64,000 nucleotides of DNA from Cyclobacteriaceae bacterium. GTDB taxonomy: Bacteria; Bacteroidota; Bacteroidia; Cytophagales; Cyclobacteriaceae. Each line of letters opens with the position of its first letter. Position 1 is the stretch's first letter. The stretch covers positions 62,001-126,000 of the forward strand of contig JAEUUF010000022.1 of NCBI GenBank assembly GCA_016787645.1, given 5' to 3'. Under the pieces are notes generated by a model, which saw only the letters and a program-made list of their open reading frames with translations, was not told where the DNA came from and made no database searches. Both the position numbers and the translations under genes were made by a program. This document shows, in pieces, positions 1 to 64,000 of this stretch.

Positions 1-135
1 GGTAGGAAATTTCTCATGAATTTCCCTGGCGGTGACGTTGACTTCAAACAAGTCGGCCGGGTAGGGATTGATGCCGTGCTTGATCAATTCCTCCAGGCTT
101 TGACGACGTATGATCTCCTGTTCGCTAAGGTGCAT
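1..135 (-). CDS. lysS: Lysine-tRNA ligase, N-terminal 45 residues (partial)
   Basis: Only the first 45 codons lie in the window; the gene runs off the left edge. The translation starts MHLSEQEIIRRQSLEELIKHG and continues with a NPYPADLFEVNVTA stretch, the usual beginning of Bacteroidota class II lysyl-tRNA synthetases ahead of the anticodon-binding OB fold. The ATG is at 133-135. A TATTTTTG -7 box lies 28 bases upstream. The enzyme charges tRNA-Lys in the cytoplasm. Identity rests on the N-terminus alone. Confidence 0.85.
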   Translation of the reverse strand, partial: MHLSEQEIIRRQSLEELIKHGINPYPADLFEVNVTAREIHEKFPT

Positions 136-163
136 GCGGTATGAAGTTAACTCGATGGGAGTG

Positions 164-171
164 CAAAAATA
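164..171 (-). promoter_or_regulatory. -7 promoter box (TATTTTTG) for lysS
   Basis: Read on the minus strand this is TATTTTTG, an exact match to the Bacteroidota TAnnTTTG -7 element, 28 bases before the lysS ATG. No clear TTG is found at the -33 spacing. Confidence 0.5.
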
Positions 172-198
172 GGGAAAAACTGCAGGGCGAAAGAATGG

Positions 199-1383
199 CT
201 AGGCAGCGCGTCTTCGGCGAGCCAGCTCCCGACGGATCATGACAAGTTCGCGGCTGCTTTGTCCTGCCACCGAAGTATTTTCCGTCGCCCTTCGCAACAA
301 GTAGGGCATAACCGACTCCACCGGGCCGTAAGGCACATACTTGGCCACGTTGTAGCCGGCGCTCGCCAGGTTGAACGATATGGCGTCGCTCATCCCAAGC
401 AGCTGCGCAAACCAGACTCGGTTATCGTTCGGTGCCATGCCGTGCTTTTGCATGAGCACCGTGAGGAACTGGTTGCTGTACTCGTTATGTGATCCGCACA
501 TTACCGATACCCGCTGCTTGTTGTCAATGCAAAACTGAAGGGCTTTGTTAAAGGCGTTGTCGGTACCTTCTTTGTCGGGAAAAATAGGGCTTGGGTAACC
601 GCGCTCAGCAGCCCTTTCCCTTTCCTTTTCCATGTAGGCTCCGCGCACCAACTTTACACCAAGGAAATAGTTGTGCATGGCCGCGCGATGAAAGGCCTCC
701 TTCAGGTTGGATAAACTGTCGGTACGATACATCTGGTAGGTGATGAAGACCAGTGCTTTGTTTTGGTTGTACCTCGCCATCATCTCATAGGCAATCTGGT
801 CGATGGGGTTTTGCAGCCAGGTCTCTTCCGCATCAATCATTACCGGGATACCGGTTTCGGACGACCGCTTACAGATCCGGTCTACCCGCTCACGGACCTT
901 TTGGTAGGAGTCTTCCTCGGCGGCCGTCAGGAACTGCCCGGCCTGTATCTTCTCAAACAATTCACCGTTGCCCATGCCCGTCATTTTGAAAACACAGAAA
1001 GGCACGTGTGGTGAACTCTTGGCTTTGTCAAAGGTTTTCAGAATCTCTTCGGCGGTGCGATCGAAGCCTGCTTCCGATTTCTCACCTTCCACCGAATAGT
1101 CAAGAATGGTCTTCACATTGTATTCACCCAGGTGTTGGATGGTATGCTCTGCTTTGTCAATGGTTTCTCCTCCGCAAAAGTGTTCAAACACGGTAGCGCG
1201 TACCAGGCCCCGAATGGGCAACCCCCATGACATTCCCAGTTTGACGGCCCCCGTAGCCAGGGAAGAAACCCAGGGATGATTGACGATCGTGAAAATAAAA
1301 TTGGCCTTGCGCAATTCGCTGTTGGACTTGTACCGAAAAGCAATGGCAGTATCTTCAAAACTCACCGACGGCTGGATATCCAT
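199..1383 (-). CDS. Proline dehydrogenase (PRODH), monofunctional
   Basis: FAD-dependent oxidation of L-proline to pyrroline-5-carboxylate, the first step of proline catabolism. The 394-residue protein has the single-domain PRODH beta/alpha barrel. Visible family motifs are DAEETWLQ, the GVKLVRGAYMEKER segment that contributes substrate-binding residues, and a C-terminal VPYGPVESVMPYLLRRATENTS stretch (quoted here as positions of the conserved PYG...P.LxRRxxEN pattern). The frame is open back to 1488, but a TATATTTG -7 box sits inside that extension, so the ATG at 1381-1383 (MDIQPSVSFEDTAIAF) is chosen. No P5C dehydrogenase domain is fused. It is transcribed divergently from aroB. Confidence 0.9.
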   Translation of the reverse strand: MDIQPSVSFEDTAIAFRYKSNSELRKANFIFTIVNHPWVSSLATGAVKLGMSWGLPIRGLVRATVFEHFCGGETIDKAEHTIQHLGEYNVKTILDYSVEGEKSEAGFDRTAEEILKTFDKAKSSPHVPFCVFKMTGMGNGELFEKIQAGQFLTAAEEDSYQKVRERVDRICKRSSETGIPVMIDAEETWLQNPIDQIAYEMMARYNQNKALVFITYQMYRTDSLSNLKEAFHRAAMHNYFLGVKLVRGAYMEKERERAAERGYPSPIFPDKEGTDNAFNKALQFCIDNKQRVSVMCGSHNEYSNQFLTVLMQKHGMAPNDNRVWFAQLLGMSDAISFNLASAGYNVAKYVPYGPVESVMPYLLRRATENTSVAGQSSRELVMIRRELARRRRAA

Positions 1384-1401
1384 GGGGTAAAATTGACGGC
1401 C

Positions 1402-1409
1402 CAAATATA
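1402..1409 (-). promoter_or_regulatory. -7 promoter box (TATATTTG) for proline dehydrogenase
   Basis: Exact TAnnTTTG match on the minus strand, 18 bases before the chosen ATG. It lies inside the longer open frame and so decides the start. Confidence 0.55.
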
Positions 1410-1489
1410 GGGTGGTGTAGCCGTAACGGGAAGGATTATTGCCCAATCCCAATGGACTTCCACCAACGGTCTTTCCGGGAATATTCACC

Positions 1490-1497
1490 TATTTTTG
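1490..1497 (+). promoter_or_regulatory. -7 promoter box (TATTTTTG) for aroB
   Basis: Exact TAnnTTTG match, 12 bases before the aroB ATG at 1510. The TTG that could serve as an upstream start codon is the end of this box, which argues against translation beginning there. Confidence 0.5.
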
Positions 1498-1509
1498 GAC
1501 ACCCGAACC

Positions 1510-2532
1510 ATGAAGGCGCCCCCGATCCAATCAGCCCCCCGCTTGCCGAAATCACTCTTCCGCGGATATTCAGGCGTTGCTGTTGTGGCTGATGAAAACA
1601 CGTTTCGCCATTGCTATGGAAAAATCAAGGAGCAATTGCCTCCTCACCAACTTATTGTAATCCCGGCCGGAGAACAATTCAAGAACCTGGACACCTGCCG
1701 CACCATCTGGCAGCAGATGACGGATGCCGGACTTGACCGCCATTCCGTGCTCGTCGGCATCGGCGGAGGTGTTATCGGCGATATGGCAGGTTTTTGCGCC
1801 TCCACCTTCAAGCGGGGAATGGCCTGTATCCTCGTACCCACTACCCTCCTGGCCATGGCCGATGCCAGCATCGGAGGGAAAACCGGTATTGACTTCGGAC
1901 GACTGAAGAATCACATCGGAACCTTTGCTCTCCCCGCCTCGACCTGGATTGCCACGGGGTTCCTGGATACCCTGCCACGGGCCGAGTTACGTTCGGGTTT
2001 TGCCGAAGTGATCAAACACGCCCTGATTTCAGATAAGCAGCTATGGAACGAAATCAGGAATAAACCCCTTGAGAAGCAAAACTTTCGGAAGCTGGTCCGG
2101 CACTCGGTGGAATTCAAGTCAGCCATCGTGAGGAAGGATCCCCGGGAAAGCGGCCTGAGGAAGGTCCTGAACTTTGGCCACACGGTTGGGCATGCACTGG
2201 AAGGTCTAACCCTGGGGACAGCTCAACCTCTGTTGCATGGCGAGGCGATCGCTGCCGGGATGATCGTAGAGGGACATATCGCCTACCAAAAGAAACTCCT
2301 CAGGGAAGCCGAATTAGAGGAAATCACGGCCTGTCTGTTGGGCTTGTTTGGGAAAGTTGAAATGCCCAGCGCAGAGCGGTTGCTCCCGGGAATCGGTCAG
2401 GACAAGAAAAATAAGGGTAAAATGGTGCTTCTGGCACTCCCCAAAGGTATCGGGAAGGCCGTTTATGATATCCCTGTCAGCGAGGCGCAAATACGTGCAG
2501 CCCTCGGGTACTATCGGGAGCGTCAGACATAG
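1510..2532 (+). CDS. aroB: 3-dehydroquinate synthase
   Basis: Second step of the shikimate pathway: NAD- and metal-dependent cyclisation of DAHP to 3-dehydroquinate, in the cytoplasm. The 340-residue protein carries the NAD-binding GIGGGVIGDMAGF glycine-rich motif, PTTLLAMADASIGGKTGID, the FAEVIKHALI metal-ligand Glu segment and the FGHTVGHALE histidine motif. The ATG at 1510 is preferred to a TTG at 1495 that is part of the promoter box. Its last 10 bases overlap the convergent small membrane protein gene. aroA follows on the same strand 261 bases downstream. Confidence 0.95.
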   Translation: MKAPPIQSAPRLPKSLFRGYSGVAVVADENTFRHCYGKIKEQLPPHQLIVIPAGEQFKNLDTCRTIWQQMTDAGLDRHSVLVGIGGGVIGDMAGFCASTFKRGMACILVPTTLLAMADASIGGKTGIDFGRLKNHIGTFALPASTWIATGFLDTLPRAELRSGFAEVIKHALISDKQLWNEIRNKPLEKQNFRKLVRHSVEFKSAIVRKDPRESGLRKVLNFGHTVGHALEGLTLGTAQPLLHGEAIAAGMIVEGHIAYQKKLLREAELEEITACLLGLFGKVEMPSAERLLPGIGQDKKNKGKMVLLALPKGIGKAVYDIPVSEAQIRAALGYYRERQT

Positions 2533-2711
2533 TGTACATCGGTGTCCTCGGGGAATTTGGCCTTCTTCTGGAAAGACTTGCTGAGGTCGGCAGCTGTACG
2601 GGTGAGAAACTCTTTGGTTTTCTTCTTTCTCGACCCGGTCAACAGCCACGCAGCCAGCAAAGCCCCTCCGGCAATCCCGAGTCCGATGGCAACTTTACGT
2701 GTTGTACTCAT
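2523..2711 (-). CDS. Small single-pass membrane protein, YtxH-like
   Basis: 62 residues. One hydrophobic segment (about residues 7-25, VAIGLGIAGGALLAAWLLTG) is followed by a KKK-rich and amphipathic charged tail. This is the layout of YtxH-type stress or gas-vesicle-associated small proteins that are common in Bacteroidota, but nothing specific fixes a function. It sits on the opposite strand between aroB and aroA and overlaps the aroB 3' end by 10 bases. Confidence 0.6.
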   Translation of the reverse strand: MSTTRKVAIGLGIAGGALLAAWLLTGSRKKKTKEFLTRTAADLSKSFQKKAKFPEDTDVHYV

Positions 2712-2793
2712 ACTTGCAATAACTATACTTGAAAGTAATTTGTTTCACTGAGCCTATAAAAACTTACGCTGAAAAAAATTCTTCTCCTGTCCC

Positions 2794-4017
2794 GTGAACA
2801 CTCAACTCCTCATCAAGCAACACTCCACCGTTTCCGGGACCATCCATCATCTCCCTTCGTCGAAGAGCCTGAGCAACCGGGCCTTGCTGATTAATGCGAT
2901 GATGGGGGGACGAGGTAAGCTCGAAAATCTTTCCGAAGCCAACGATACCCGGCTCATGACCGAGTTGCTGCATACCCCCGGAGACGTGATCAATGTGGAA
3001 GATGCCGGTACGGTCATGCGATTTCTTACAGCTTACTATGCCATCACTGGTCAGGCAAAAGTGATCACGGGCACAGCTCGTATGCAGAAGCGGCCTATCG
3101 GCGAACTTGTCGAAGCGTTACGATTGTTGGGCTGCACCATTGAGTATGGGGCAGAACCCGGTTACCCGCCGCTGAACCTTAAGGGCTTCACGGGTCAACA
3201 GTCCGACCACCTTCGCATCCGGGGGGATATCAGCAGCCAATTCATTTCGGCCCTGATGATGGTCGCGCCCTCACTGCCCAAGGGCCTTACCCTTCAACTT
3301 ACAGGCAAGATTGCCAGCAGGCCTTACCTGGAGATGACCGCCACGCTTATGAAGCACTTTGGTGTGAGCGTCACCCTGGGATCCGATACGGTGCGAATTC
3401 CCGAGGGCAGTTACCAGGGGAGTACCTATCGCGTTGAGCCTGATTGGTCGGCGGCCAGTTATTGGTTTTCTTTCGCTGCCCTTGCCGAGTCAGCCGATAT
3501 CCTGCTCCCCCATGTGGAATCCAGCTCCTTGCAGGGCGACCGGGTTATTGTGGAGATCATGTCCCAACTGGGCGTTCGGGCCTCGTTTGGCAAAGATGGA
3601 CTTAGGCTCCAGGGTGGTGGCCATCGTGTCGATAATCTCACCTTCGACTTTACCGGTTGTCCGGACTTGGCCCAGACCGTACTCCCCTGCTGCGCGGCGC
3701 TTGGCGTGAAGGGAGTTTTCACCGGGTTGGAAAGCTTGCGGCTCAAGGAGACTGACCGGATCCTGGCCTTGCAGAATGAACTTGCCAAGGTGGGTTCACG
3801 CCTGGAGGAAAACCAGGGAACATGGACACTCACACCAGGTTCCCTTCCTCGTTCAACGCCCTTGACCATTCATACCTATGAAGACCACCGAATGGCAATG
3901 GGATTTGCGCCGCTGGCCACTTGCTGCCCGGTGGTTATTGAGAACCCCAGTGTGGTGAACAAGTCCTATCCTGGATTTTGGGATGACCTACAAGCAACTG
4001 GTTTCACAGTGAACTAA
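2794..4017 (+). CDS. aroA: 3-phosphoshikimate 1-carboxyvinyltransferase (EPSP synthase)
   Basis: Transfers enolpyruvyl from PEP to shikimate-3-phosphate, the step before chorismate synthase. 407 residues with the family landmarks: PSSKSLSNRALL (Lys24, S3P site), EDAGTVMRFLTAY, RMQKRPIGELVEAL, RGDISSQFISALMM, LKETDRILAL and the late YEDHRMAMGFAPL motif. Translation begins at GTG 2794; the next Met is too far inside (after the conserved Lys). Together with aroB it forms a short shikimate cluster. Confidence 0.95.
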   Translation: MNTQLLIKQHSTVSGTIHHLPSSKSLSNRALLINAMMGGRGKLENLSEANDTRLMTELLHTPGDVINVEDAGTVMRFLTAYYAITGQAKVITGTARMQKRPIGELVEALRLLGCTIEYGAEPGYPPLNLKGFTGQQSDHLRIRGDISSQFISALMMVAPSLPKGLTLQLTGKIASRPYLEMTATLMKHFGVSVTLGSDTVRIPEGSYQGSTYRVEPDWSAASYWFSFAALAESADILLPHVESSSLQGDRVIVEIMSQLGVRASFGKDGLRLQGGGHRVDNLTFDFTGCPDLAQTVLPCCAALGVKGVFTGLESLRLKETDRILALQNELAKVGSRLEENQGTWTLTPGSLPRSTPLTIHTYEDHRMAMGFAPLATCCPVVIENPSVVNKSYPGFWDDLQATGFTVN

Positions 4018-4022
4018 TAATT

Positions 4023-4191
4023 GGGCTAAAGCCCATGTGAAGCAAATGGATCTGGATTCCTCGCCCTGAAGGGTGTGGCAAATGATAGTCCCGCAGTCCA
4101 GATTATTGTACACTCTGCATTGCCACGCCCTTCATTGCCACGCCCTTTAGGGCGTGGATAAAGGGATCAATGTCGGTACGGACTTCAGTCC
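4023..4191. repeat. REP-like cluster of short palindromes
   Basis: The gap between aroA and the M42 peptidase is packed with inverted repeats: GGGCTAAAGCCC (4023-4034), a CGCCCTGAAGGGTG hairpin (4062-4075), a 9-bp-arm palindrome CCACGCCCT/AGGGCGTGG (4138-4157) and GGACTTCAGTCC (4180-4191). TCTGGA (4051-4056) pairs with TCCAGA (4097-4102). A 15-base unit, CATTGCCACGCCCTT, is tandemly duplicated at 4118-4132 and 4133-4147. This looks like a REP/RAYT-type intergenic element; it may also help terminate the two convergent genes. Confidence 0.7.
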
Positions 4192-4213
4192 ATCACCGTA
4201 AAGGGAAGCAGAA

Positions 4214-5284
4214 CTACTTGATATACCGGTAATCCTGCCCTGGCTTCACCTGGAGGAGGACTTCGTAGATCAGCCGGATTACATTTTCAACGTCTTGCTT
4301 GTGCACCATCTCCACCGTAGTATGCATGTACTTCAATGGCAGGGAAATCAACGCCGAGGCCACCCCTTCGGCAGAATAGGCAAAGGAATCAGTATCGGTA
4401 CCTGTCGATCGTGAAACGGCCTGGCGCTGGAACGCGATCTTCTTTTTTTCCGCCGTTTGGATAATCATCTTCAGCACGTTGTTCTGCACGGCCGGACCGT
4501 AGCACACTACAGGCCCAAGACCACACTTCAGGTTGCCACTCTCCTTCTTATTGTACATCGGCGACTGGGTATCGTGAGTGACATCGGTACAAATGGCGAG
4601 GTCGGGGTGAATGCGACGCGAAATCATCTCAGCGCCCCGCAACCCGATTTCCTCCTGAACGGAATTGACTATGTACAGCCCGAACGGCAGCTTCTTCTTG
4701 TTTTCTTTCAATCGTCGAGCCACTTCGGCAATCATGAATCCGCCCATTCGGTTGTCGAGCGCGCGCCCGACAAAGTAATTCTTGCCCAGTTCAATGAACT
4801 CATCTTCGAAGGTAGCCACACAGCCTACATGCACACCCCACTCCTCCACCTGCTTCTTCGACTCCGCCCCGATATCGATGAATATGTTCTTCAGGCTGGG
4901 AGCTTCCTCCTTGCCCGCGTCGCGTACGTGAATGGCGGGCCAGCCAAACACACCTTTGACAACACCCTTGTCGGTGTAGATATTCACCCGCATCGATGGA
5001 GCGATCTGGTGATCAGAACCCCCGTTGCGCCGCACATAAATGTATCCCTCATCTGTAATGTAGTTGACGAACCAGCTGATCTCGTCCGCATGCGCTTCAA
5101 TCACCACCTTGTAAGGTGCCTTGGGATTGATGATTCCTACCGCAGTGCCATATACGTCCACCATCTTGTCATCGATGTATGGCTTTAAGTAGTCAAGCCA
5201 GATTTGCTGACCGGTATGTTCAAAACCTGTGGGTGAGGAATTGTTCAGGTAATTGTAAAGGAACGTTTTGCTTTTCTTGTCCAT
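4214..5284 (-). CDS. M42 family metallopeptidase (dinuclear zinc aminopeptidase)
   Basis: 356-residue FrvX/CelM-type aminopeptidase that trims peptides from the N-terminus in the cytoplasm, usually as a dodecameric tetrahedral particle. Visible ligand and catalytic residues: His65 and Asp67 in EAHADE, Asp177 in RALDNRMGG, Glu211/Glu212 in QEEIGLRGA, Asp234 in CTDVTHD and His321 in MHTTVEM. No signal peptide. It is convergent with aroA across the palindrome cluster. The substrate range cannot be told from sequence. Confidence 0.9.
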   Translation of the reverse strand: MDKKSKTFLYNYLNNSSPTGFEHTGQQIWLDYLKPYIDDKMVDVYGTAVGIINPKAPYKVVIEAHADEISWFVNYITDEGYIYVRRNGGSDHQIAPSMRVNIYTDKGVVKGVFGWPAIHVRDAGKEEAPSLKNIFIDIGAESKKQVEEWGVHVGCVATFEDEFIELGKNYFVGRALDNRMGGFMIAEVARRLKENKKKLPFGLYIVNSVQEEIGLRGAEMISRRIHPDLAICTDVTHDTQSPMYNKKESGNLKCGLGPVVCYGPAVQNNVLKMIIQTAEKKKIAFQRQAVSRSTGTDTDSFAYSAEGVASALISLPLKYMHTTVEMVHKQDVENVIRLIYEVLLQVKPGQDYRYIK

Positions 5285-5321
5285 AACTCATTCAAAATAA
5301 ATGCAACAATTCTGGTTCTTG

Positions 5322-6884
5322 TTAAAGCGGAATATTGCCGTGTTTCTTTTTTGGCAGCGTGGCCACCTTGTTTTCCAGCATCTGGAAAGCACGGATCAGT
5401 TTCTCCCGTGTCTGGTCAGGGAAAATCACCTCATCAATGTATCCCCGGTGGGCAGCGCGGTAGGGGTTGGCGAATTTCTTCGTGTAGTCCTCCACTTTTT
5501 CGTTCAGCTTGGCTTCCGGATCTGCAGCCTCTGAAATTTCTTTCCGGAAAATAATCTCCGCCGCTCCTTTGGCTCCCATCACGGCGATCTCCGAGGTAGG
5601 CCACGCATAGTTCAGGTCAGCGCCAATGTGCTTTGAGTTCATCACGTCATAGGCGCCGCCATAGGCTTTGCGCGTAATCACTGTTACGCGAGGAACAGTA
5701 GCCTCGGAAAAGGCGTAGAGCAGTTTTGCGCCGTTAACAATAATGCCGTTCCATTCCTGGTCGGTACCGGGGAGAAATCCAGGCACATCTTCAAGGACGA
5801 GCAGCGGCACATTGAACGAATCACAGAAGCGCACAAACCGGGCACCTTTGATGCTTGAATCAATATCGAGTACACCCGCCAGTGAAGCAGGCTGATTACC
5901 CACGATGCCAATGCTGCGACCGGCCAGCCGGGCAAAGCCCACGACAATATTCTCGGCGAAATTCTTATGTACTTCAAAAAAGGATCCCTCATCCACCACG
6001 CCATTGATGACATCACGCATGTCATAGGGCTGATTCGGGTTAGCCGGAATAATGTCATTCAACACCTCCCGCTTTTCGTTGCCTGGCGTGTAGGGGAGAC
6101 GAGGCGCCTCTTCTTCACAATTCTGCGGGATATAGCTCATCAGCGTTTTGATCTGGGAAATACATTCCGCCTCGTTGGCGCAGGCAAAATGAGTCACCCC
6201 GCTTTTTGTGCTGTGGGTGGAAGCTCCTCCCAGTTCTTCGGCCGTAACGTTCTCGTGAGTGACCGTCTTCACCACGTTGGGGCCAGTCACAAACATGAAC
6301 GAGGTGTTTTCTACCATAAAGATAAAGTCTGTCATGGCCGGCGAGTACACTGCGCCGCCTGCGCAGGGACCCATGATGGCGGAAATCTGGGGAACAACCC
6401 CGGAGGAGAGCACGTTCCGATAGAAGATGTCGGCATAGCCTCCCAGTGATACCACGCCCTCCTGGATGCGGGCACCCCCTGAGTCATTCAAGCCAATTAC
6501 CGGGGCACCGTTCTTCATGGCCAGGTCCATGATCTTGACAATCTTTTCGGCGTGCGTCTCCGAAAGCGATCCACCAAAGACGGTGAAGTCCTGGGAAAAG
6601 ACGTACACCAGACGGCCGTGAATGGTGCCATATCCGGTCACTACGCCGTCGCCGAGGTAATGTTCCTTGTCGAGACCGAAATCGCGGCTGCGGTGCATGA
6701 CAAACTTGCCCAGCTCTTCAAAGGAGCCGTCGTCGAGCAGGAGTTGCAACCGTTCACGTGCCGTGAGCTTTCCTTTGGCATGTTGCTGTTCGATGCGCTT
6801 TTCCCCGCCACCCAGCATGGCCTCCTGGTTCTTCTTCGACAATTCGTCAAATTTTTCCTTGTTGACGCCTGACTTCTTGCTCAT
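5322..6884 (-). CDS. Acyl-CoA carboxylase beta subunit (propionyl-CoA carboxylase / methylmalonyl-CoA decarboxylase type)
   Basis: Carboxyltransferase subunit of about 520 residues. It has two crotonase-like halves, with [20 protein letters not shown] and [17 protein letters not shown] in the N-half and the acyl-CoA site [17 protein letters not shown] and [12 protein letters not shown] in the C-half. It moves CO2 between biotin and propionyl-CoA (methylmalonyl-CoA). No biotin carboxylase or biotin carrier gene is adjacent, so the partner subunits must lie elsewhere. The frame is open to 6905 only through a TTG that is part of a TATATTTG promoter box, so ATG 6882-6884 ([12 protein letters not shown]) is used. 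Confidence 0.9.
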
Positions 6885-6902
6885 AGCGGTTCTGTTGACG
6901 TT

Positions 6903-6910
6903 CAAATATA
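6903..6910 (-). promoter_or_regulatory. -7 promoter box (TATATTTG) for the carboxylase gene
   Basis: Exact TAnnTTTG on the minus strand, 18 bases upstream of the chosen ATG. It overlaps the alternative TTG start. Confidence 0.55.
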
Positions 6911-6961
6911 GGGATAGTTTGGACCGATATGCTAACTTAGTCAGCCTCTAAAAATTCGTGA

Positions 6962-7879
6962 ATGAGTGAACGCATCGCGGTGATGGACCTTGGGACAAAT
7001 ACGTTCCACCTGCTGATCGCGGAGACTAGAAACGGTGCGCCGGAGGTCATCTACCGGGATCGTAGACCGGTGAAGATTGGCAAAGGGGGAATCAACCATC
7101 GCACGATCCTGCCGGACGCCCTTCTGCGGGCAGTGGAATGCATGAAGGCATTTCGTCAACAACTGGATCAATGGCGGGTAACACGATTCAGGGCATTGGG
7201 GACAAGTGCTTTGCGAGATGCTGCCAATGGAAGTGAGGTGGTTCATGCAATCCACGAAACCACCGGAATCGAGGTGGAAGTGATTTCCGGACAAGAAGAA
7301 GCGGAATACATCTATTACGGCATTCGGTCAGCCATGAATATCGGTGACACACCGGCGCTGATTGTTGATATCGGTGGGGGCAGTGTGGAATTCATCATCG
7401 CGAATGCAACCCGGGTTTTCTGGAAAGTGAGCCTGGATATAGGCGCCCAGCGGCTGCTCGAACAGTACCATCGTCATGACCCTATTACTGATAACGAGCG
7501 GAAGGAACTGGAGCTGCACTACATCAGGGCCCTGGCCCCGGTGGCAGAAGCCATTTCAACATTTCGGCCCGGGACCCTTATTGGGTCTTCCGGGACTTTT
7601 GATACCCTCAGCGAAATCTATTGCGCCGATTATGGAATAACCTACGAACCCGAAAAAGCAGAAACGCCGTTGACCCTTGCTGCCTTTAAAGACATTCATA
7701 ATAGACTCATCACCAGGAACCGGGCGGAACGCATGAGGATCCCCGGAATGATTGAACTACGCGTCGACATGATTGTTGTAGCGAGCTGCCTGATTCAATA
7801 CCTCGTCGACACCTTCTCATTATCGCAAATCCGAGTATCTTCATATTCCTTAAAAGAAGGCGTCCTGGCTACGATGTAA
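6962..7879 (+). CDS. Ppx/GppA family exopolyphosphatase / pppGpp phosphatase
   Basis: 305 residues of the ASKHA fold. The N-terminus has the phosphate-1 loop AVMDLGTNTFHLLIAE; VISGQEEAEYIYYGI and the phosphate-2 loop LIVDIGGGSVEFII follow, then IGSSGTFDTL. It hydrolyses polyphosphate ends and/or the pppGpp gamma phosphate; sequence alone does not separate the two. It lacks the C-terminal HD-like domain of long Ppx proteins. It is divergent from the carboxylase gene, with an 8-bp gap of only 77 bases between starts, and is followed 6 bases later by an outer-membrane protein gene. Confidence 0.85.
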   Translation: MSERIAVMDLGTNTFHLLIAETRNGAPEVIYRDRRPVKIGKGGINHRTILPDALLRAVECMKAFRQQLDQWRVTRFRALGTSALRDAANGSEVVHAIHETTGIEVEVISGQEEAEYIYYGIRSAMNIGDTPALIVDIGGGSVEFIIANATRVFWKVSLDIGAQRLLEQYHRHDPITDNERKELELHYIRALAPVAEAISTFRPGTLIGSSGTFDTLSEIYCADYGITYEPEKAETPLTLAAFKDIHNRLITRNRAERMRIPGMIELRVDMIVVASCLIQYLVDTFSLSQIRVSSYSLKEGVLATM

Positions 7880-7885
7880 GCACCC

Positions 7886-8668
7886 ATGAAGAAGAATTTG
7901 TTGACCATCCTTCTGGCGCTAATGGCGCTGCAGGCCTCCAGCCAGATTTCATTTTTCAATATGCCCAACCCCGACATGCTTCCGGATGTGGGTTACGCGT
8001 ATGCCGAACTGGATGTGTACAGGTCCCTGAAAGGAAATGACCCTGTCAACGCCACCGTGACCCGGCTATCGGTGCAAGCCACACCCTTCCTAGAAGTCGG
8101 TACTAATTTCTGGTTCAATCCCGATCACCCTCAAGATCCCAACCGATTCGTGCTGGCCACCAAATGGAAAATCAATCTCTTCCACAAAAAGACCATCACG
8201 CTGTCACTCTCACCCGGTTCATGGAGCAGTATTTACTTCGACAAGGAAACGCCAATGAAGAATATCATCTATACGTTCCTTGGATTCAACCATGAAGAAG
8301 GCCCCAAAGCGTACACGCGCTTCATGTTCGGCGGGTACACCAAATACTGGGGAGACAACCCGGTTCAGTATGGCGCCATCGCCGGATTTGAACATCGCTT
8401 CTCCGATAAACTCGAATTTGTTACCGACTATTTTCAGGGTTCCGGAGAAGGATTCGGGCTCGCGACGGGAATTGTTTTTTATGCCGCCGAACAAGGGCAT
8501 AACCTGCCGCTCTATTTTGCTTACCAGTTTGACAACGACAGCAGGGCCAACGATGTTTTTCTTTTTGAGATCGGCTGGTTGTTCCGCATGTTCGGAAGAA
8601 ACAAGCAAACCAACGGTGCATTGTACCAACGCCAATCATCGCCCCAGCGAATGACGGCGGGGTTCTAG
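7886..8668 (+). CDS. Predicted outer-membrane or envelope beta-barrel protein
   Basis: 260 residues. A signal peptide (MKKNLLTILLALMALQASSQ, cut about residue 20) is followed by alternating aromatic strands such as RFMFGGYTKYWG and PLYFAYQF, and a C-terminal Phe. These features indicate a small barrel or barrel-like envelope protein. Function unknown. It starts 6 bases after ppx and is probably cotranscribed. Its TTC TAG end is shared, as the palindrome TTCTAGAA, with the convergent porin gene. Confidence 0.7.
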   Translation: MKKNLLTILLALMALQASSQISFFNMPNPDMLPDVGYAYAELDVYRSLKGNDPVNATVTRLSVQATPFLEVGTNFWFNPDHPQDPNRFVLATKWKINLFHKKTITLSLSPGSWSSIYFDKETPMKNIIYTFLGFNHEEGPKAYTRFMFGGYTKYWGDNPVQYGAIAGFEHRFSDKLEFVTDYFQGSGEGFGLATGIVFYAAEQGHNLPLYFAYQFDNDSRANDVFLFEIGWLFRMFGRNKQTNGALYQRQSSPQRMTAGF

Positions 8669-9768
8669 AACCAGGCCGTCAGGCTACCGACCAACAATGT
8701 GCTCGATGTAGTGGGGTTTGAATTTCGGTCAACGTAAACGTTATCCTGTGACATGAATTGGCGGGCTTCCAGGCGGAACAGGGCCATTTTGTGCAACTGA
8801 AAATTGGCACACACCCCGTAACTGGTGGTTCTAAAACTGGACGCGCCGGTAACGGGTGAGGCGATGACGCCGGAAGGATCGTGGAAATGTTCCAGTCGCG
8901 CAGATACGGAAATGACCTCAGTGAATGAATACCGGGCAATAAAATTGGCCTGCCACCAGGAAGCAGAAGATAACCCTTCACGGTCCTGTAATCCGACATA
9001 GACGCAGGACGTTGCCATCCACCGGTTCCCCGGCCTGTAGATCCAATAGAAGTCCGAAAAATACCTCATCCGGTAATTGGTATGATTGGGTGAACGCTCA
9101 TCCCCTATGTAAGTGTCCCAGTTGAATAGCATGGTTGAATTTGGCCGGTATTCCAGTTGGGTACCTACCGATTTACCGGTATTGTTGTCCTGGATTACCT
9201 GCCAGCCATTGATCAGGTACAAATAGGCATTGACCTTCTCGCTGAGTGGAACAGATAGTTTTGCCCCCGTGATGTAGTAAGGAACATATTCCGGCGCAAA
9301 AGACCTAGTGTACATCAGGTGATCCTTCGAGATAGCGCTTTCGTTCGTATAGGGTGAACCCAACACCCCGGCATCGAGCCATATCTTTTTCTTTTCGGAG
9401 ATCAACACACCCACATTTGCCTCCACCATATTCTTCAGTGAACCAGGTTCAGTCGCATAATTGGCATCCATGTAAGTGCCAAATCCTGGCACAAACCGGA
9501 CCCGCATGTACTTTGAGCGGTAGCGAACATCGACATACGCAAGATTGATGGCCAGTTCATTGTGGCGCGCTGAAGAAACAAAATAAGGGTTATACCCGTC
9601 AGCAGGTTTGTTGAAGTTGTACCCGTAATACGAATCAACGTATCCGCCCAACCCTACATGCCCGATGACGGTTGTCTCCACAGTGTCCATGGTGGCAGTA
9701 TTGATTACCTGTCCGTGAACCCACTCTATCATAAGGACAAAGCAGAGGAGAGTGACAACGCGGGGCAT
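8665..9768 (-). CDS. Outer-membrane beta-barrel porin (BBP2/OmpL-like)
   Basis: 367 residues with a signal peptide (to about residue 19, ...VHGQ). GYVDSYYGYNFNKP follows directly, which is typical of the putative beta-barrel porin-2 family; a long series of amphipathic strands leads to the C-terminal TAWF. It is expected to form a diffusion channel in the outer membrane; the solute is unknown. It overlaps the convergent barrel gene by 4 bases, and each gene uses part of the same TTCTAGAA for Phe-stop. Confidence 0.75.
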   Translation of the reverse strand: MPRVVTLLCFVLMIEWVHGQVINTATMDTVETTVIGHVGLGGYVDSYYGYNFNKPADGYNPYFVSSARHNELAINLAYVDVRYRSKYMRVRFVPGFGTYMDANYATEPGSLKNMVEANVGVLISEKKKIWLDAGVLGSPYTNESAISKDHLMYTRSFAPEYVPYYITGAKLSVPLSEKVNAYLYLINGWQVIQDNNTGKSVGTQLEYRPNSTMLFNWDTYIGDERSPNHTNYRMRYFSDFYWIYRPGNRWMATSCVYVGLQDREGLSSASWWQANFIARYSFTEVISVSARLEHFHDPSGVIASPVTGASSFRTTSYGVCANFQLHKMALFRLEARQFMSQDNVYVDRNSNPTTSSTLLVGSLTAWF

Positions 9769-9790
9769 CCATAAAAGTAGAAAGTCCCTC

Positions 9791-9826
9791 TAACAAAAAA
9801 AACCGGACGCATGCCCGGTCTTTCTG
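9791..9826 (-). terminator. Intrinsic terminator of the DUF4139 gene
   Basis: On the minus strand, a stem ACCGGGC / GTCCGGT (7 pairs including one G-U) with a 4-base loop is followed by eight T. It lies about 20 bases after the stop codon at 9847. Confidence 0.8.
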
Positions 9827-9846
9827 TTGCCTGAGTCAATGAACTA

Positions 9847-11466
9847 TCAAAGCCCGCTGATCGGTTTGTCTTTTGGGTACTTCACCTCGTACTTGAATAC
9901 GACCTTCTTCACCTCCGAGGGCTGAAGAGTCATTGTCCAGCTCAACTTGCCGGTATCTTTGTTCCATTGCGCACCACCCACATCGGTTACAGCGACTTCA
10001 ATCTGCGTGTTGCGTGACACCGGGACCTGATCCTCAACCACGATGGTTATGAGTTCCTGGCGGGTGTTGCGTACTGAAATTTCAAAGGCCCTGGTTTCGC
10101 GGATACTGCCACCAATTGACTTGCGGCTGCTAAAGTCCTTGACCTTTTCCCGCTTCACCACGATTCGCTTGTCGCGACCGAGCGAAAGGGAAATTGTGTC
10201 GCGAATCTGGCTGGGGTCGATGAAGGTTTTTCCCACATAGGTACCTTCAAAGAATACACTGGCTTCGCCCGGCAGGAGGCTAAGCTCTTCCCATCCGGTA
10301 GCACGCGCCATCAGGAACGCATCACCATCCAGCTTAGGTGCCACGGCATATTGATACAATGCCTGCAACTCATGGCGGCCAATGTCGACCAAGGTAGGCT
10401 TGTTGGAGGAAGCAACCGTATAAGGTAAAGCAATCACGAAGCCCGTATTGACAGCAGTCTCAACTGTACTTACAAATTCAGCCATGCTGGCCGCATCTTC
10501 CAACTGCATGGCCACTGGCCCTTCGGCTCGCTCCATCGCCACCGGGGCTGACTTCATACGCTTGTCGTACCCATCCCGATAGGGCACGGCCTGGAGAAAG
10601 TCAAGCACCTGCGACACCAGTTCCGGCTTCAGGCCACCAAGGTTGGGATTGGCGGTTGACAACGTAAGTTTCACATTCTTCCACTCTTCGCCGGTGCTTT
10701 GAAACACGTTGGCCTTATAGTTCAACTGCACTGGCCCTTTGGTGTTAACAGCCCGCAGATCATAAACCGGCTGCCAGCCTGCACGGGAAACAACATAGCT
10801 CACTTCCAATTCGGCGGGCGTCGTGCTCTCGGCGGAGACGTTCACCACAATCTCACTGGAGTTACGGGCGTACAATTCATTTTGCGCATTGATTTGTGCC
10901 TGCACCCGTGTAATCTTTTCATTCATCTTTCGAATGGCTGCATCCTGTTTCATCCGGGCGACGACAATTTCGCCAAGGCGTGAACGAAAGAAATCCGCCA
11001 TACCCTTCAATTCCGCCACAGTAAGGTTGCTGTTGCCACCGCCGATCCGCTGGTTGGCGGTAAGCATCGCCTCTTCTTTGTTAAGGATCTCCTTGCGGCT
11101 TTCCTCCACGACCAGTTGTTGCCGGTAATACTCGAGGGAGTCTTTCAACCCCTTCAGGGATTTCGGCATGTTCACATCCTGGAGGAAGTTTTGCCGATGA
11201 CTGGTGCCGAGGATCAGAAAGCTTCCCTTTCCTGCCACCTGGATACTGTTCGGATCGAGTTGAGAAGCAAGCCCGGTAATGACCAGTGTAGTCCTTCCGG
11301 CATCCAGACGGGTTTTGACCGAGCGCGTCACCTGGGCACGGGCGAGGAATACAGTGATGTCCTTGATTTCGGAATCGACAGGTTTGTCTGCCTGACCAAA
11401 GGTGACGAATGGTCCGAGCAGGAAAAGGCCTGCCAGGATTAATGGAAATGCGCGTTGGTTGTTCAT
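9847..11466 (-). CDS. DUF4139 domain protein, mucoidy-inhibitor MuiA family
   Basis: 539 residues. A signal peptide (MNNQRAFPLILAGLFLLGPFVTFGQ) is followed by the DUF4140 N-terminal region (IKDITVFLARAQVTRS), a coiled-coil stretch (about residues 100-200) and the DUF4139 domain with its landmark YVVSRAGWQPVYDLRA. The C-terminus has immunoglobulin-like strands (LSWTMTLQPSEVKKVVFKYEVKYP). An envelope protein of unknown biochemical role. The frame is open to 11550, but the ATG at 11464-11466 gives a proper signal peptide and is preceded by a TAAATTTG box. Confidence 0.8.
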   Translation of the reverse strand: MNNQRAFPLILAGLFLLGPFVTFGQADKPVDSEIKDITVFLARAQVTRSVKTRLDAGRTTLVITGLASQLDPNSIQVAGKGSFLILGTSHRQNFLQDVNMPKSLKGLKDSLEYYRQQLVVEESRKEILNKEEAMLTANQRIGGGNSNLTVAELKGMADFFRSRLGEIVVARMKQDAAIRKMNEKITRVQAQINAQNELYARNSSEIVVNVSAESTTPAELEVSYVVSRAGWQPVYDLRAVNTKGPVQLNYKANVFQSTGEEWKNVKLTLSTANPNLGGLKPELVSQVLDFLQAVPYRDGYDKRMKSAPVAMERAEGPVAMQLEDAASMAEFVSTVETAVNTGFVIALPYTVASSNKPTLVDIGRHELQALYQYAVAPKLDGDAFLMARATGWEELSLLPGEASVFFEGTYVGKTFIDPSQIRDTISLSLGRDKRIVVKREKVKDFSSRKSIGGSIRETRAFEISVRNTRQELITIVVEDQVPVSRNTQIEVAVTDVGGAQWNKDTGKLSWTMTLQPSEVKKVVFKYEVKYPKDKPISGL

Positions 11467-11471
11467 GGTAT

Positions 11472-11479
11472 CAAATTTA
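11472..11479 (-). promoter_or_regulatory. Possible -7 box (TAAATTTG) for the DUF4139 gene
   Basis: Exact TAnnTTTG match on the minus strand, but only 5 bases before the ATG. If used, the transcript would be almost leaderless; it could also be chance. Confidence 0.3.
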
Positions 11480-11594
11480 CTCAAGGATGCTCCCGGGACC
11501 TTAATTCCATACGGGTAAACGGAAATTTTGGCCCTTTCTTTATGAATCAATTGCTGTGCCGGAACTCATACCGGGTCAGATGGGCTTCGTTCGC

Positions 11595-11602
11595 TATTTT
11601 TG
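11595..11602 (+). promoter_or_regulatory. -7 box (TATTTTTG) for the Ldh-family gene
   Basis: Exact TAnnTTTG match, 4 bases before ATG 11607. It implies a leaderless or very short-leader mRNA and supports the shorter start. Confidence 0.4.
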
Positions 11603-11606
11603 CGGG

Positions 11607-12686
11607 ATGAAAGATTCCACCTACCCCTACCCGGTGCTGAGGCAGTTCGCTCACGATGTCTTTGTCAAGATAGGCTGCTCACCCGATGATGCAACGCTTG
11701 CGGCAGAGGTACTTCTGAACGCGGATTTGCGAGGGATTGACTCTCATGGCCTTGCTCGCCTGAGTGGGTATGTGCGTCTGTGGGAGGCCAAGCGTGTAAA
11801 CAGTCAGCCCAACGTGCGCCTTGTCCATGAATCGCCAAGCACAGGCGTCGTAGACGGAGACCAGGGGTTGGGGTTGGTGGTCGGACCCAAGGCCATGTCT
11901 GTTGCCATTGGCAAAGCACGAACCTGTGGCACAGGCTGGGTAGCGGTGCGTAACTCCAATCACTTCGGCATCGCCGGTCATCACGCCATGATGGCCTTGG
12001 AGCACGACATGATTGGAATCGCAATGACCAATGCAAGTCCGCTGGTGGCGCCTACATTCTCCATTGAACGGTTGCTTGGCACCAATCCTATTTGTGTGGC
12101 TATCCCAGCCGGTGAACAACCTGCATTTGTAGCCGACTTCGCCACCACAACGGCGGCGAATGGCAAATTGGAAATATTGCAACGGAAGAACAAAGAGGCT
12201 CCGCTGGGCTGGATTCAGAAGAAGGATGGCGCAGCGTCCACCAACCCGCATGAACTGAAAGAAGGAGGGGCACTCATTCCGCTCGGCAGTGACCGCGATC
12301 ACGGGAGTCACAAAGGCTTTTGCCTCGGTGCCTGGGTGGACATATTTTCAGCCGTTCTTTCTGGTGCCAATTACGGTCCATGGGTTCCCCCGTTTGTCAG
12401 TTTCCTCGCTCCCCCGTCAGACCCGGTGGGCCTGGGGATCGGGCACTTCTTCGGCGCCATGCGTGTCGACGCATTCCGGCCTGCGTCAGAATTTAAGCAA
12501 CACATGGACCAATGGATAACCCGATTTCGGTCTGCAAAGACGGTACAAGGTCAACCCGCGGTGATCATTCCAGGCGATCCCGAACGGGAGGCGCATGCGG
12601 AACGGATGGAAAAAGGAATTCCTTTACATGAAAGCGTAGCGGAAGATCTAAAAAAGTTGGGACAACGATTTCAGCTCACCTTCTGA
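11607..12686 (+). CDS. Ldh family malate/L-lactate-type dehydrogenase
   Basis: 359-residue NAD(P)-dependent oxidoreductase of the malate/L-sulfolactate/ureidoglycolate dehydrogenase family (not the classical Rossmann LDH). Family landmarks: LLNADLRGIDSHGLARLSGY near the N-terminus (His in SHG is the catalytic candidate), VAVRNSNHFGIAGHHA, LLGTNPICVAIP, FVADFATTTAANGKLE and GSHKGFCLGAWVDIFSAVLSGA. The 2-hydroxyacid oxidised is not predictable. The frame opens at 11556, but ATG 11607 (MKDSTYPYPVLRQFA) follows a -7 box and is preferred. Its stop is back to back with the next convergent gene in a palindrome. Confidence 0.85.
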   Translation: MKDSTYPYPVLRQFAHDVFVKIGCSPDDATLAAEVLLNADLRGIDSHGLARLSGYVRLWEAKRVNSQPNVRLVHESPSTGVVDGDQGLGLVVGPKAMSVAIGKARTCGTGWVAVRNSNHFGIAGHHAMMALEHDMIGIAMTNASPLVAPTFSIERLLGTNPICVAIPAGEQPAFVADFATTTAANGKLEILQRKNKEAPLGWIQKKDGAASTNPHELKEGGALIPLGSDRDHGSHKGFCLGAWVDIFSAVLSGANYGPWVPPFVSFLAPPSDPVGLGIGHFFGAMRVDAFRPASEFKQHMDQWITRFRSAKTVQGQPAVIIPGDPEREAHAERMEKGIPLHESVAEDLKKLGQRFQLTF

Positions 12687-13220
12687 TCAGAAGGAGACAA
12701 ATACCCGGAATACCCACGGGGAAGCAAAGGCATAATCGGTGCGCTTCCAGATCATGTCGTACATACCCATCACATTCAACGACGCGCGTCCTCCCAACGG
12801 TTGACTGAATCCGACGCCGATCAAAAACCGGTCGAAAGTTTTGCGCGGCTGACTCGGTCCATAATAGGTGGGCGTACTGAGCATCATATATTCCGTATAC
12901 AAAAACAATTGCCCAAAGTTATAACGGGCAAACGGGGCGATGCCATACTGATGGATTTCCTGGCCGATATCCGAATAGCTATAATATTGGTAAGTGATGC
13001 TGGTGCCTACCGAGAACTGGCTGTTGACCATGTAGCCTATAACTGGGTAAACACCGATGAAGAAATACCTTCCGGCGTAAGGATCCGTTCCTCCATTCAT
13101 ACCAAGACCGCCACCGAAGTAAAGGCGATCGGAGAGTTTAGCATCATCGTACACCTCGCGCTGGCCCATGGCGATGAGGGACACAAAGAGAAACAGCAGA
13201 GCTAGTGACCACCTTCTCAT
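12687..13220 (-). CDS. Small predicted outer-membrane beta-barrel protein
   Basis: 177 residues: a signal peptide (...LFVSLIAMGQ, about 20 residues), a glycine/tyrosine-rich barrel-like body (ISITYQYYSYSD region, FARYNFGQLFLYTEYMM) and a C-terminal VFVSF. It starts 3 bases after the ftsB-like stop, so the two are likely cotranscribed. No specific function is recognised. Confidence 0.65.
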   Translation of the reverse strand: MRRWSLALLFLFVSLIAMGQREVYDDAKLSDRLYFGGGLGMNGGTDPYAGRYFFIGVYPVIGYMVNSQFSVGTSITYQYYSYSDIGQEIHQYGIAPFARYNFGQLFLYTEYMMLSTPTYYGPSQPRKTFDRFLIGVGFSQPLGGRASLNVMGMYDMIWKRTDYAFASPWVFRVFVSF

Positions 13221-13223
13221 AGA

Positions 13224-13517
13224 TCAGTCGGCTTCCTCGATAATGAAGATATCTTCCTTATCGCGCTTCATGAGGTACTTTTCCCGGGCGAATTTCTCAA
13301 GCAATTCCGTGGTGCCCATGAGTTCGGCACGATCCTGCTCCACCTCCTTGATCTTCTCATGATAATATTCCCTTTCATGTTCCAGCGAGCGCAATTTGGC
13401 AGTCAGGCGGAACCGATTAATTAAGTCATTGGAGTCCAGGAATGTCATCCAAACCAGGAAAGAAATGCCCGTCACAAAATAAAAGTTGCGAAAAGCCGGC
13501 GGGAGTCGTTTGAACAT
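13224..13517 (-). CDS. Septum formation initiator, FtsB/DivIC-like
   Basis: 97 residues. A short cytoplasmic N-terminus, one membrane segment (about residues 13-30, FYFVTGISFLVWMTFL) and a long coiled coil (AKLRSLEHEREYYHEKIKEVEQ) make up the bitopic FtsB/DivIC layout. The protein would act in the divisome with FtsL/FtsQ-type partners. ATG 13515-13517 (MFKRLPPAFRNF) is chosen although the frame is open to 13595. In Bacteroidota ftsB usually follows eno; here several genes lie between them. Confidence 0.8.
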   Translation of the reverse strand: MFKRLPPAFRNFYFVTGISFLVWMTFLDSNDLINRFRLTAKLRSLEHEREYYHEKIKEVEQDRAELMGTTELLEKFAREKYLMKRDKEDIFIIEEAD

Positions 13518-13616
13518 AAGCTTAAAAAATGGTTGGACGAAGATAGGAAATTGTTTCGGAATAGGGCAAGTTGACGCCATGCGCGATCGGTCCAACCAAG
13601 CGATCGAATCGTTCCC

Positions 13617-13624
13617 TATATTTA
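13617..13624 (+). promoter_or_regulatory. Near-consensus -7 box (TATATTTA) for the TIR-HD gene
   Basis: One mismatch to TAnnTTTG, 19 bases before the ATG. It is the only promoter-like element in the short gap to the divergent ftsB gene. Confidence 0.3.
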
Positions 13625-13643
13625 GGCGCCGAATCCCTTCGAC

Positions 13644-16262
13644 ATGCCCTCGCTCTTACCCGGTTACGAATACGACATTTTTATCAGCTATCGGCAGAAT
13701 GACAATTCCCGGGGGTGGGTAAGTGATTTTGTGCGGAACTTGAAGGAGGAACTGGCTTCCACCATCAAGGATACACTTTCAGTCTATTTTGACGCCAACC
13801 CGGAGGACGGGCTGCTGGAGACCCACCATGTGGACAAAAGCCTTGAGGGGAAACTCAAATGCCTCGTGCTCATCCCGATCGTTTCGCAAACTTATTGTGA
13901 CCCCAAGTCCTTCGCGTGGCAGAACGAGTTTCTCACATTCAACCGGCTGGCCCAATCCGATTCACTGGGGCGCGATATACGGCTGGCCAGCGGAAATGTG
14001 GCCAGCCGCATTCTGCCCGTCAAGATTCATGAACTCGAGACTGAAGATCGTATTCTCCTTGAAAACGAAATTGGCGGCGCGGTCCGGTCCGTCGAGTTTA
14101 TCTATAAGGCCAGCGGGGTTAACCGACCTTTGAGTCTCAATGACAACCCCGACAAGAATTTCAACAAGACAGATTATCGCGACCAGGTCAACAAGGTGGC
14201 TAACGCTATCAAAGAGCTTATCTACGCCATTAAATATCCCGGACGCGCTTCGGAAAGCACGGTAAAAGCAGTAGAGGAATCACATGCAGGCAGCACGCGA
14301 TCCTCATTGGATCATGGTAGCAGCCGGCCGGCCTCCGACCACTCCATCGCTGTGCTTCCCTTTGTTAATCTTACCCAAGAAGCTTCCCAGGAATACTTCG
14401 CCGACGGCGTCATGGAAAATATCCTCATTCAACTGGCCGGCGTCCGGCAATTGAGAGTGATTTCCCGGACTTCGGTAATGCGATACCGCAAAACCACCAA
14501 GTCGGCTCCCGAAATCGCCACTGAACTGGGCGTAAGGTATATTCTCGAGGGCAGCGCCCAGGCGCATGGCAACAAAGTCCGGATCCATGTTCAACTGATC
14601 GATGCAGTCAGTGACCAGCCGGTGTGGGGAAAGACCTTTGTAGAAAACCTGGATGATATTTTCACCATTCAGACTAATGTCGCCGAAGTGGTAGCGGGCG
14701 AATTACATGCCTCCTTGCTCCCCAAGGAAAAACAGACACTCAAGGAAATTCCTACCCGGAACCTCAAGGCCTTTGATTTGTTCCTGAAAGGCAGGCACGC
14801 ATTCAACCAATGGAACCTGGAAGGATACCGCACCGCTGAAAAGTATTTCAAACTGGCGCTCGAAGAGGATCCTGAATTTGCGCAAGCCTATTCTTACCTC
14901 GCAAGCACGTACTCCGCACTCATGTCGTGGAACGGAGATCTTTCTCCCGAAGAGAGCCTGGCGAAGATCAACATCTTTTTGCCGGAGGCGATGAAGCGGG
15001 GGGCCACCGATAACGACTACCTGACAGAAGCCTTCGTTGAATTTTTTATCAACAAGAATTTTCCCGAAGCAGAGAAGAAGCTGCAGCAGGCTCTTGAGCT
15101 GGGACCCAATAACGCCAATGTGTACTACACACAGAGTTATGTCCTGAGCATGATGGGTCGAATGGAAGACGCCTTGCTGGCCGTAGAAAAGGCAAGAACC
15201 CTGGATCCAACCAGCGTATCCAGTTTCAACTACCAGGCCATTGCTCTTTACTTGCTCAACCGGTACGATGAAGCAAAAACCATTCTGCGCGAAGCGCTTC
15301 AACTGTATCCGTTCGTCGTCAGGCTCCATGATCACCTTGCTCGCGTACTAGTCACTCATGGGGAATTCGGCGAAGCAGCAGCTGTGGTGCTAGCCGGGCT
15401 CCGCACGATCAACTTCAGGCCGCCTTCTATGGTAGCCTACCTTGCGATTGCCCACCACGGACAGCACGAGAAAGAAAAGTCGCAGGCCCTGCTGGAGGAA
15501 TTAAAGTCACGCAGTGCCCAGGGTGAGAAAGGCGTTAACCTGTATGTCACGCACATCTATCTCGCTTTAGGGGATATCCCTGCTGCCCAGGTGTGGATTG
15601 AAAAGGCCCGTAAGACCAATGATACCGACCTGGTTTGGTTCAACGTTGACCCCCTGCTGGCACCGCTGCGGGAAAGAAAGCCAGATTACGACAGAGCGGA
15701 GCGGTTTATCCAGGAGAAACTACGCCATGAACTACCCGCCAAACTGCATTATCACAACACCGAGCACATCATAGATGTGCTGGAATCGGCACTTAACATA
15801 GCTGCACACGAGCATTTGACCACCGAAGAGGTCCGGTTGCTGCGCCTGGCAGCACTTTACCATGATTCGGGCATGATCATTTCCCACAAGCAGCACGAAG
15901 AGAAAGGTTGTGATATTGCCCGGGAGACCCTTCCGGCATTTGGGTTCACTTCGGAACAAGTGGAGATCATCTGCGGCATGATCCTGGCGACAAAGATTCC
16001 CCAGACTCCTCACACCTTGCTGGAAAGGATTCTTTGCGATGCCGACCTCGATTACCTGGGCCGTGAAGATTTCTATTCAATTGGGGAAAAACTTCACAGT
16101 GAACTTCGTGATTCGGGGACGATTGAAACCGAACGGGAATGGAACCTTATACAAAAGACCTTTCTCGAAAATCACCGTTATCACACCGAATATGCACGGA
16201 CCAATCGAGAAGCCATGAAGCAGCAACACCTTCAGGAAATCGCGGCCAAACTTAAAAAGTAG
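13644..16262 (+). CDS. TIR - TolB-like - TPR - HD phosphohydrolase multidomain protein
   Basis: 872 residues. (1) A TIR domain at 8-165: YDIFISYRQND at the start, then KCLVLIPIVS and S89-F-A-W92-Q-N-E95, where Glu95 fits the catalytic glutamate of NADase TIRs. (2) A TolB/FlgO-like domain at 232-358 (SIAVLPFVNLTQ...YFADGVMENI...LGVRYILEGSAQ), the segment usually found behind class III nucleotide cyclase domains. (3) TPR repeats at about 375-690. (4) An HD domain at 700-830 with His708, His740-Asp741 and Asp799/Asp801 of the H...HD...D metal site. No transmembrane segment. A PycTM-like gene follows 74 bases later. The natural reading is a sensor/signal-turnover protein of a nucleotide-based defence or stress system; this is inference. 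Confidence 0.8.
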   Translation: MPSLLPGYEYDIFISYRQNDNSRGWVSDFVRNLKEELASTIKDTLSVYFDANPEDGLLETHHVDKSLEGKLKCLVLIPIVSQTYCDPKSFAWQNEFLTFNRLAQSDSLGRDIRLASGNVASRILPVKIHELETEDRILLENEIGGAVRSVEFIYKASGVNRPLSLNDNPDKNFNKTDYRDQVNKVANAIKELIYAIKYPGRASESTVKAVEESHAGSTRSSLDHGSSRPASDHSIAVLPFVNLTQEASQEYFADGVMENILIQLAGVRQLRVISRTSVMRYRKTTKSAPEIATELGVRYILEGSAQAHGNKVRIHVQLIDAVSDQPVWGKTFVENLDDIFTIQTNVAEVVAGELHASLLPKEKQTLKEIPTRNLKAFDLFLKGRHAFNQWNLEGYRTAEKYFKLALEEDPEFAQAYSYLASTYSALMSWNGDLSPEESLAKINIFLPEAMKRGATDNDYLTEAFVEFFINKNFPEAEKKLQQALELGPNNANVYYTQSYVLSMMGRMEDALLAVEKARTLDPTSVSSFNYQAIALYLLNRYDEAKTILREALQLYPFVVRLHDHLARVLVTHGEFGEAAAVVLAGLRTINFRPPSMVAYLAIAHHGQHEKEKSQALLEELKSRSAQGEKGVNLYVTHIYLALGDIPAAQVWIEKARKTNDTDLVWFNVDPLLAPLRERKPDYDRAERFIQEKLRHELPAKLHYHNTEHIIDVLESALNIAAHEHLTTEEVRLLRLAALYHDSGMIISHKQHEEKGCDIARETLPAFGFTSEQVEIICGMILATKIPQTPHTLLERILCDADLDYLGREDFYSIGEKLHSELRDSGTIETEREWNLIQKTFLENHRYHTEYARTNREAMKQQHLQEIAAKLKK

Positions 16263-16336
16263 TCAGATACAGGAATAACAAGTTACCCGAGAAATACACC
16301 ACCCCAAACCTTACCCCACCAAGCCATTAATTTCTT

Positions 16337-16918
16337 ATGGAAGATCAAAAACAGGAACCCGGAGAAAAGAAGAAGAAGGAAGGCAAAGGCAAAGAAACCC
16401 TGTTCAGGGTGGCCTATCGCAACCAGATCGCGCTGATCCAGATTGCCGATAACAAAGCGAACCTGATCATCAGCATCAATACGTTGGTTATCTCTTCGAT
16501 CATCGCTGTTAGTGGCTACGGGATGGTGGCTGATCGTTTTTCGCACGACAAGGTTACCGTTATCATTCCCATTGCCCTGATCCTGTTAAGCTGTTTGACC
16601 TCGGCTATCTTTGCCATTCAGGCGGCTAAACCAAAACTGATAACGCCACAAGCCCTGGACCTGCGGAAAGAAAAGGATAAGACCAGTCTCATCTTCTTTG
16701 GCGTGATCTCTCAATACAACCAGGCTGAGTACCTGGATCGGATGAAATCACTGCTTGCCTCGGATACCGATGTCTACGAAACGATGAGCATCGACCTCCA
16801 CAACCAGGGAATGATCCTCACCCGAAAGTACCAGTTGATCAACCGCGCTTACCGCATCTTCATGTTCGGATTCATCCTGAGTGTGTGGATGTTCCTGGCT
16901 TTTTTGGTGGCGGGATAA
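16337..16918 (+). CDS. PycTM-like membrane effector (Pycsar effector family, formerly DUF5706)
   Basis: 193 residues. A Lys-rich cytoplasmic N-terminus leads to the family's landmark FRVAYRNQIALIQIADNKAN (residues 23-42) running into membrane segment 1 (43-63). Segments 2 (73-96) and 3 (173-192) follow, with a soluble loop between. In Pycsar, PycTM proteins are membrane-impairing effectors opened by cCMP or cUMP. No pyrimidine cyclase is adjacent here. Elsewhere in Bacteroidota this domain is often fused behind an HD domain; here HD ends the upstream protein, so the split pair probably works together. Family call good, mechanism inferred. Confidence 0.8.
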   Translation: MEDQKQEPGEKKKKEGKGKETLFRVAYRNQIALIQIADNKANLIISINTLVISSIIAVSGYGMVADRFSHDKVTVIIPIALILLSCLTSAIFAIQAAKPKLITPQALDLRKEKDKTSLIFFGVISQYNQAEYLDRMKSLLASDTDVYETMSIDLHNQGMILTRKYQLINRAYRIFMFGFILSVWMFLAFLVAG

Positions 16919-16934
16919 ATACTGCGTTGGGCGG

Positions 16935-17555
16935 TTAACGTCGGTTTGCGTTGAATGTGCAAATTAGCGAGCGCAGGTCCCTATACTCCGCTTTTCCATG
17001 TTTACTCAAGAATCCTTCAATCTCCTCCGGAGGAATAAAATCAAGAAGCACTTCAGTAATGTTATCAGTCAGTGGACGAACCTCACCGGTTTCAGGATCT
17101 TCAAGGATAAGTATCTCGCTTGCGTTTCCCCATATCGTGGACATTACATAGGTCGTTGGACGGAGCGCATATAGGTTTGTCTTCCCGCGGCATACAGGCC
17201 TTGCCAATGCAACTTCCATCCAATAGGCTTTCCCATGGGCGAGTTGCAACTCATTAAAGACCCTAAATGTGTCACGCTTTGTCGCAAATTCACGGACCCT
17301 GTTGAAATAGTACTTTTCCTGCAATTTGTTCCATCTTTTGATTTCAACTCCTCTACCCTTGCCATCATTAAAGAATTCTCTTACTTCACCGCGCCGAACG
17401 GAATCTTCATCTATCAACCACACATATCCTGATTGCGCCCAAACGGTGGTGACTGAACCGCCACACATAGCAACAGTCATCATGGCCCAGCAAAATCTGA
17501 TTATGGACCAATTCGGTCTTGAAAGCATTCCTTGATTAATGAATTTACCCGACAT
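16935..17555 (-). CDS. Secreted protein of unknown function
   Basis: 206 residues with an N-terminal export signal ending ...SVTTVWAQ. An alternative start at 17528 (MLSRPNWSIIRF) would give a more usual signal length. The body (GYVWLIDEDSVRRGEVREF...) matches no family I know. It is convergent with the PycTM gene, 16 bases away. The sequence looks somewhat more AT-rich than its neighbours. Confidence 0.6.
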   Translation of the reverse strand: MSGKFINQGMLSRPNWSIIRFCWAMMTVAMCGGSVTTVWAQSGYVWLIDEDSVRRGEVREFFNDGKGRGVEIKRWNKLQEKYYFNRVREFATKRDTFRVFNELQLAHGKAYWMEVALARPVCRGKTNLYALRPTTYVMSTIWGNASEILILEDPETGEVRPLTDNITEVLLDFIPPEEIEGFLSKHGKAEYRDLRSLICTFNANRR

Positions 17556-17692
17556 ATTCAGAGGGCAATCTCATCGGTGCCTATGCTACCCTCGCACAAA
17601 ATGAGGGCGCACAGGAAATCATGGAAGAAGCCATGGCCAACATCAACGCGTTACCGGCACGGATAAACGACTACTACTTCCAGCCAGCTTAA
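17543..17692 (+). pseudogene. Possible C-terminal gene remnant
   Basis: A 49-codon open frame without a start codon at its beginning, bounded by TGA at 17540 and ending TAA at 17690-17692. It reads ...SEGNLIGAYATLAQNEG, then AQEIMEEAMANINALPARIN, then DYYFQPA. The composition looks like real protein, in the gap between two minus-strand genes. It may be the tail of a lost gene. No family recognised. Confidence 0.35.
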
Positions 17693-17714
17693 CTCGAAGT
17701 CCCGGTGCTCTGCG

Positions 17715-19010
<1,296 letters not shown>

Positions 19011-19082
19011 CTATAAAGATATTCTGTGTTGAACTACTTTTCGGATGATATTTGTCATCCAGCTTTGGAATACTCAGTGAAC

Positions 19083-20195
19083 TCAAGAGCGACCGACTTC
19101 AGCGCCCTGGGTTTCTTTGACCATGGTCACAAACTGATCAAACAGGTATCGTGAATCATGCGGTCCAGGTGAGGCTTCCGGGTGATACTGCACCGAGAAG
19201 GCCCGCTTGCTTTTCAGCCGTATGCCCATAATGGTCTGGTCATTCAGGTGAAGATGGGTCACCTCTACATCCGGGTTCTTCGCGATATCCTTTTCACTCA
19301 CGGCAAACCCGTGGTTCTGTGAAGTCATCTCCCCGAGACCGCTGACCAGGTTCTTCACCGGGTGATTAAGCCCGCGGTGACCATGGTGCATCTTGTACGT
19401 GGAAATCCCACAGGCGAGGGCCAACAGTTGATGGCCGAGGCAGATGCCGAACACCGGCTTTTCTGAGTTGAGGATTTCCTTGACGGTCTGGATCGCGTAA
19501 TCCATCACAGAAGGATCGCCGGGGCCGTTCGAAAGAAAATACCCATCAGGATTCCAGCTATCCATCTCCGCAAATTTGGTTTTGGCGGGAAACACCTGGA
19601 TGTAACAGCCGCGTTGCGCCAGTTGCGTTAGAATGCTTTTCTTAATCCCGACATCCAGTGCTGCGACGCGAATGGAAGCATTCGGATCGCCCACGAAATA
19701 CGATTTTTTAGTGCTCACGCGTGAAGCAAGTTCAAGGCCGTTCATATCGGGAACTTTCTTCAATTCTTCCTTCAATTGCTCCGGCGTCAGCACCGAAGAG
19801 ATGATAGCGTTCATGGCTCCCTTGCTGCGGATGTGCCGAACGAGCATGCGGGTATCCAGGCCGGCAATCCCGACAACGCCATGGCGCTCGAGGTACTGCT
19901 GCAAGCTCTCGCGGGCGGCCTTCCGGCTGTAGGAATCAGAAAAATCATTGACGACCAACCCGGAAATCTGGGGATGCCCGGATTCCTGTTCCTCGTCCAT
20001 CGCACCGTAGTTGCCGATGTGGGCCGTGGTGTTGACAATGATCTGACCGTAATACGATGGGTCGGTGTAAATCTCCTGGTAGCCGGTCATCCCGGTATTG
20101 AAGCAGATTTCGCCGCCGGTGGTGCCGATTTTTCCAATGGCGATGCCCTCCACGAGTGTGCCGTCCTGGAGGAGCATATAGGCTTTCTTTGTCAA
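19083..20195 (-). CDS. carA: Carbamoyl-phosphate synthase small (glutaminase) subunit
   Basis: 370 residues. The N-terminal CarA domain (TGGEICFNTGMTGYQEIYTDPSY pattern around residues 27-48) precedes a class I glutamine amidotransferase domain with nucleophile Cys252 in GICLGHQ and His338/Glu340 in QYHPEASPGP. It delivers ammonia to CarB for pyrimidine and arginine synthesis; carB is not in the window. The first codon is TTG (20193-20195), placed where family members begin (TKKAYMLLQDG); Met7 is the alternative. A TACTTTTG box lies 22 bases upstream. Confidence 0.95.
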   Translation of the reverse strand: MTKKAYMLLQDGTLVEGIAIGKIGTTGGEICFNTGMTGYQEIYTDPSYYGQIIVNTTAHIGNYGAMDEEQESGHPQISGLVVNDFSDSYSRKAARESLQQYLERHGVVGIAGLDTRMLVRHIRSKGAMNAIISSVLTPEQLKEELKKVPDMNGLELASRVSTKKSYFVGDPNASIRVAALDVGIKKSILTQLAQRGCYIQVFPAKTKFAEMDSWNPDGYFLSNGPGDPSVMDYAIQTVKEILNSEKPVFGICLGHQLLALACGISTYKMHHGHRGLNHPVKNLVSGLGEMTSQNHGFAVSEKDIAKNPDVEVTHLHLNDQTIMGIRLKSKRAFSVQYHPEASPGPHDSRYLFDQFVTMVKETQGAEVGRS

Positions 20196-20217
20196 TCTGA
20201 TTATTGGGTTAGCAGGG

Positions 20218-20225
20218 CAAAAGTA
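20218..20225 (-). promoter_or_regulatory. -7 promoter box (TACTTTTG) for carA
   Basis: Exact TAnnTTTG match on the minus strand, 22 bases upstream of the TTG start. No clear -33 TTG. Confidence 0.45.
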
Positions 20226-20369
20226 CGTTCGAAGTGGGGAATGTTAAGCAGGAATGGGCAATTTTTATAGTGACGACGCGAGCCAAACAAGCAATTCTCC
20301 CCGAGAATTTCCGGAAAGAGTTTATAGTCGGAAAACGCAGACTGAAGTCTCCCGAAGTGACGACAAGGG

Positions 20370-22340
20370 CTAATCCGCTTTCCCCAGATATTTGTTTGCC
20401 CGGGTATCGCCCAACTTTGATGCCTTCAGAAAGTCCTCTCGCGCCTTTGTAGCTTCCTTGAGTTGTAGAAACAACTTACCTCTCTCATAGTAAGCATATG
20501 AGTTATTATGGTCAAAGGATAACGCCTCAGTTAACATTTGAAGAGCTTCGCTGGAATACTTCTTTTCGATAAATGAAACAGCACGAACCGTGAAAAGAAA
20601 TGACCCAAATTTCTTGTCATCTTTGACCACTCTGGTATTTCCAAATTCGTTCCACTTGCTCTCAATTTCCGCCCATTTCTTTCCCAGCCACATTAGCTTT
20701 AACTCAAGTATCTCAGCGCGGGAGTTTCTTACCGGAAACGGCCTAAAGACTGAGAAGTAAGATGTAAACTGAACCAGGCGTACTGAATCCTCCGTCCATA
20801 CCAAACTGTCGATCACGCGATTGGCGCGATCGAAATCAATCCAATCAAACTCAAGGCCTTTTGCCAAGTCCCTTATCGCAGGAAACATTTGTCCCATCTC
20901 CTGGTAGCACCTGCCGCGGTAAGCGATGCATTCGAGGTGGGTGGAGTCCACTTTCAGATACCGATTCAAATCTTCAAGAGCCTCCTTGTACTTCTTGTTA
21001 TAAAACCGCGCGATCCCCCTCACTCGGTATGTGGTAATGACGTCCGGATACAGCCGTTGCATAACATCAAAATCATCTTCGGCCTTACCCCACTCCTGGC
21101 GGTTAACGTGGAAATTTCCACGCTTCCTGTGCAGGTCAAAAATGTCATTGTCGCGTGCGAGCGCCCGGTTGTAAAACGGCTGGGCATCCTGCCAATAGCC
21201 CATTAGTTCATTCGCCAGTCCCTTCAGATAAAGGAAGGCTGGATGGCTATCGGACTGAGGGCTGGTGGCTAAGGTGGAGAGGGCCTGCTCATACTTTCCA
21301 ATAACAATTTGGCAAAATGCCTTCTTGATGATTAGTTGATTCTTGTCGGATAGCCCATATATTCGGCTGACCAGGTAGCGACCGGCATTTTGAATGTCTA
21401 TGCTATGCTCAAGTCTATGCCTCCACATAAAGTAGTCCTGGTTCATGGAACTGGCATCCAATACCCGCTTGATATCCTGGAAAGCAGCATCGAAGTTATT
21501 GTACTGAATGAGCAAGTAGGCTCGCGCCATTCGCCATCCAAGATGAAATTGGTTATAGGTCAGTAGAAAATTGACATCTTCAAGCGCCCGGCTCAAGTCG
21601 CGTTGTTCCTGCAGTAGAATCAAAAATCTAGTTTGTCGCGCATCCGCTTGCATCGAGTCGACCTCTATCGACTTGGAAAGTAGGGCAATCACCTCCTCTA
21701 TGCCAGATCCTTGTTGCATTAGGAGGAGGGCTATCTGAATTTTAGCATCAGGGAATTTGGGCTGCAATTCCTCACACTTCTTGAACTGTTCCAAGGCATT
21801 GGGTATGCTATTTTCCATGAGTTGGATTAGTCCAAGAAAGTAGTATCCATGCACCTCCTTGGGCTTAAGCTTAATGGCCGCGCGTAGAAAACGTTCAGCC
21901 GACTCAGGCTCCTTCTTGATTATGAAGACCTTGCCTAACTCAATTTTAACTTCATACTGATTGTTATTAACAGCATCCGCCTCGAGAAGATCCAGAAGTG
22001 CCTCATTAAGGCGATTGGTCCGCTTATAACACATTGCTCGATAGTATCTCGCAATCCAAAGCGACTCGTCACGCTTGATGGCTTCTGAAAATTGCCCGAT
22101 GGCATCCTCCGTATTTCCTTCGTTCATTGTATTAATACCTTCATTCAGAAAGGCCTGTATCTCGCCCTTCATATTCCAGGTTACCGGGACATCATCAAAG
22201 TCGAAGACTGTAAGCGTATGATGCAATACCCCGTTCCGTCCCTGAATAAATTGCTGTTGAGCCAAGCCGCTGGGAGGAATCAATAGGAGGCAGCAACCGA
22301 CCGCACAACTAAAAAGAAGACAGGTCAACTTTTTAGACAC
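20370..22340 (-). CDS. Large secreted tetratricopeptide-repeat protein
   Basis: About 656 residues from a GTG at 22338-22340. It has a signal peptide (SKKLTCLLFSCAVGCCLLL...GLAQ), then roughly a dozen TPR units (for example GNTEDAIGQFSEAIKRDESL, KKYKEALEDLNRYLKVDSTH, EATKAREDFLKASKLGD). TPR arrays are protein-docking scaffolds; this one would be periplasmic or outer-membrane attached. The frame extends to 22415 only through a TTG lying in the rplQ terminator, so that start is rejected. It interrupts the rplQ-carA neighbourhood common in Bacteroidota and looks more AT-rich than the flanking genes. Confidence 0.75.
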   Translation of the reverse strand: MSKKLTCLLFSCAVGCCLLLIPPSGLAQQQFIQGRNGVLHHTLTVFDFDDVPVTWNMKGEIQAFLNEGINTMNEGNTEDAIGQFSEAIKRDESLWIARYYRAMCYKRTNRLNEALLDLLEADAVNNNQYEVKIELGKVFIIKKEPESAERFLRAAIKLKPKEVHGYYFLGLIQLMENSIPNALEQFKKCEELQPKFPDAKIQIALLLMQQGSGIEEVIALLSKSIEVDSMQADARQTRFLILLQEQRDLSRALEDVNFLLTYNQFHLGWRMARAYLLIQYNNFDAAFQDIKRVLDASSMNQDYFMWRHRLEHSIDIQNAGRYLVSRIYGLSDKNQLIIKKAFCQIVIGKYEQALSTLATSPQSDSHPAFLYLKGLANELMGYWQDAQPFYNRALARDNDIFDLHRKRGNFHVNRQEWGKAEDDFDVMQRLYPDVITTYRVRGIARFYNKKYKEALEDLNRYLKVDSTHLECIAYRGRCYQEMGQMFPAIRDLAKGLEFDWIDFDRANRVIDSLVWTEDSVRLVQFTSYFSVFRPFPVRNSRAEILELKLMWLGKKWAEIESKWNEFGNTRVVKDDKKFGSFLFTVRAVSFIEKKYSSEALQMLTEALSFDHNNSYAYYERGKLFLQLKEATKAREDFLKASKLGDTRANKYLGKAD

Positions 22341-22413
22341 AAACACGAAGTTTGATAAAGATAAATCGAAAGAGCCAAAACGATATAAAATTTGGACACG
22401 GGGCCGTAAAAAC

Positions 22414-22445
22414 AAAAAGGGGTTGAACCAACGTCCAACCCCTTT
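22414..22445 (-). terminator. Terminator of the rplC-rplQ ribosomal operon
   Basis: A perfect 10-bp stem, AAAGGGGTTG / CAACCCCTTT, with a 10-base loop. Read on the minus strand it is followed by TTTTTGTTTTT. It begins 20 bases after the rplQ stop. Confidence 0.9.
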
Positions 22446-22465
22446 CTACAGCTTATCGAAGTCAA

Positions 22466-23008
22466 TTACTTCTTCTTTTTCTTGTCGCCATCGTCCTTTT
22501 TGGCCTTTGCCTTGGGCTTCGCTTCGGCCTTCGGCTTCTTTTCAGCCGGTGCTTCGGCGGCACCTTCTGCGGCAGCCCCTTCGGCCTTCTTGCCACGGCC
22601 ACGGCGGGTCTTGCCTTTCTTCTCGGCACCCTCCTGCTTGTAGGTATCGTTGAAATCCACGAGCTCCATCAGGCACATCTCCGCATTGTCACCCAGGCGA
22701 ACATCGCCGAGTTTGATAATGCGGGTATACCCTCCGGGGCGCTCCGCTGTGCGGCTGGCCACTTCCCCAAACAAGGCCTGGATAGACTCCTTGTTCTGCA
22801 GGTACGAAAAGGCCGTCCGACGGGAATGCATCGTGTCGGTTTTTGCCTTGGTGATCAGGGGCTCAACGTATTTTCTCAGCGCCTTGGCCTTGGCTACGGT
22901 CGTGGTGATCCGCTTGTGGAGCAACAGCGACGATGCCATATTGGACAACAATGCATCGCGGTGCGCCTTCTTGCGGCCCAGGTGATTGTCTTTCTTACCG
23001 TGTCTCAT
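22466..23008 (-). CDS. rplQ: 50S ribosomal protein L17 with a lysine/alanine-rich tail
   Basis: Residues 1-125 are L17 ([20 protein letters not shown] start, [20 protein letters not shown] core); residues 126-180 are a low-complexity Lys/Ala/Glu/Pro tail ending in five Lys. Tails of this kind occur in Bacteroidota L17, and the core is slightly longer than E. coli L17 (127 residues in total). It overlaps the rpoA stop by one base (TAATG) and is the last gene before the terminator. Confidence 0.95.
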
Positions 23009-23997
23009 TAGTCTTCTTCCAGTTTATATTTTGAGAGGTCCATTCCGAACGTCAGGTTCTTGTCAGAAACCAGCTGCTCCAATTCGGCCAGTGATTTCTT
23101 ACCGAAGTTCCTGAACTTCATCATGTCGGAAATTTCAAGTTGTACCAGGTCGCCCAGGGTCTTCACATCAGCTGCCTTGAGGCAGTTGTAGGCACGCACC
23201 GAGAGATCCAGGTCGTGCAGCGGCGTCTTCAGGAGTTTGCGCATGTGCAGCATCTCCTCGTCCACCTGCTCTACCTCACTGTCGGTACCGGTCTCGAGCT
23301 CAATCGACTTGTCGCTAAAGAGACGGAAGTGCTGGATGAGAATAAAGGCGGCGCCTTCGAGGGCCTTCTCAGGATGGATAGAGCCATCGGTTTCAATTTC
23401 CACCAACAGCTTCTCATAGTCCGTGCGCTGTTCCACACGGGTGTTTTCCACGCTGAACTTTACATTCTTGATCGGCGTGAAGATGGCATCGATCGGAATA
23501 AAGCCGAACACCTGCTCATTGGGCTTGTTTTCTTCGGCCGGCAAGTAGCCACGGCCTTTCTCCACGGTGAGTTCAATTTCAAAATGGGAAGACTCATCGA
23601 GGGTGCAGATGACATGCTCCGGGTTGAGGATTTCAAAGGATGAGGTAAAGCGGGCAATATCGCCTGCTTTGAAGTTCTTCTGCTTCTTGATCGTTACCGT
23701 GATCTTGTTATCAAAATTGTCGCTCACTTTGCGGAAGCGCACCTGCTTGAGGTTGAGTACGATTTCAGCAACGTCTTCCACGACGCCTTCGATCGTTGAG
23801 AACTCATGCAGTACGCCCGGGATACGGATACCCGTGATGGCATAGCCTTCCAGGGACGACAGCAGGATTCTGCGCAGTGCATTGCCGATCGTTACACCAT
23901 AACCCCGCTCGAGGGGCTTGAACGTAAAGAAGCCGTGGAAGTCGTCGGATTTCTCCATGACCACCTTCTCCGGCATTTGGAATGCTAATATTGACAT
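23008..23997 (-). CDS. rpoA: RNA polymerase alpha subunit
   Basis: 329 residues. The N-terminal dimerisation and assembly domain ([26 protein letters not shown] pattern near residues 33-58) and the C-terminal DNA/activator-binding domain ([34 protein letters not shown]) are joined by a short acidic linker. Translationally coupled to rplQ by a one-base overlap. A 108-base gap to rpsD is the longest spacer in the operon and contains an ATCCTAAGA repeat. Confidence 0.97.
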
Positions 23998-24041
23998 ATT
24001 GCTTGTTTTTAAGTGTTATGGACCTTTCCGGTCACTGTTCC

Positions 24042-24105
24042 TTCAATCCAATTAATTCTACTAATCCCACCCAATCGTCCTATCATCCTAAGAATCCTAA
24101 GAATC
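24042..24105. repeat. Degenerate AATCCTAAGA-type repeat between rpsD and rpoA
   Basis: A stretch of repeated AATCC-like words with a 9-base unit ATCCTAAGA in near-perfect tandem from 24085. A similar AATCCTATAA tract lies upstream of rpsJ (62963-63000). Confidence 0.45.
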
Positions 24106-24711
24106 TTATTTTGAGTACAATTCGACGATCAGCTGTTCGTTGATGTTCTCCGGGATATCGGCCCGCAGCGGGAGGTTGATCATCTTGCCTTCCATTTCGG
24201 CACCGTCCCATTCCAGCCACGGGTACTTTTTGGCACCTCCGATAGAAAGGCTGTTGGTGATTGACTCGAGGGATTTCGACTTTTCGCGAACACCAATCTT
24301 CTCACCCGGGCGAACAGAATACGAAGGGATATTCACCACCTCACCGTTTACGAGGATATGCTTGTGCACCACCAGCTGGCGTGCGGCACGGCGTGTCGGG
24401 GCAATACCCAGGCGGTATACCGTGTTATCCAGGCGCGCTTCCAGCAACTGGAGAAGCACTTCGCCGGTCACACCCTTCTTGCGGGTGGCTTTATCAAATG
24501 TGTGGGCAAACTGGCGCTCGAGCACACCGTAGATGTACTTCGCCTTTTGCTTCTCAGACAGCTGCACCGCATATTCTGACTGCTTGCGCTTCTTGGTTTT
24601 TCCGTGCTGACCCGGAGCGTAGTTCTTCTTCTGAAGCGCTTTGCTCTCACCGAGGATCGGCTCGTTGAACCTTCTGGAAATCTTTGCCTTTGGGCCTGTG
24701 TATCGTGCCAT
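24106..24711 (-). CDS. rpsD: 30S ribosomal protein S4
   Basis: 201 residues. The N-terminal region [18 protein letters not shown] has no zinc-binding cysteines (the C-minus form). The S4 RNA-binding domain follows with [31 protein letters not shown]. Primary 16S rRNA binder; 26 bases after rpsK. Confidence 0.97.
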
Positions 24712-24737
24712 GGTATCTCTTTCTCTTCGCGGTTAAC

Positions 24738-25160
24738 TTATACTCTTCTCTTTTTGGGCGGACGGCAACCGTTATGCGGAAGCGGCGTCATGTCGCGGAT
24801 GGTCAGAATCTCGATGCCCGAGTTCTGGATCGTACGGATCGCTGATTCACGACCTGAACCAGGACCTTTTACAATCACTTCCACCTTGCGCAAGCCAAGT
24901 TCAAAAGCTTTCTGTGAACACTCCTGGGCGGCGGTTTGCGCTGCATAGGGAGTGTTTTTCTTGGAGCCTTTGAAGCCCATTTTGCCAGCGGATGCCCACG
25001 CCACCACTTGACCGGTAGAGTTGGTCATCGAGATGACGATGTTGTTGAACGTCGCCCGGATATGAGCCTGGCCAACCGCCTCTACCTGGACGGTGCGCTT
25101 CTTGCTTTTATCCTTCTTCTTCTCGGGGGCGGCGCTGCTGCCCTGTTGCTCGTTTGCCAT
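24738..25160 (-). CDS. rpsK: 30S ribosomal protein S11
   Basis: 140 residues. A lysine-rich N-terminal extension of about 22 residues precedes the conserved core ([44 protein letters not shown] region, residues 32-76) and the basic C-terminus [11 protein letters not shown]. Platform protein of the 30S subunit, 24 bases after rpsM. Confidence 0.97.
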
Positions 25161-25184
25161 AGTACTGTTCGTTGCGTCAGTTAA

Positions 25185-25565
25185 TTATCCTTTCGTAGCC
25201 TTCTTCTTGTTCGCTACGGTCTTGCGCTTGCCTTTGCGGGTACGCGCGTTGTTTTTCGTCTTTTGACCGCGCACGGGAAGACCCTTGCGGTGCCGGAGGC
25301 CGCGGTACGAACCAATGTCCATGAGGCGTTTGATGCTCAGCTGGACTTCAGAACGCAGCGAACCTTCGATGCGGTGCTTCTCAGCGATAACCGAACGGAC
25401 GTGGTTGGATTCTTCATCCGTCCAGTCTTTCACTTTCTTATCCAGGTTCACACCGGCCTGCGCCAGGATCTTCTGGGCAGAACGACGGCCAATGCCGTAG
25501 ATGTAGGTGAGGCTGATTTCGCCTCGCTTGTTATCCGGAATGTCAACCCCTGCTATACGTGCCAT
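25185..25565 (-). CDS. rpsM: 30S ribosomal protein S13
   Basis: 126 residues. Helix-two-turns-helix start ([25 protein letters not shown]), [27 protein letters not shown] near the end, and a basic tail that reaches the P-site tRNA. It starts 43 bases downstream of rpmJ. Confidence 0.97.
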
Positions 25566-25608
25566 GTTTCGTTATTGGTTGTTCGTTGGTTCGTTTATTG
25601 TCAAATGA

Positions 25609-25725
25609 TCATCCCTGGCGCTGCTTGTAGCGCGGGTTCTTTTTGTTGATCACATACAGTTTGCCCTTGCGGCGAATGATCTTGCACTCGGCGCTACGCT
25701 TCTTGATGGATGCCCTGACCTTCAT
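25609..25725 (-). CDS. rpmJ: 50S ribosomal protein L36, zinc-free form
   Basis: 38 residues starting [20 protein letters not shown] and ending NPRYKQRQG. Of the usual Cys11/Cys14/Cys27/His33 zinc ligands only Cys14 remains (Ser11, Asn27, Tyr33), so this is a C-minus L36. ATG at 25723-25725, one base after the infA stop. It is the smallest gene of the operon. Confidence 0.95.
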
Positions 25726-25726
25726 A

Positions 25727-25945
25727 TTACTTGTATCTAAATGTTATCCTTCCCTTTGTCAAATCGTACGGCGACATCTCGAGCCTCACCTTGTCTCCCG
25801 GCAGAATCCGGATGTAATGCATCCGCATCTTGCCTGAAATATGGGCCAGCACTTCGTGCCCATTCTCCAGTTGAACCCGGAACATCGCGTTGGACAATGC
25901 CTCCATGATGGTTCCGTCCTGCTCTATCGACTTCTGTTTCGCCAC
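25727..25945 (-). CDS. infA: Translation initiation factor IF-1
   Basis: 72 residues, a single OB fold: [50 protein letters not shown]. It sits in the 30S A site during initiation. Its first 22 bases overlap the end of map, indicating tight translational coupling. Confidence 0.97.
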
Positions 25946-26718
25946 TTGTACGAATAATTCTTTTCTATCTCTTCGTGCGACGTCAGGATCTCGGTCCGGT
26001 CTTCGTGAACAGCCACCGTATGTTCAAAATGGGCCGATGGCTTTCGGTCACTGGTCCGGATCGTCCATCCGTCGCGTTCTTGTATCACTTTCTGCGTCCC
26101 CAGGTTGATCATCGGCTCTATCGCGAAGACCATCCCGGCAACAATCTTGGGGCCCTTGCCCCGCTTCCCGTAGTTCGGAACTTCCGGGTCTTCGTGCAGG
26201 CTTTTGCCTACTCCGTGACCCACCAGCTCCCGAACCACTCCGTACCCGAATTGCTCCACGTACGACTGGATCGCGTAACTCACGTCCCCGATCCGGTTTC
26301 CTGCCCGGGCCTGCTCAATTCCCTTATACAGGGAATCGTAGGTCCGTTGCAACAGGTTCAGCACTTCCTCTCGCACACCCTCCAACGGATAGGTGTAGGC
26401 TGAGTCGCTGTGGTATCCCTTGTACTTCACTCCACAGTCGATGGAGACTATATCGCCATCCTTCAACTCATACTCACCCGGAAACCCATGCACCACCGTC
26501 TCGTTGACCGAGATACAGAGTGAGGAGGGGAACCCGTTGTAGTTCAGGAACGAGGGTACTCCCCCGCTATCCCTGATGAACTCTTCGGCACGTCGGTCCA
26601 ACTCCTTCGTCTTGATCCCCGGCTTTATCAACCGGGCTACCTCGCCGTGGGCCTGCGCCAGAATCCTGGCGCTTTCCCGCATGAATTGAATCTCCTCCGC
26701 CGTCTTCAGGTGAATCAT
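25924..26718 (-). CDS. map: Methionine aminopeptidase, type I
   Basis: 264 residues. Dinuclear metal ligands are Asp94 (SIDCGV), Asp105 (HSDSAYTY), His168 (GHGVG), Glu201 (IEPM) and Glu232 (FEHT), with His77 in VVHGFPG. It removes the initiator Met from nascent proteins. It lies between secY (6-base gap) and infA (22-base overlap). The first Met is followed by [18 protein letters not shown], the usual start of the family. Confidence 0.95.
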
Positions 26719-26724
26719 CCCACC

Positions 26725-28035
26725 TTATGCCGCCGCAAACTGAGAACGTCCTTTTACTCTTCCTGACTTCATCATTCCCTCATAGTGCCGCATCAACAGG
26801 TAACTCTCGATTTGCTGCAGGGTGTCGAGAACGACGCCAACCAGGATCAAAAGTGACGTGCCACCATAGAACTGTGCGAAGTTCTGGGTGACGCCAGCCT
26901 TCACCGCGAAGGATGGCATGATGGCGACTGCCGCGAGGAACAAGGCGCCCGGAAGTGTAATCTTTGACAGGATACTGTCGATAAATTCTGCGGTTGGTTT
27001 ACCCGGCTTGATGCCCGGAATAAATCCACCGTTGCGTTTCAGGTTGTCGGCAATGTCATTCGAAGGAACAGTGATCGCCGTATAAAAGAACGTAAACAAC
27101 AAGATCAGTATGGCAAACAACAAGTTGTACTGCCATGAAGTGAAGTCGGCAAATGTGGCACCTACATAAGCACCGATGTCGCTGTCGCGCCAGATACCGG
27201 CCAGGAGCGGAGGAATAAACATCAGCGCCTGCGCGAAAATGATGGGCATTACCCCAGCTGAATTGAGCTTGAGGGGGATAAAATCTCTTTTGCCGCCGTA
27301 CAGCTTATTGCCGACGACCTGCTTGGCATACTGGACCGGGATCCGGCGCGTCGCCTGGGTGAGGGCAATTACGCCTACGACCACGAAGAACAAGGCGAGC
27401 AACTCAAGAATGAACAACAACGCGCCGCTCATGCCTTTTCCAGTGGCTTCCAGGTAAAGCGCTGTCGGGAAGCGCGACACAATACCAATCATGATCAGCA
27501 TGGAAATACCATTGCCGATCCCTTTGTCGGTGATGCGTTCGCCAAGCCACATGCAAAACATGGTGCCTGAAACAAGAATGATAATAGAGGACACCGTCCA
27601 GAACATCCCCGGGTTGAGGATGGCCTCTGAATTGATGGTGGCCCTGAGGTACCCGTACGACTGAGCCGCGGTAATCGCAATAGTCAGCACGCGGGTAAAT
27701 TGGTTGAGCTTTTTACGGCCGCTGTCTCCCTCTTTCTGCAGCTTGGTAAAGTGAGGTACGGCTACGGTCAGCAGCTGCACCACGATGGATGCCGAAATGT
27801 AGGGCATGATCCCCAGCGCGAAGATTGACGCGCGGCTGAAGGAGCCCCCGAGGAAGGTATTGAGCAGATCAAAGATACCACCCTGGTTTCCGGTGAGGCG
27901 GTTCGCATCGATGCCCGGGAGCACGATGTACGATCCTAACCGGAAAATGATCAGGAACCCAATCGTATTCAGGATCCGCACGCGCAGGTCCTCGATGGAG
28001 AAAATGTTCCGTATGGTGGTAAAGAAGCGCTTCAT
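26725..28035 (-). CDS. secY: Protein translocase subunit SecY
   Basis: 436 residues, ten predicted membrane segments. Plug and pore region FRLGSYIVLPGID...LGGSFSRASIFALGIMPYISASI, and the C-terminal loop with FIPGIKPGKPTAEFID. Forms the protein-conducting channel with SecE and SecG, which are not in the window. Starts directly at the rplO stop (no gap). Confidence 0.97.
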   Translation of the reverse strand: MKRFFTTIRNIFSIEDLRVRILNTIGFLIIFRLGSYIVLPGIDANRLTGNQGGIFDLLNTFLGGSFSRASIFALGIMPYISASIVVQLLTVAVPHFTKLQKEGDSGRKKLNQFTRVLTIAITAAQSYGYLRATINSEAILNPGMFWTVSSIIILVSGTMFCMWLGERITDKGIGNGISMLIMIGIVSRFPTALYLEATGKGMSGALLFILELLALFFVVVGVIALTQATRRIPVQYAKQVVGNKLYGGKRDFIPLKLNSAGVMPIIFAQALMFIPPLLAGIWRDSDIGAYVGATFADFTSWQYNLLFAILILLFTFFYTAITVPSNDIADNLKRNGGFIPGIKPGKPTAEFIDSILSKITLPGALFLAAVAIMPSFAVKAGVTQNFAQFYGGTSLLILVGVVLDTLQQIESYLLMRHYEGMMKSGRVKGRSQFAAA

Positions 28036-28482
28036 TTATTTCACCGTTGTGGCGTTTCCGCCGGCACTTTCAATGGCTTTGGTGGCGGTGGCCGAAAAGG
28101 CATGTGCCTCCACCGATAGTTTTGATTTCAGTTCTCCACGGCCCAGGATTTTCACCCGGTCCTTCTTGCCCACAATACCATTGTCCACCATGAGTTGCAC
28201 GGTAATGGCCGGAGCGCCGGACTTCTTTGCCAACTCCTCAAGTGCATCGAGGTTGATGGCCTTGAAGTACACTTTATTGTTGTTCTTGAAGCCGAACTTG
28301 GGAATGCGGCGCTGGAGGGGCATCTGGCCACCTTCAAAACCAAATTTTTTGTGGTAGCCCGAACGTGACTGGGCACCTTTGTGACCACGGCCTGCGGTGC
28401 TTCCGCCCGAACCCTGTCCCCTTCCGAGGCGCTTGTTCGTTTTGGTGGAGCCGGCAGCCGGCTTGAGTGTATGCAGCTTCAT
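28036..28482 (-). CDS. rplO: 50S ribosomal protein L15
   Basis: 148 residues. Gly-rich, Arg/Lys-rich N-terminus (NKRLGRGQGSGGSTAGRGHKGAQSRSG) followed by GFEGGQMPLQRRIPKFGFKN and a globular C-terminal domain. Late-assembly 50S protein. Confidence 0.97.
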   Translation of the reverse strand: MKLHTLKPAAGSTKTNKRLGRGQGSGGSTAGRGHKGAQSRSGYHKKFGFEGGQMPLQRRIPKFGFKNNNKVYFKAINLDALEELAKKSGAPAITVQLMVDNGIVGKKDRVKILGRGELKSKLSVEAHAFSATATKAIESAGGNATTVK

Positions 28483-28487
28483 GATTC

Positions 28488-28667
28488 TTAGAGTTCTTTG
28501 ACGCTAACCAAATGACTGACTTTACGGACCATGCCCTGGATCTGCGGAGTATACTCCACTTCAACCGACTGATCACGCTTTCCCAATCCGAGAGACTGGA
28601 TGGTTCTCAGTTGGGTTTCCGGGCGCTTAATGGTGCTGCGGATCTGGGTGATTCTCACTTTCGCCAT
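28488..28667 (-). CDS. rpmD: 50S ribosomal protein L30
   Basis: 59 residues: MAKVRITQIRSTIKRPETQL, then TIQSLGLGKRDQSVEV and VRKVSHLVSVKEL. ATG 28665-28667; five bases before rplO and three after rpsE. Confidence 0.95.
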   Translation of the reverse strand: MAKVRITQIRSTIKRPETQLRTIQSLGLGKRDQSVEVEYTPQIQGMVRKVSHLVSVKEL

Positions 28668-28670
28668 GAC

Positions 28671-29189
28671 TTATCCGTTAAAAACTTTTGACAATTCCAC
28701 ACCGCGGTTACGGGCGATGGTGCGTGCATCCCGCATGCTGGTCAATGCCTTGAAGGTTGCTTTCACCACGTTGTGCGGGTTGGAGCTTCCTTTCGACTTC
28801 GCCAACACGTTGTGCACGCCGGCGCTCTCAAGCACGGCACGCATAGCACCACCGGCGATAACACCTGTACCAGGAGAAGCAGGCTTCAGCAGCACAAGAC
28901 CACCACCGAACTTGCCGATGGAATCATGTGGTACCGTACCCTTGATAATCGGCACTTTCACCAGGTGCTTCTTGGCATCATCAATGCCTTTGGTGATCGC
29001 GTCGGTGACTTCGTTGGCTTTGCCGAGGCCATAGCCTACGACACCGTTGCCGTCACCCACCACCACGATAGCGGCGAAACTGAAGCGGCGACCACCCTTC
29101 ACTACCTTGGCCACACGCTGGATCGCGACGACCTTCTCTTTCAGATCGATTTCGCTTGCCTTTACTGAACTGACGTTGCTTTGTGTCAT
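28671..29189 (-). CDS. rpsE: 30S ribosomal protein S5
   Basis: 172 residues. The S5 N-domain ([31 protein letters not shown]) leads to a C-domain with [22 protein letters not shown]. Located at the mRNA entry channel, with a role in decoding fidelity. Confidence 0.97.
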
Positions 29190-29193
29190 GTGC

Positions 29194-29547
29194 TTAGAAT
29201 TTTAAACCGCCTTCTCTGGCACCTTCCGCCAAAGCCTTGACATTTCCATGATAGAGGTAACCGTTGCGATCGAAGACGATCTCCTTCACGCCACTGGCCA
29301 GGGCTTTCTCCGCCACTTTCTTGCCTACCGACTTCGATGTCGCGAGGTTCAGCTTGGCGTTCTTATCCAACTCAACCGAGGAAGCGGAGGCCACGGTGTG
29401 CCCTTTCGAATCATCGATGATTTGTGCATAAATCGCCTTGTTGCTGCGGAAAACGGAAAGGCGGGGGCGCACTGAAGTGCCCTCCATATTCTTGCGAATA
29501 CCCTTCTTGATTCTTTCCCTGCGATCGCTTTTTGTTGTTACTGGCAT
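29194..29547 (-). CDS. rplR: 50S ribosomal protein L18
   Basis: 117 residues. [21 protein letters not shown] and the C-terminal [24 protein letters not shown] are diagnostic. Binds 5S rRNA with L5. Four bases before rpsE. Confidence 0.97.
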
Positions 29548-29555
29548 ATACTTAA

Positions 29556-30113
29556 TTATTTAGCAGCGGCCTTACCAGCCTTTCTGCGTACGTACTCACC
29601 CACATACCGGATACCCTTGCCTTTGTAAGGCTCCACCTTACGCAGCGACTTGATCTTCGCGGCCACTTGGCCGATCAGTTGCTTGTCGATGCCTTCCAGG
29701 TAGATCATCGGGTTAGCACCCTTCTCCTGGGTGGCCTGGAGCTTAAGCTCCGAGGGAACCGCCAGGAAAACGCTGTGCGAGTAGCCAAGGCTCAACTCCA
29801 ACACATTAGATTGTGCGGTTGCCTTGTATCCCACACCGATCAGTTCCAACTGCTCTTTATATCCCTGGCTTACCCCGGTCACCATGTTATTGATGAGCGC
29901 GCGGTACAAACCATGGAGCGCACGGTCCGGCTTTTCTTCTGAAGGACGGGTTACCGTCACTACGCCATTATCCACCGTTACCTTGAAGTCACCCTTCAGG
30001 ATCTGGTGCAATTCTCCCTTGGGTCCTTTCACTGACACTTTCTTCGTCTCAGGAGCGAAGGTGCAGGTGACCCCTTTGGGGAGCGTGATAGGTTGTTTTC
30101 CAATGCGTGACAT
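29556..30113 (-). CDS. rplF: 50S ribosomal protein L6
   Basis: 185 residues, two L6 repeats: [15 protein letters not shown] start and ELIGVGYKA in the second half, ending [20 protein letters not shown]. Sits near the sarcin-ricin loop. Confidence 0.97.
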
Positions 30114-30125
30114 GGTGTCTTCCGG

Positions 30126-30524
30126 TTAATACACGTAACACAATACTTCTCCGCCGACGTTCAGGGCGCGGGCCTCTTTGTCGGTGATCACACCTTTCGA
30201 TGTGGATACGATCGCGATCCCCAAGCCGTTAAGCACTTTAGGAAGGTTATCAGACGGCTTGTACTGACGCAGTCCGGGCGTGCTCACTCGGTCAATTTTG
30301 GTAATCGCCGAATCTTTCGTCTCCGGGTTGTACTTCAGTGCGATCTTGATGACGCCCTGCTTGTTCTCGGAATCCTCAAACTTATAGTTCAGGATATAGC
30401 CCTTGTCAAAAAGCACTTTGGTAATCTGCTTCTTGATGTTGCTGGCAGGCACCTCCACCACGCGGTGGCGTGATTTGATGGCGTTGCGAAGCCGGGTCAA
30501 ATAGTCTGCAATCGGGTCTGTCAT
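30126..30524 (-). CDS. rpsH: 30S ribosomal protein S8
   Basis: 132 residues. [19 protein letters not shown] at the start and the C-terminal [23 protein letters not shown]-binding motif. It binds the 16S central domain; in E. coli S8 also represses the spc operon. No candidate autoregulatory hairpin was assessed here. Confidence 0.97.
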
Positions 30525-30567
30525 ATTCTCTTTACGCTAAATCGCTAGGTTGTTTCTCAATCTTGGT

Positions 30568-30837
30568 TTACCAGCTGGCTTTCGTCAGTCCGGGGATTTT
30601 TCCTTCGTGGGCCATTTGACGGAACTGGTTACGGCAGATGCCGAACTTGCCCATGTAGCCACGGGGACGGCCGGTGAGCTTGCAGCGGCTGTGGAGCCGA
30701 ACTGCTGACGAACTCCGGGGCAGCTTGTCGAGACCTGCCCAGTCGCCTGCCTGCTTCAGCGCAGCACGCTTTGCCTTGTAACGGGTAACAAGCTTCTCCT
30801 TCTTGCGGTCCCGTGCGATGATTGACAACTTTGCCAT
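30568..30837 (-). CDS. rpsN: 30S ribosomal protein S14, zinc-free form
   Basis: 89 residues (the long C-minus type). It has only isolated cysteines ([26 protein letters not shown]) rather than the CxxC...CxxC zinc knuckle of short S14. It lies between rplE (12 bases) and rpsH (43 bases). Confidence 0.96.
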
Positions 30838-30849
30838 ACTAGCCGTTCA

Positions 30850-31401
30850 TTAGTTTTTGTTGGTAAAAGGCATCCCGAAAGCCTTCAGGAGCTCATAACT
30901 TTCTTCGTCGGTGTTTGCGGTCGTCACAAACGTGATATCCATCCCGTTGATCTTCGTCACCTTGTCGATGGAGATTTCAGGGAAGATGATTTGCTCTTTT
31001 ACGCCGAGCGTATAGTTGCCGCGTCCGTCAAAACCTTTATCGCTTACGCCTTTGAAATCGCGCACGCGGGGGAGCGCTACGTTCATCAGGCGATCCATGA
31101 ATTCATACATACGGGCGCCACGCAAAGTCACTTTCACCCCAATCGGGATATCTGCCCTCAATTTGAAATTGGAAATATCCTTCTTCGAGCGGGTGGGCAC
31201 GGCCTTCTGGCCAGTAATGGCGGTGATTTCCTCCAAGCCGATGTCAATCATCTTCTTGTCGGCAGTAGCCGCACCAATACCCTTGTTCACGCAAATCTTG
31301 GTGATACGGGGTACCTGCATCACGGACTTGTACTGAAACTTCTGCTTCAGTGCCGGGACGATTTCCTGGGTATACTTTTCTTTAAGTCTGGGCGTTGCCA
31401 T
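30850..31401 (-). CDS. rplE: 50S ribosomal protein L5
   Basis: 183 residues. [35 protein letters not shown] and [20 protein letters not shown] are the standard L5 landmarks. 5S rRNA binding and contact with P-site tRNA. Confidence 0.97.
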
Positions 31402-31409
31402 GGCTGTTC

Positions 31410-31766
31410 TTACTTAATAAACTCTCCTGTTGTTTTCGCATAGCGCTGAAGCTTTCCCTTTTCGTTGAGCTTCCGGCCTACACGTGTTGCTTTTCCGCTG
31501 GCGGGATCAATCAACATGACGTTGCTGATATGAATCGACGCCTCGGTCTTCTTGATACCACCTTCCGGCTTCCCGGCCGACGGTTTCTGGTGTTTGGTCA
31601 CCATGTTGATGCCTTCCACCACCACGCGGTTCTTGTCGAGCAGCACTTCCAGTACTTTGCCCGAGTTCACTTTGTCCTTGGTGCTCCGGTAGTTGCCGGC
31701 AATGATCTTGACGGTGTCGCCCTTCTTGATCTTGAGCTTCGGCTGCTTGTTAAACTTTCTTTCCAT
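31410..31766 (-). CDS. rplX: 50S ribosomal protein L24
   Basis: 118 residues. KOW motif [20 protein letters not shown] near the N-terminus, then the [17 protein letters not shown] segment. Early 23S rRNA assembly initiator. Starts 4 bases after rplN. Confidence 0.96.
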
Positions 31767-31770
31767 ATGC

Positions 31771-32139
31771 TTAGAGTACTTCAGGGGCCAATGAAATGAT
31801 CTTCATGAATTGCTTCTCGCGGAGTTCGCGGGCCACGGGGCCGAAAATGCGGGTGCCACGCGGTTCATCCTGGGGATTGAGCAATACCGCCGCGTTGTCT
31901 TCAAAGCGGATGTACGAGCCGTCTTTGCGGCGTACTTCCTTCTTTGTCCGCACAATGACGGCCTTGGAAACGGTGCCTTTCTTGATCTGGCTGGTCGGGA
32001 TCGCCGACTTCACCGTCACCACAATTTTGTCACCGACTGACGCATACCGCCGCTTGGTACCGCCCAACACGTGGAGGCAAAGTACTTCCTTGGCGCCACT
32101 GTTATCGGCCACTGTAAGACGGGTCTCGTTCTGTATCAT
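31771..32139 (-). CDS. rplN: 50S ribosomal protein L14
   Basis: 122 residues: [20 protein letters not shown] start, [27 protein letters not shown] core, and [15 protein letters not shown] near the end. Part of intersubunit bridges and the RsfS docking surface. Confidence 0.97.
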
Positions 32140-32164
32140 AGCTCTTTCCTTTTCCGGTTAACAA

Positions 32165-32419
32165 TTACTTCGCTTTCTCCACAATCTCCACCAGTCTCCA
32201 CCGCTTGTTCTTGCTGAGGGGACGGGTTTCCATGATGCGAACCAGGTCACCAATACCCGCTTCGTTCTTCTCGTCGTGGGCCATCAGTTTGGTCGTCTTC
32301 TTCATGAACTTTCCGTAGATCGGATGCTTCACCTTCCGGTCAATGGCGATCGTGATGCTTTTCTGCATCTTGTTGCTCACCACTTTGCCGATACGCTCTT
32401 TGCGCGAATTCCTTTCCAT
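32165..32419 (-). CDS. rpsQ: 30S ribosomal protein S17
   Basis: 84 residues, OB fold: [39 protein letters not shown]. The frame is open back to 32533 across the rpmC gene, but S17 begins at ATG 32417-32419 ([11 protein letters not shown]), 7 bases after rpmC. Confidence 0.95.
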
Positions 32420-32426
32420 AGTGCGG

Positions 32427-32621
32427 TTACTTTTGCTGTGCTTTCTGGTGGAGCAACGTGTTGATCCGGGCAATCTGCCGGCGCGTCGCTTTAATGCGAA
32501 TGGGGTTTTCGATAGCGGATACCTGGTGCGCAAATTTCATTTTGCGCAGGGATTCCGTTTCGCTGAGGAGTTTTTCCTTCAGCTCGGCTACCGACAAGTC
32601 CTTGAGATCGTTGTTCTTCAT
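32427..32621 (-). CDS. rpmC: 50S ribosomal protein L29
   Basis: 64 residues, two long helices: [20 protein letters not shown] and [20 protein letters not shown]. At the tunnel exit beside L23. Confidence 0.96.
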
Positions 32622-32626
32622 AACTC

Positions 32627-33046
32627 TTATTCTACATAGTCACGGGCCACTACAAACTTGCACTTGATGGGAAGCTTGCCATCAGCGAGCATCAGGGCTT
32701 CGAGGGCGGTGGCGCGGCTTACACCACCTGCTTCAAACAGGATGGTACCGGGCTTCACCGCAGCTACCCAAAATTCAGGAGCTCCCTTTCCCTTACCCAT
32801 ACGAACTTCGGCAGGCTTGCGGGTTACCGGTTTGTCCGGAAACACACGAATCCATACCTGGCCTTCACGCTTCATGGCGCGAGTCACGGCCACACGGGCT
32901 GCTTCCAACTGACGGGCAGTGAGAAGTCCCATTTCGGCGGCCTTCAAACCAAATGATCCAAAAGCAATCGTATGTCCGCGGGTGGCCATACCTTTCACGC
33001 GGCCCTTCTGAGACTTTCTGAATTTTGTACGCTTCGGCTGTAACAT
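32627..33046 (-). CDS. rplP: 50S ribosomal protein L16
   Basis: 139 residues. [20 protein letters not shown] start; [29 protein letters not shown] core with the conserved Arg near the A site. 5-base gap to rpmC. Confidence 0.97.
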
Positions 33047-33075
33047 TGCTGTATACCCTGTTTAATCGTTATTAC

Positions 33076-33873
33076 TTACCGGCGAGGACCTCTTCCTTCA
33101 CTCCGTCCACCACGATCGCCACCACCACCACGGCGCTCACCGCGGCCTTCGCTGCGGCGCTCCGGGCGTTCACTGGCCCGACGAGGCGCTCCCTGGGCCT
33201 TCCCTTCGCCCTGCGACACAATCCCTACGTTGGGTGACAAGTCGCGCTTGCCGAAGATTTCTCCCTTGAAGATCCACACCTTGATGCCGATTTTGCCGTA
33301 CACCGTCTGTGCTTCGGAAATCGCGTAATCGATGTCCGCACGGAGGGTGTGCAGCGGAATGCGGCCCTCTTTATATTGTTCTGTGCGAGCGATGTCGGCG
33401 CCAGCGAGGCGACCAGACAGCTTCACTTTGATACCTTCTGCACCCACGCGCATCGAAGAAGCAATGGCTTGCTTCATGGCGCGACGGTAGGAAATACGGG
33501 CTTCCAACTGCTGGGCAATTGATTCACCTACGAGGCGAGCATCCAACTCGGGACGTTTGATCTCGTAAATGTTGATTTGCACATCCTTGCCAGTAAGCTG
33601 CTTCAATTCTTCTTTGATCTTGTCGACCTCTGTACCGCCTTTGCCAATCACGACACCCGGGCGGGCCGTGTGAATGGTCAGCGTGATGCGCTTGATCGTG
33701 CGCTCAATCACAACTTTGGCAATGCCTCCTTTTTGAATCCGCGCATCGATGTACTTGCGGATCTTTTGGTCCTCCACCAGTTTGTCGGAAAATGTTTTTC
33801 CGCCGAACCAGTTTGAATCCCAGCCACGGATAATACCGAGGCGGAAGCCGACAGGATTAATCTTTTGTCCCAT
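33076..33873 (-). CDS. rpsC: 30S ribosomal protein S3 with an Arg/Gly-rich tail
   Basis: 265 residues, about 30 more than E. coli S3. It has the KH domain ([21 protein letters not shown]), the C-domain ([33 protein letters not shown]), then an RGG/ERR-rich tail from about residue 225 to 265. One-base overlap (TAATG) with the rplV stop. The tail is unstructured and presumably binds RNA. Confidence 0.96.
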
Positions 33874-34346
33874 TATTCCTTTGTTTCTTTTGCTTCAACC
33901 TTCTTTTCCTTTGCGGGCTGCGCCGGCATCTTGTCTACCACCAGGGTGACATGATTCGAGCGCTTGCGAACGCGGTGTGCACGTCCCTGGGGAGCCGGGC
34001 GCAACCGCTTCAGGATGCGTCCTCCGCCGACATACACATCTTTTACAAACAGGTCAGCCTCCTCCAGTTTGGTTTCCTTGTTTTTGCTTTCCCAATTGGC
34101 AATCGCAGACATGAGGAGTTTCTCCATGCGTGCCGCCGGATGCTTGGCCTCATACTTGAGGAGGTTCAGTGCTTTAGCTACACGCTGGCCACGAATCAGG
34201 TCAGCCACCAGGCGCATCTTGCGCGGTGACGTAGGCACATCGTTAAGGTAGGCCACGGCAGGTCCGTTCTTGGCAGCTTCTTTCACTGCCTTGAGCTTCT
34301 CCCGCTTCTGTACCGACCGCTTTACTTTCTTTTCTGTTGCTTCCAT
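33873..34346 (-). CDS. rplV: 50S ribosomal protein L22 with N- and C-terminal extensions
   Basis: 157 residues against 110 in E. coli. A basic 28-residue leader ([20 protein letters not shown]) precedes the core [38 protein letters not shown] closes the core; a Lys/Glu-rich tail ends it. The beta hairpin ([15 protein letters not shown]) lines the exit tunnel. Confidence 0.96.
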
Positions 34347-34360
34347 GACCGTATTGTCTG

Positions 34361-34642
34361 TTAAGCCGCTGCTTCAGCCTTATTGTTGCCCGTATGACCC
34401 TTGAACGTGCGGGTGGGTGCAAACTCACCTAACTTGTGACCCACCATGTTCTCGGTGACATACACCGGGATAAACTTGTTGCCGTTATGTACGGCGAAGG
34501 TGAATCCGATCAACTCCGGAGTAATGGTGCTCCGGCGTGACCAGGTTTTGATCACCGACTTCTTACCTGACTGTTCCATCGCACCCACCTTCTTGGCGAG
34601 GCGTGCGTCGAGGTATGGACCTTTTTTAATTGACCTTCCCAT
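34361..34642 (-). CDS. rpsS: 30S ribosomal protein S19
   Basis: 93 residues: [19 protein letters not shown] start, [38 protein letters not shown]. Head protein contacting S13. One-base overlap with the rplB stop. Confidence 0.97.
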
Positions 34643-35466
34643 TATTTTTTCCTCCTGGCTATGATTAGATGATCAGAATATTTCTTCGGATGACGGGTCT
34701 TCTTGCCTTTAGCGTAGAGGCCCTTGCGTGAACGGGGGTGACCTCCGGAAGCACGTCCTTCACCACCACCCATCGGGTGATCGACCGGGTTCATGGCCAC
34801 GGCGCGCGTGCGGGGACGAATGCCTCTCCAGCGGCTGCGACCTGCCTTACCGACCGACTCGTTCATGTGATCGGGGTTCGATACGGCACCGACGGTAGCG
34901 AGGCAACGTGCTAACACATTGCGCATTTCACCGGACGGCATCTTGAGGGTTGCATAGTCGCCTTCGCGAGCCAGCAGCTGCACGAATGAACCTGCGCTGC
35001 GGGCGATGGAGGCACCTTTACCGGGCTTGCCTTCCACATTATGAATAATGGTACCCAGCGGGATCTTCGCCAAAGGAAGGGTGTTGCCCACTTCCGGTGC
35101 GATGTCCTCACCAGAGATAACTTCCTGACCTACCTTGAGCCCCTGGGGAGCCAGGATATACGACTTGAAGCCGTCGGCATAGTACAGCAACGCTACGCGC
35201 GCCGTACGGGTCGGATCATATTCGATCGACTTAACCGTCGCCGGTACACCAAACTTGTTGCGGTGGAAGTCCACGTTACGTGACTTCTGTTTGTGCCCGC
35301 CACCGATGTAACGCATCGTCATGCGGCCACTGTTGTTACGGCCACCCGACTTCTTGATGGGCGACAACAACGATTTCTCCGGACGACCGCTGGTGAGGTC
35401 TTCGAAGCCGGGCGACAGTCTGTGTCGTGTGCCAGGGGTTACTGGTCTGAGTTTCTTCAGCGCCAT
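34642..35466 (-). CDS. rplB: 50S ribosomal protein L2
   Basis: 274 residues. The RNA-binding N-half has [19 protein letters not shown]. The C-half holds the conserved histidine loop [19 protein letters not shown] next to the peptidyl-transferase region. Confidence 0.97.
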
Positions 35467-35478
35467 TGCTATTCCTGT

Positions 35479-35766
35479 TTATACGTTGCTATAAAAATCA
35501 ATCACTTCTCCCTGGGCCAGGGTAACAATGGCCTTCTTGTAATTCGGTTTGCTGCCGGCCAGCGTGCCTGCCTTGGTGTAGCGCACTTTCTGCTTGCCCA
35601 TCACCCGCACCGTGTTCACTTTGGCCACATTCACACCATACATCTTCTCCACGGCATTCTTGATCTCCACCTTATTGGCGTTGACATCAACGATGAAGCC
35701 GTATTTTCCCTTTTCATTCATGGCCGACACTTTCTCGGTCACCAGGGGGCTTTTGAGGATACTCAT
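35479..35766 (-). CDS. rplW: 50S ribosomal protein L23
   Basis: 95 residues: LKSPLVTEKVSAMNEKGKYGF, NKVEIKNAVEKMYGVNVAKVNT. Docking site for trigger factor and SRP at the tunnel exit. 8-base gap after rplD. Confidence 0.96.
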   Translation of the reverse strand: MSILKSPLVTEKVSAMNEKGKYGFIVDVNANKVEIKNAVEKMYGVNVAKVNTVRVMGKQKVRYTKAGTLAGSKPNYKKAIVTLAQGEVIDFYSNV

Positions 35767-35774
35767 GGCGCTGC

Positions 35775-36401
35775 TTATTTTAAGAGGCTGTCAATTTTCC
35801 CGACTGAGCTCTCCACGAGGATAACTTTGTCGGCGTGAATCACATCGTAGGTATTCAACTGCGATGCGGTGATCACTTTAGTATTCTGGATGTTCCGGCC
35901 AGACGTCACAATGTTCTTGTTGACTTCAGGGAGAACGAGGAGGGTCTTTTGCGAATCCACGCCGAGGTTTTTCAGCATGGCAGCGTATTGCTTGGTCTTG
36001 GGTGCTTCAAAGTTGAAGTCCTCAATCACGGCGATCAGTTGATCCTTGGCCTTATAGGTCAGGGCTGAACGACGGGCGAGATCTTTCACCTTCTTATTGA
36101 GCTTGAAGCTGTAATCGCGGGGTACGGGACCGAAAATCCGGCCACCTCCTTTGAATTGGGGGTTCTTGATGTTACCCGCACGAGCTCCGCCAGTACCTTT
36201 CTGTTTCTTGATCTTCTTGGAAGAACCGGTGATTTCGTTGCGCTGCTTGGACTTGTGTGTGCCCTGGCGCTTGTTGGCGAGGTGGCTCTTCACGTCCAGC
36301 CAGATGGCATGGTCGTTGGGCTCAATGCCGAACACTTCGGGTGACAAGGTCACCTTACGGCCGGTCTTCTCACCGCTGTATTTGGTTACTGCTACGTCCA
36401 T
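35775..36401 (-). CDS. rplD: 50S ribosomal protein L4
   Basis: 208 residues. It has the extended tunnel loop [20 protein letters not shown] then [17 protein letters not shown]. The start is ATG 36399-36401, which shares its A with the rplC TGA (TGATG); a GTG codon directly upstream is a less likely start. In E. coli L4 autoregulates the S10 operon; no equivalent leader was identified in this genome. Confidence 0.96.
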
Positions 36402-37033
36402 CACTTTTGCAGAATTATGGTTGAGTTTTTCGCGCCCGGTACAGAACCGCTGACCAGGATCAGGTTGTGCTCCGGCATGATCTTCACCACTTTGAGGTTG
36501 GTGACTTTCACGCGGTCGTTGCCCATGCGTCCCGGGAGTCGCTTCCCTTTGATCACCCGTGAGGCGAAGGAGGCGTTACCCATGGAACCTGGTGCTCGAA
36601 GGCGGTTATGCTGGCCGTGGGTCTGACCGCCCACACCCTGGAAGCCATGGCGCTTCACAACACCCTGGAAACCGCGACCCTTGGAGGTACCTACGGCATC
36701 CAGAAAATCACCTTCGGCAAACACATCCTGAACACGAACTTCTTTGCCGAGCTCGGCAATGTTGTTGAACTCTGCGCCGAAGTCACGAAACTCAACCACG
36801 TCCCGCTTGGGTGTGGTATTAGCTTTCTTGAAGTGACCTACCAGCGGCTTGGATGTGTTTTTTTCCTTTTTCTCACCGAAGGACAGTTGCAGGGCAGTGT
36901 AACCGTCGGTCTCTGTGTTCTTGACCTGAGTTACAACGCACGGCCCTGCCTCGATGACAGTGCAAGCAATGTTCTGGCCGTCCTGACCAAACACGCTCGT
37001 CATCCCAATCTTACGTCCTATTATTCCAGGCAT
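36401..37033 (-). CDS. rplC: 50S ribosomal protein L3; first gene of the long ribosomal operon
   Basis: 210 residues: [20 protein letters not shown] start, then [20 protein letters not shown] and [15 protein letters not shown], the loop that reaches the peptidyl-transferase centre. The frame is open to 37138, but the promoter elements fall in that extension and L3 proteins begin at this Met (ATG 37031-37033). Unusually, rpsJ is not directly upstream; it lies 25.6 kb away beside fusA. Confidence 0.96.
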
Positions 37034-37095
37034 GGTTAAACCTATTTTGCTGTTTTTTGTACCGTTTTGCGGGTTTTGTATCGCAAAAAGGACTG

Positions 37096-37125
37096 CAAAG
37101 ATAGGAACTGAGGCCGAGTTACCAA
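37096..37125 (-). promoter_or_regulatory. Promoter of the rplC ribosomal operon (TTG-N19-TATCTTTG)
   Basis: On the minus strand the -7 box TATCTTTG (37096-37103) is preceded, with exactly 19 bases between, by TTG (37123-37125). This is the Bacteroidota -33/-7 arrangement. It leaves a leader of roughly 55-60 bases before rplC and makes the operon independent of fusA-rpsJ. Confidence 0.75.
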
Positions 37126-37270
37126 GTGCCCTATTCAAAAAAAGACAGGGGGTAGTAAACTCACTAACCGGCTAAATAGGCCCGGAAAACCAGCTGCTTG
37201 ATATTCAGTTAGTTACAGGATGCATATCGCCAGGGGCCGCAGGTGGTAATCGAAGCGCCAAAAATGACCG

Positions 37271-38341
37271 TCAGTGGATCCGCTCAACCCCCAAGCCCGG
37301 CTTGTCAGAGGGACGCATGATCCCGTCTTCAAGAATAAAGCCGCCTTTCACCACATCCTTGGCAAGATCAAGGCTGCCATCAAGGTCAATGTATTTGGTG
37401 TTAGGGCAAGCAAAGGCCACGTGAAGACCTGCCGTTATACTGATAATGCTTTCATCGTTGCAACCCCAGAATAGGTCGACACCTTCCTGGTACCCGATAT
37501 TGGCAATCTGGAGGCCTTGACCAATCCCGCCGCACTTCATGAGCTTGATATTAAAGATGCCCACCGCCCGGGGTGGCTTTACCAGTTCCAGGGCATCTTT
37601 CGGAGACAGCAGGGATTCGTCGGCAGCAATGATGTTTCTGACTGCTTCCGGCAACTTCCGAATCTCCGCAACGGCTTTGGCCGGCAGCGGTTGCTCAATC
37701 AATTCTACTTCAAGTGAACGGGTACGATTATAGAATTCAACGGTCTGCTCCGCCGTATACCCCTGGTTCGCGTCAACCCGAATGGCCATTTTCCGGCCAT
37801 GCTTCTCCCGCATTTTCGCGATCCGCTCGATATCCTCCTCTACATTCTTGCCCGTTTTGACCTTAATAGCCTTGAAGCCCTTCTTAATGTATTCGTCGGT
37901 CTCTTTCAGCGTCTCTTCAACGTTCTTGATTCCAATGGTATTCGACGTTGGCATGGACTTGATCTTCTGGCCCAGGTACTTGACGATGGGTACGCCAAGG
38001 TATTTGCAGAATGCGTCATGTAGAGCAATGTCAAGTGCGGCACGAGCTGCAGGAGTCTTTGGAAACTTCATCGTCACTTCAAAGAGCAGCTGGTTGATCT
38101 CCCGGATGTCCCTCCCCTTGAGAAACTCCAGGTTGGCCTCCGTCAGTGAAGCCATAGTCATGTCCAGGTGTTCGCCAGTCACGTATTCACTGGGATTGGC
38201 CGCGCCAATGCCGGTGATCCCGTTGGTGAGGGTAATTTCTACGAAGGCATTGAGGACTTCGTCCACCGTCTTGAACGCGATGGTGTAGGGCTTGGTGTTG
38301 CCCAGATCTGCTTGCCAGACCGTAATATTTTTGATTTGCAT
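37271..38341 (-). CDS. Enolase-superfamily dipeptide epimerase / N-acyl amino acid racemase (DgcA-like)
   Basis: 356 residues of the muconate-lactonising subgroup. It has the KxK acid/base pair Lys160 and Lys162 (AIKVKTG), metal ligands Asp190 (RVDANQ), Glu216 (IEQP) and Asp241 (ADES), and the second base Lys266 (NIKLMKCGG). Family members epimerise L-Ala-D-Glu or racemise N-acyl amino acids. Linkage to a DUF1611 gene 18 bases upstream matches the DgcN-DgcA pair, where this enzyme racemises N-acetyl-D-glutamate. Substrate not proven by sequence. Confidence 0.85.
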   Translation of the reverse strand: MQIKNITVWQADLGNTKPYTIAFKTVDEVLNAFVEITLTNGITGIGAANPSEYVTGEHLDMTMASLTEANLEFLKGRDIREINQLLFEVTMKFPKTPAARAALDIALHDAFCKYLGVPIVKYLGQKIKSMPTSNTIGIKNVEETLKETDEYIKKGFKAIKVKTGKNVEEDIERIAKMREKHGRKMAIRVDANQGYTAEQTVEFYNRTRSLEVELIEQPLPAKAVAEIRKLPEAVRNIIAADESLLSPKDALELVKPPRAVGIFNIKLMKCGGIGQGLQIANIGYQEGVDLFWGCNDESIISITAGLHVAFACPNTKYIDLDGSLDLAKDVVKGGFILEDGIMRPSDKPGLGVERIH

Positions 38342-38359
38342 GGGTTCGGAATTAGCGCG

Positions 38360-39436
38360 TCAGACCTGCGCGATGGATTCGTCGATCATTTGTTTGAAGA
38401 TGGGTACCAGTTCTTCCACTCCATCTTCCAGCGGGAGTATGGCCGGTATTCCCAGCTCCTGCCGGGCCGTTGCTGCAAACTGTCGGGCATCGGCCTCCTT
38501 CATTTTATAGGTATTGATGGTTAAGGCTACCGTCGGGGCCCCATATATCCGAATAAGTTCGATTTCATCCTTTGGTGCCGGAATATCAGCAGGATAGTCT
38601 TCCAGGCCTTTGTAGCGCTTCCGGGGCGGATTGTGCTGAAGAACAACTGCATCGGCCCTGGCGGAGATGATCCATTCGGCGCCGGCAGGCCCGCTGGGGT
38701 TACGCAGGCTGGATTGACCTTCAATAAAGATGATATGGGGTTTAGCTTCGTCCCAGCATTTCACAATAGCATGCTCCATCTCACCTGAGATAAAATCATT
38801 CAATGTGCTGTCGAAAATGAATCCATACTTGGCGCCCTGCATCCAGCCGGTCTGGCCGGTATAAATCATTTCGGCACGATAGCCTGCCTTCCGCATGGCC
38901 TGCATGAGAAAACGTGTGGTTGTTCGCTTCCCCAAAGCACAGTCAGTGCCCAGTACCGCAATTTTCGGACAGTGAACTCTTTCGATCTCGCCCGACCAGA
39001 AATTCAGATCCTTGAATTTCTTCGGCTTGCGTACATCAATGAGCTCGACGCCCTTCTTATTGGCCAACTCCACCAATTCATGGTGATCGGAAAGGTAGTC
39101 GTGCAAACCGTTGACTATTCCAAAGCCCAGTTCAATAGACTCTTTGAGCAGCGCCCGAAGTTCGTCAGGCAGTATACCGCCTTTGGTGGCTACACCGATG
39201 ATACAGTATTCAGCCTTTTCTTTGGACTTCGAAACAAATTCCTGAAGGGTGGCATATACCGGGATATTGCGCTTTTTACCATCTAAGACCTCCCCGGCAT
39301 CGCGCCCTGCGGTCTTTTCATCAATTATCCCGAGAATGTTGAAGCGCTCCGTACCACGGATTAGCCCGTGAGCCGTTTTGCCGTTATCGCTGTCCAGGTA
39401 GCCGGCAGTTAAAACAATGGCATTACTCTTGTCCAT
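38360..39436 (-). CDS. DUF1611 protein, DgcN-like N-acyltransferase candidate
   Basis: 358 residues. An N-terminal Rossmann-like domain (IVLTAGYLDSDNGKTAHGLIRG) is followed by a P-loop-type domain with GTDCALGKRTTTR (163-175). DUF1611 proteins include D-glutamate N-acetyltransferase DgcN. The downstream epimerase/racemase gene (18-base gap, same strand) supports a shared route for D-glutamate or cell-wall dipeptide use. A GTPase/ATPase role is the alternative reading of the P-loop. Confidence 0.75.
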   Translation of the reverse strand: MDKSNAIVLTAGYLDSDNGKTAHGLIRGTERFNILGIIDEKTAGRDAGEVLDGKKRNIPVYATLQEFVSKSKEKAEYCIIGVATKGGILPDELRALLKESIELGFGIVNGLHDYLSDHHELVELANKKGVELIDVRKPKKFKDLNFWSGEIERVHCPKIAVLGTDCALGKRTTTRFLMQAMRKAGYRAEMIYTGQTGWMQGAKYGFIFDSTLNDFISGEMEHAIVKCWDEAKPHIIFIEGQSSLRNPSGPAGAEWIISARADAVVLQHNPPRKRYKGLEDYPADIPAPKDEIELIRIYGAPTVALTINTYKMKEADARQFAATARQELGIPAILPLEDGVEELVPIFKQMIDESIAQV

Positions 39437-39587
39437 AAGTCAATTAAGGCGCGAAAATTCGCGTAAAGGATACACAAGTCCAAATAGAGGGACGTGGGGG
39501 TGTAGGTTGGTAGTAGTTGGAAAATAGAAGTGGAAGGCAGGTAGAAGGTGGGTGAGTCATTGGGAAGTCAGGAAGGGTAATAAAACG

Positions 39588-39595
39588 TAAATTTG
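39588..39595 (+). promoter_or_regulatory. -7 promoter box (TAAATTTG) for the lipocalin-like gene and rlmN
   Basis: Exact TAnnTTTG match, 8 bases before the ATG at 39604. It presumably drives both genes, which abut. Confidence 0.45.
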
Positions 39596-39603
39596 TAACT
39601 GTT

Positions 39604-40029
39604 ATGAAAACACGAATTTTTCTTTTGCTGAGCCTCATGGCCGTCGCAAGCATGGCACAGGGGCAATCTATTATCGGCACATGGCAGGTGGTGGAAGAGA
39701 AGACCTGTTTTGAGGCCCAGATGCCGGAGTCTGAAACAGAAAAGGAGTTGTTGAAAGACATGGGATCCACTCGCAATGCCGTGGCCAAAGTGATCACGTT
39801 CAAGAAGAACGGCACAGGCGAAGAGGGCATATTCACTACGGGAAAGAAGAAGGGCACCGACAAAACAACCTTCACCTACCGGCTGACCGACAGCGATCTG
39901 AAACTGATGGACAAGAAATCCGGCATCATGACGCAGCAATTGGTGGTGGACGAACTTACGGCAACGACACTCCGTTTCCACCTGGCAGGGAAAGACTGCG
40001 AGACTAAAACGCTGACCCGCATCAAATAG
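39604..40029 (+). CDS. Small secreted lipocalin-like protein
   Basis: 141 residues. A signal peptide (MKTRIFLLLSLMAVASMAQG, cut near 20) is followed by SIIGTWQVVEEK, the GxW start typical of lipocalin-like beta-barrel proteins of Bacteroidota, and strands ending LRFHLAGKDCETKTLTRIK. Ligand unknown. Its TAG stop is immediately followed by the ATG of rlmN, so the two are almost certainly cotranscribed. Confidence 0.65.
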   Translation: MKTRIFLLLSLMAVASMAQGQSIIGTWQVVEEKTCFEAQMPESETEKELLKDMGSTRNAVAKVITFKKNGTGEEGIFTTGKKKGTDKTTFTYRLTDSDLKLMDKKSGIMTQQLVVDELTATTLRFHLAGKDCETKTLTRIK

Positions 40030-41079
40030 ATGGAGACGGAAGCCACGGAGAAGAGAGACATCCGCAAGCTCAAACTGGACGAGCTCAAGGCATTTTTTGT
40101 CCAGCAGGGCGACAAGGCCTTCCGGGCGCAGCAAGTATACGAATGGTTGTGGAAGAAATCAGCGAAGGATTTCGAGCAGATGACCAACCTGTCGCTGGCG
40201 ACACGCGAGATGCTGAAGGCCAATTTCGTTATCAACCACATTCACGTGGACACGATGCAGCGAAGTTCCGATGGCACTATCAAGAACTCCGTCAAACTGC
40301 ATGACGGGCTGATCGTGGAATCTGTGCTTATCCCCACAGAGAAGCGAATTACTGCTTGTGTTTCTTCGCAGGTAGGCTGCAGCCTCGCCTGCAAGTTTTG
40401 CGCAACCGCCCGCCTGAAGCGTCAGCGCAACCTCAACCCGGACGAAATTTATGACCAGGTCGTCGCCATCAAGCAGCAGTCGGAGTTGTTCTTTGGCCGG
40501 CCGTTGACCAACATCGTCTTCATGGGCATGGGTGAGCCGTTGCTAAACTATAATAATGTGCTGGCGGCCATTGAGAAGATCACCTCTCCGCAGGGGCTCA
40601 ACATGGCTTCGAAACGAATCACCGTATCCACGGTTGGCATCGCTAAGATGATCCGGAAGATGGCAGACGACGAAGTGAAATTCAATCTCGCCGTTTCGTT
40701 GCATGCGGCCATCAATGAAAAACGTTCGGCCATTATGCCGATTAATGACGTAACCCCCCTCGAAGAACTGGCAGAAGCACTTGAGTACTGGTACAGCAAA
40801 CAGAAGAAGAAAGTAACGTATGAGTATGTGGTCTGGAAAGGCATCAACGACAAACCCGAGGATGCGCAGGCGCTGCTCAAATTCTGCAAACGCGTACCCT
40901 GCAAGGTCAATCTCATCGAATACAATCCCATCGACGACGGCGAGTTCCAGCAAGCGTCCGACGAGTCGTTACTGATGTATATGGACCTCCTGGAGCGCAA
41001 CGGCATCACCTGCCGCATCCGCAAGAGTCGCGGCAAGGACATCGACGCTGCGTGCGGACAACTCGCTAATAAGTCGTGA
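40030..41079 (+). CDS. rlmN: 23S rRNA (adenine-C2)-methyltransferase RlmN (also tRNA m2A37)
   Basis: 349-residue radical SAM enzyme. The [4Fe-4S] motif is Cys117-x3-Cys121-x2-Cys124 in QVGCSLACKFCATA; the SAM-binding GMGEPLLNYNNV follows; the methyl-carrying cysteine is Cys342 near the C-terminus (DAACGQL). It methylates A2503 in the peptidyl-transferase centre. RlmN is preferred over Cfr by length and by the usual Bacteroidota core-gene context. It begins with no gap after the small secreted protein gene. Confidence 0.93.
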   Translation: METEATEKRDIRKLKLDELKAFFVQQGDKAFRAQQVYEWLWKKSAKDFEQMTNLSLATREMLKANFVINHIHVDTMQRSSDGTIKNSVKLHDGLIVESVLIPTEKRITACVSSQVGCSLACKFCATARLKRQRNLNPDEIYDQVVAIKQQSELFFGRPLTNIVFMGMGEPLLNYNNVLAAIEKITSPQGLNMASKRITVSTVGIAKMIRKMADDEVKFNLAVSLHAAINEKRSAIMPINDVTPLEELAEALEYWYSKQKKKVTYEYVVWKGINDKPEDAQALLKFCKRVPCKVNLIEYNPIDDGEFQQASDESLLMYMDLLERNGITCRIRKSRGKDIDAACGQLANKS

Positions 41080-41157
41080 GGTGTTGAAGTACTGAGGTGT
41101 TAAGGTTTGGCAATAGCACAAATACATCAACACTTCAACACTTCCGTACATCAACAC
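41080..41157. repeat. Imperfect inverted repeat of GTGTTGA words
   Basis: GTGTTGAAGTACTGAGGTGT at 41081-41100 recurs, inverted and degenerate, in the CATCAACACTTCAACACTTC / GTACATCAACAC stretch at 41126-41157. It can fold into a long imperfect hairpin just after rlmN and may serve as its terminator; it looks like a decayed dispersed intergenic repeat. Confidence 0.5.
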
Positions 41158-41173
41158 AATCCCTTTGATTGTT

Positions 41174-41181
41174 TAACTTTG
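41174..41181 (+). promoter_or_regulatory. -7 promoter box (TAACTTTG) for the VIT transporter
   Basis: Exact TAnnTTTG match, 21 bases before the ATG at 41203. Confidence 0.5.
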
Positions 41182-41202
41182 GTATAGCCTAACCGCCTAG
41201 CC

Positions 41203-41898
41203 ATGCAAGTCAGTCCTTACGAACAGCATTTTCAGTCATCTGAGAAAGTCAGGGATTTTGTGATCGGGATGAGCGACGGCCTGACGGTGCCTTTCGCGCT
41301 GGCTGCAGGCTTGAGCGGCGCGGTAGACCAGACCAGCATCATCATCACCGCAGGATTGGCGGAGATTGCGGCGGGCTCAATTGCTATGGGCCTGGGCGGA
41401 TACCTGGCCGGGCGCACGGAAATCGAACATTACGACTCGGAAGAGCGCCGCGAATATGAAGAGATTGAAAAGTTGCACGAAGTCGAGATCAAGGAGACCA
41501 AAGAGATTTTTGCCGAATACGGATTGACCCCCGAATTGCAGGAGACCATTGCCCGGGAGATGGCGAAGAACCCGAAGAAGTGGGTAGACTTCATGATGCG
41601 GTTTGAGTTGGGGTTGGAACGCCCGGACAAGAATCGCGCCTTGCAGAGTGCGATTGTGATTGGTATCAGTTATGTGATCGGCGGCCTGATCCCGCTAAGC
41701 GCTTACTTCTTCACCGCTACCGCCACTGATGGTTTGATTTACTCCTCGATCATCACCTTCATTTGCCTGATTGCTTTTGGCATCATCAAGAGCAAACTCA
41801 CCGGCCAGCCCTTGTTTAAAGGCGCTGCACGAGTAACGCTCACCGGGGCGCTGGCCGCGGGTGCCGCATTCGTGTTGGCGAAGTTGATTGGGGCTTAG
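41203..41898 (+). CDS. VIT1/CCC1 family iron/manganese transporter
   Basis: 231 residues, about five membrane segments. VRDFVIGMSDGLTVPFALAAGLSG and EIAAGSIAMGLGGYLAGRTE form the first two helices of the fold. A charged cytoplasmic Glu-rich region (EEIEKLHEVEIKETKEIFAEYG) matches the metal-binding domain between segments 2 and 3. It moves Fe2+/Mn2+ out of the cytoplasm by proton exchange. Monocistronic with its own -7 box. Confidence 0.9.
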   Translation: MQVSPYEQHFQSSEKVRDFVIGMSDGLTVPFALAAGLSGAVDQTSIIITAGLAEIAAGSIAMGLGGYLAGRTEIEHYDSEERREYEEIEKLHEVEIKETKEIFAEYGLTPELQETIAREMAKNPKKWVDFMMRFELGLERPDKNRALQSAIVIGISYVIGGLIPLSAYFFTATATDGLIYSSIITFICLIAFGIIKSKLTGQPLFKGAARVTLTGALAAGAAFVLAKLIGA

Positions 41899-41911
41899 TG
41901 CCTCGTTCTCC

Positions 41912-41986
41912 GCTGCCTTCGAGAACCTCAGGCAGCTACTTTACAAAACAGCCTGGCATTTTGGTGCCTGAGGCTCCCGAAGGCAC
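41912..41986. repeat. Paired inverted REP-like element between convergent genes
   Basis: Two copies of a 24-25-base unit in opposite orientation (41912-41936 and 41963-41986), sharing GCCTTCG and CCTCAGGC cores. Each copy is itself a small palindrome (GCCT...AGGC). The second copy ends one base before the stop of the rhomboid gene. REP/BIME-like in form and a plausible bidirectional terminator. Confidence 0.6.
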
Positions 41987-41987
41987 G

Positions 41988-42881
41988 TCACTTCTTTGAA
42001 GCCTTGAACAATTTCTCCCGCTCATCCTTCGAAAGGCTCTCATAGCCGCCCTCCGATATCTTGTCGAGAATGGCATCAATCTCCTGCTGAGAAATGGAAG
42101 ATGGCGTAGCGCTGTGTGGACGTTTGGCCGAGGCCTCCTTACGGTAAGTGACTTTCACCGTGCGTCGTGAAGAGAACAGCCCGGCGATGCCATTGAGTGT
42201 TGCCGTAATCCAACCACCCCAGTTCACACCGACCTGCAATTGTTTGATGTACACAAACCCGATCAGCGCGCCGCCAAGGTGTGCGATTTCACCACCGGCA
42301 TTTTGACCGACCGAACCGAGAAATGAAAGGAAAATATAGATCGCGGCAATCCACTTGATCTTAACGGGCCCGAAGAACAGCAGGAAGAATGTGTAATCCG
42401 GCAGAAGGGTGGCCGCGGCCACCATGATCGCGAAAACAGAAGCCGAAGCACCCACCAACTCGGCACGACCACTGAGAAACTCAGGCGGGTTGGGAATGAG
42501 GTTATAAACCATCAGGTAAAGCGCACCGCCGGCCAGTCCGCCTAATACATACACCGCAATCACCTTGTCGCTCCCCAGGTAACTCACCAGCAGCTTCCCA
42601 AACCAATACAACGCGAGCATATTGAAAAGAATATGCATCAGGCCACGAAGGTCGTGGGTGAAAAAATAAGTAATGAGTGTCCAGGGCCGCGTAACAAAAT
42701 CGCCAAAGCCGCTGGGGAGGGAGAATTGTTTGTGGACCACTTCAAACACGTTGCCAAAGCCAAACCACAACGAAAAGACCATGAAAATGGCCAACACAAC
42801 AAACACCGCCACGTTGATGAGGATCAACTGAATATGACTGTTGTTGGGGCGACTGAAAGCGTGTTTAAACTCCTCTAACAT
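41988..42881 (-). CDS. Rhomboid family intramembrane serine protease with C-terminal cytosolic tail
   Basis: 297 residues, six membrane segments. HILFNMLALYWFG gives the HxxxN oxyanion motif. The catalytic Ser146 is in GASASVF (GxSx rather than GxSG) and His201 is in EIAHLGGALIGF. After residue 225 a soluble tail ends in a helical SISQQEIDAILDKISEGGYE segment found in Bacteroidota rhomboids. It cleaves membrane proteins within the bilayer; substrates unknown. Third gene after mutL. Confidence 0.88.
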   Translation of the reverse strand: MLEEFKHAFSRPNNSHIQLILINVAVFVVLAIFMVFSLWFGFGNVFEVVHKQFSLPSGFGDFVTRPWTLITYFFTHDLRGLMHILFNMLALYWFGKLLVSYLGSDKVIAVYVLGGLAGGALYLMVYNLIPNPPEFLSGRAELVGASASVFAIMVAAATLLPDYTFFLLFFGPVKIKWIAAIYIFLSFLGSVGQNAGGEIAHLGGALIGFVYIKQLQVGVNWGGWITATLNGIAGLFSSRRTVKVTYRKEASAKRPHSATPSSISQQEIDAILDKISEGGYESLSKDEREKLFKASKK

Positions 42882-42890
42882 GGACCTTCA

Positions 42891-43016
42891 TTTAAGGATT
42901 TAAGGGTTTCCACGATTCGATTATGGGATTTTGAACTATTCAGGCCCAAAAGTTACGCAATCTTCACCTTGATTTAAGGATTGGAGGATTGCCATGATTC
43001 TATCAGGGATTTTGAA
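42891..43016. repeat. Degenerate 45-base direct repeat between the rhomboid genes
   Basis: Two copies starting TTTAAGGATT and ending GGGATTTTGAA at 42891-42935 and 42973-43016, with about 37 bases between them. The middles share ATTC and CCA words. A decayed intergenic repeat with no coding potential. Confidence 0.5.
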
Positions 43017-43047
43017 GGGTTGACATCCTGACGTTTCAGGATAAAGT

Positions 43048-43626
43048 TTATCGACCGGTAGTTCGCCAATACGTAATAAGAAGGAAGGCTACAAAGGCAC
43101 CGCCGAAGTGCGCCAGGTGTGCCACCGAACCACTACGGTCCATGGCGTAGGTAAGGAATCCCATAAGGAAAACCATGTATTTCGCCTTGATCGGAATGGG
43201 CGGAAACAACAGCATGATCTCCAGATTCGGAAAGACCATTCCAAACGCCATGAGGATACCATATATCGCGCCGGAGGCACCCAGCATGATGCCCACATTG
43301 CCAGGAAAGAGGAAATAGTTGACAGCGGCATATAGAATACCGGCGCCCATACCGGTGATCACATAAAACAACAGGAATTTCTTGTCTCCCCAGTAATGTT
43401 CGAGTATGGGTGCAAATGACGCAAGCGCCAGCATATTGAAGAAAATGTGCCCAAACCCACCGTGGGCAAACATGTACGTGAAGAACTGGTAGGGCGCAAA
43501 TCCTTCCGTCCCAAACGGCCAGAGGGAAACCAATGCAGTGAAACCATCCCCCATCAGCATTTGAAGGAGAAAGATCACCACATTGATGATCACGAGATTG
43601 CGGACGAGCGGGGTGAGACTGAACAT
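43048..43626 (-). CDS. Rhomboid family intramembrane serine protease, core form
   Basis: 192 residues, six membrane segments and no extra domain. Ser118 in GASGAIYG and His173 in HLAHFGGAFVAF form the catalytic dyad; GHIFFNMLALASF holds the HxxxN motif. Its start overlaps the mutL stop by one base, so it is translationally coupled to mutL. Confidence 0.9.
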   Translation of the reverse strand: MFSLTPLVRNLVIINVVIFLLQMLMGDGFTALVSLWPFGTEGFAPYQFFTYMFAHGGFGHIFFNMLALASFAPILEHYWGDKKFLLFYVITGMGAGILYAAVNYFLFPGNVGIMLGASGAIYGILMAFGMVFPNLEIMLLFPPIPIKAKYMVFLMGFLTYAMDRSGSVAHLAHFGGAFVAFLLITYWRTTGR

Positions 43627-45410
43627 CAGCGGAAGTGTGTTTCGATCTTAGACGTTTCAAAAATAAAAAATGTTGTACTGCCGTCGGGAGAATAGTTGGG
43701 GTTGTGGCTGGCCAACAGCCGCTCGACGAGCGACTCCATTTCCTCGGACGAAAGTGCCTGCCCCATCTTCACCGCTGCCCTTCGGGCCAAGGATCGCGCC
43801 AGGTTATCTTGTAAGGGTACGGTTAGGGTTGCCTGGTTATGTTTGAATTGTTCCAACAATCCCTCAAACAACTCCTTCTCATTCTTGCCGGTGGCTTCTG
43901 CCGGCATACCGGTCACCACCAATGTATTCTTCCCGAATGCCTCAAACTCAAAGCCCAGCGCCTTGATCTCCCGTTCCATTTCCATCACGAGGGTAAAATC
44001 AGCCGTGCCCAGGGTGATGGTTTGAGGGAAGAGGCTCTGTAGCGTTGAACCCGAACGGTCCTTCATTTTTCGCAGGAAACTCTCGTAGAGCACCCGCTCG
44101 TGGGCAGCCACAGGATGGATGATCATGACACCATTCTTCGCCGGCCGGACCAAGTGTCCTGATGGCAGTTGAAACACCGGAACCCGATTGGGCACGGGCA
44201 CCATCGAGGTTCGTTCCGACGCCGCCAACTCCGCCTGGCCAAAGAGTGCGGACTGGGCGGGTCGCTCCTCTTCAAAGAGTTTCTCCCAGTTCTGAAGGTT
44301 CGATCGCTGAAGCCCTGAACCGAGCTGCTCATCGAGGTATTGCTCCCGGCTTAATGCCTGGGTCTGGCTGACCTTGGTCATCAGGTTGATGTCGGTGGTA
44401 TAATCCAGCGTGGGAGACAGGTTATGAGCCCCCAATGCCTGGCGGACAGCCGCACGAACTACCGCGTAAACAGCACGTTCGTCATCGAACTTGATTTCTG
44501 TCTTGGTAGGGTGAACATTCACATCAATGTGCTTAGGGTCGATGGTGATAAAGAGCACATAAAATGGAAACGTTCCCTCGGGTAATAGGTTCTCATAAGC
44601 ACCGGCAACGGCATGATTGAGGTAATTGTTGCGGATGAATCGTTCATTCACAAAAATAAACTGCTCACCACGGGTACGCTTGGCGGATTCCGGTTTCCCA
44701 ATATATCCTGTGACAGACATCAGATCGGTCTCTTCACTGCAGGGTGCCAACTGCTGCTGGTAATTTTTTCCAAACAGGCCCACGATACGTTGCGCCAGCT
44801 TGGAAGGTTCGAGATCATAAAGAAGTTCATCGCCGTGTACAAGAGAGAAAGACAGTTCGGGATGAGCCAAGGCGATGCGCTGGAAATCATCCACGATATG
44901 ACGCATCTCCACGGGGTTTGATTTCAAAAAATTGCGACGGGCCGGAATGTTGTAGAAAAGATTTTTCACTGCGATGGAAGTTCCTTTCTCCGCAGCAGTT
45001 GGCTCCTGCCGTCGAACTTCTGAACCCTCGACCACCAACAGCGTTCCCAGTTCTTTGTCTGCCTGACGTGTCTTCATTTCAAATTGAGAAACCGCCGCGA
45101 TGGACGCCAGTGCTTCGCCCCGGAATCCCATTGTGCGGAGGGTGAACAGATCGTCGGCTTTGCGGATTTTCGAAGTGGCATGACGCTCCAGGCTCATGCG
45201 CGCGTCGGTCTCGCTCATGCCCGATCCGTCATCCACTACCTGGATGAGGGAGCGTCCGGCCTCCTTGATGATTACCTGGATTCGTTTTGCTCCCGCATCC
45301 ACAGAATTTTCCATCAGTTCCTTTACTACGGATGCAGGGCGCTGAACTACTTCACCAGCCGCAATCTGGTTGGCAATAGCATCGGGAAGAAGATGAATAA
45401 TGTCTGCCAT
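43626..45410 (-). CDS. mutL: DNA mismatch repair protein MutL
   Basis: 594 residues. GHKL ATPase: Glu34/Asn35 and Asp38 (ELMENSVDAGA), DDGSGMS, RHATSKI, TMGFRGEAL. The MutL transducer region follows, then a C-terminal dimerisation domain. The position of the metal-dependent endonuclease motif DQHA(x)2E reads HPVAAHERVLYE and the C-terminal CPHGRP-type motif reads NPNYSPDGS, so nicking activity is doubtful. It couples MutS recognition to downstream repair. Downstream rhomboid overlaps by one base. Confidence 0.95.
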   Translation of the reverse strand: MADIIHLLPDAIANQIAAGEVVQRPASVVKELMENSVDAGAKRIQVIIKEAGRSLIQVVDDGSGMSETDARMSLERHATSKIRKADDLFTLRTMGFRGEALASIAAVSQFEMKTRQADKELGTLLVVEGSEVRRQEPTAAEKGTSIAVKNLFYNIPARRNFLKSNPVEMRHIVDDFQRIALAHPELSFSLVHGDELLYDLEPSKLAQRIVGLFGKNYQQQLAPCSEETDLMSVTGYIGKPESAKRTRGEQFIFVNERFIRNNYLNHAVAGAYENLLPEGTFPFYVLFITIDPKHIDVNVHPTKTEIKFDDERAVYAVVRAAVRQALGAHNLSPTLDYTTDINLMTKVSQTQALSREQYLDEQLGSGLQRSNLQNWEKLFEEERPAQSALFGQAELAASERTSMVPVPNRVPVFQLPSGHLVRPAKNGVMIIHPVAAHERVLYESFLRKMKDRSGSTLQSLFPQTITLGTADFTLVMEMEREIKALGFEFEAFGKNTLVVTGMPAEATGKNEKELFEGLLEQFKHNQATLTVPLQDNLARSLARRAAVKMGQALSSEEMESLVERLLASHNPNYSPDGSTTFFIFETSKIETHFR

Positions 45411-45433
45411 GAAAAAATGCTCGTAGTACCGGG

Positions 45434-45805
45434 CTATTTCTTAAACCTGAAATAAAAATAGACCGGGATAAATACCAGCAGCCCATAGAGTGCGTCCTTG
45501 CCCCATTGAAGGAAGGCCATTAGGAAAAGCACGAGGAACAACAGTGTTCCGCTGCGGAGCAGTACGGAGTTAAGTTCACCTTTGCTCTTGTCCGAACGGC
45601 GTCGGGCGGTATGAAATGACCCAGTGATGCGCGTCCGGTAATCGCCCGCTGCACCCTCGGTCTGGATGCCTTTCTCCCGCTCTATTTCCCGACGAATGCG
45701 CTCCTCCCTTTCTTTTCGCTCCTCCGCTTCCTGGTCCCAATATCGCGGGGTATAGTTGAATCGCTTGTGATTCGGGGTTTTGGTGAACAGTGAAATGAAT
45801 TTCAT
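45434..45805 (-). CDS. Conserved small membrane protein upstream of mutL
   Basis: 123 residues. HKRFNYTPRYWDQEAEERKE near the N-terminus, a highly charged helical stretch with REERIRREIEREKG, then two adjacent hydrophobic segments at the C-terminus (LLRSGTLLFLVLFLMAFLQW and ALYGLLVFIPVYFYF). Similar small proteins sit before mutL in Bacteroidota; function unknown. ATG 45803-45805 is chosen; the frame extends to 45976 across a promoter box. 23-base gap to mutL. Confidence 0.7.
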   Translation of the reverse strand: MKFISLFTKTPNHKRFNYTPRYWDQEAEERKEREERIRREIEREKGIQTEGAAGDYRTRITGSFHTARRRSDKSKGELNSVLLRSGTLLFLVLFLMAFLQWGKDALYGLLVFIPVYFYFRFKK

Positions 45806-45907
45806 GCAACGTACGTTGGAATGGGTACCGGCCAGGGAGTAGTTCAGGCCCGGGACGAATCCCCTGATCATTCTTCCGGGTAAAATTGCTTTATTCGCCT
45901 CCAAATA

Positions 45908-45915
45908 CAAAGTTA
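45908..45915 (-). promoter_or_regulatory. -7 promoter box (TAACTTTG) for the mutL operon
   Basis: Exact TAnnTTTG on the minus strand, about 100 bases before the first gene of the operon. It overlaps the region just before the divergent GH3 gene start. Confidence 0.45.
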
Positions 45916-45924
45916 AACTAACGG

Positions 45925-48786
45925 ATGTCTCATAAAGTTTTCCTGACTTTCCTGCTTTCCGTACTGGTCGAGACATCCCTGGCCCAGGCTGGCCGCGAAA
46001 AATGGGTAGACAGTGTCTTTCGCTTGCTCAACCGTCACGCCAAAGTCGCGCAATTGTTTATGGTTCCGCTGCCGGCCGATCCTTCCGAAGACAACCTGGA
46101 CGACACCAGGGATCTCGTCAAGGATGGCGTCGGTGGTGTCTATATAATGCACGGCGGTCCCGTACGTCACGCCGCAGTAATCAACAAACTTCAATCTATT
46201 TCCTCCCGCCGTCTGCTGGTTGGTGCAGCCGCAGAATGGGGGCTCCGACAGTCGCTCGACAGTGTGGATGGATTTTCAAAGCCGATGGTAGCCGGGGCCC
46301 TGCCCTCTGACAGCCTTGTTTCGCTTTGGGCGCACGGCATTGCCCAACAGATGAAGGAGCTGGGTGTGCACATCAACTTTGCCCCAAACGCGGATGACCA
46401 AATCTTCGCGGGCGATTATTTGCGGTACTTCGGAGGCAACCAAATAGTTGGAAGGACCACCTCTTTGTTTGTTCGGGCCCTCCAGGAAGAAGGGGTAATG
46501 GCGGTGGCCAAACACCTTCCCAGGCGATGGAGTGAAGAGCGGCCACTTCCCGATTCGATGATCGTCCTCAGCCTTGACCGGGTTGATACTTCATCCCTTC
46601 GTCCCTTCCGCCAATTGATCGCCGAGAACATTTCAGGTATTTCAACCGACTACCTGCACTTCTCTATCCGGAATGAACAAGGGATTGTACCCGCCTCCGT
46701 TTCCCTGGTTTTCATCCCCGAAATATTGCGGAGAATGCTCGGCTTTCAAGGGCTGGTATTTGCCGATGCCACAAGTATCCGTAGAAAGGCCGGCAAAGTG
46801 CGGCCCGGTGAAGCAGAACTGCTTGCCTTCCAGGCCGGTGCTGATGTAATTTATAATCCGGTCGACGCTTCGGCAGGAATCAAAAAGATTATGCGGGAGG
46901 TTCGCAGAAACAAACTGCTGGAAGTTCAGCTCGAAGCAAGTGTCAAAAAAATCCTGGCCGCCAAGTATGACGCAGGCCTTAACCACTATCTACCGATCAA
47001 CACAGACAACCTGGTGCGTCGAATGAATGATCCGGGTTATCAACGCATCAATGACATCGTTTCGGCCTCGGCGGTGACCGTCATTCAGAACCGGGATTCC
47101 CTCTTGCCTATTCGGTCACTGGAAAACATTTCCATGGTGTCGATTTCGATCGGGAAAGAAACTGGCAATCCATTCGACCTGATGCTGAAGAAATATGCCC
47201 CCGTTAGGTCAATCAGCATCCGCAATGCATCAGATACCGCCCGGATTCAGTTGACCAATAGTGAAGTACTCATTGTTGGAATCTTTCCCCATGCGGCCGC
47301 GCTGGAACGGAAGATTCAATCCTGGATAAACTCGTTGGCCGCCCAACACCCCATCATTGTTGTTCATTTCGGAAATCCATCCTCACTGGCCAACTATGGA
47401 TCCGCCAATGCAGTCATTGCAGCATTCACCGACGAAGACCGGATGCCATCAGTAACAGCCCAGGTAATCTTTGGAGCCATCCCCGCACGAGGTATCCTGC
47501 CTGTCAAGGTGGGGGCATGGTCACCGGGAACCACCATCGTCACCACTCCCCTCCAACGATTAGGGTTTGGTTCGCCCGAATCAGTGGGAATCAATAGCCG
47601 ATCACTTTCACGTATTCGGTCCATCATGGACGAGGCCATCGCCATCGGGGCAACGCCCGGTTGCTACACGCTGGTGGCGAAAGATGGCAAAGTGGTTTTT
47701 GCTGAATCCGCGGGATTCCTCACCTGGGAAAAGAAGCAACCGGTAACTGACTCCACGCTTTACGACCTCGCGTCGGTCACCAAGATTTCTGCAACCTTGC
47801 AAACCGTGCTCTTCATGCACGACCATGGACTTATTGATATCAACAAGAAAGCATCCGTCTACCTGCCCGAGTTGAAGAATTCCAATAAGGCCGACTTTAC
47901 TCTTAAGGATATCCTGACGCACCAGGCGGGCCTTTGGCCTTTTCTTCCCTTCTGGACGCAAACCATCAAGGACCGCAAGTTGATGCCGGAGTACTACAGC
48001 AACTCCTATAGCGAAGATTATCCTTACCCGGTCGCTGAAAATCTCTTCGCTGCCAAATCCATCAAAGACAGCCTGTGGCAATGGATCATCAAGGCACGCA
48101 TCCGTGACAAGCCTCCTAGAACCCCATACGACTACCGGTACAGCGACATGGGGTTTTACATTCTCCAGCACCTTGCTGAAAAAATGCTGAACCAACCCAT
48201 GGAAGATTTCCTGGGTCAAAACTTGTACGATCCCCTCGGTGCTTACACCACGGGCTATCAGCCACTGCGCCGTTTCCCCAAAGAGCAAATTGCCCCGACC
48301 GAACAAGACACGCTGTTCCGCAAGTCATTGCTCGTAGGTTATGTACACGATGAGGGTGCCGCGTTGCATGGAGGTATCGCCGGGCACGCCGGGCTCTTCA
48401 GCACTGCCAATGACCTGGCCAAAGTAGGTCAGATGTGGTTGCAGAAAGGTTCTTATGGCGGCATCACTTTCTTTAAACCAGAAACCATCGAACTATTTTC
48501 CACCCGGCAATTCAGCGACAGCCGGCGGGGTCTTGGCTGGGACAAACCAATGCCCGGAGATTGGGGTAGTCCCACAACCCGGTTTGCCTCGGCAAAGACT
48601 TTTGGACATACGGGCTTTACCGGCACTTGCATTTGGGTGGACCCGGAATTTAATCTAGTCTTTATCTTTTTGTCCAACCGGGTGAACCCGAACGTGAGTA
48701 ATAAACTATTAAATGCCAATATTCGTCCCCGGATACAGCAGGTCATTTATGAGGCCCTATTTGACTACCGGGCGACCGGAAAGTGA
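45925..48786 (+). CDS. Glycoside hydrolase family 3-like / serine hydrolase (beta-lactamase family) fusion
   Basis: 953 residues, secreted (signal to about residue 20). Residues 28-390 are a GH3 N-domain and 390-545 a GH3 C-like domain. 555-950 are a class C beta-lactamase/DD-peptidase-type domain with Ser617-x-x-Lys620 (ASVTK), Tyr739-Ser-Asp741 and His895-Thr-Gly897. In GH3/NagZ the loop KHFPGHGDTxxDSH carries the general acid; here it reads KHLPRRWSEERPLPDS, so that residue set is missing although Asp281 (FADATS) remains. The fusion is known in Bacteroidota and points to peptidoglycan or muropeptide turnover; the GH3 half may be non-catalytic. Confidence 0.88.
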   Translation: MSHKVFLTFLLSVLVETSLAQAGREKWVDSVFRLLNRHAKVAQLFMVPLPADPSEDNLDDTRDLVKDGVGGVYIMHGGPVRHAAVINKLQSISSRRLLVGAAAEWGLRQSLDSVDGFSKPMVAGALPSDSLVSLWAHGIAQQMKELGVHINFAPNADDQIFAGDYLRYFGGNQIVGRTTSLFVRALQEEGVMAVAKHLPRRWSEERPLPDSMIVLSLDRVDTSSLRPFRQLIAENISGISTDYLHFSIRNEQGIVPASVSLVFIPEILRRMLGFQGLVFADATSIRRKAGKVRPGEAELLAFQAGADVIYNPVDASAGIKKIMREVRRNKLLEVQLEASVKKILAAKYDAGLNHYLPINTDNLVRRMNDPGYQRINDIVSASAVTVIQNRDSLLPIRSLENISMVSISIGKETGNPFDLMLKKYAPVRSISIRNASDTARIQLTNSEVLIVGIFPHAAALERKIQSWINSLAAQHPIIVVHFGNPSSLANYGSANAVIAAFTDEDRMPSVTAQVIFGAIPARGILPVKVGAWSPGTTIVTTPLQRLGFGSPESVGINSRSLSRIRSIMDEAIAIGATPGCYTLVAKDGKVVFAESAGFLTWEKKQPVTDSTLYDLASVTKISATLQTVLFMHDHGLIDINKKASVYLPELKNSNKADFTLKDILTHQAGLWPFLPFWTQTIKDRKLMPEYYSNSYSEDYPYPVAENLFAAKSIKDSLWQWIIKARIRDKPPRTPYDYRYSDMGFYILQHLAEKMLNQPMEDFLGQNLYDPLGAYTTGYQPLRRFPKEQIAPTEQDTLFRKSLLVGYVHDEGAALHGGIAGHAGLFSTANDLAKVGQMWLQKGSYGGITFFKPETIELFSTRQFSDSRRGLGWDKPMPGDWGSPTTRFASAKTFGHTGFTGTCIWVDPEFNLVFIFLSNRVNPNVSNKLLNANIRPRIQQVIYEALFDYRATGK

Positions 48787-48832
48787 AACTAAATGAGGCA
48801 AAAGCAGGTTATTACTACTCAATCCTAAGCAT

Positions 48833-49981
48833 TTGGATCAAATCAACATAGGTATTGTATGCTATCCCACCTTCGGAGGCAGTGGGGTAGTCGCCACCGA
48901 GCTTGGAAAAGCATTGGCCAAGGAGGGCCATCGGGTACACTTCATTACCTATTCCCAACCGACCCGGCTGGACTTTCTGAATGAAAACCTTTTCTACCAC
49001 GAGGTGGAATTTCACTCCTACCCTCTTTTCGAATATCCGCCGTATGAGCTTGCCCTGGCAAGTAAAATGGTGAGTGTGGTCAAGAATGAGAAGCTCGACC
49101 TGCTGCACGTGCATTATGCGATCCCGCATGCATCGGCCGCTTATGTGGCCAAACAGATTCTCAAATCGGAAGGGATTTATATCCCGGTGGTCACTACGTT
49201 GCACGGAACAGACATTACCCTGGTGGGAAAGGATCCTTCATACGAGCCCGTGGTGACGTTCAGTATCAATCAGTCCGATGGCGTCACCGCAGTGTCAGAA
49301 GATCTTCGCCGCGAGACCTACGAACATTTCAAGATCACCGTCGACATCGATGTGATTCCCAACTTCATCGATCTGGACAAGTTCAAGAAGCAGAAGAAGG
49401 ATCACTTCAAGAAAGCCATTTGCCCGAATGGTGAATCCCTCGTTGTGCATACCTCCAACTTCCGCAAAGTCAAGCGCATCGGCGATGTCATCCAGATCTT
49501 CGCCAACATTCACCAAGCCATTCCTTCCAAGTTGCTTATGATCGGGGACGGACCGGAACGCGCGAAGGCGGAAGCACAAAGCAGGGAATTGGGAATAGAG
49601 AATGATGTTCGGTTCCTGGGCAAACTGGAAGCCATTGAAGAAGTGTTATCGGTGGCGGACCTCTTCCTGATGCCTTCCGAAAAAGAGAGTTTCGGCCTTG
49701 CCGCCCTCGAGGCCATGGCCTGTGAAGTACCCCTGATTTCCTCTAACGCCGGGGGCTTGCCCGAATTGAACGTACAAGGCATAACAGGCTTTATGAGTGA
49801 GGTAGGCGATGTGGAGGATATGAGCCGGAAAGCCCTGTTTATCCTCGACAAGAAGAATCTACCCACCTTCAAGGAAAATGCCCTTAAACGGGCCCGCGAA
49901 TTTGATATCGCCAACATCCTGCCCCTTTATGAGCGGGTATATCAGCGGGTTATCGAAAAGACGGCCAAAACCGTCGAATAG
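48833..49981 (+). CDS. bshA: N-acetyl-alpha-D-glucosaminyl L-malate synthase (bacillithiol synthesis)
   Basis: 382-residue GT4 glycosyltransferase. IGIVCYPTFGGSGVVATELG at the N-terminus is the BshA signature. HVHYAIPHASAA and TLHGTDITLVG bind malate and sugar; EKESFGLAALEAMACEVP is the UDP-GlcNAc EX7E motif. First step of bacillithiol synthesis. No ATG precedes the conserved start; a stop lies at 48794-48796, so the TTG at 48833 is the likely initiator. bshB and bshC are not in the window. Confidence 0.9.
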   Translation: MDQINIGIVCYPTFGGSGVVATELGKALAKEGHRVHFITYSQPTRLDFLNENLFYHEVEFHSYPLFEYPPYELALASKMVSVVKNEKLDLLHVHYAIPHASAAYVAKQILKSEGIYIPVVTTLHGTDITLVGKDPSYEPVVTFSINQSDGVTAVSEDLRRETYEHFKITVDIDVIPNFIDLDKFKKQKKDHFKKAICPNGESLVVHTSNFRKVKRIGDVIQIFANIHQAIPSKLLMIGDGPERAKAEAQSRELGIENDVRFLGKLEAIEEVLSVADLFLMPSEKESFGLAALEAMACEVPLISSNAGGLPELNVQGITGFMSEVGDVEDMSRKALFILDKKNLPTFKENALKRAREFDIANILPLYERVYQRVIEKTAKTVE

Positions 49982-50003
49982 GAGGGCATCCTGGCCCGGA
50001 TTA

Positions 50004-50034
50004 TTGAAAAGATGTCGGCATGACATTAACTTTG
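50004..50034 (+). promoter_or_regulatory. Promoter TTG-N20-TAACTTTG for the hydroxylase-like gene
   Basis: TTG at 50004-50006, 20 bases, then TAACTTTG at 50027-50034, 21 bases before the ATG at 50056. Both halves of the Bacteroidota promoter are present. Confidence 0.6.
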
Positions 50035-50055
50035 CAGCGCTAATCGATCTGGCGT

Positions 50056-50709
50056 ATGGAGACCTACGTAAAACCTCAAAACAAAGGAACTAAGCAGCTG
50101 TTCAAGAACCCCGTTCTTGAAGCGCTTAGCCGCACCCACATTGCTGTGCCACTGACTGTTTTCTTCAGCTATTCCGCCGGATTGCTGTATTGGAGCATTA
50201 CGCATACATCGCTCTCCGCCGGTATGACTATTGGAATGTTCTTCCTCGGGCTGCTGGTATTCACCTGGGTGGAATACAACATCCACCGTTATATCTTCCA
50301 CCTTTCGCCCACCACCCAGCGCCGGGCAGATTTTCAGTATACCATGCATGGCGTTCATCACGAATTCCCGAAAGACAAGACACGCCTCGCGATGCCTCCG
50401 CTGCTCAGCATTACTCTGGCAACGATTCTCTTACTGGTGTTCCGCCTGATCCTCGGGGATTTCGTATTTTCATTCCTGCCCGGCTTCCTGGTTGGATATG
50501 CCATGTACCTTTCAGTTCACTACATGGTTCATGCTTACCAGCCTCCGCGTAATTTCCTTAAGGCACTGTGGGTGAACCATGCCGTTCACCATTACAAGGA
50601 CGGTGAAATGGTGTTCGGCGTTTCTTCTCCACTCTGGGATTACATCTATGGAACGATGGGCGAGAAGAACAAGCAGGAACGCGAGACGGCCACTTCAACT
50701 TCGCTCTGA
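50056..50709 (+). CDS. Fatty acid hydroxylase superfamily membrane protein
   Basis: 217 residues, about four membrane segments. The eight-histidine di-iron pattern is complete: HRYIFH (77-82), HGVHH (98-102), HYMVH (155-159), HAVHH (175-179). It is closest in layout to the fatty-acid 2-hydroxylase (Scs7/FA2H) catalytic domain without cytochrome b5. It would hydroxylate a lipid acyl chain, possibly of sphingolipids or lipid A-type fatty acids; the substrate is not determined. Confidence 0.85.
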   Translation: METYVKPQNKGTKQLFKNPVLEALSRTHIAVPLTVFFSYSAGLLYWSITHTSLSAGMTIGMFFLGLLVFTWVEYNIHRYIFHLSPTTQRRADFQYTMHGVHHEFPKDKTRLAMPPLLSITLATILLLVFRLILGDFVFSFLPGFLVGYAMYLSVHYMVHAYQPPRNFLKALWVNHAVHHYKDGEMVFGVSSPLWDYIYGTMGEKNKQERETATSTSL

Positions 50710-50794
50710 TAATATTGAATTTTTTCCCTCCCAACCTGGGTTTCTGCTAACTATCGGCAACTTTGGTCAACTTGTTATGCCCAGTTAGCAATGG

Positions 50795-51835
50795 TCATTT
50801 CTTACTTCCTTGCGCAGTAAAATAAATACTCTCTAAGAGCACTTCGTTTGGGCCAGGTATTGGATCTGGTGCTTCGAATTTGGTATCCAAACCGAAATTC
50901 ACGGCGAGCACATAGGTGGCCTGCGGTGGGCCGAGAAGTTTCATCTTTTCGACAGGAACCTGAGTAATCGCTCGACGAACCATCTCTGCGCAACCACTGC
51001 CTATATCCTCTAGAAACTCAATCTTGGTGACGATTCCATGTTCCACGGAGAAGCGAACGACAACAGAACCCTGAACGCCCATTTTTCGGGCCTCTTTGGG
51101 ATAACTCAATAATGTAAGGTAAGGGTAGACCGCAGCGCGATTCTCCTCCGGCCAATCATCCAGGGCAATCTTTATTTGGAAATATTGGGGCACCATCTCC
51201 CCACGCTGAGTTCCTGGTATCCAAGGATCCATATCGTTGAATATCTGGCGAACTTCATTTGCCAGTCCCACGGTCGTTGAGTCAGAAATGCTGACATCTT
51301 CCGCCTTCCCATCTGTGTTGATTGTAAAACGGCAATCGAAAGGATTCGTCGGCTTGCCCGTTGATTTGTTGGCGAGCGCATTTCCGAGGTAGACATAGAA
51401 GTTATCCATTCCTCCCGGAAATACTGCACCTGATTCGACAACCTTGAATTCTCCCGACTCCCTACTTGCGGGGGTGCTGGTTCTCCCCATAATCTGTTCA
51501 ACGACGGGATAACCGGCAAGGTTGATTCTCTTCAAAACTGTGTACTCGCGATCCAGGTAGAACATGAACCGATCCTGAAGAGGAATTGGAATATTTGCTG
51601 TTTGATATCCTATATGAGACACCATTAGTTTCTCGTACTTACTGTTGTCAATAGACAGCTCAAAGAAGCCCGCAGCATTCGTAAACGTACCGGACGTTGC
51701 TCCCAGGATAATGACATTTGCGTTCTTTACCGGCTTCTTGGTCTCACGGCTGAGTACACGACCTATAATCTTTCTCTCCTGTGCGTTTGTTGACAGGGCA
51801 AAAAACATCAGAAGCCAAAACAGGATTCTCTTCAT
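50795..51835 (-). CDS. Secreted CarboxypepD_reg-like / TonB C-terminal domain protein
   Basis: 346 residues. Signal peptide to about residue 19 (...STNAQ). A carboxypeptidase-regulatory-like beta sandwich spans about 20-105 (IIGRVLSRETKKPVKNANVII; GFFELSID). A TonB-C-like domain lies at 245-315 (YPKEARKMGVQGSVVVRFSV), with a second weaker module at 140-225. There is no membrane anchor beyond the signal, so it is not an ordinary energy transducer; a surface or periplasmic assembly role is possible. Confidence 0.75.
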   Translation of the reverse strand: MKRILFWLLMFFALSTNAQERKIIGRVLSRETKKPVKNANVIILGATSGTFTNAAGFFELSIDNSKYEKLMVSHIGYQTANIPIPLQDRFMFYLDREYTVLKRINLAGYPVVEQIMGRTSTPASRESGEFKVVESGAVFPGGMDNFYVYLGNALANKSTGKPTNPFDCRFTINTDGKAEDVSISDSTTVGLANEVRQIFNDMDPWIPGTQRGEMVPQYFQIKIALDDWPEENRAAVYPYLTLLSYPKEARKMGVQGSVVVRFSVEHGIVTKIEFLEDIGSGCAEMVRRAITQVPVEKMKLLGPPQATYVLAVNFGLDTKFEAPDPIPGPNEVLLESIYFTAQGSKK

Positions 51836-52072
51836 TAGCTTAAGTAGTGTAATAATACGTCCGTGGCACCCATTTTCGCAACCCGCCGCAGGCCACTGAT
51901 CATCATGCGCGGAGGTTAATGGCCATTTTTAATGGCAGCTTGTCACCGCTTGTACCAAGTCCGCCATTAGCGTCTTTTTCTATTTTTATGTCATTTGATA
52001 TTAAGAAATTCGCCGCTTGAGAAACAGAAACCTTCAATTATTGGTTATGTTTAGCGACCTGACACGGTTATC
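51836..52072. other. Intergenic region upstream of the VWA operon
   Basis: 237 bases between divergent genes. It holds a small perfect hairpin, GCCATT/AATGGC with a TTT loop (51922-51936), and a TATGTTTA element about 20 bases before the VWA ATG, one mismatch from the -7 consensus. No gene is visible. Confidence 0.4.
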
Positions 52073-53170
52073 ATGCTAGGCTACCGATTTTCCAAATACA
52101 CCCCACCGCCGCAAGACCAGAAGAGCGATTTCGATCGCCTGCTGAAGATCTTCATGCAGCTCGTCCTGATCACCTCCGGCAATGTGAGCGAGGCCCTGCA
52201 GTGGATGACGGAAGTTGACCGACAGCACAAAATCACCACGCCCACCTACGGGATGGGCGACTTCATTGAAGACCTCAAAAAGAAAGGTTACATCAGCGAC
52301 GATGGCCCCAACGGTGAACTGAAGTTGAAAGCCCGCAGTGAACAAAACCTGCGTCAATCTGCACTCGAAGAAATCTTCGGCAAATTGAAGAAATCACGTG
52401 GCGGCGAGCACAAGACACCGCACAACGGGCGTGGTGATGAGCCCACCACCGACCGTCGCGACTATGAGTTCGGTGACACCATGGAGCAAATTTCCATGAC
52501 CGACTCCCTCCGGAACGCCCAGATTAACCATGGCTTCGAGGAATTCTTCATGACGGAAGATGACCTGGAAGTGGTCGAAAATGAATTCAAATCACAGACG
52601 TCCACCGTACTGATGATCGACATTTCCCATTCCATGATTCTTTACGGGGAAGATCGCATCACGCCCGCCAAGAAGGTGGCGATGGCGCTAGCAGAACTGA
52701 TTACCAAGAAATATCCGAAAGACACACTTGACATCCTTGTCTTTGGTGATGATGCCTGGCAAATCGAAATCAAGGACTTGCCTTACCTGCAAGTGGGCCC
52801 TTTTCACACGAACACGGTTGCCGGACTGGAATTGGCCATGGATATCCTTCGGAAACGCAAGAATGCCAACAAACAGATCTTCATGATCACCGACGGTAAG
52901 CCGACCTGTATCAAGCAGGGAATCCAGTACTATAAGAACAGCTTTGGTCTTGATCACAAGATCCTGAACCGCACGCTGAACCTGGCCGACCAACTTCGGA
53001 AAATAAAGATTCCGGTTACCACGTTCATGATCGCCACGGATCCTTACCTCAAGGCATTTGTCCGTGAGTTTACAAAAGCCAATAATGGCAATGCCTACTA
53101 TAGCAACCTGGAAGGCCTTGGCAACCTTGTCTTTGAAGATTTCAAGCGCAATCGGCGCAAAACACTTTAA
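52073..53170 (+). CDS. von Willebrand factor A (VWA) domain protein
   Basis: 365 residues, cytoplasmic. A helical N-domain (about 1-100), a charged linker (105-150), then a VWA domain from 175 with MIDAS motif Asp183-x-Ser185-x-Ser187 (MIDISHSM) and MITDGKPT (Asp274). It pairs with the AAA+ gene that starts two bases after its stop, as in MoxR-VWA, RavA-ViaA and Mg-chelatase-like systems, where the VWA partner recruits the client. Confidence 0.85.
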   Translation: MLGYRFSKYTPPPQDQKSDFDRLLKIFMQLVLITSGNVSEALQWMTEVDRQHKITTPTYGMGDFIEDLKKKGYISDDGPNGELKLKARSEQNLRQSALEEIFGKLKKSRGGEHKTPHNGRGDEPTTDRRDYEFGDTMEQISMTDSLRNAQINHGFEEFFMTEDDLEVVENEFKSQTSTVLMIDISHSMILYGEDRITPAKKVAMALAELITKKYPKDTLDILVFGDDAWQIEIKDLPYLQVGPFHTNTVAGLELAMDILRKRKNANKQIFMITDGKPTCIKQGIQYYKNSFGLDHKILNRTLNLADQLRKIKIPVTTFMIATDPYLKAFVREFTKANNGNAYYSNLEGLGNLVFEDFKRNRRKTL

Positions 53171-53171
53171 C

Positions 53172-54698
53172 ATGAACGCACCAAAAATCAATACCCTGGG
53201 TGAACTGAAAGCATCGGGCTACCAAAGCCGTTCGATCAAGGACGAACTCAGAACGAACCTCATTACCCGACTTCAGAAAAATGAAAAGGTGTTCGAAGGC
53301 ATCTGGGGATACGAAGAGACCGTAATACCGGATGTGGAGCGCGCCCTGCTGGCCGGCCATGACATCAACTTCCTGGGCCTCCGCGGCCAGGCCAAAACAC
53401 GCCTGGCCCGTCTCATGATTCACCTCCTGGACGAGTACATCCCGATCATTGCCGGATCTGAACTGAACGACGACCCGCTAAAGCCCCTCTCCCGCTACGG
53501 CCGGGATGTCGTCGCCGAAATGGGCGATGCGACCCCCATCAGCTGGCTTCACCGGGAGGACCGCTACACCGAGAAACTGGCCACACCGGATGTTTCCATC
53601 GCAGACCTCATCGGTGATGTCGATCCGATCAAGGCAGCATCACTCAAACTGCCGTACTCCGACGAGCGGGTGATTCATTTCGGGCTCATCCCGCGTGCCA
53701 ACCGTGGTTTGTTTGTAATCAATGAACTCCCTGATCTGCAGGCGCGCATCCAGGTCGCCCTCTTCAATATTCTGCAGGAAGGCGATATTCAGATTCGCGG
53801 TTTCCGCCTCCGGCTACCCCTGGATCTGCAATTTGTTTTCACCGCTAACCCCGAAGACTACACCAACCGGGGCAGTATCGTGACGCCGCTGAAGGATCGT
53901 ATCGACAGCCAGATCATTACGCATTATCCAAAAACCATCGAGGTGGGACGAAAGATTACCGGCCAGGAAGCCAACATACGCCTTGAACAGCAGGACCTTG
54001 TCTCGGCATCCGAGTTGGCCCTCGATCTCATCGAACAGATTGCTTTCGAGGCGCGCAAAAGTGAATACGTCGATGCCAAAAGTGGAGTCTCTGCCCGCCT
54101 TACCATCTCCGCATTTGAAGCATTGGTGGCCGCGGCAGAACGTCGTGCGCTAATCAACCAGGAAAAGAAAGCGGCCATACGGATTAGCGATTTCGTTGGC
54201 GTGGTGCCATCCATCACCGGCAAAGTGGAGCTGGTTTATGAGGGGGAACAGGAAGGGCCGATTATTGTCGCCCAAAATCTTGTGGGTAAAGCCATCCGGT
54301 CACAATTCGTCAACTACTTCCCCGACCCGGAGAAGTTTCGCAAGCTGAAGGAGAGGAGTCCGTACCGGAAGATCACTCAATGGTTCAGCGAAGGACATAC
54401 GCTGGATCTCTTGAGTGAAATTTCCAGTCTTGAATACGAAAAACAACTTCGTTCCGTGTCGGGGTTGCTTGAACTGGTCAACGAATATCAAAAGAACCAC
54501 GACCCTGCCACCAAGCTGGTGCTGATGGAGTTTGCCTTGCACGGTCTGGCGGAATATAGCCTCATCAGCAAGCACCGCCTTGAGCGCGGATTGCAGTTCA
54601 AGGACCTCATCAGCGGCATGTTCAACATGGAAAAAGGAGATGAAGATGATGCAGACGATGAGGACACCGACGACAGTTACGGCCGGCGCTCCAATTAG
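53172..54698 (+). CDS. MoxR / magnesium-chelatase-like AAA+ ATPase
   Basis: 508 residues. Walker A G69-LRGQA-K75-T76; Walker B GLFVINELPDL with Asn184-Glu185 instead of Asp-Glu; sensor-1 TANPEDY (Asn226); arginine LKDRIDSQ (Arg243). A C-terminal lid and helical region follow, ending in an acidic tail (GDEDDADDEDTDDS). ATG 53172-53174 is used; the frame runs back into the VWA gene. The ring ATPase would remodel a target chosen by the VWA protein. Six bases precede the next gene. Confidence 0.88.
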   Translation: MNAPKINTLGELKASGYQSRSIKDELRTNLITRLQKNEKVFEGIWGYEETVIPDVERALLAGHDINFLGLRGQAKTRLARLMIHLLDEYIPIIAGSELNDDPLKPLSRYGRDVVAEMGDATPISWLHREDRYTEKLATPDVSIADLIGDVDPIKAASLKLPYSDERVIHFGLIPRANRGLFVINELPDLQARIQVALFNILQEGDIQIRGFRLRLPLDLQFVFTANPEDYTNRGSIVTPLKDRIDSQIITHYPKTIEVGRKITGQEANIRLEQQDLVSASELALDLIEQIAFEARKSEYVDAKSGVSARLTISAFEALVAAAERRALINQEKKAAIRISDFVGVVPSITGKVELVYEGEQEGPIIVAQNLVGKAIRSQFVNYFPDPEKFRKLKERSPYRKITQWFSEGHTLDLLSEISSLEYEKQLRSVSGLLELVNEYQKNHDPATKLVLMEFALHGLAEYSLISKHRLERGLQFKDLISGMFNMEKGDEDDADDEDTDDSYGRRSN

Positions 54699-54704
54699 TC
54701 AGTC

Positions 54705-55370
54705 ATGTCCCGTCCAGAGCATCTGGCCATTGACGGCCGTCAACTTGTTGAATTAAGGAAGATGGTCTCCCGGGGAGAAGGGCAACATCTGGAATTCAAA
54801 CGTAAAGCAGCCTTTCCCGACAAAATCGTTCGTGAACTGATCGCTTTCGCCAATACAGACGGAGGAGTCCTGCTGGTTGGCGTAGACGATGACGGGACTA
54901 TTCCCGGGGTAAAATATCCGGAAGAAGAACTGCTCATGGTTCAAAAAGAACTTGCGGCGAGTTGCCGGCCGGCGCTAGCCGTGGAAACGCAAGTGATCCG
55001 GGTGAATGAGAAAAGGTACGTGCTCCGGTTGGAAGCCAGGCAGAGTTCAAAACGACCTCATTTCCAGGTAAACAAGGGTGAAAAGATCTCATTTGTGCGC
55101 GAAAAAGATCAGAGTATTCGGGCGAGCAAGGAAATGATTGAGGTTACCCGTCGCCTGAAAACATTGAAGGGAATGCGGTTTCCGTACGGAGAAGCCGAGC
55201 AAAAGGTCATTCGCTTCCTTGCCGATCACGAGGGCATAAGCCTGGGTGAATTCGCGAAGTTGACTGGCCTCAACCGCTATGCCGCATCCCGCAAATTGGT
55301 CAGGCTGGTGCTGGCCAATGTGTTACGCATCACGCCTACAGAGAAGGGTGACATCTTCTCGCGATCCTAG
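54705..55370 (+). CDS. AlbA_2 (Schlafen-like) DNA/RNA-binding domain protein with C-terminal winged helix
   Basis: 221 residues. The AlbA_2 domain occupies 20-125: GQHLEFKRKA (Glu30-Phe-Lys), then ELIAFANTDGGVLLVGVDDD and GTIPGVK. This motif is seen in bacterial transcriptional regulators and in Schlafen-type nucleases. A winged HTH ends the protein (VIRFLADHEGISLGEFAKLTG, NRYAASRKLVRL). Third gene of the VWA-AAA+ operon; likely a regulator or nucleic-acid-targeting partner. Confidence 0.8.
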   Translation: MSRPEHLAIDGRQLVELRKMVSRGEGQHLEFKRKAAFPDKIVRELIAFANTDGGVLLVGVDDDGTIPGVKYPEEELLMVQKELAASCRPALAVETQVIRVNEKRYVLRLEARQSSKRPHFQVNKGEKISFVREKDQSIRASKEMIEVTRRLKTLKGMRFPYGEAEQKVIRFLADHEGISLGEFAKLTGLNRYAASRKLVRLVLANVLRITPTEKGDIFSRS

Positions 55371-55383
55371 ATTTTCAACAAGT

Positions 55384-56247
55384 TTAGAAGTACAAGTTCA
55401 GAAATAGGTTTCCTGTGGCCACCGTACCAAAAGCAAAAGTACTTGGTGTAGGATAATAGCCAGAGCTAACGACCGAAACATTTCCAGTCCCAAAATTGAA
55501 GCTCTCTATTCTTTGCGTTCCATTCCCGGAACTATTGGATGCGATGCTATATCCAAATTCAGCACCCAGGGACATTTTTGGCGCTATGAAGAATTCTGCC
55601 CCGGCAAAACCAGTTACTCCAAAATTCACATTGGTACCGCTGGACGTTTCAAGGGTACGACTGCTTCCGAAAGTGATATTGGATACCGTTGCGCCATTGG
55701 GATTCCAGATGGTGAACGCAACCGAAGGGTTTGAGGCAGTTATTGCGTTACCATAGGTATAGGTTGAGCTGGTTGAATTAAACCCAACGAATGCCTCAAA
55801 ACCATAAATGCCTTGCAAGCGCCCCTTCCCTCTTCTCTTTTCAATCCCGGCACCGATCATGATATTGGTTGACGTGAAAGACTTCGTGTCAGTGACCAGG
55901 ACGGCAGGATCCGGGTTCGTTGAATTGTCAACCATGTTCTTTCCATCCTGGGACAGGTTGTTCAGCGAAAACCTTACCCGAATGGCTGTTGTTGCTGACT
56001 TCATGTATTTACCAACCAGGGAAGGGAAGGCCGGACTTCGGAAGGCCGGTGACGGATTATTGGCTGTGTTGTTGAACATGTTCCCGATGTATTGAAAAAA
56101 TGGGGTTGCGTCCACGCCAATGGCAAACTCGCCAGCCTGCGGAAGAATTGCTCTCCCTCTTTTATTAACCAAAATGGTTGTATCTGACTGCGCCAAACAT
56201 GGCGCGCCGATTACTGAAAGGGCAAACAACAACAGGATAGCCTTCAT
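55384..56247 (-). CDS. Predicted outer-membrane beta-barrel protein
   Basis: 287 residues. Signal peptide (...SVIGAPCLAQ, about 20). The mature part is rich in Ser/Thr/Asn with alternating strands (GIYGFEAFVGFN, VTGFAGAEFFIAPKMSLGAEFGYS) and ends LFLNLYF. This is typical of 8-stranded outer-membrane barrels. Function unknown; more AT-rich than the neighbours. Convergent with the AlbA_2 gene, 13 bases apart. Confidence 0.7.
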   Translation of the reverse strand: MKAILLLFALSVIGAPCLAQSDTTILVNKRGRAILPQAGEFAIGVDATPFFQYIGNMFNNTANNPSPAFRSPAFPSLVGKYMKSATTAIRVRFSLNNLSQDGKNMVDNSTNPDPAVLVTDTKSFTSTNIMIGAGIEKRRGKGRLQGIYGFEAFVGFNSTSSTYTYGNAITASNPSVAFTIWNPNGATVSNITFGSSRTLETSSGTNVNFGVTGFAGAEFFIAPKMSLGAEFGYSIASNSSGNGTQRIESFNFGTGNVSVVSSGYYPTPSTFAFGTVATGNLFLNLYF

Positions 56248-56338
56248 AATATCTGCTTAGTGCTGACTAAAATACAACATTTCATTCTCCAGCGAAATAC
56301 ACCGTTTGAGGCTCCCGGCAGAAAAGTGTGTTAAAACG

Positions 56339-56370
56339 TTGCTTTATACCCCCCGCATTACTTAGTTTTA
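56339..56370 (+). promoter_or_regulatory. Possible promoter TTG-N21-TAGTTTTA upstream of the PIN-PhoH gene
   Basis: TTG at 56339-56341 and TAGTTTTA at 56363-56370 (one mismatch from TAnnTTTG), 21 bases apart. It would give a leader of about 105 bases that contains the hairpin at 56384-56443. Confidence 0.4.
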
Positions 56371-56383
56371 GTCATCGATTGGA

Positions 56384-56447
56384 CCGCGAAGATACCGTTC
56401 ATACTTGCAGGAGCCCTTTTCCTGTGGGGAACTGTCTTCGCGGTTTT
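56384..56447 (+). promoter_or_regulatory. Long hairpin in the PhoH leader, possible attenuator or small RNA
   Basis: CCGCGAAGA (56384-56392) pairs perfectly with TCTTCGCGG (56435-56443). Inside, GTTC pairs with GAAC and CAGGA with TCCTG, giving a nearly continuous 60-base hairpin. TTTTCATTT follows. It ends 39 bases before the PhoH ATG. It has the form of an intrinsic terminator with a weak T tract, or a structured leader RNA. No known riboswitch class is recognised. Confidence 0.5.
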
Positions 56448-56482
56448 CATTTGTCCGTACCTCAACGATTACTTTTTAATCT

Positions 56483-57826
56483 ATGGCAAAGACGCGCAAG
56501 GAGAAAAAGATCTTTATCCTGGACACCTCCGTTATTCTCTTCGAGCACAACAGCATCCTGAATTTCGCGGAGCACGACATCGGCATCCCGATTACCGTTC
56601 TCGAAGAACTTGACAACTTCAAAAAGGGCAACGATACCAAAAACTTTGAAGCCCGCGAGTTCATTCGCCTGATTGATAAGCTGGCGAAAGACCAGATGCT
56701 TCACAAGTGGAACCCACTCAACGGCAAGAGTAAGGGGAATTTCAAGGTACTCATGGAGACCGGCAGCAACGGCACCCTGGATGCCAACAAAGTCTTCAAC
56801 GAGCACAAGGCCGACCACCGAATCCTCAACTCGGCGCTCCTCATGCAAAAAGAGGAAAAAGATCGCCAGGTCATTCTCGTCTCCAAAGACATAAACCTGC
56901 GCCTGAAGGCAAAATCCCTGGGGCTCCAGGCGGAAGACTACACCACGGGCAAGGTGCAGAACCTCAGCTCGCTGTACAGCGGAAAAACCATTATCGATGA
57001 TGTTGACCCGGATGTAATCGACCTGTTGTATGAAAAGGGATATTGTCCCCCTGAGGATCTCCTGGGCAATTCCGAACTGACCAAAAATCATTACTACATC
57101 TTGCGCAGCGGCAAGAAGTCAATCCTCGCGTTTTATAATTCCGCCAACGGCATGGTAGAACATGTGGAAAAGCGTGCCGTATATGGAATTAAGCCAAGGA
57201 ATGCCGAGCAAGCCTTTGCCATCCATGCCGTCACCAAGCCGGAAATCAAATTGGTGACCATGCAGGGCGTAGCCGGTACGGGAAAAACACTCATCGCCCT
57301 TGCCGCGGCTCTCGAGCAGAAACGAGAATTCAAACAGATCTATCTGGCCCGTCCAATCGTACCGCTGAGCAATAAAGACATCGGCTACCTGCCAGGCGAT
57401 ATCAAATCGAAATTGAACCCCTACATGGAACCGCTATGGGACAACCTGAAATTCATCCAGAACCAGTACAGCGAAAGCGACAAGGAATACTCCAAGATCA
57501 CGGAAATGGTGACTAATGAGAAGTTGGTCATTACTCCCCTTGCCTACATCCGCGGAAGGAGCCTTTCCAATATCTGCTTCATCGTTGACGAAGCACAGAA
57601 CCTAACTCCGCACGAAGTAAAAACCATCATCACGCGCGCCGGGGAAAATACTAAGATCATATTCACCGGGGATATTTTCCAGATCGATACCCCCTACCTG
57701 GATTCCCAGTCGAACGGACTCTCCTACCTGATTGACCGGATCAAGGATCATGAACTATACGCGCACATTACCCTTGAAAAGGGAGAGCGGTCGGAGTTGG
57801 CGAATTTGGCTAACGATCTGCTTTAG
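56483..57826 (+). CDS. PIN-PhoH fusion protein (RNase / RNA helicase-type ATPase, PhoH2-like)
   Basis: 447 residues. An N-terminal PIN nuclease domain, 8-150 (FILDTSVILF with Asp14; EELDNFKKG; LVSKDINLRLKA), precedes a PhoH P-loop ATPase, 235-447, with Walker A GVAGTGKT (262-269), Walker B CFIVDEAQN (365-373) and GDIFQIDTPY. PhoH2 proteins unwind and cut RNA; many act as one-piece toxin-antitoxin relatives or in phosphate and RNA stress. Preceded by a structured leader. Confidence 0.9.
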   Translation: MAKTRKEKKIFILDTSVILFEHNSILNFAEHDIGIPITVLEELDNFKKGNDTKNFEAREFIRLIDKLAKDQMLHKWNPLNGKSKGNFKVLMETGSNGTLDANKVFNEHKADHRILNSALLMQKEEKDRQVILVSKDINLRLKAKSLGLQAEDYTTGKVQNLSSLYSGKTIIDDVDPDVIDLLYEKGYCPPEDLLGNSELTKNHYYILRSGKKSILAFYNSANGMVEHVEKRAVYGIKPRNAEQAFAIHAVTKPEIKLVTMQGVAGTGKTLIALAAALEQKREFKQIYLARPIVPLSNKDIGYLPGDIKSKLNPYMEPLWDNLKFIQNQYSESDKEYSKITEMVTNEKLVITPLAYIRGRSLSNICFIVDEAQNLTPHEVKTIITRAGENTKIIFTGDIFQIDTPYLDSQSNGLSYLIDRIKDHELYAHITLEKGERSELANLANDLL

Positions 57827-57929
57827 TGTGTTTGGGTGTAAACGTTTCAAAGTGCCCAGGTACATAGGTACGTTGACACGCTGGCCTGTCGACACGGCCC
57901 CAGCAGGCTGGCCAATAAAATTGGAGTAG
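57827..57929. repeat. Spacer with decayed TTGACAC-type repeat words between convergent genes
   Basis: The sequence contains GTTGACACGCTGGCCTGTCG and a repeated GCTGGCC. Similar words (GTTGACCTACTGACAC, ACGCTGGC) occur at 62533-62568. No clear stem-loop terminator. Probably residual intergenic repeat. Confidence 0.3.
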
Positions 57930-58805
57930 TTATTTCTTGAGCACCTTCGCCATGGTCTCCCCGATCAGGGCAGGCGACTCTACCACATGAATGCCGCATT
58001 CCCGCATGATCTTCATCTTGGCGGCAGCGGTATCTTCGGCGCCCCCAATGATGGCCCCTGCGTGGCCCATACGTCGACCGGGAGGCGCGGTTTGCCCGGC
58101 GATAAAACCAACCACGGGCTTCTTGTTGCCATTCTCCTTAATCCAGCGGGCAGCAACCGGTTCATAGTTTCCGCCAATCTCACCGATCATAACGATGCCT
58201 TCTGTTTCAGGATCATTCATGAGCAACTCAACCGCATCTTTTGTGGCCGTTCCGATGATCGGGTCACCACCAATGCCAATGGCGGTGGTGATTCCCAAGC
58301 CTGCTTTAACAATCTGATCGGCGGCTTCGTAGGTAAGCGTCCCTGACTTGGAGACAATTCCAATTGAACCTTTCTTGAATACAAATCCCGGCATTATACC
58401 GACTTTGGCTTCCCCCGGGGTAATGACGCCTGGGCAGTTGGGGCCTACGAGGCGTACGCCTCGCTCCTTGATGTACTGCTTGGCCATCATCATATCTTTG
58501 ACCGGAATCCCTTCCGTAATCGCCACAATCACTTTGATTCCTCCGTCAGCCGCTTCCATGATGGAGTCCGCCGCAAAAGCCGGAGGTACAAAAATGATGG
58601 AAACATCGGCGCCGGTCTTGTCCACGGCATCTTTCACACTATTGAATACCGGGCGTCCCAGGTGCATCTGGCCACCTTTACCAGGTGTTACTCCGCCCAC
58701 GACATTGGTGCCATATTCAATCATCTGTCCGGCATGGAAGGTACCTTCCGAGCCGGTGAAACCTTGAACGATAATGCGCGAGTTTTTATTGACGAGAACA
58801 CTCAT
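57930..58805 (-). CDS. sucD: Succinate-CoA ligase alpha subunit
   Basis: 291 residues. CoA-binding Rossmann domain ([41 protein letters not shown]) and ligase domain with the phospho-histidine His248 in [14 protein letters not shown] cycle substrate-level phosphorylation, and the exit point for succinyl-CoA made from methylmalonyl-CoA. sucC is not adjacent. The start is ATG 58803-58805 ([13 protein letters not shown]); a longer frame to 58892 runs through the promoter and the next gene's terminator. Confidence 0.95.
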
Positions 58806-58829
58806 GGTCGTGCGGTTTAGGGTAGTGTA

Positions 58830-58859
58830 CAAAATTAGGAGAATAAAGCTGACGGCCAA
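58830..58859 (-). promoter_or_regulatory. sucD promoter (TTG-N19-TAATTTTG)
   Basis: On the minus strand, TAATTTTG (58830-58837) with TTG 19 bases upstream (58857-58859) and 24 bases to the ATG. The -33 TTG is only two bases from the stem of the terminator of the preceding gene. Confidence 0.7.
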
Positions 58860-58861
58860 AT

Positions 58862-58890
58862 GAAAAGCCCCGGGGGTGCCGGGGCTTTTC
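58862..58890 (-). terminator. Intrinsic terminator of the secreted FecR/TPR-like gene
   Basis: An 11-bp GC-rich stem (GAAAAGCCCCG / CGGGGCTTTTC) with a 7-base loop, 19 bases after the stop at 58910. The T run is part of the stem (CTTTTC), as in many bidirectional terminators. Confidence 0.8.
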
Positions 58891-58909
58891 AATAGGTTGT
58901 ATATTGAAA

Positions 58910-59821
58910 TTACTGCTTCTGGACCGCAAGTTTGTTGCGGTAGAGGAACTCATTTCTTGCTTCCACAAAACTTTCCACATCCGGCGCCATTTTGACCGCC
59001 TCTTCATAGGAAGACAAGGCGTCGATGATCAAGCCATGCTGCTCATAAAAACCAGCGAGGATAAATTTGTCGAATGCGGTTTCATCCTTGAGATCAGCAG
59101 CGATTTCTGCGTAAGCCTTCTTAATTTTCTCCTGCTCGGCCGGATCCATTCGCTTCACCGCAATTCCTTCCGAGTGCACTTTCTTATCAGCATTGCTGGA
59201 CACCTGGACAAGGAAGTTTTTACGGCTGGCCAACTTGGGATCGGAAAGATCCAGTTTGATACTGGTTTCCGGAGTTTCCACCTTCATGATCACATCCTCA
59301 TAGAAATCCAACAGGGTAACCACATAGGGTCCGCCGGCCTTCGGGGCTTCCCAAACTACGTACATGCTGTTATTGAACACGAAAGAATTCTGTGCCGGAG
59401 GGAGGTAGACGCTCAACGCGGTTGGCTCTCCACGGTGCACCGCTCCAGTGGCGCTCAGCCGGTTCTTTTTCGCCTCCGCCGAGTTGCTGCTGAGAATGAA
59501 ATCGGTGTATTTAGACATGACACTGGTGCCGCTGCCCAACTGACTCAGGAGGTCGGCTACCTTATAATTTTGAGCCTTCTTCAACTCCAGCGGTTTCCCG
59601 CTTTTGCTCACGAGTCCCAGGTAGGCGTTCTCTGACACTTTAACCTCGTCTTCCACGGTAAGGCTGATACCGGTTTTGACCGGCTGCCATGCTCCACCCT
59701 TCGACTTGTATTCATTAGCCCCTTTGTTGGCCAGCACCTTAAAAGCATAGTCTGCCTGTCCATAGCTGGTGATTCCCAAGGCAACCAGGCCTGCAACCAT
59801 CAAAATTCGTCTTGTTCTCAT
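58910..59821 (-). CDS. Secreted protein with a C-terminal TPR-like hairpin
   Basis: 303 residues. Signal peptide to about residue 22 (...GITSYGQ). A region resembling FecR-type sandwich strands ([29 protein letters not shown] pattern, 44-72), a middle beta domain and a C-terminal helical repeat ([30 protein letters not shown]). It lies 46 bases after the CHASE2 gene and ends in a strong terminator, so the two form an operon. It may sense or scaffold in the periplasm with the CHASE2 protein. Confidence 0.65.
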
Positions 59822-59867
59822 TTTCTTGTCATTTTAACCATACTAAAGTACTAAAAAACGTGCCAAT

Positions 59868-61187
59868 CTATGAGATTAATGCCCGTTCACGTCTCTTGGT
59901 AAGCCGCTTTGTCACCTCGTTCTGGACGCTTTTGTAGATATCGTAACATGGGCCCACAAGGGCCGAAACGCCGATGGCGACGGCCAGTTCCAATTTGTAA
60001 CTCCATTCCGCAAATGCGTAAATGACGAGGAAGGAAATGATGATTACTTCCACCAGCTGAATAACCACGGACAGGGCATCAAACCAATCGGGCAGTTTTT
60101 CATTGATGAAGATGAAGAGCGCCACCGTCAACAAACAAACCACAAAGGCCACTACGTACTGAGCCCAGTCCGGTAGAGCATCCACGTAATCCTCGTTGAG
60201 AATCATGGCAACCGCATTGGCATGAACAACCGGGCCAAACATATCCGGGTTGGCTCTTCCGGCAACTTTCTTGTTCAGGGGCGTAAAAAATTTATCTTCC
60301 CAAGCGGCATCGCCCAGGTAGTCGCCCAGGTAACCCATGATGACAATGTGATCCTTGAACATTTCAGGCAGTATTTCCCGGCGCAGAAGTTGATCGGCAT
60401 CTACGACATAGAACATTGTCTTAAAATTTGTAGCTGCAGTTTCGTCGTTCTTCTCGCTTTGAATTCTCAACTGCATCACTTCGATGTTGCCGCGGAAGTT
60501 AATCAGTTCCTCCTCCTTGTTCCGTGCCAGGAATTTCCTCGCCTTGACCGAATCATACTGCATGGCAATCTGGACACCGAAATACAACTCTTCTTTGCCA
60601 CCCACATTCCTCTTGGGAAATATTGACCGGCAAACCTTTACATCTTCCTGGTAGGTGGCGTTCGTAGGTAAACTGGTAAAACCGGTCAGGGCGTAGTCAT
60701 TGAACATAGGATCTGAGATCTCAATGGAATCGTACACATCAATATCGAATTGGCTCAATGAATCGGTCTGAAGAAGTTTGCTGCCCAGGATCACGTTACC
60801 TGCTTCCTGGATGGCATTGCTCAGTAGCAAATTCCCGAGGGTATCCAACAACGCGGGACAATTGATGCTATCCCGCAAACCGCCTTCACAGTTAAAGAAC
60901 CCATCGAAAGCGATGACCCGGGGCTTGAACTCGCTCAGTATCCTGATCTGCTCGGCAATATCACGCCTCGGAAGTCGTCCAATGTTTACAAGGATAATGC
61001 GTTCATCCACCAGCGGATCTGGCCGTAGATTGGAAAAAGCGTAATCGGACAACTCGAAATCGCGTAATGCCTGACCGATGGGGTCAAATGCGTTGAATAT
61101 CTTGAGGTCGGTGACTTTCGCTCCTCCCCAAAGCATGAAAAACACAAAGACCGTAATGATGAGGCTTTCAAACCATAACTTTTTCAT
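59868..61187 (-). CDS. CHASE2 sensory-domain membrane protein without an output domain
   Basis: 439 residues. N-terminal membrane anchor (7-24), a periplasmic CHASE2 domain, about 30-335 (ERIILVNIGRLPRRDIAEQI; RVIAFDGFFNC; HIVIMGYLGDYLGD; GPVVHANAVAMILNEDYV), then three C-terminal membrane segments (about 343-413). It stops with a short basic tail instead of the kinase or cyclase usually found in CHASE2 receptors. It presumably signals through a separate partner; the next gene encodes a secreted protein. Confidence 0.85.
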   Translation of the reverse strand: MKKLWFESLIITVFVFFMLWGGAKVTDLKIFNAFDPIGQALRDFELSDYAFSNLRPDPLVDERIILVNIGRLPRRDIAEQIRILSEFKPRVIAFDGFFNCEGGLRDSINCPALLDTLGNLLLSNAIQEAGNVILGSKLLQTDSLSQFDIDVYDSIEISDPMFNDYALTGFTSLPTNATYQEDVKVCRSIFPKRNVGGKEELYFGVQIAMQYDSVKARKFLARNKEEELINFRGNIEVMQLRIQSEKNDETAATNFKTMFYVVDADQLLRREILPEMFKDHIVIMGYLGDYLGDAAWEDKFFTPLNKKVAGRANPDMFGPVVHANAVAMILNEDYVDALPDWAQYVVAFVVCLLTVALFIFINEKLPDWFDALSVVIQLVEVIIISFLVIYAFAEWSYKLELAVAIGVSALVGPCYDIYKSVQNEVTKRLTKRRERALIS

Positions 61188-61254
61188 TTAGCGCAGACAG
61201 GGTTGATGGGTAGTGAGTAAATTTAGAGATTTAGCATCGCAAATCAACCCATAC

Positions 61255-62253
61255 ATGCCTGCCCATCGTCCTGCGCTCACCCCGGCCGTCCTTGAAAAGG
61301 GAATCTGCAGCGGCGACCGCACCCTTCTTGCCCGTGCCATCACCATGGCTGAGAGTACCAAGCCCGTTGATCAAAAAAAAATAAGCTCACTGCTGAAAAG
61401 GTTGCTGCCCAGAACCGGGAAATCCATCCGCATTGGCATCACCGGTGTACCCGGTGTTGGCAAGAGCACCTTCATCGAAGTATTTGGCGAATTGCTCGCC
61501 CGCCAAGGGAAGAAGATCGGCGTATTGACGGTAGATCCCACCAGTCAAAAAACAAAAGGCAGCATTCTGGGTGACAAGACCCGGATGGAACGTCTGAGCC
61601 GACATCCAAATGTCTTCATCCGCCCATCACCTACCGGTCACGCATTGGGCGGTGTCACCTTTCATACGCGTGAAGCCATTCTACTTTGTGAGGCCGCCGG
61701 CTTTGATGTCATTCTTATTGAGACGGTGGGCGTTGGTCAATCCGAAACCATCGTCCGTGGCATGGTCGATTTCTTCCTGTTGTTGGTGCTGGCCGGCGCC
61801 GGCGATGAACTCCAGGGAATAAAGAAGGGGATCATGGAAATGGCCGACGGAATTGTTGTCACGAAAGCCGATGGCGAAAATATCAAGGCTGCCAAACAGG
61901 CCCAGGCCGACGCCTTGCAGGCTCTTCACTTCCAGGAGGCACCCGCTTCCGGATGGAAACCCAAGGTACTCACGACCTCATCCACCGAAGGAAAGGGCAT
62001 TGAGGCGGTATGGAAGATGATTGAGGACTTTGAAATGAATACCAAGAAGTCCGGATACTTTGGCACGAACAGGAACGACCAACAAGAGCAGTGGCTTGAG
62101 GAAAGCGTCGCACTTTTATTCAACGAATTGATGCATCACAGCACAGTCCTCAAGCAGAAAACGCGACTCATGAAATTGGTGCGCAAGAATCAGTTACTTC
62201 CCACGGAAGCGGCCCAGGTGCTTTGGAAGTTGGTGCGGAAGACTGCGGGTTAA
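61255..62253 (+). CDS. meaB: Methylmalonyl-CoA mutase-associated G3E GTPase MeaB
   Basis: 332 residues. Walker A GVPGVGKST (64-72), LTVDPTSQKTKGSILGDKTRM (switch region), IETVGVGQSE (switch II) and VVTKADGEN (base recognition); a C-terminal dimerisation arm follows. It protects methylmalonyl-CoA mutase and gates B12 loading. The mutase genes are not in the window. ATG 61255 (MPAHRPALTPAVLE) is preferred to the GTG at 61213, because a TAAATTTA -7-like box lies between them. Confidence 0.92.
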   Translation: MPAHRPALTPAVLEKGICSGDRTLLARAITMAESTKPVDQKKISSLLKRLLPRTGKSIRIGITGVPGVGKSTFIEVFGELLARQGKKIGVLTVDPTSQKTKGSILGDKTRMERLSRHPNVFIRPSPTGHALGGVTFHTREAILLCEAAGFDVILIETVGVGQSETIVRGMVDFFLLLVLAGAGDELQGIKKGIMEMADGIVVTKADGENIKAAKQAQADALQALHFQEAPASGWKPKVLTTSSTEGKGIEAVWKMIEDFEMNTKKSGYFGTNRNDQQEQWLEESVALLFNELMHHSTVLKQKTRLMKLVRKNQLLPTEAAQVLWKLVRKTAG

Positions 62254-62269
62254 CAAGACGTATCCCATC

Positions 62270-62449
62270 TTAACGAATTGACTTTTTGAATCCGTAGGGA
62301 CAATGCCTGCACCCCGACTGGCAGCAATACCCGCGCTTCTTATGATACGATTCCGTAAAGACCATAAATCCATTCTCCCAATAAAAATCCTCGTGCTCCT
62401 TTAAAGCACCATGATTCGAAGGCGGTTGGGGCTTGTCCTTTGACTTCAT
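62270..62449 (-). CDS. Small Cys-rich DUF5522-type protein
   Basis: 59 residues: MKSKDKPQPPSNHGALKEHE, then DFYWENGFMVFTESYHKKRG, then YCCQSGCRHCPYGFKKSIR. The YWENG...VFT..YH..RGYCC..GCRHCPYG pattern is the DUF5522 family signature. The Cys/His cluster (CCxxxCRHC) suggests a metal site, Zn or Fe-S. Start ATG 62447-62449, stop TAA 62270-62272. Convergent with meaB, 16 bases apart. Function unknown; easy to miss because of its size. Confidence 0.85.
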   Translation of the reverse strand: MKSKDKPQPPSNHGALKEHEDFYWENGFMVFTESYHKKRGYCCQSGCRHCPYGFKKSIR

Positions 62450-62584
62450 ATCCTTATTCCGTGTCAGCGTAACAAGTGTTTATGCACCAAAGTAGTATAA
62501 ACATGTTTCTGTCTTTGATGTTGGTGGCTGTTTATGTTGACCTACTGACACCCAAACACGCTGGCACCAGCTGTCCCTTAAACA

Positions 62585-62617
62585 CGAAAAAACCCTCTTC
62601 CGAAATACGAAAGAGGG
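62585..62617 (-). terminator. Terminator after rpsJ (end of the fusA-rpsJ operon)
   Basis: On the minus strand, a 7-bp stem CCCTCTT / AAGAGGG with an inner CG-rich loop that can extend it (TCGTATTTCGG) is followed by six T. It begins 26 bases after the rpsJ stop and shows the str operon ends here. Confidence 0.85.
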
Positions 62618-62643
62618 CTACATAGATATAAGCGTTCGGTGCA

Positions 62644-62949
62644 CTACACCTTGATCTCTACATCCACTCCACTGGGAAGTTCCAGCTTCATCAGGGCGTC
62701 TACTGTCTTGGCGCTGTTGGAATAAATATCCACCAGGCGTTTGAACGTGCAGAGCTGGAATTGCTCGCGTGACTTCTTGTTCACGTGGGGTGAACGGAGC
62801 ACGGTAAACTTCTCTTTCTCCGTCGGCAGCGGAATGGGTCCGCTAACAATAGCGCCGGTTGCTTTCACCGCACGCACGATCTTCTCCGACGACTTATCGA
62901 CGAGGTTGTGATCGTACGACTTGAGCTTGATTCTGATCTTTTGGTTCAT
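62644..62949 (-). CDS. rpsJ: 30S ribosomal protein S10
   Basis: 101 residues: [20 protein letters not shown] start, then [20 protein letters not shown] and [14 protein letters not shown], ending [12 protein letters not shown]. Ribosome head protein and NusB partner in antitermination. It follows fusA by 54 bases and is followed by a terminator; rplC, its usual downstream neighbour, lies 25.6 kb away. Confidence 0.97.
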
Positions 62950-62962
62950 AACCGTGAATATC

Positions 62963-63000
62963 TTATTAATCCAATTATCCTATAATCCTATAAATCCTGG
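62963..63000. repeat. AATCC/ATCCT degenerate repeat upstream of rpsJ
   Basis: TAATCCAATTATCCTATAAT then CCTATAAATCCTGG: short related words like those before rpoA at 24042-24105. Both copies sit inside ribosomal-gene transcripts. Confidence 0.4.
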
Positions 63001-63003
63001 TCC

Positions 63004-64000
63004 TTACTTGGCTGCTACTGCGCCCTTCACCTCATCAATCACCTTATCCGCCAAATTCTTAGGAACCGGGCTATAGTGCGAGAATGTCAGCGAGGCCGAA
63101 GCGCGTCCAGAGGTGATGGTACGCAAGTCGGTCACGTAACCGAACAATTCAGACAAAGGCACATCCGCCTTAATCACCTGGGCGCCACCGCGCGTGTCCA
63201 TACCCTTCATGATACCACGACGGCGGTTGAGGTCGCCGGTTACAGAACCCGTGTATTCATCCGGAGAGATTACCTCCACGGCCATAATAGGCTCCAGCAA
63301 CTGGGGACCGCACTTGCGGGCGGCTTCCTTGAAACCAATGCGGGCTGCCAATTCGAACGACAGTGAGTCGGAGTCCACGTCATGGTATGACCCGTGGAAC
63401 AGGCGAACCTTCATCGAATCGATGGGGTAGCCGGCCAGCGGTCCATTGACCATGGCTTGTTCAAAGCCCTTTTCTACAGCCGGGATGAATTCGCGAGGGA
63501 TTACACCGCCCACGATGTCATTCTCAAACTCGAGACCCGGCTTATCATCCGGTCCAAGTTCGCGGGGTCCGATCTCAAACACGATGTCGGCAAATTTACC
63601 GCGACCACCGGTTTGCTTCTTGTACACTTCCTTGTGCTCCACTGACTTCGTGAGGGCTTCTTTGTAGGCCACCTGGGGAGCACCCTGGTTGATCTCTACT
63701 TTGAATTCACGACGGAGACGATCAATGATAATTTCCAGGTGCAATTCGCCCATCCCGCGGAGGATCACCTGGCCAGTTTCGTGGTCGGTGTTCACACGCA
63801 GCGTAGGATCTTCTTCCACCAGCTTGGAGATGGCCATCCCGAGCTTATCGGCATCAGCTTGCTTTTTGGGCTCGATCGCGTAACCGATTACAGGCTCCGG
63901 GAATACCATGGACTCGAGGATGACCTTGCGATTTTCATCACAAAGCGTATCTCCGGTCTTGATATCCTTGAATCCTACCACGGCACCAATGTCACCCACG
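63004..64000 (-). CDS. fusA: Elongation factor G, C-terminal part (gene cut by window edge)
   Basis: The last 331 residues are present and the gene continues beyond the right edge. Domain III ([28 protein letters not shown], quoted by pattern: RGMGELHLE near residues 70-80 of this fragment), domain IV ([35 protein letters not shown]) and domain V ([40 protein letters not shown]) are all recognisable. Drives ribosomal translocation with GTP. It heads the segment that ends in rpsJ and its terminator. Confidence 0.96.

Follow-up and report, generated by a model that had tools for sequence, protein, structure and literature searches.

Introduction

Within a 64,000-nucleotide stretch of a Cyclobacteriaceae genome (hereafter the window), two adjacent genes raise the question of whether they form a stand-alone immune pair or the visible end of a larger signalling pathway. 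The first, A, is a TIR–TolB-like–TPR–HD protein and the second, B, a PycTM-family membrane protein (Table 1). The initial annotation saw here a self-contained system in which TIR takes the place of a cyclase, an HD domain split from its effector removes the signal and PycTM reads it. We tentatively favour, at somewhat less than an even chance, a different reading, in which A serves a second-messenger pathway driven by a class III cyclase as its regulatory and output arm, with PycTM as an output in this lineage. No description of a TIR–TolB–TPR–HD protein, or of the link between its HD subfamily and cyclases, was found in the titles and abstract openings of open-licence PMC papers.

Domain make-up of the gene pair

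An open reading frame check confirmed the positions of A and B on one strand, 74 bp apart. A consensus scan listed no terminator-like site in this gap, and neither the Rfam nor the tRNA scan found anything in the window. Upstream of A, TATATTTAG resembles the Bacteroidota -7 element and is a candidate only. Neighbouring genes have a housekeeping look and include what we recognise by eye as enolase and ribosomal proteins.

Table 1. Features of the A–B locus in window coordinates.
Feature	Position	Strand	Basis or remark
TATATTTAG, resembles Bacteroidota -7 promoter element	13617..13625	+	lead only
ORF A, TIR–TolB-like–TPR–HD protein, 872 aa	13644..16262	+	ORF, domain scans, AlphaFold model, orthologues
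TIR domain of A, residues 1-200	13644..14243	+	Glu95 codon 13926-13928
TolB/FlgO-like subdomain of A, residues 229-360	14328..14723	+	
TPR array of A, about residues 371-690	14754..15713	+	
HD phosphohydrolase domain of A, residues 686-872	15699..16259	+	H704/H708, H740-D741 intact; cyclase-linked HD subfamily
Gap A–B, 74 bp	16263..16336	+	
ORF B, PycTM-family membrane protein, 193 aa, three hydrophobic segments	16337..16918	+	

Pfam recovered the TPRs of A and its HD domain (PF01966, 33.4 bits, cut-off 22), the TolB/FlgO part remaining under its cut-off (20.1 bits vs 22.4). The NCBIfam CadC model aligned to residues 245-523 (E 3.7e-7, below the model's own cut-off), and the AlphaFold model of A aligned with the periplasmic domain of CadC across 325 columns (TM 0.69, normalised to target length). 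The aligned portion would correspond to TolB plus TPR, and the TolB-like part with the TPRs that follow it probably resembles the CadC periplasmic sensor. Hydropathy gave no transmembrane segment in A, and the Pfam scan listed no cyclic-nucleotide-binding domain.

The TIR assignment comes through the family, as A itself scores under the cut-off of the TIR model (E 0.089). TIR_2 is matched at E <= 0.1 by 22 of 25 family members (best 4e-4), and a relative 56% identical over 199 aa exceeds the Pfam TIR cut-off (33.6 vs 28). In the AlphaFold model of A, residues 10-197 alternate strands with helices, as in a TIR domain, and Glu95 lies near the start of helix 90-105; no TIR protein was among the first 50 fold matches of this model. 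Glu95 is invariant in all 25 aligned rows, as are many other TIR residues, which suggests that catalysis has been kept (one wrong paralogue row, L075:10871-13609, in alignment A1 was replaced in A2). The HD domain has the H...HD...D metal site of HD superfamily phosphohydrolases, with H704, H708, H740, D741, D799 and D801 unchanged in 25 of 25 rows. A plasmid search with the TIR part returned one Hymenobacter plasmid carrying TIR and nSTAND1 genes.

B, the only PycTM match in its genome, scores 82.8 bits against PF18967 (E 2.7e-23, cut-off 27.2) and also matches the PADLOC PycTM model. It scores equally high on the PADLOC '2TM Effector' model, which we take to be a CBASS model, and a sequence-only PDB search returned nothing useful. 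These matches bear out the domains initially called in both proteins, and the invariant residues agree with the intact catalytic sites claimed for A.

The fusion gene accompanies class III cyclases

We found the TIR–TolB–TPR–HD fusion in 27 Cytophagales genomes. Where context was decidable, a class III cyclase shared the cluster at 18 of 20 fusion loci, 11 being of the kinase–response regulator (RR)-cyclase type and 7 of the TPR-cyclase type; at the other two, in the window and its sister genome G066, the gene directly downstream is PycTM. A cyclase beside so many fusion loci means that TIR is not a cyclase substitute, and the neighbour surveys reject that part of the initial annotation. Of 14 genomes whose cyclases were counted and whose fusion context was decidable, 12 had a cyclase within 17 kb of the fusion, with 0.40 expected (combined p 6e-15); this statistic omits G014, G019, G022 and G030, whose short fusion contigs show no cyclase, and the fusion tree omits the split G019 gene. 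RR-cyclases occur in 16/18 fusion genomes vs 3/45 without the fusion (p 4e-10, kinship not corrected), and class III cyclases in all 18. The RR-cyclase clusters are filled with sensor kinases and receiver domains.

No class III cyclase lies on the window's contig (C22), consistent with the earlier remark that none is adjacent; the three of this genome are on contigs C25 and C14. One of them (G000:C25:295224-296252) belongs to a kinase–RR-cyclase operon. As read from its genes, the window's lineage is shown to place a predicted PycTM directly downstream of the fusion and a putative kinase–RR-cyclase operon elsewhere.

With hits weaker than 1e-8 dropped, the alignment took in 12 of 18 fusion-linked cyclases and two of the genome's own three; its third cyclase, on C14, is absent, as are the cyclases of G139, G362, L106, L110, L111 and Prado047. 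The 12 linked and two own cyclases all carry K..T or K..D, which we take to be adenylate-type substrate residues. None of these enzymes has the pyrimidine-type residues given in PMC11224242. Canonical cyclases match the PADLOC PycC models just as altered ones do, and such matches were set aside as a sign of a pyrimidine cyclase.

These results bear on whether the locus is a Pycsar-type anti-phage system with HD and TIR accessories, in which the cyclase would make a cyclic pyrimidine that activates PycTM and TIR upon infection. B's matches to both PycTM models and the PycC matches of the family's cyclases would fit, as would the HD-PycTM genes, which seven genus genomes have and which in five of these adjoin a non-canonical cyclase (no such neighbour was seen in the examined flanks of G063 or on the G015 contig). 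Against this stand the adenylate-type residues, the indiscriminate PycC models, the missing cyclase beside A–B and B's equal score as a '2TM Effector', and we regard a Pycsar-type system as improbable.

The HD domain belongs to a cyclase-linked subfamily

The HD domain of A falls in a subfamily of about 190 aa that is tied to class III cyclases. In a quick tree (SH-aLRT only; loci from L132 on thinned to every third, duplicate fusion loci dropped), it groups with solo, cyclase-linked HDs (support 99), and the HDs of HD-PycTM proteins form a separate group (99). The tree rejects an HD-PycTM protein as the donor of A's HD, and the notion of an HD split from its effector falls with it. The HD profile matches HD hydrolases (E 1e-7); its match to class I cyclic-nucleotide phosphodiesterases is weak and not significant (E about 0.02).

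In the tested genomes, the subfamily's presence closely tracks that of class III cyclases. A cyclase is present in 50/50 solo-HD genomes (30/30 and 20/20) vs 1/20 HD-less genomes (p 3e-16) and, within the family, in 25/25 vs 1/19 (p 2e-11). Among 30 Cytophagales solo-HD genes, 10 have a cyclase no more than 100 bp away and 22 have one within 7 kb, where 0.2 would be expected, and RR-cyclase→HD and RR-cyclase→HD-YitT neighbours were observed. At 52 solo-HD loci (L132-L183) a cyclase was seen in the available flanks of 11, near 6/7 from named Cytophagales vs 5/45 others; the linkage fades outside Cytophagales. G007 and the fragmentary genus genomes G029 and G083 are HD-less and bear an RR-cyclase. 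Gene content and neighbourhood together show both the HD subfamily and the whole predicted fusion gene to go with putative class III cyclases, mostly in a histidine kinase–response regulator–RR-cyclase cassette, and the suspected link to cyclic-nucleotide signalling is upheld. Bacteroidota may have in this subfamily a so far uncharacterised phosphodiesterase or receptor for cyclic nucleotides, a candidate that can be tested.

Such a setting also suits another role, in which A only terminates the signal: the HD would be a cyclic-nucleotide phosphodiesterase, TIR a non-enzymatic assembly or localisation module, and the whole part of ordinary environmental signalling. Sensor kinases and receiver domains crowd the RR-cyclase clusters, solo HDs lacking TIR adjoin the same kind of kinase–RR-cyclase cassette in other genera, and the flanks of A–B look housekeeping. 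However, the invariance of Glu95 and many other TIR residues in 25 rows suggests retained catalysis, and we consider a pure terminator unlikely.

PycTM is an optional component

B-type PycTM is present in 8 of 18 fusion-bearing genus genomes and linked to the fusion in two; in the other six the genes are apart. Seven of the 18 have no PycTM-family match, two of these being only 73-78% complete. PycTM is an optional component: the survey rejects an obligate partner, and with it PycTM as the reader in every such system. The linkage itself is not unique to the window genome. In its sister G066 the orthologues lie 2 bp apart in a colinear 12-gene block, so the initially supposed linkage recurs in another genome, though in most fusion genomes the PycTM gene is unlinked or absent.

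The pairing might be a one-lineage accident, a separate single-copy PycTM having landed beside A once. Linkage in two sister genomes only, the six genomes that carry both genes apart, and the occurrence of PycTM in G067 and G083, which lack the fusion, are in keeping with this. Yet G066 retains order and strand despite divergence of A to 67% and B to 72% identity, and PycTM is found in 8/18 fusion genomes vs 2/45 others (p 4e-4, with no correction for kinship). At L034 and L103 a PycTM-family gene stands two genes away from a solo HD, and at L141 and L176 an HD-PycTM gene is within a few kb of an RR-cyclase–HD cassette. An accident seems to us rather unlikely.

The self-contained module initially proposed is very improbable. 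In its favour, the window and G066 share the A–B linkage, B is its genome's only PycTM match, and G067 has B-type PycTM and a divergent HD without a class III cyclase (and also without the fusion), evidence against a need of PycTM for such an enzyme. Against it, cyclases are the usual neighbours of the fusion, many fusion genomes lack PycTM and A's HD is of the cyclase-linked type.

Proposed pathway and relation to known systems

We propose a model for A as the regulatory and output arm of a cyclase pathway. Sensor kinases would switch on a class III cyclase, which would make a 3',5'-cyclic nucleotide, probably cAMP because the cyclases carry K..T or K..D substrate residues. The HD domain, for which we infer this nucleotide as substrate, would bind and hydrolyse it, setting threshold and duration, and the CadC-like TolB–TPR middle may relay the HD state. 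The TIR domain, with its conserved Glu95, would then be set free to act on NAD+ or a different nucleotide, and PycTM may add a membrane output in the window's lineage. TIR activity, like any immune role of A–B, is presumptive. The fully specified chain, from two-component system through RR adenylate cyclase and cAMP to a TIR NADase gated by a fused HD phosphodiesterase that is also the receptor, PycTM serving as a further output at the membrane, we put forward as a doubtful but specific version. If true, it would amount to a TIR pathway controlled by cAMP and separate from Thoeris, CBASS and Pycsar. In this bacterial family, TIR domains, best known from immunity, appear tied to adenylate-type class III cyclases and two-component sensing, and an apparent stand-alone immune pair may be re-read as the output end of cyclic-nucleotide signalling.

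Pycsar (PycC with PycTM or PycTIR) likewise brings the class III cyclase family, a PycTM-family protein and TIR output into one signalling context. It differs in its adjacent PycC, whereas the linked cyclases in relatives look adenylate-type and are mostly under two-component systems, and A's TIR carries TolB–TPR–HD. Thoeris also uses TIR as a nucleotide-signal enzyme, but among seven proteins scanned around A there was no ThsA-like partner, nor any Pfam match to the CD-NTase of CBASS. Bacteroidota HD-PycTM fusions (L049, L081, L083, L084, L093) share the HD and PycTM families near a cyclase; their two parts group apart from A's HD and B, and the neighbouring cyclase is altered. Cyclase–TolB–TPR proteins (TIGR04510) and CadC/HilA-type wHTH–TolB–TPR regulators also place a TolB–TPR middle of similar kind after a signalling domain, whereas A has TIR in front, HD behind and no predicted membrane segment. 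In Dyadobacter, a solo HD without the TIR–TolB–TPR part follows kinase–RR–RR-cyclase genes (L141, L169, L176), and it shares with A the HD subfamily and the kind of cassette.

The fusion gene and its neighbour

ORF A, a TIR–TolB-like–TPR–HD protein (hereafter the fusion), and ORF B, a PycTM-family membrane protein, lie where the initial annotation placed them, 74 bp apart (Table). A divIC-like gene (score under the Pfam cut-off) stands on one flank, and a short gene of unknown kind and then what we take, by recognition, to be enolase form the other flank. The TPRs and HD domain of ORF A exceed Pfam cut-offs, and its TolB/FlgO part scores under the cut-off. The AlphaFold model (mean pLDDT 87.1, pTM 0.59) matches the CadC periplasmic domain over 325 columns (TM 0.69, target length); because the NCBIfam CadC match spans residues 245-523, this structural match probably covers TolB and TPR. 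ORF A has no hydrophobic segment above the threshold used.

By itself, the TIR Pfam match of ORF A is under threshold (E 0.089); TIR_2 is matched at E <= 0.1 by 22 of 25 family members (best 4e-4), and a relative 56% identical across 199 residues passes the TIR Pfam cut-off (33.6 bits vs 28). Plant TIR proteins are the top PDB matches of the TIR profile, at a non-significant E of 0.03, and the first 50 fold matches of the full-length model include no TIR protein. Strands alternate with helices across residues 10-197 of the model, where Glu95, invariant in 25/25 aligned rows, is close to the start of helix 90-105.

Class III cyclases accompany the fusion

Both the fusion gene and the HD subfamily that it carries are associated with class III cyclases. 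The fusion occurs in 18 of 63 genus genomes (copies cut by contig ends included) and, among the matches listed for an order sample of 391 genomes, in at least two more, G139 and G362, of another genus in the same family. A named scan of 451 relatives (best 80 matches) found 19 known fusion genomes again and seven new MAGs labelled Cyclobacteriaceae, Flammeovirgaceae, Cytophagales or Chryseolinea, giving at least 27 genomes in all. The G019 copy is split, an apparent frameshift or assembly error.

Context is decidable in 20 of these 27 (contigs end too soon in G014, G019, G022, G030, L116, L121 and L130), and the fusion gene's cluster holds a class III cyclase in 18. This is either an adjoining TPR-cyclase or a response regulator–class III cyclase (RR-cyclase), which adjoins the fusion or stands behind sensor kinases at up to about 18 kb. 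Fusion genomes have 1-11 class III cyclase matches each, and a cyclase lies within 17 kb of the fusion in 12 of 14 genomes with both census and context, 0.40 being expected. An RR-cyclase orthologue is present in 16/18 fusion genomes vs 3/45 others (kinship not corrected); across ten genomes examined it follows a receiver gene wherever the contig allows (that of G019 is cut). The remaining two of the 20 are the window's genome and its sister, G066, with PycTM directly 3' of the fusion in place of a cyclase. The G066 contig continues only 0.6 kb past PycTM, with gene order on that side as in the window, and a cyclase could lie past its end.

The window's genome also has two TIR–TolB paralogues without HD, at distances of about 9 and 6 kb from a cyclase. 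In G020, a 122-kb contig (C14) carries six TIR-family genes, including the fusion, with an RR-cyclase and a TPR-cyclase.

The HD subfamily

The HDs of TIR fusions form one group (support 96; its two "solo" rows are one cut and one split fusion gene), nested within a larger group (99) of solo HD proteins of ~190 aa and HD–YitT fusions, and those of HD-PycTM proteins stand apart (99). In 30 Cytophagales genomes, chosen by contiguity among the order-sample solo-HD matches listed, the solo HD lies within 100 bp of a cyclase in 10 and within 7 kb in 22 (0.2 expected); two more lie at 10 and 22 kb and six are unlinked. Among 52 solo-HD loci of the named scan (best 80), some with short flanks, the available flanks hold a cyclase in 11, comprising 6/7 named Cytophagales and 5/45 others. 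Although linkage thus fades outside Cytophagales, co-occurrence does not: all 20 genomes taken from unlinked solo-HD loci have a class III cyclase. Overall the cyclase is present in 50/50 solo-HD genomes vs 1/20 (G007) of a control, the first 20 of 164 order-sample genomes lacking any HD match at E 1e-20, 19 of them from the window's family (p 3e-16); within that family the contrast is 25/25 vs 1/19 (p 2e-11). Counter-cases are G029 and G083, two fragmentary genomes of the genus that are not in the control: they lack the HD and have an RR-cyclase.

The HD metal-site residues are invariant in 25/25 aligned rows, and the HD profile matches HD hydrolases at E 1e-7; its match to class I phosphodiesterases (E about 0.02) is not significant. 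We infer that this HD acts on, or answers to, a class III cyclase product. In three genomes the RR-cyclase is followed by a gene that joins HD to a YitT-family membrane protein, a further membrane output on an HD of the same subfamily.

PycTM is an optional partner

ORF B (PF18967, E 2.7e-23; three hydrophobic segments) is the sole PycTM match in its 4.0-Mb genome. Its genus group of 10 genomes is a single clade (100/100), and 8 of the 10 also have the fusion (p 4e-4, kinship not corrected). The initial annotation proposed a system with TIR in place of a cyclase, HD removing the signal and PycTM reading it. PycTM as the reader in every such system is not supported: of those eight genomes, only the window's and G066 have the two genes linked, in the other six PycTM and every class III cyclase match are on separate contigs, and 7 of 18 genus fusion genomes searched lack a PycTM-family match. 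Three genus fusion genomes have HD-PycTM instead of B-type PycTM, and G067 has B-type PycTM but gives no match to a class III cyclase. A block of 12 genes is colinear between the window and G066 (ORFs A and B are 2 bp apart in G066), and the two are sisters in both the PycTM and the fusion tree (96/85 in the latter). Given so few linked genomes, the shared block and the sister placement, the pairing is derived, retained since the two split, and optional for the fusion.

Signal and possible roles

At the substrate-choosing positions, the eight fusion-linked RR-cyclases and four TPR-cyclases aligned have K..T or K..D, as do two of three cyclases of the window's genome; this is the adenylate-cyclase pattern, and a cAMP product is predicted. 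Five cyclases adjoining HD-PycTM genes have Q..S, plus Ile where Asn is usual, and these loci are likely Pycsar-like with an HD-bearing effector. PMC11224242 gives other residues for pyrimidine cyclases and reports that PycTM, once it binds cyclic pyrimidines, disrupts the membrane; by analogy, ORF B may do likewise. The window's genome has nine cNMP_binding (PF00027) matches, six above cut-off, possible other readers of a cyclic nucleotide.

We infer the identity of the signal, a role for HD as hydrolase or receptor, an output from TIR and a second output through PycTM. The two-component input and housekeeping-like flanks argue for general signalling; defence is a possible role, given TIR, PycTM and the TIR–nSTAND1 neighbours in some genomes.

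Genes for ~530-aa TIR proteins have nSTAND1 genes nearby in three places: next to the G007 RR-cyclase, some 4 kb away from that of G139, and on a plasmid of Hymenobacter tibetensis. The G068 fusion gene has a neighbour whose product combines a TIR domain with FGE-sulfatase-like and alpha/beta-hydrolase domains.

Table. Features of the gene pair and of related loci (L, loci; C, contigs; G, genomes)
Feature	Location	Strand	Remarks
ORF A	13644-16262	+	872 aa
ORF B	16337-16918	+	193 aa
RR-cyclase, window's genome	C25:295224-296252		unlinked to A–B; behind receiver and kinase genes
TIR–TolB paralogue without HD	L042:7786-10152		with L089
TIR–TolB paralogue without HD	L044:5860-8427		with L088
New fusion MAGs	L106, L110, L111, L116, L121, L128+L131 (Prado047), L130		named scan, best 80 matches
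G019 fusion gene	L032:1673-4271		two overlapping frames
TPR-cyclase adjoining fusion	G020, G027, G034, G058, L106, L111, Prado047		G020 Pfam-scanned, others by PF00211 search, or cyclase profile and like length; G058 and Prado047 each rest on two contigs
RR-cyclase with fusion	G008, G015, G023, G032, G061, G068, G071, G079, G139, G362, L110		Pfam scan, G023
HD–YitT fusion gene	L094:7454-8920		directly 3' of RR-cyclase
HD–YitT fusion gene	L095:6960-8426		directly 3' of RR-cyclase
HD–YitT fusion gene	L096:6215-7708		directly 3' of RR-cyclase
HD-PycTM genes	L049, L081, L083, L084, L093		adjoining altered class III cyclase
TIR/nSTAND1 neighbourhood	L186:7720-9315 and 13332-17426		nSTAND1 by Pfam
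TIR/nSTAND1 neighbourhood	L184:7109-12821		nSTAND1 by like start sequence only
TIR/nSTAND1 neighbourhood	L196:737-6651		nSTAND1 by Pfam
TIR–FGE-sulfatase-like–hydrolase gene, G068	L075:10868-13615		beside fusion gene
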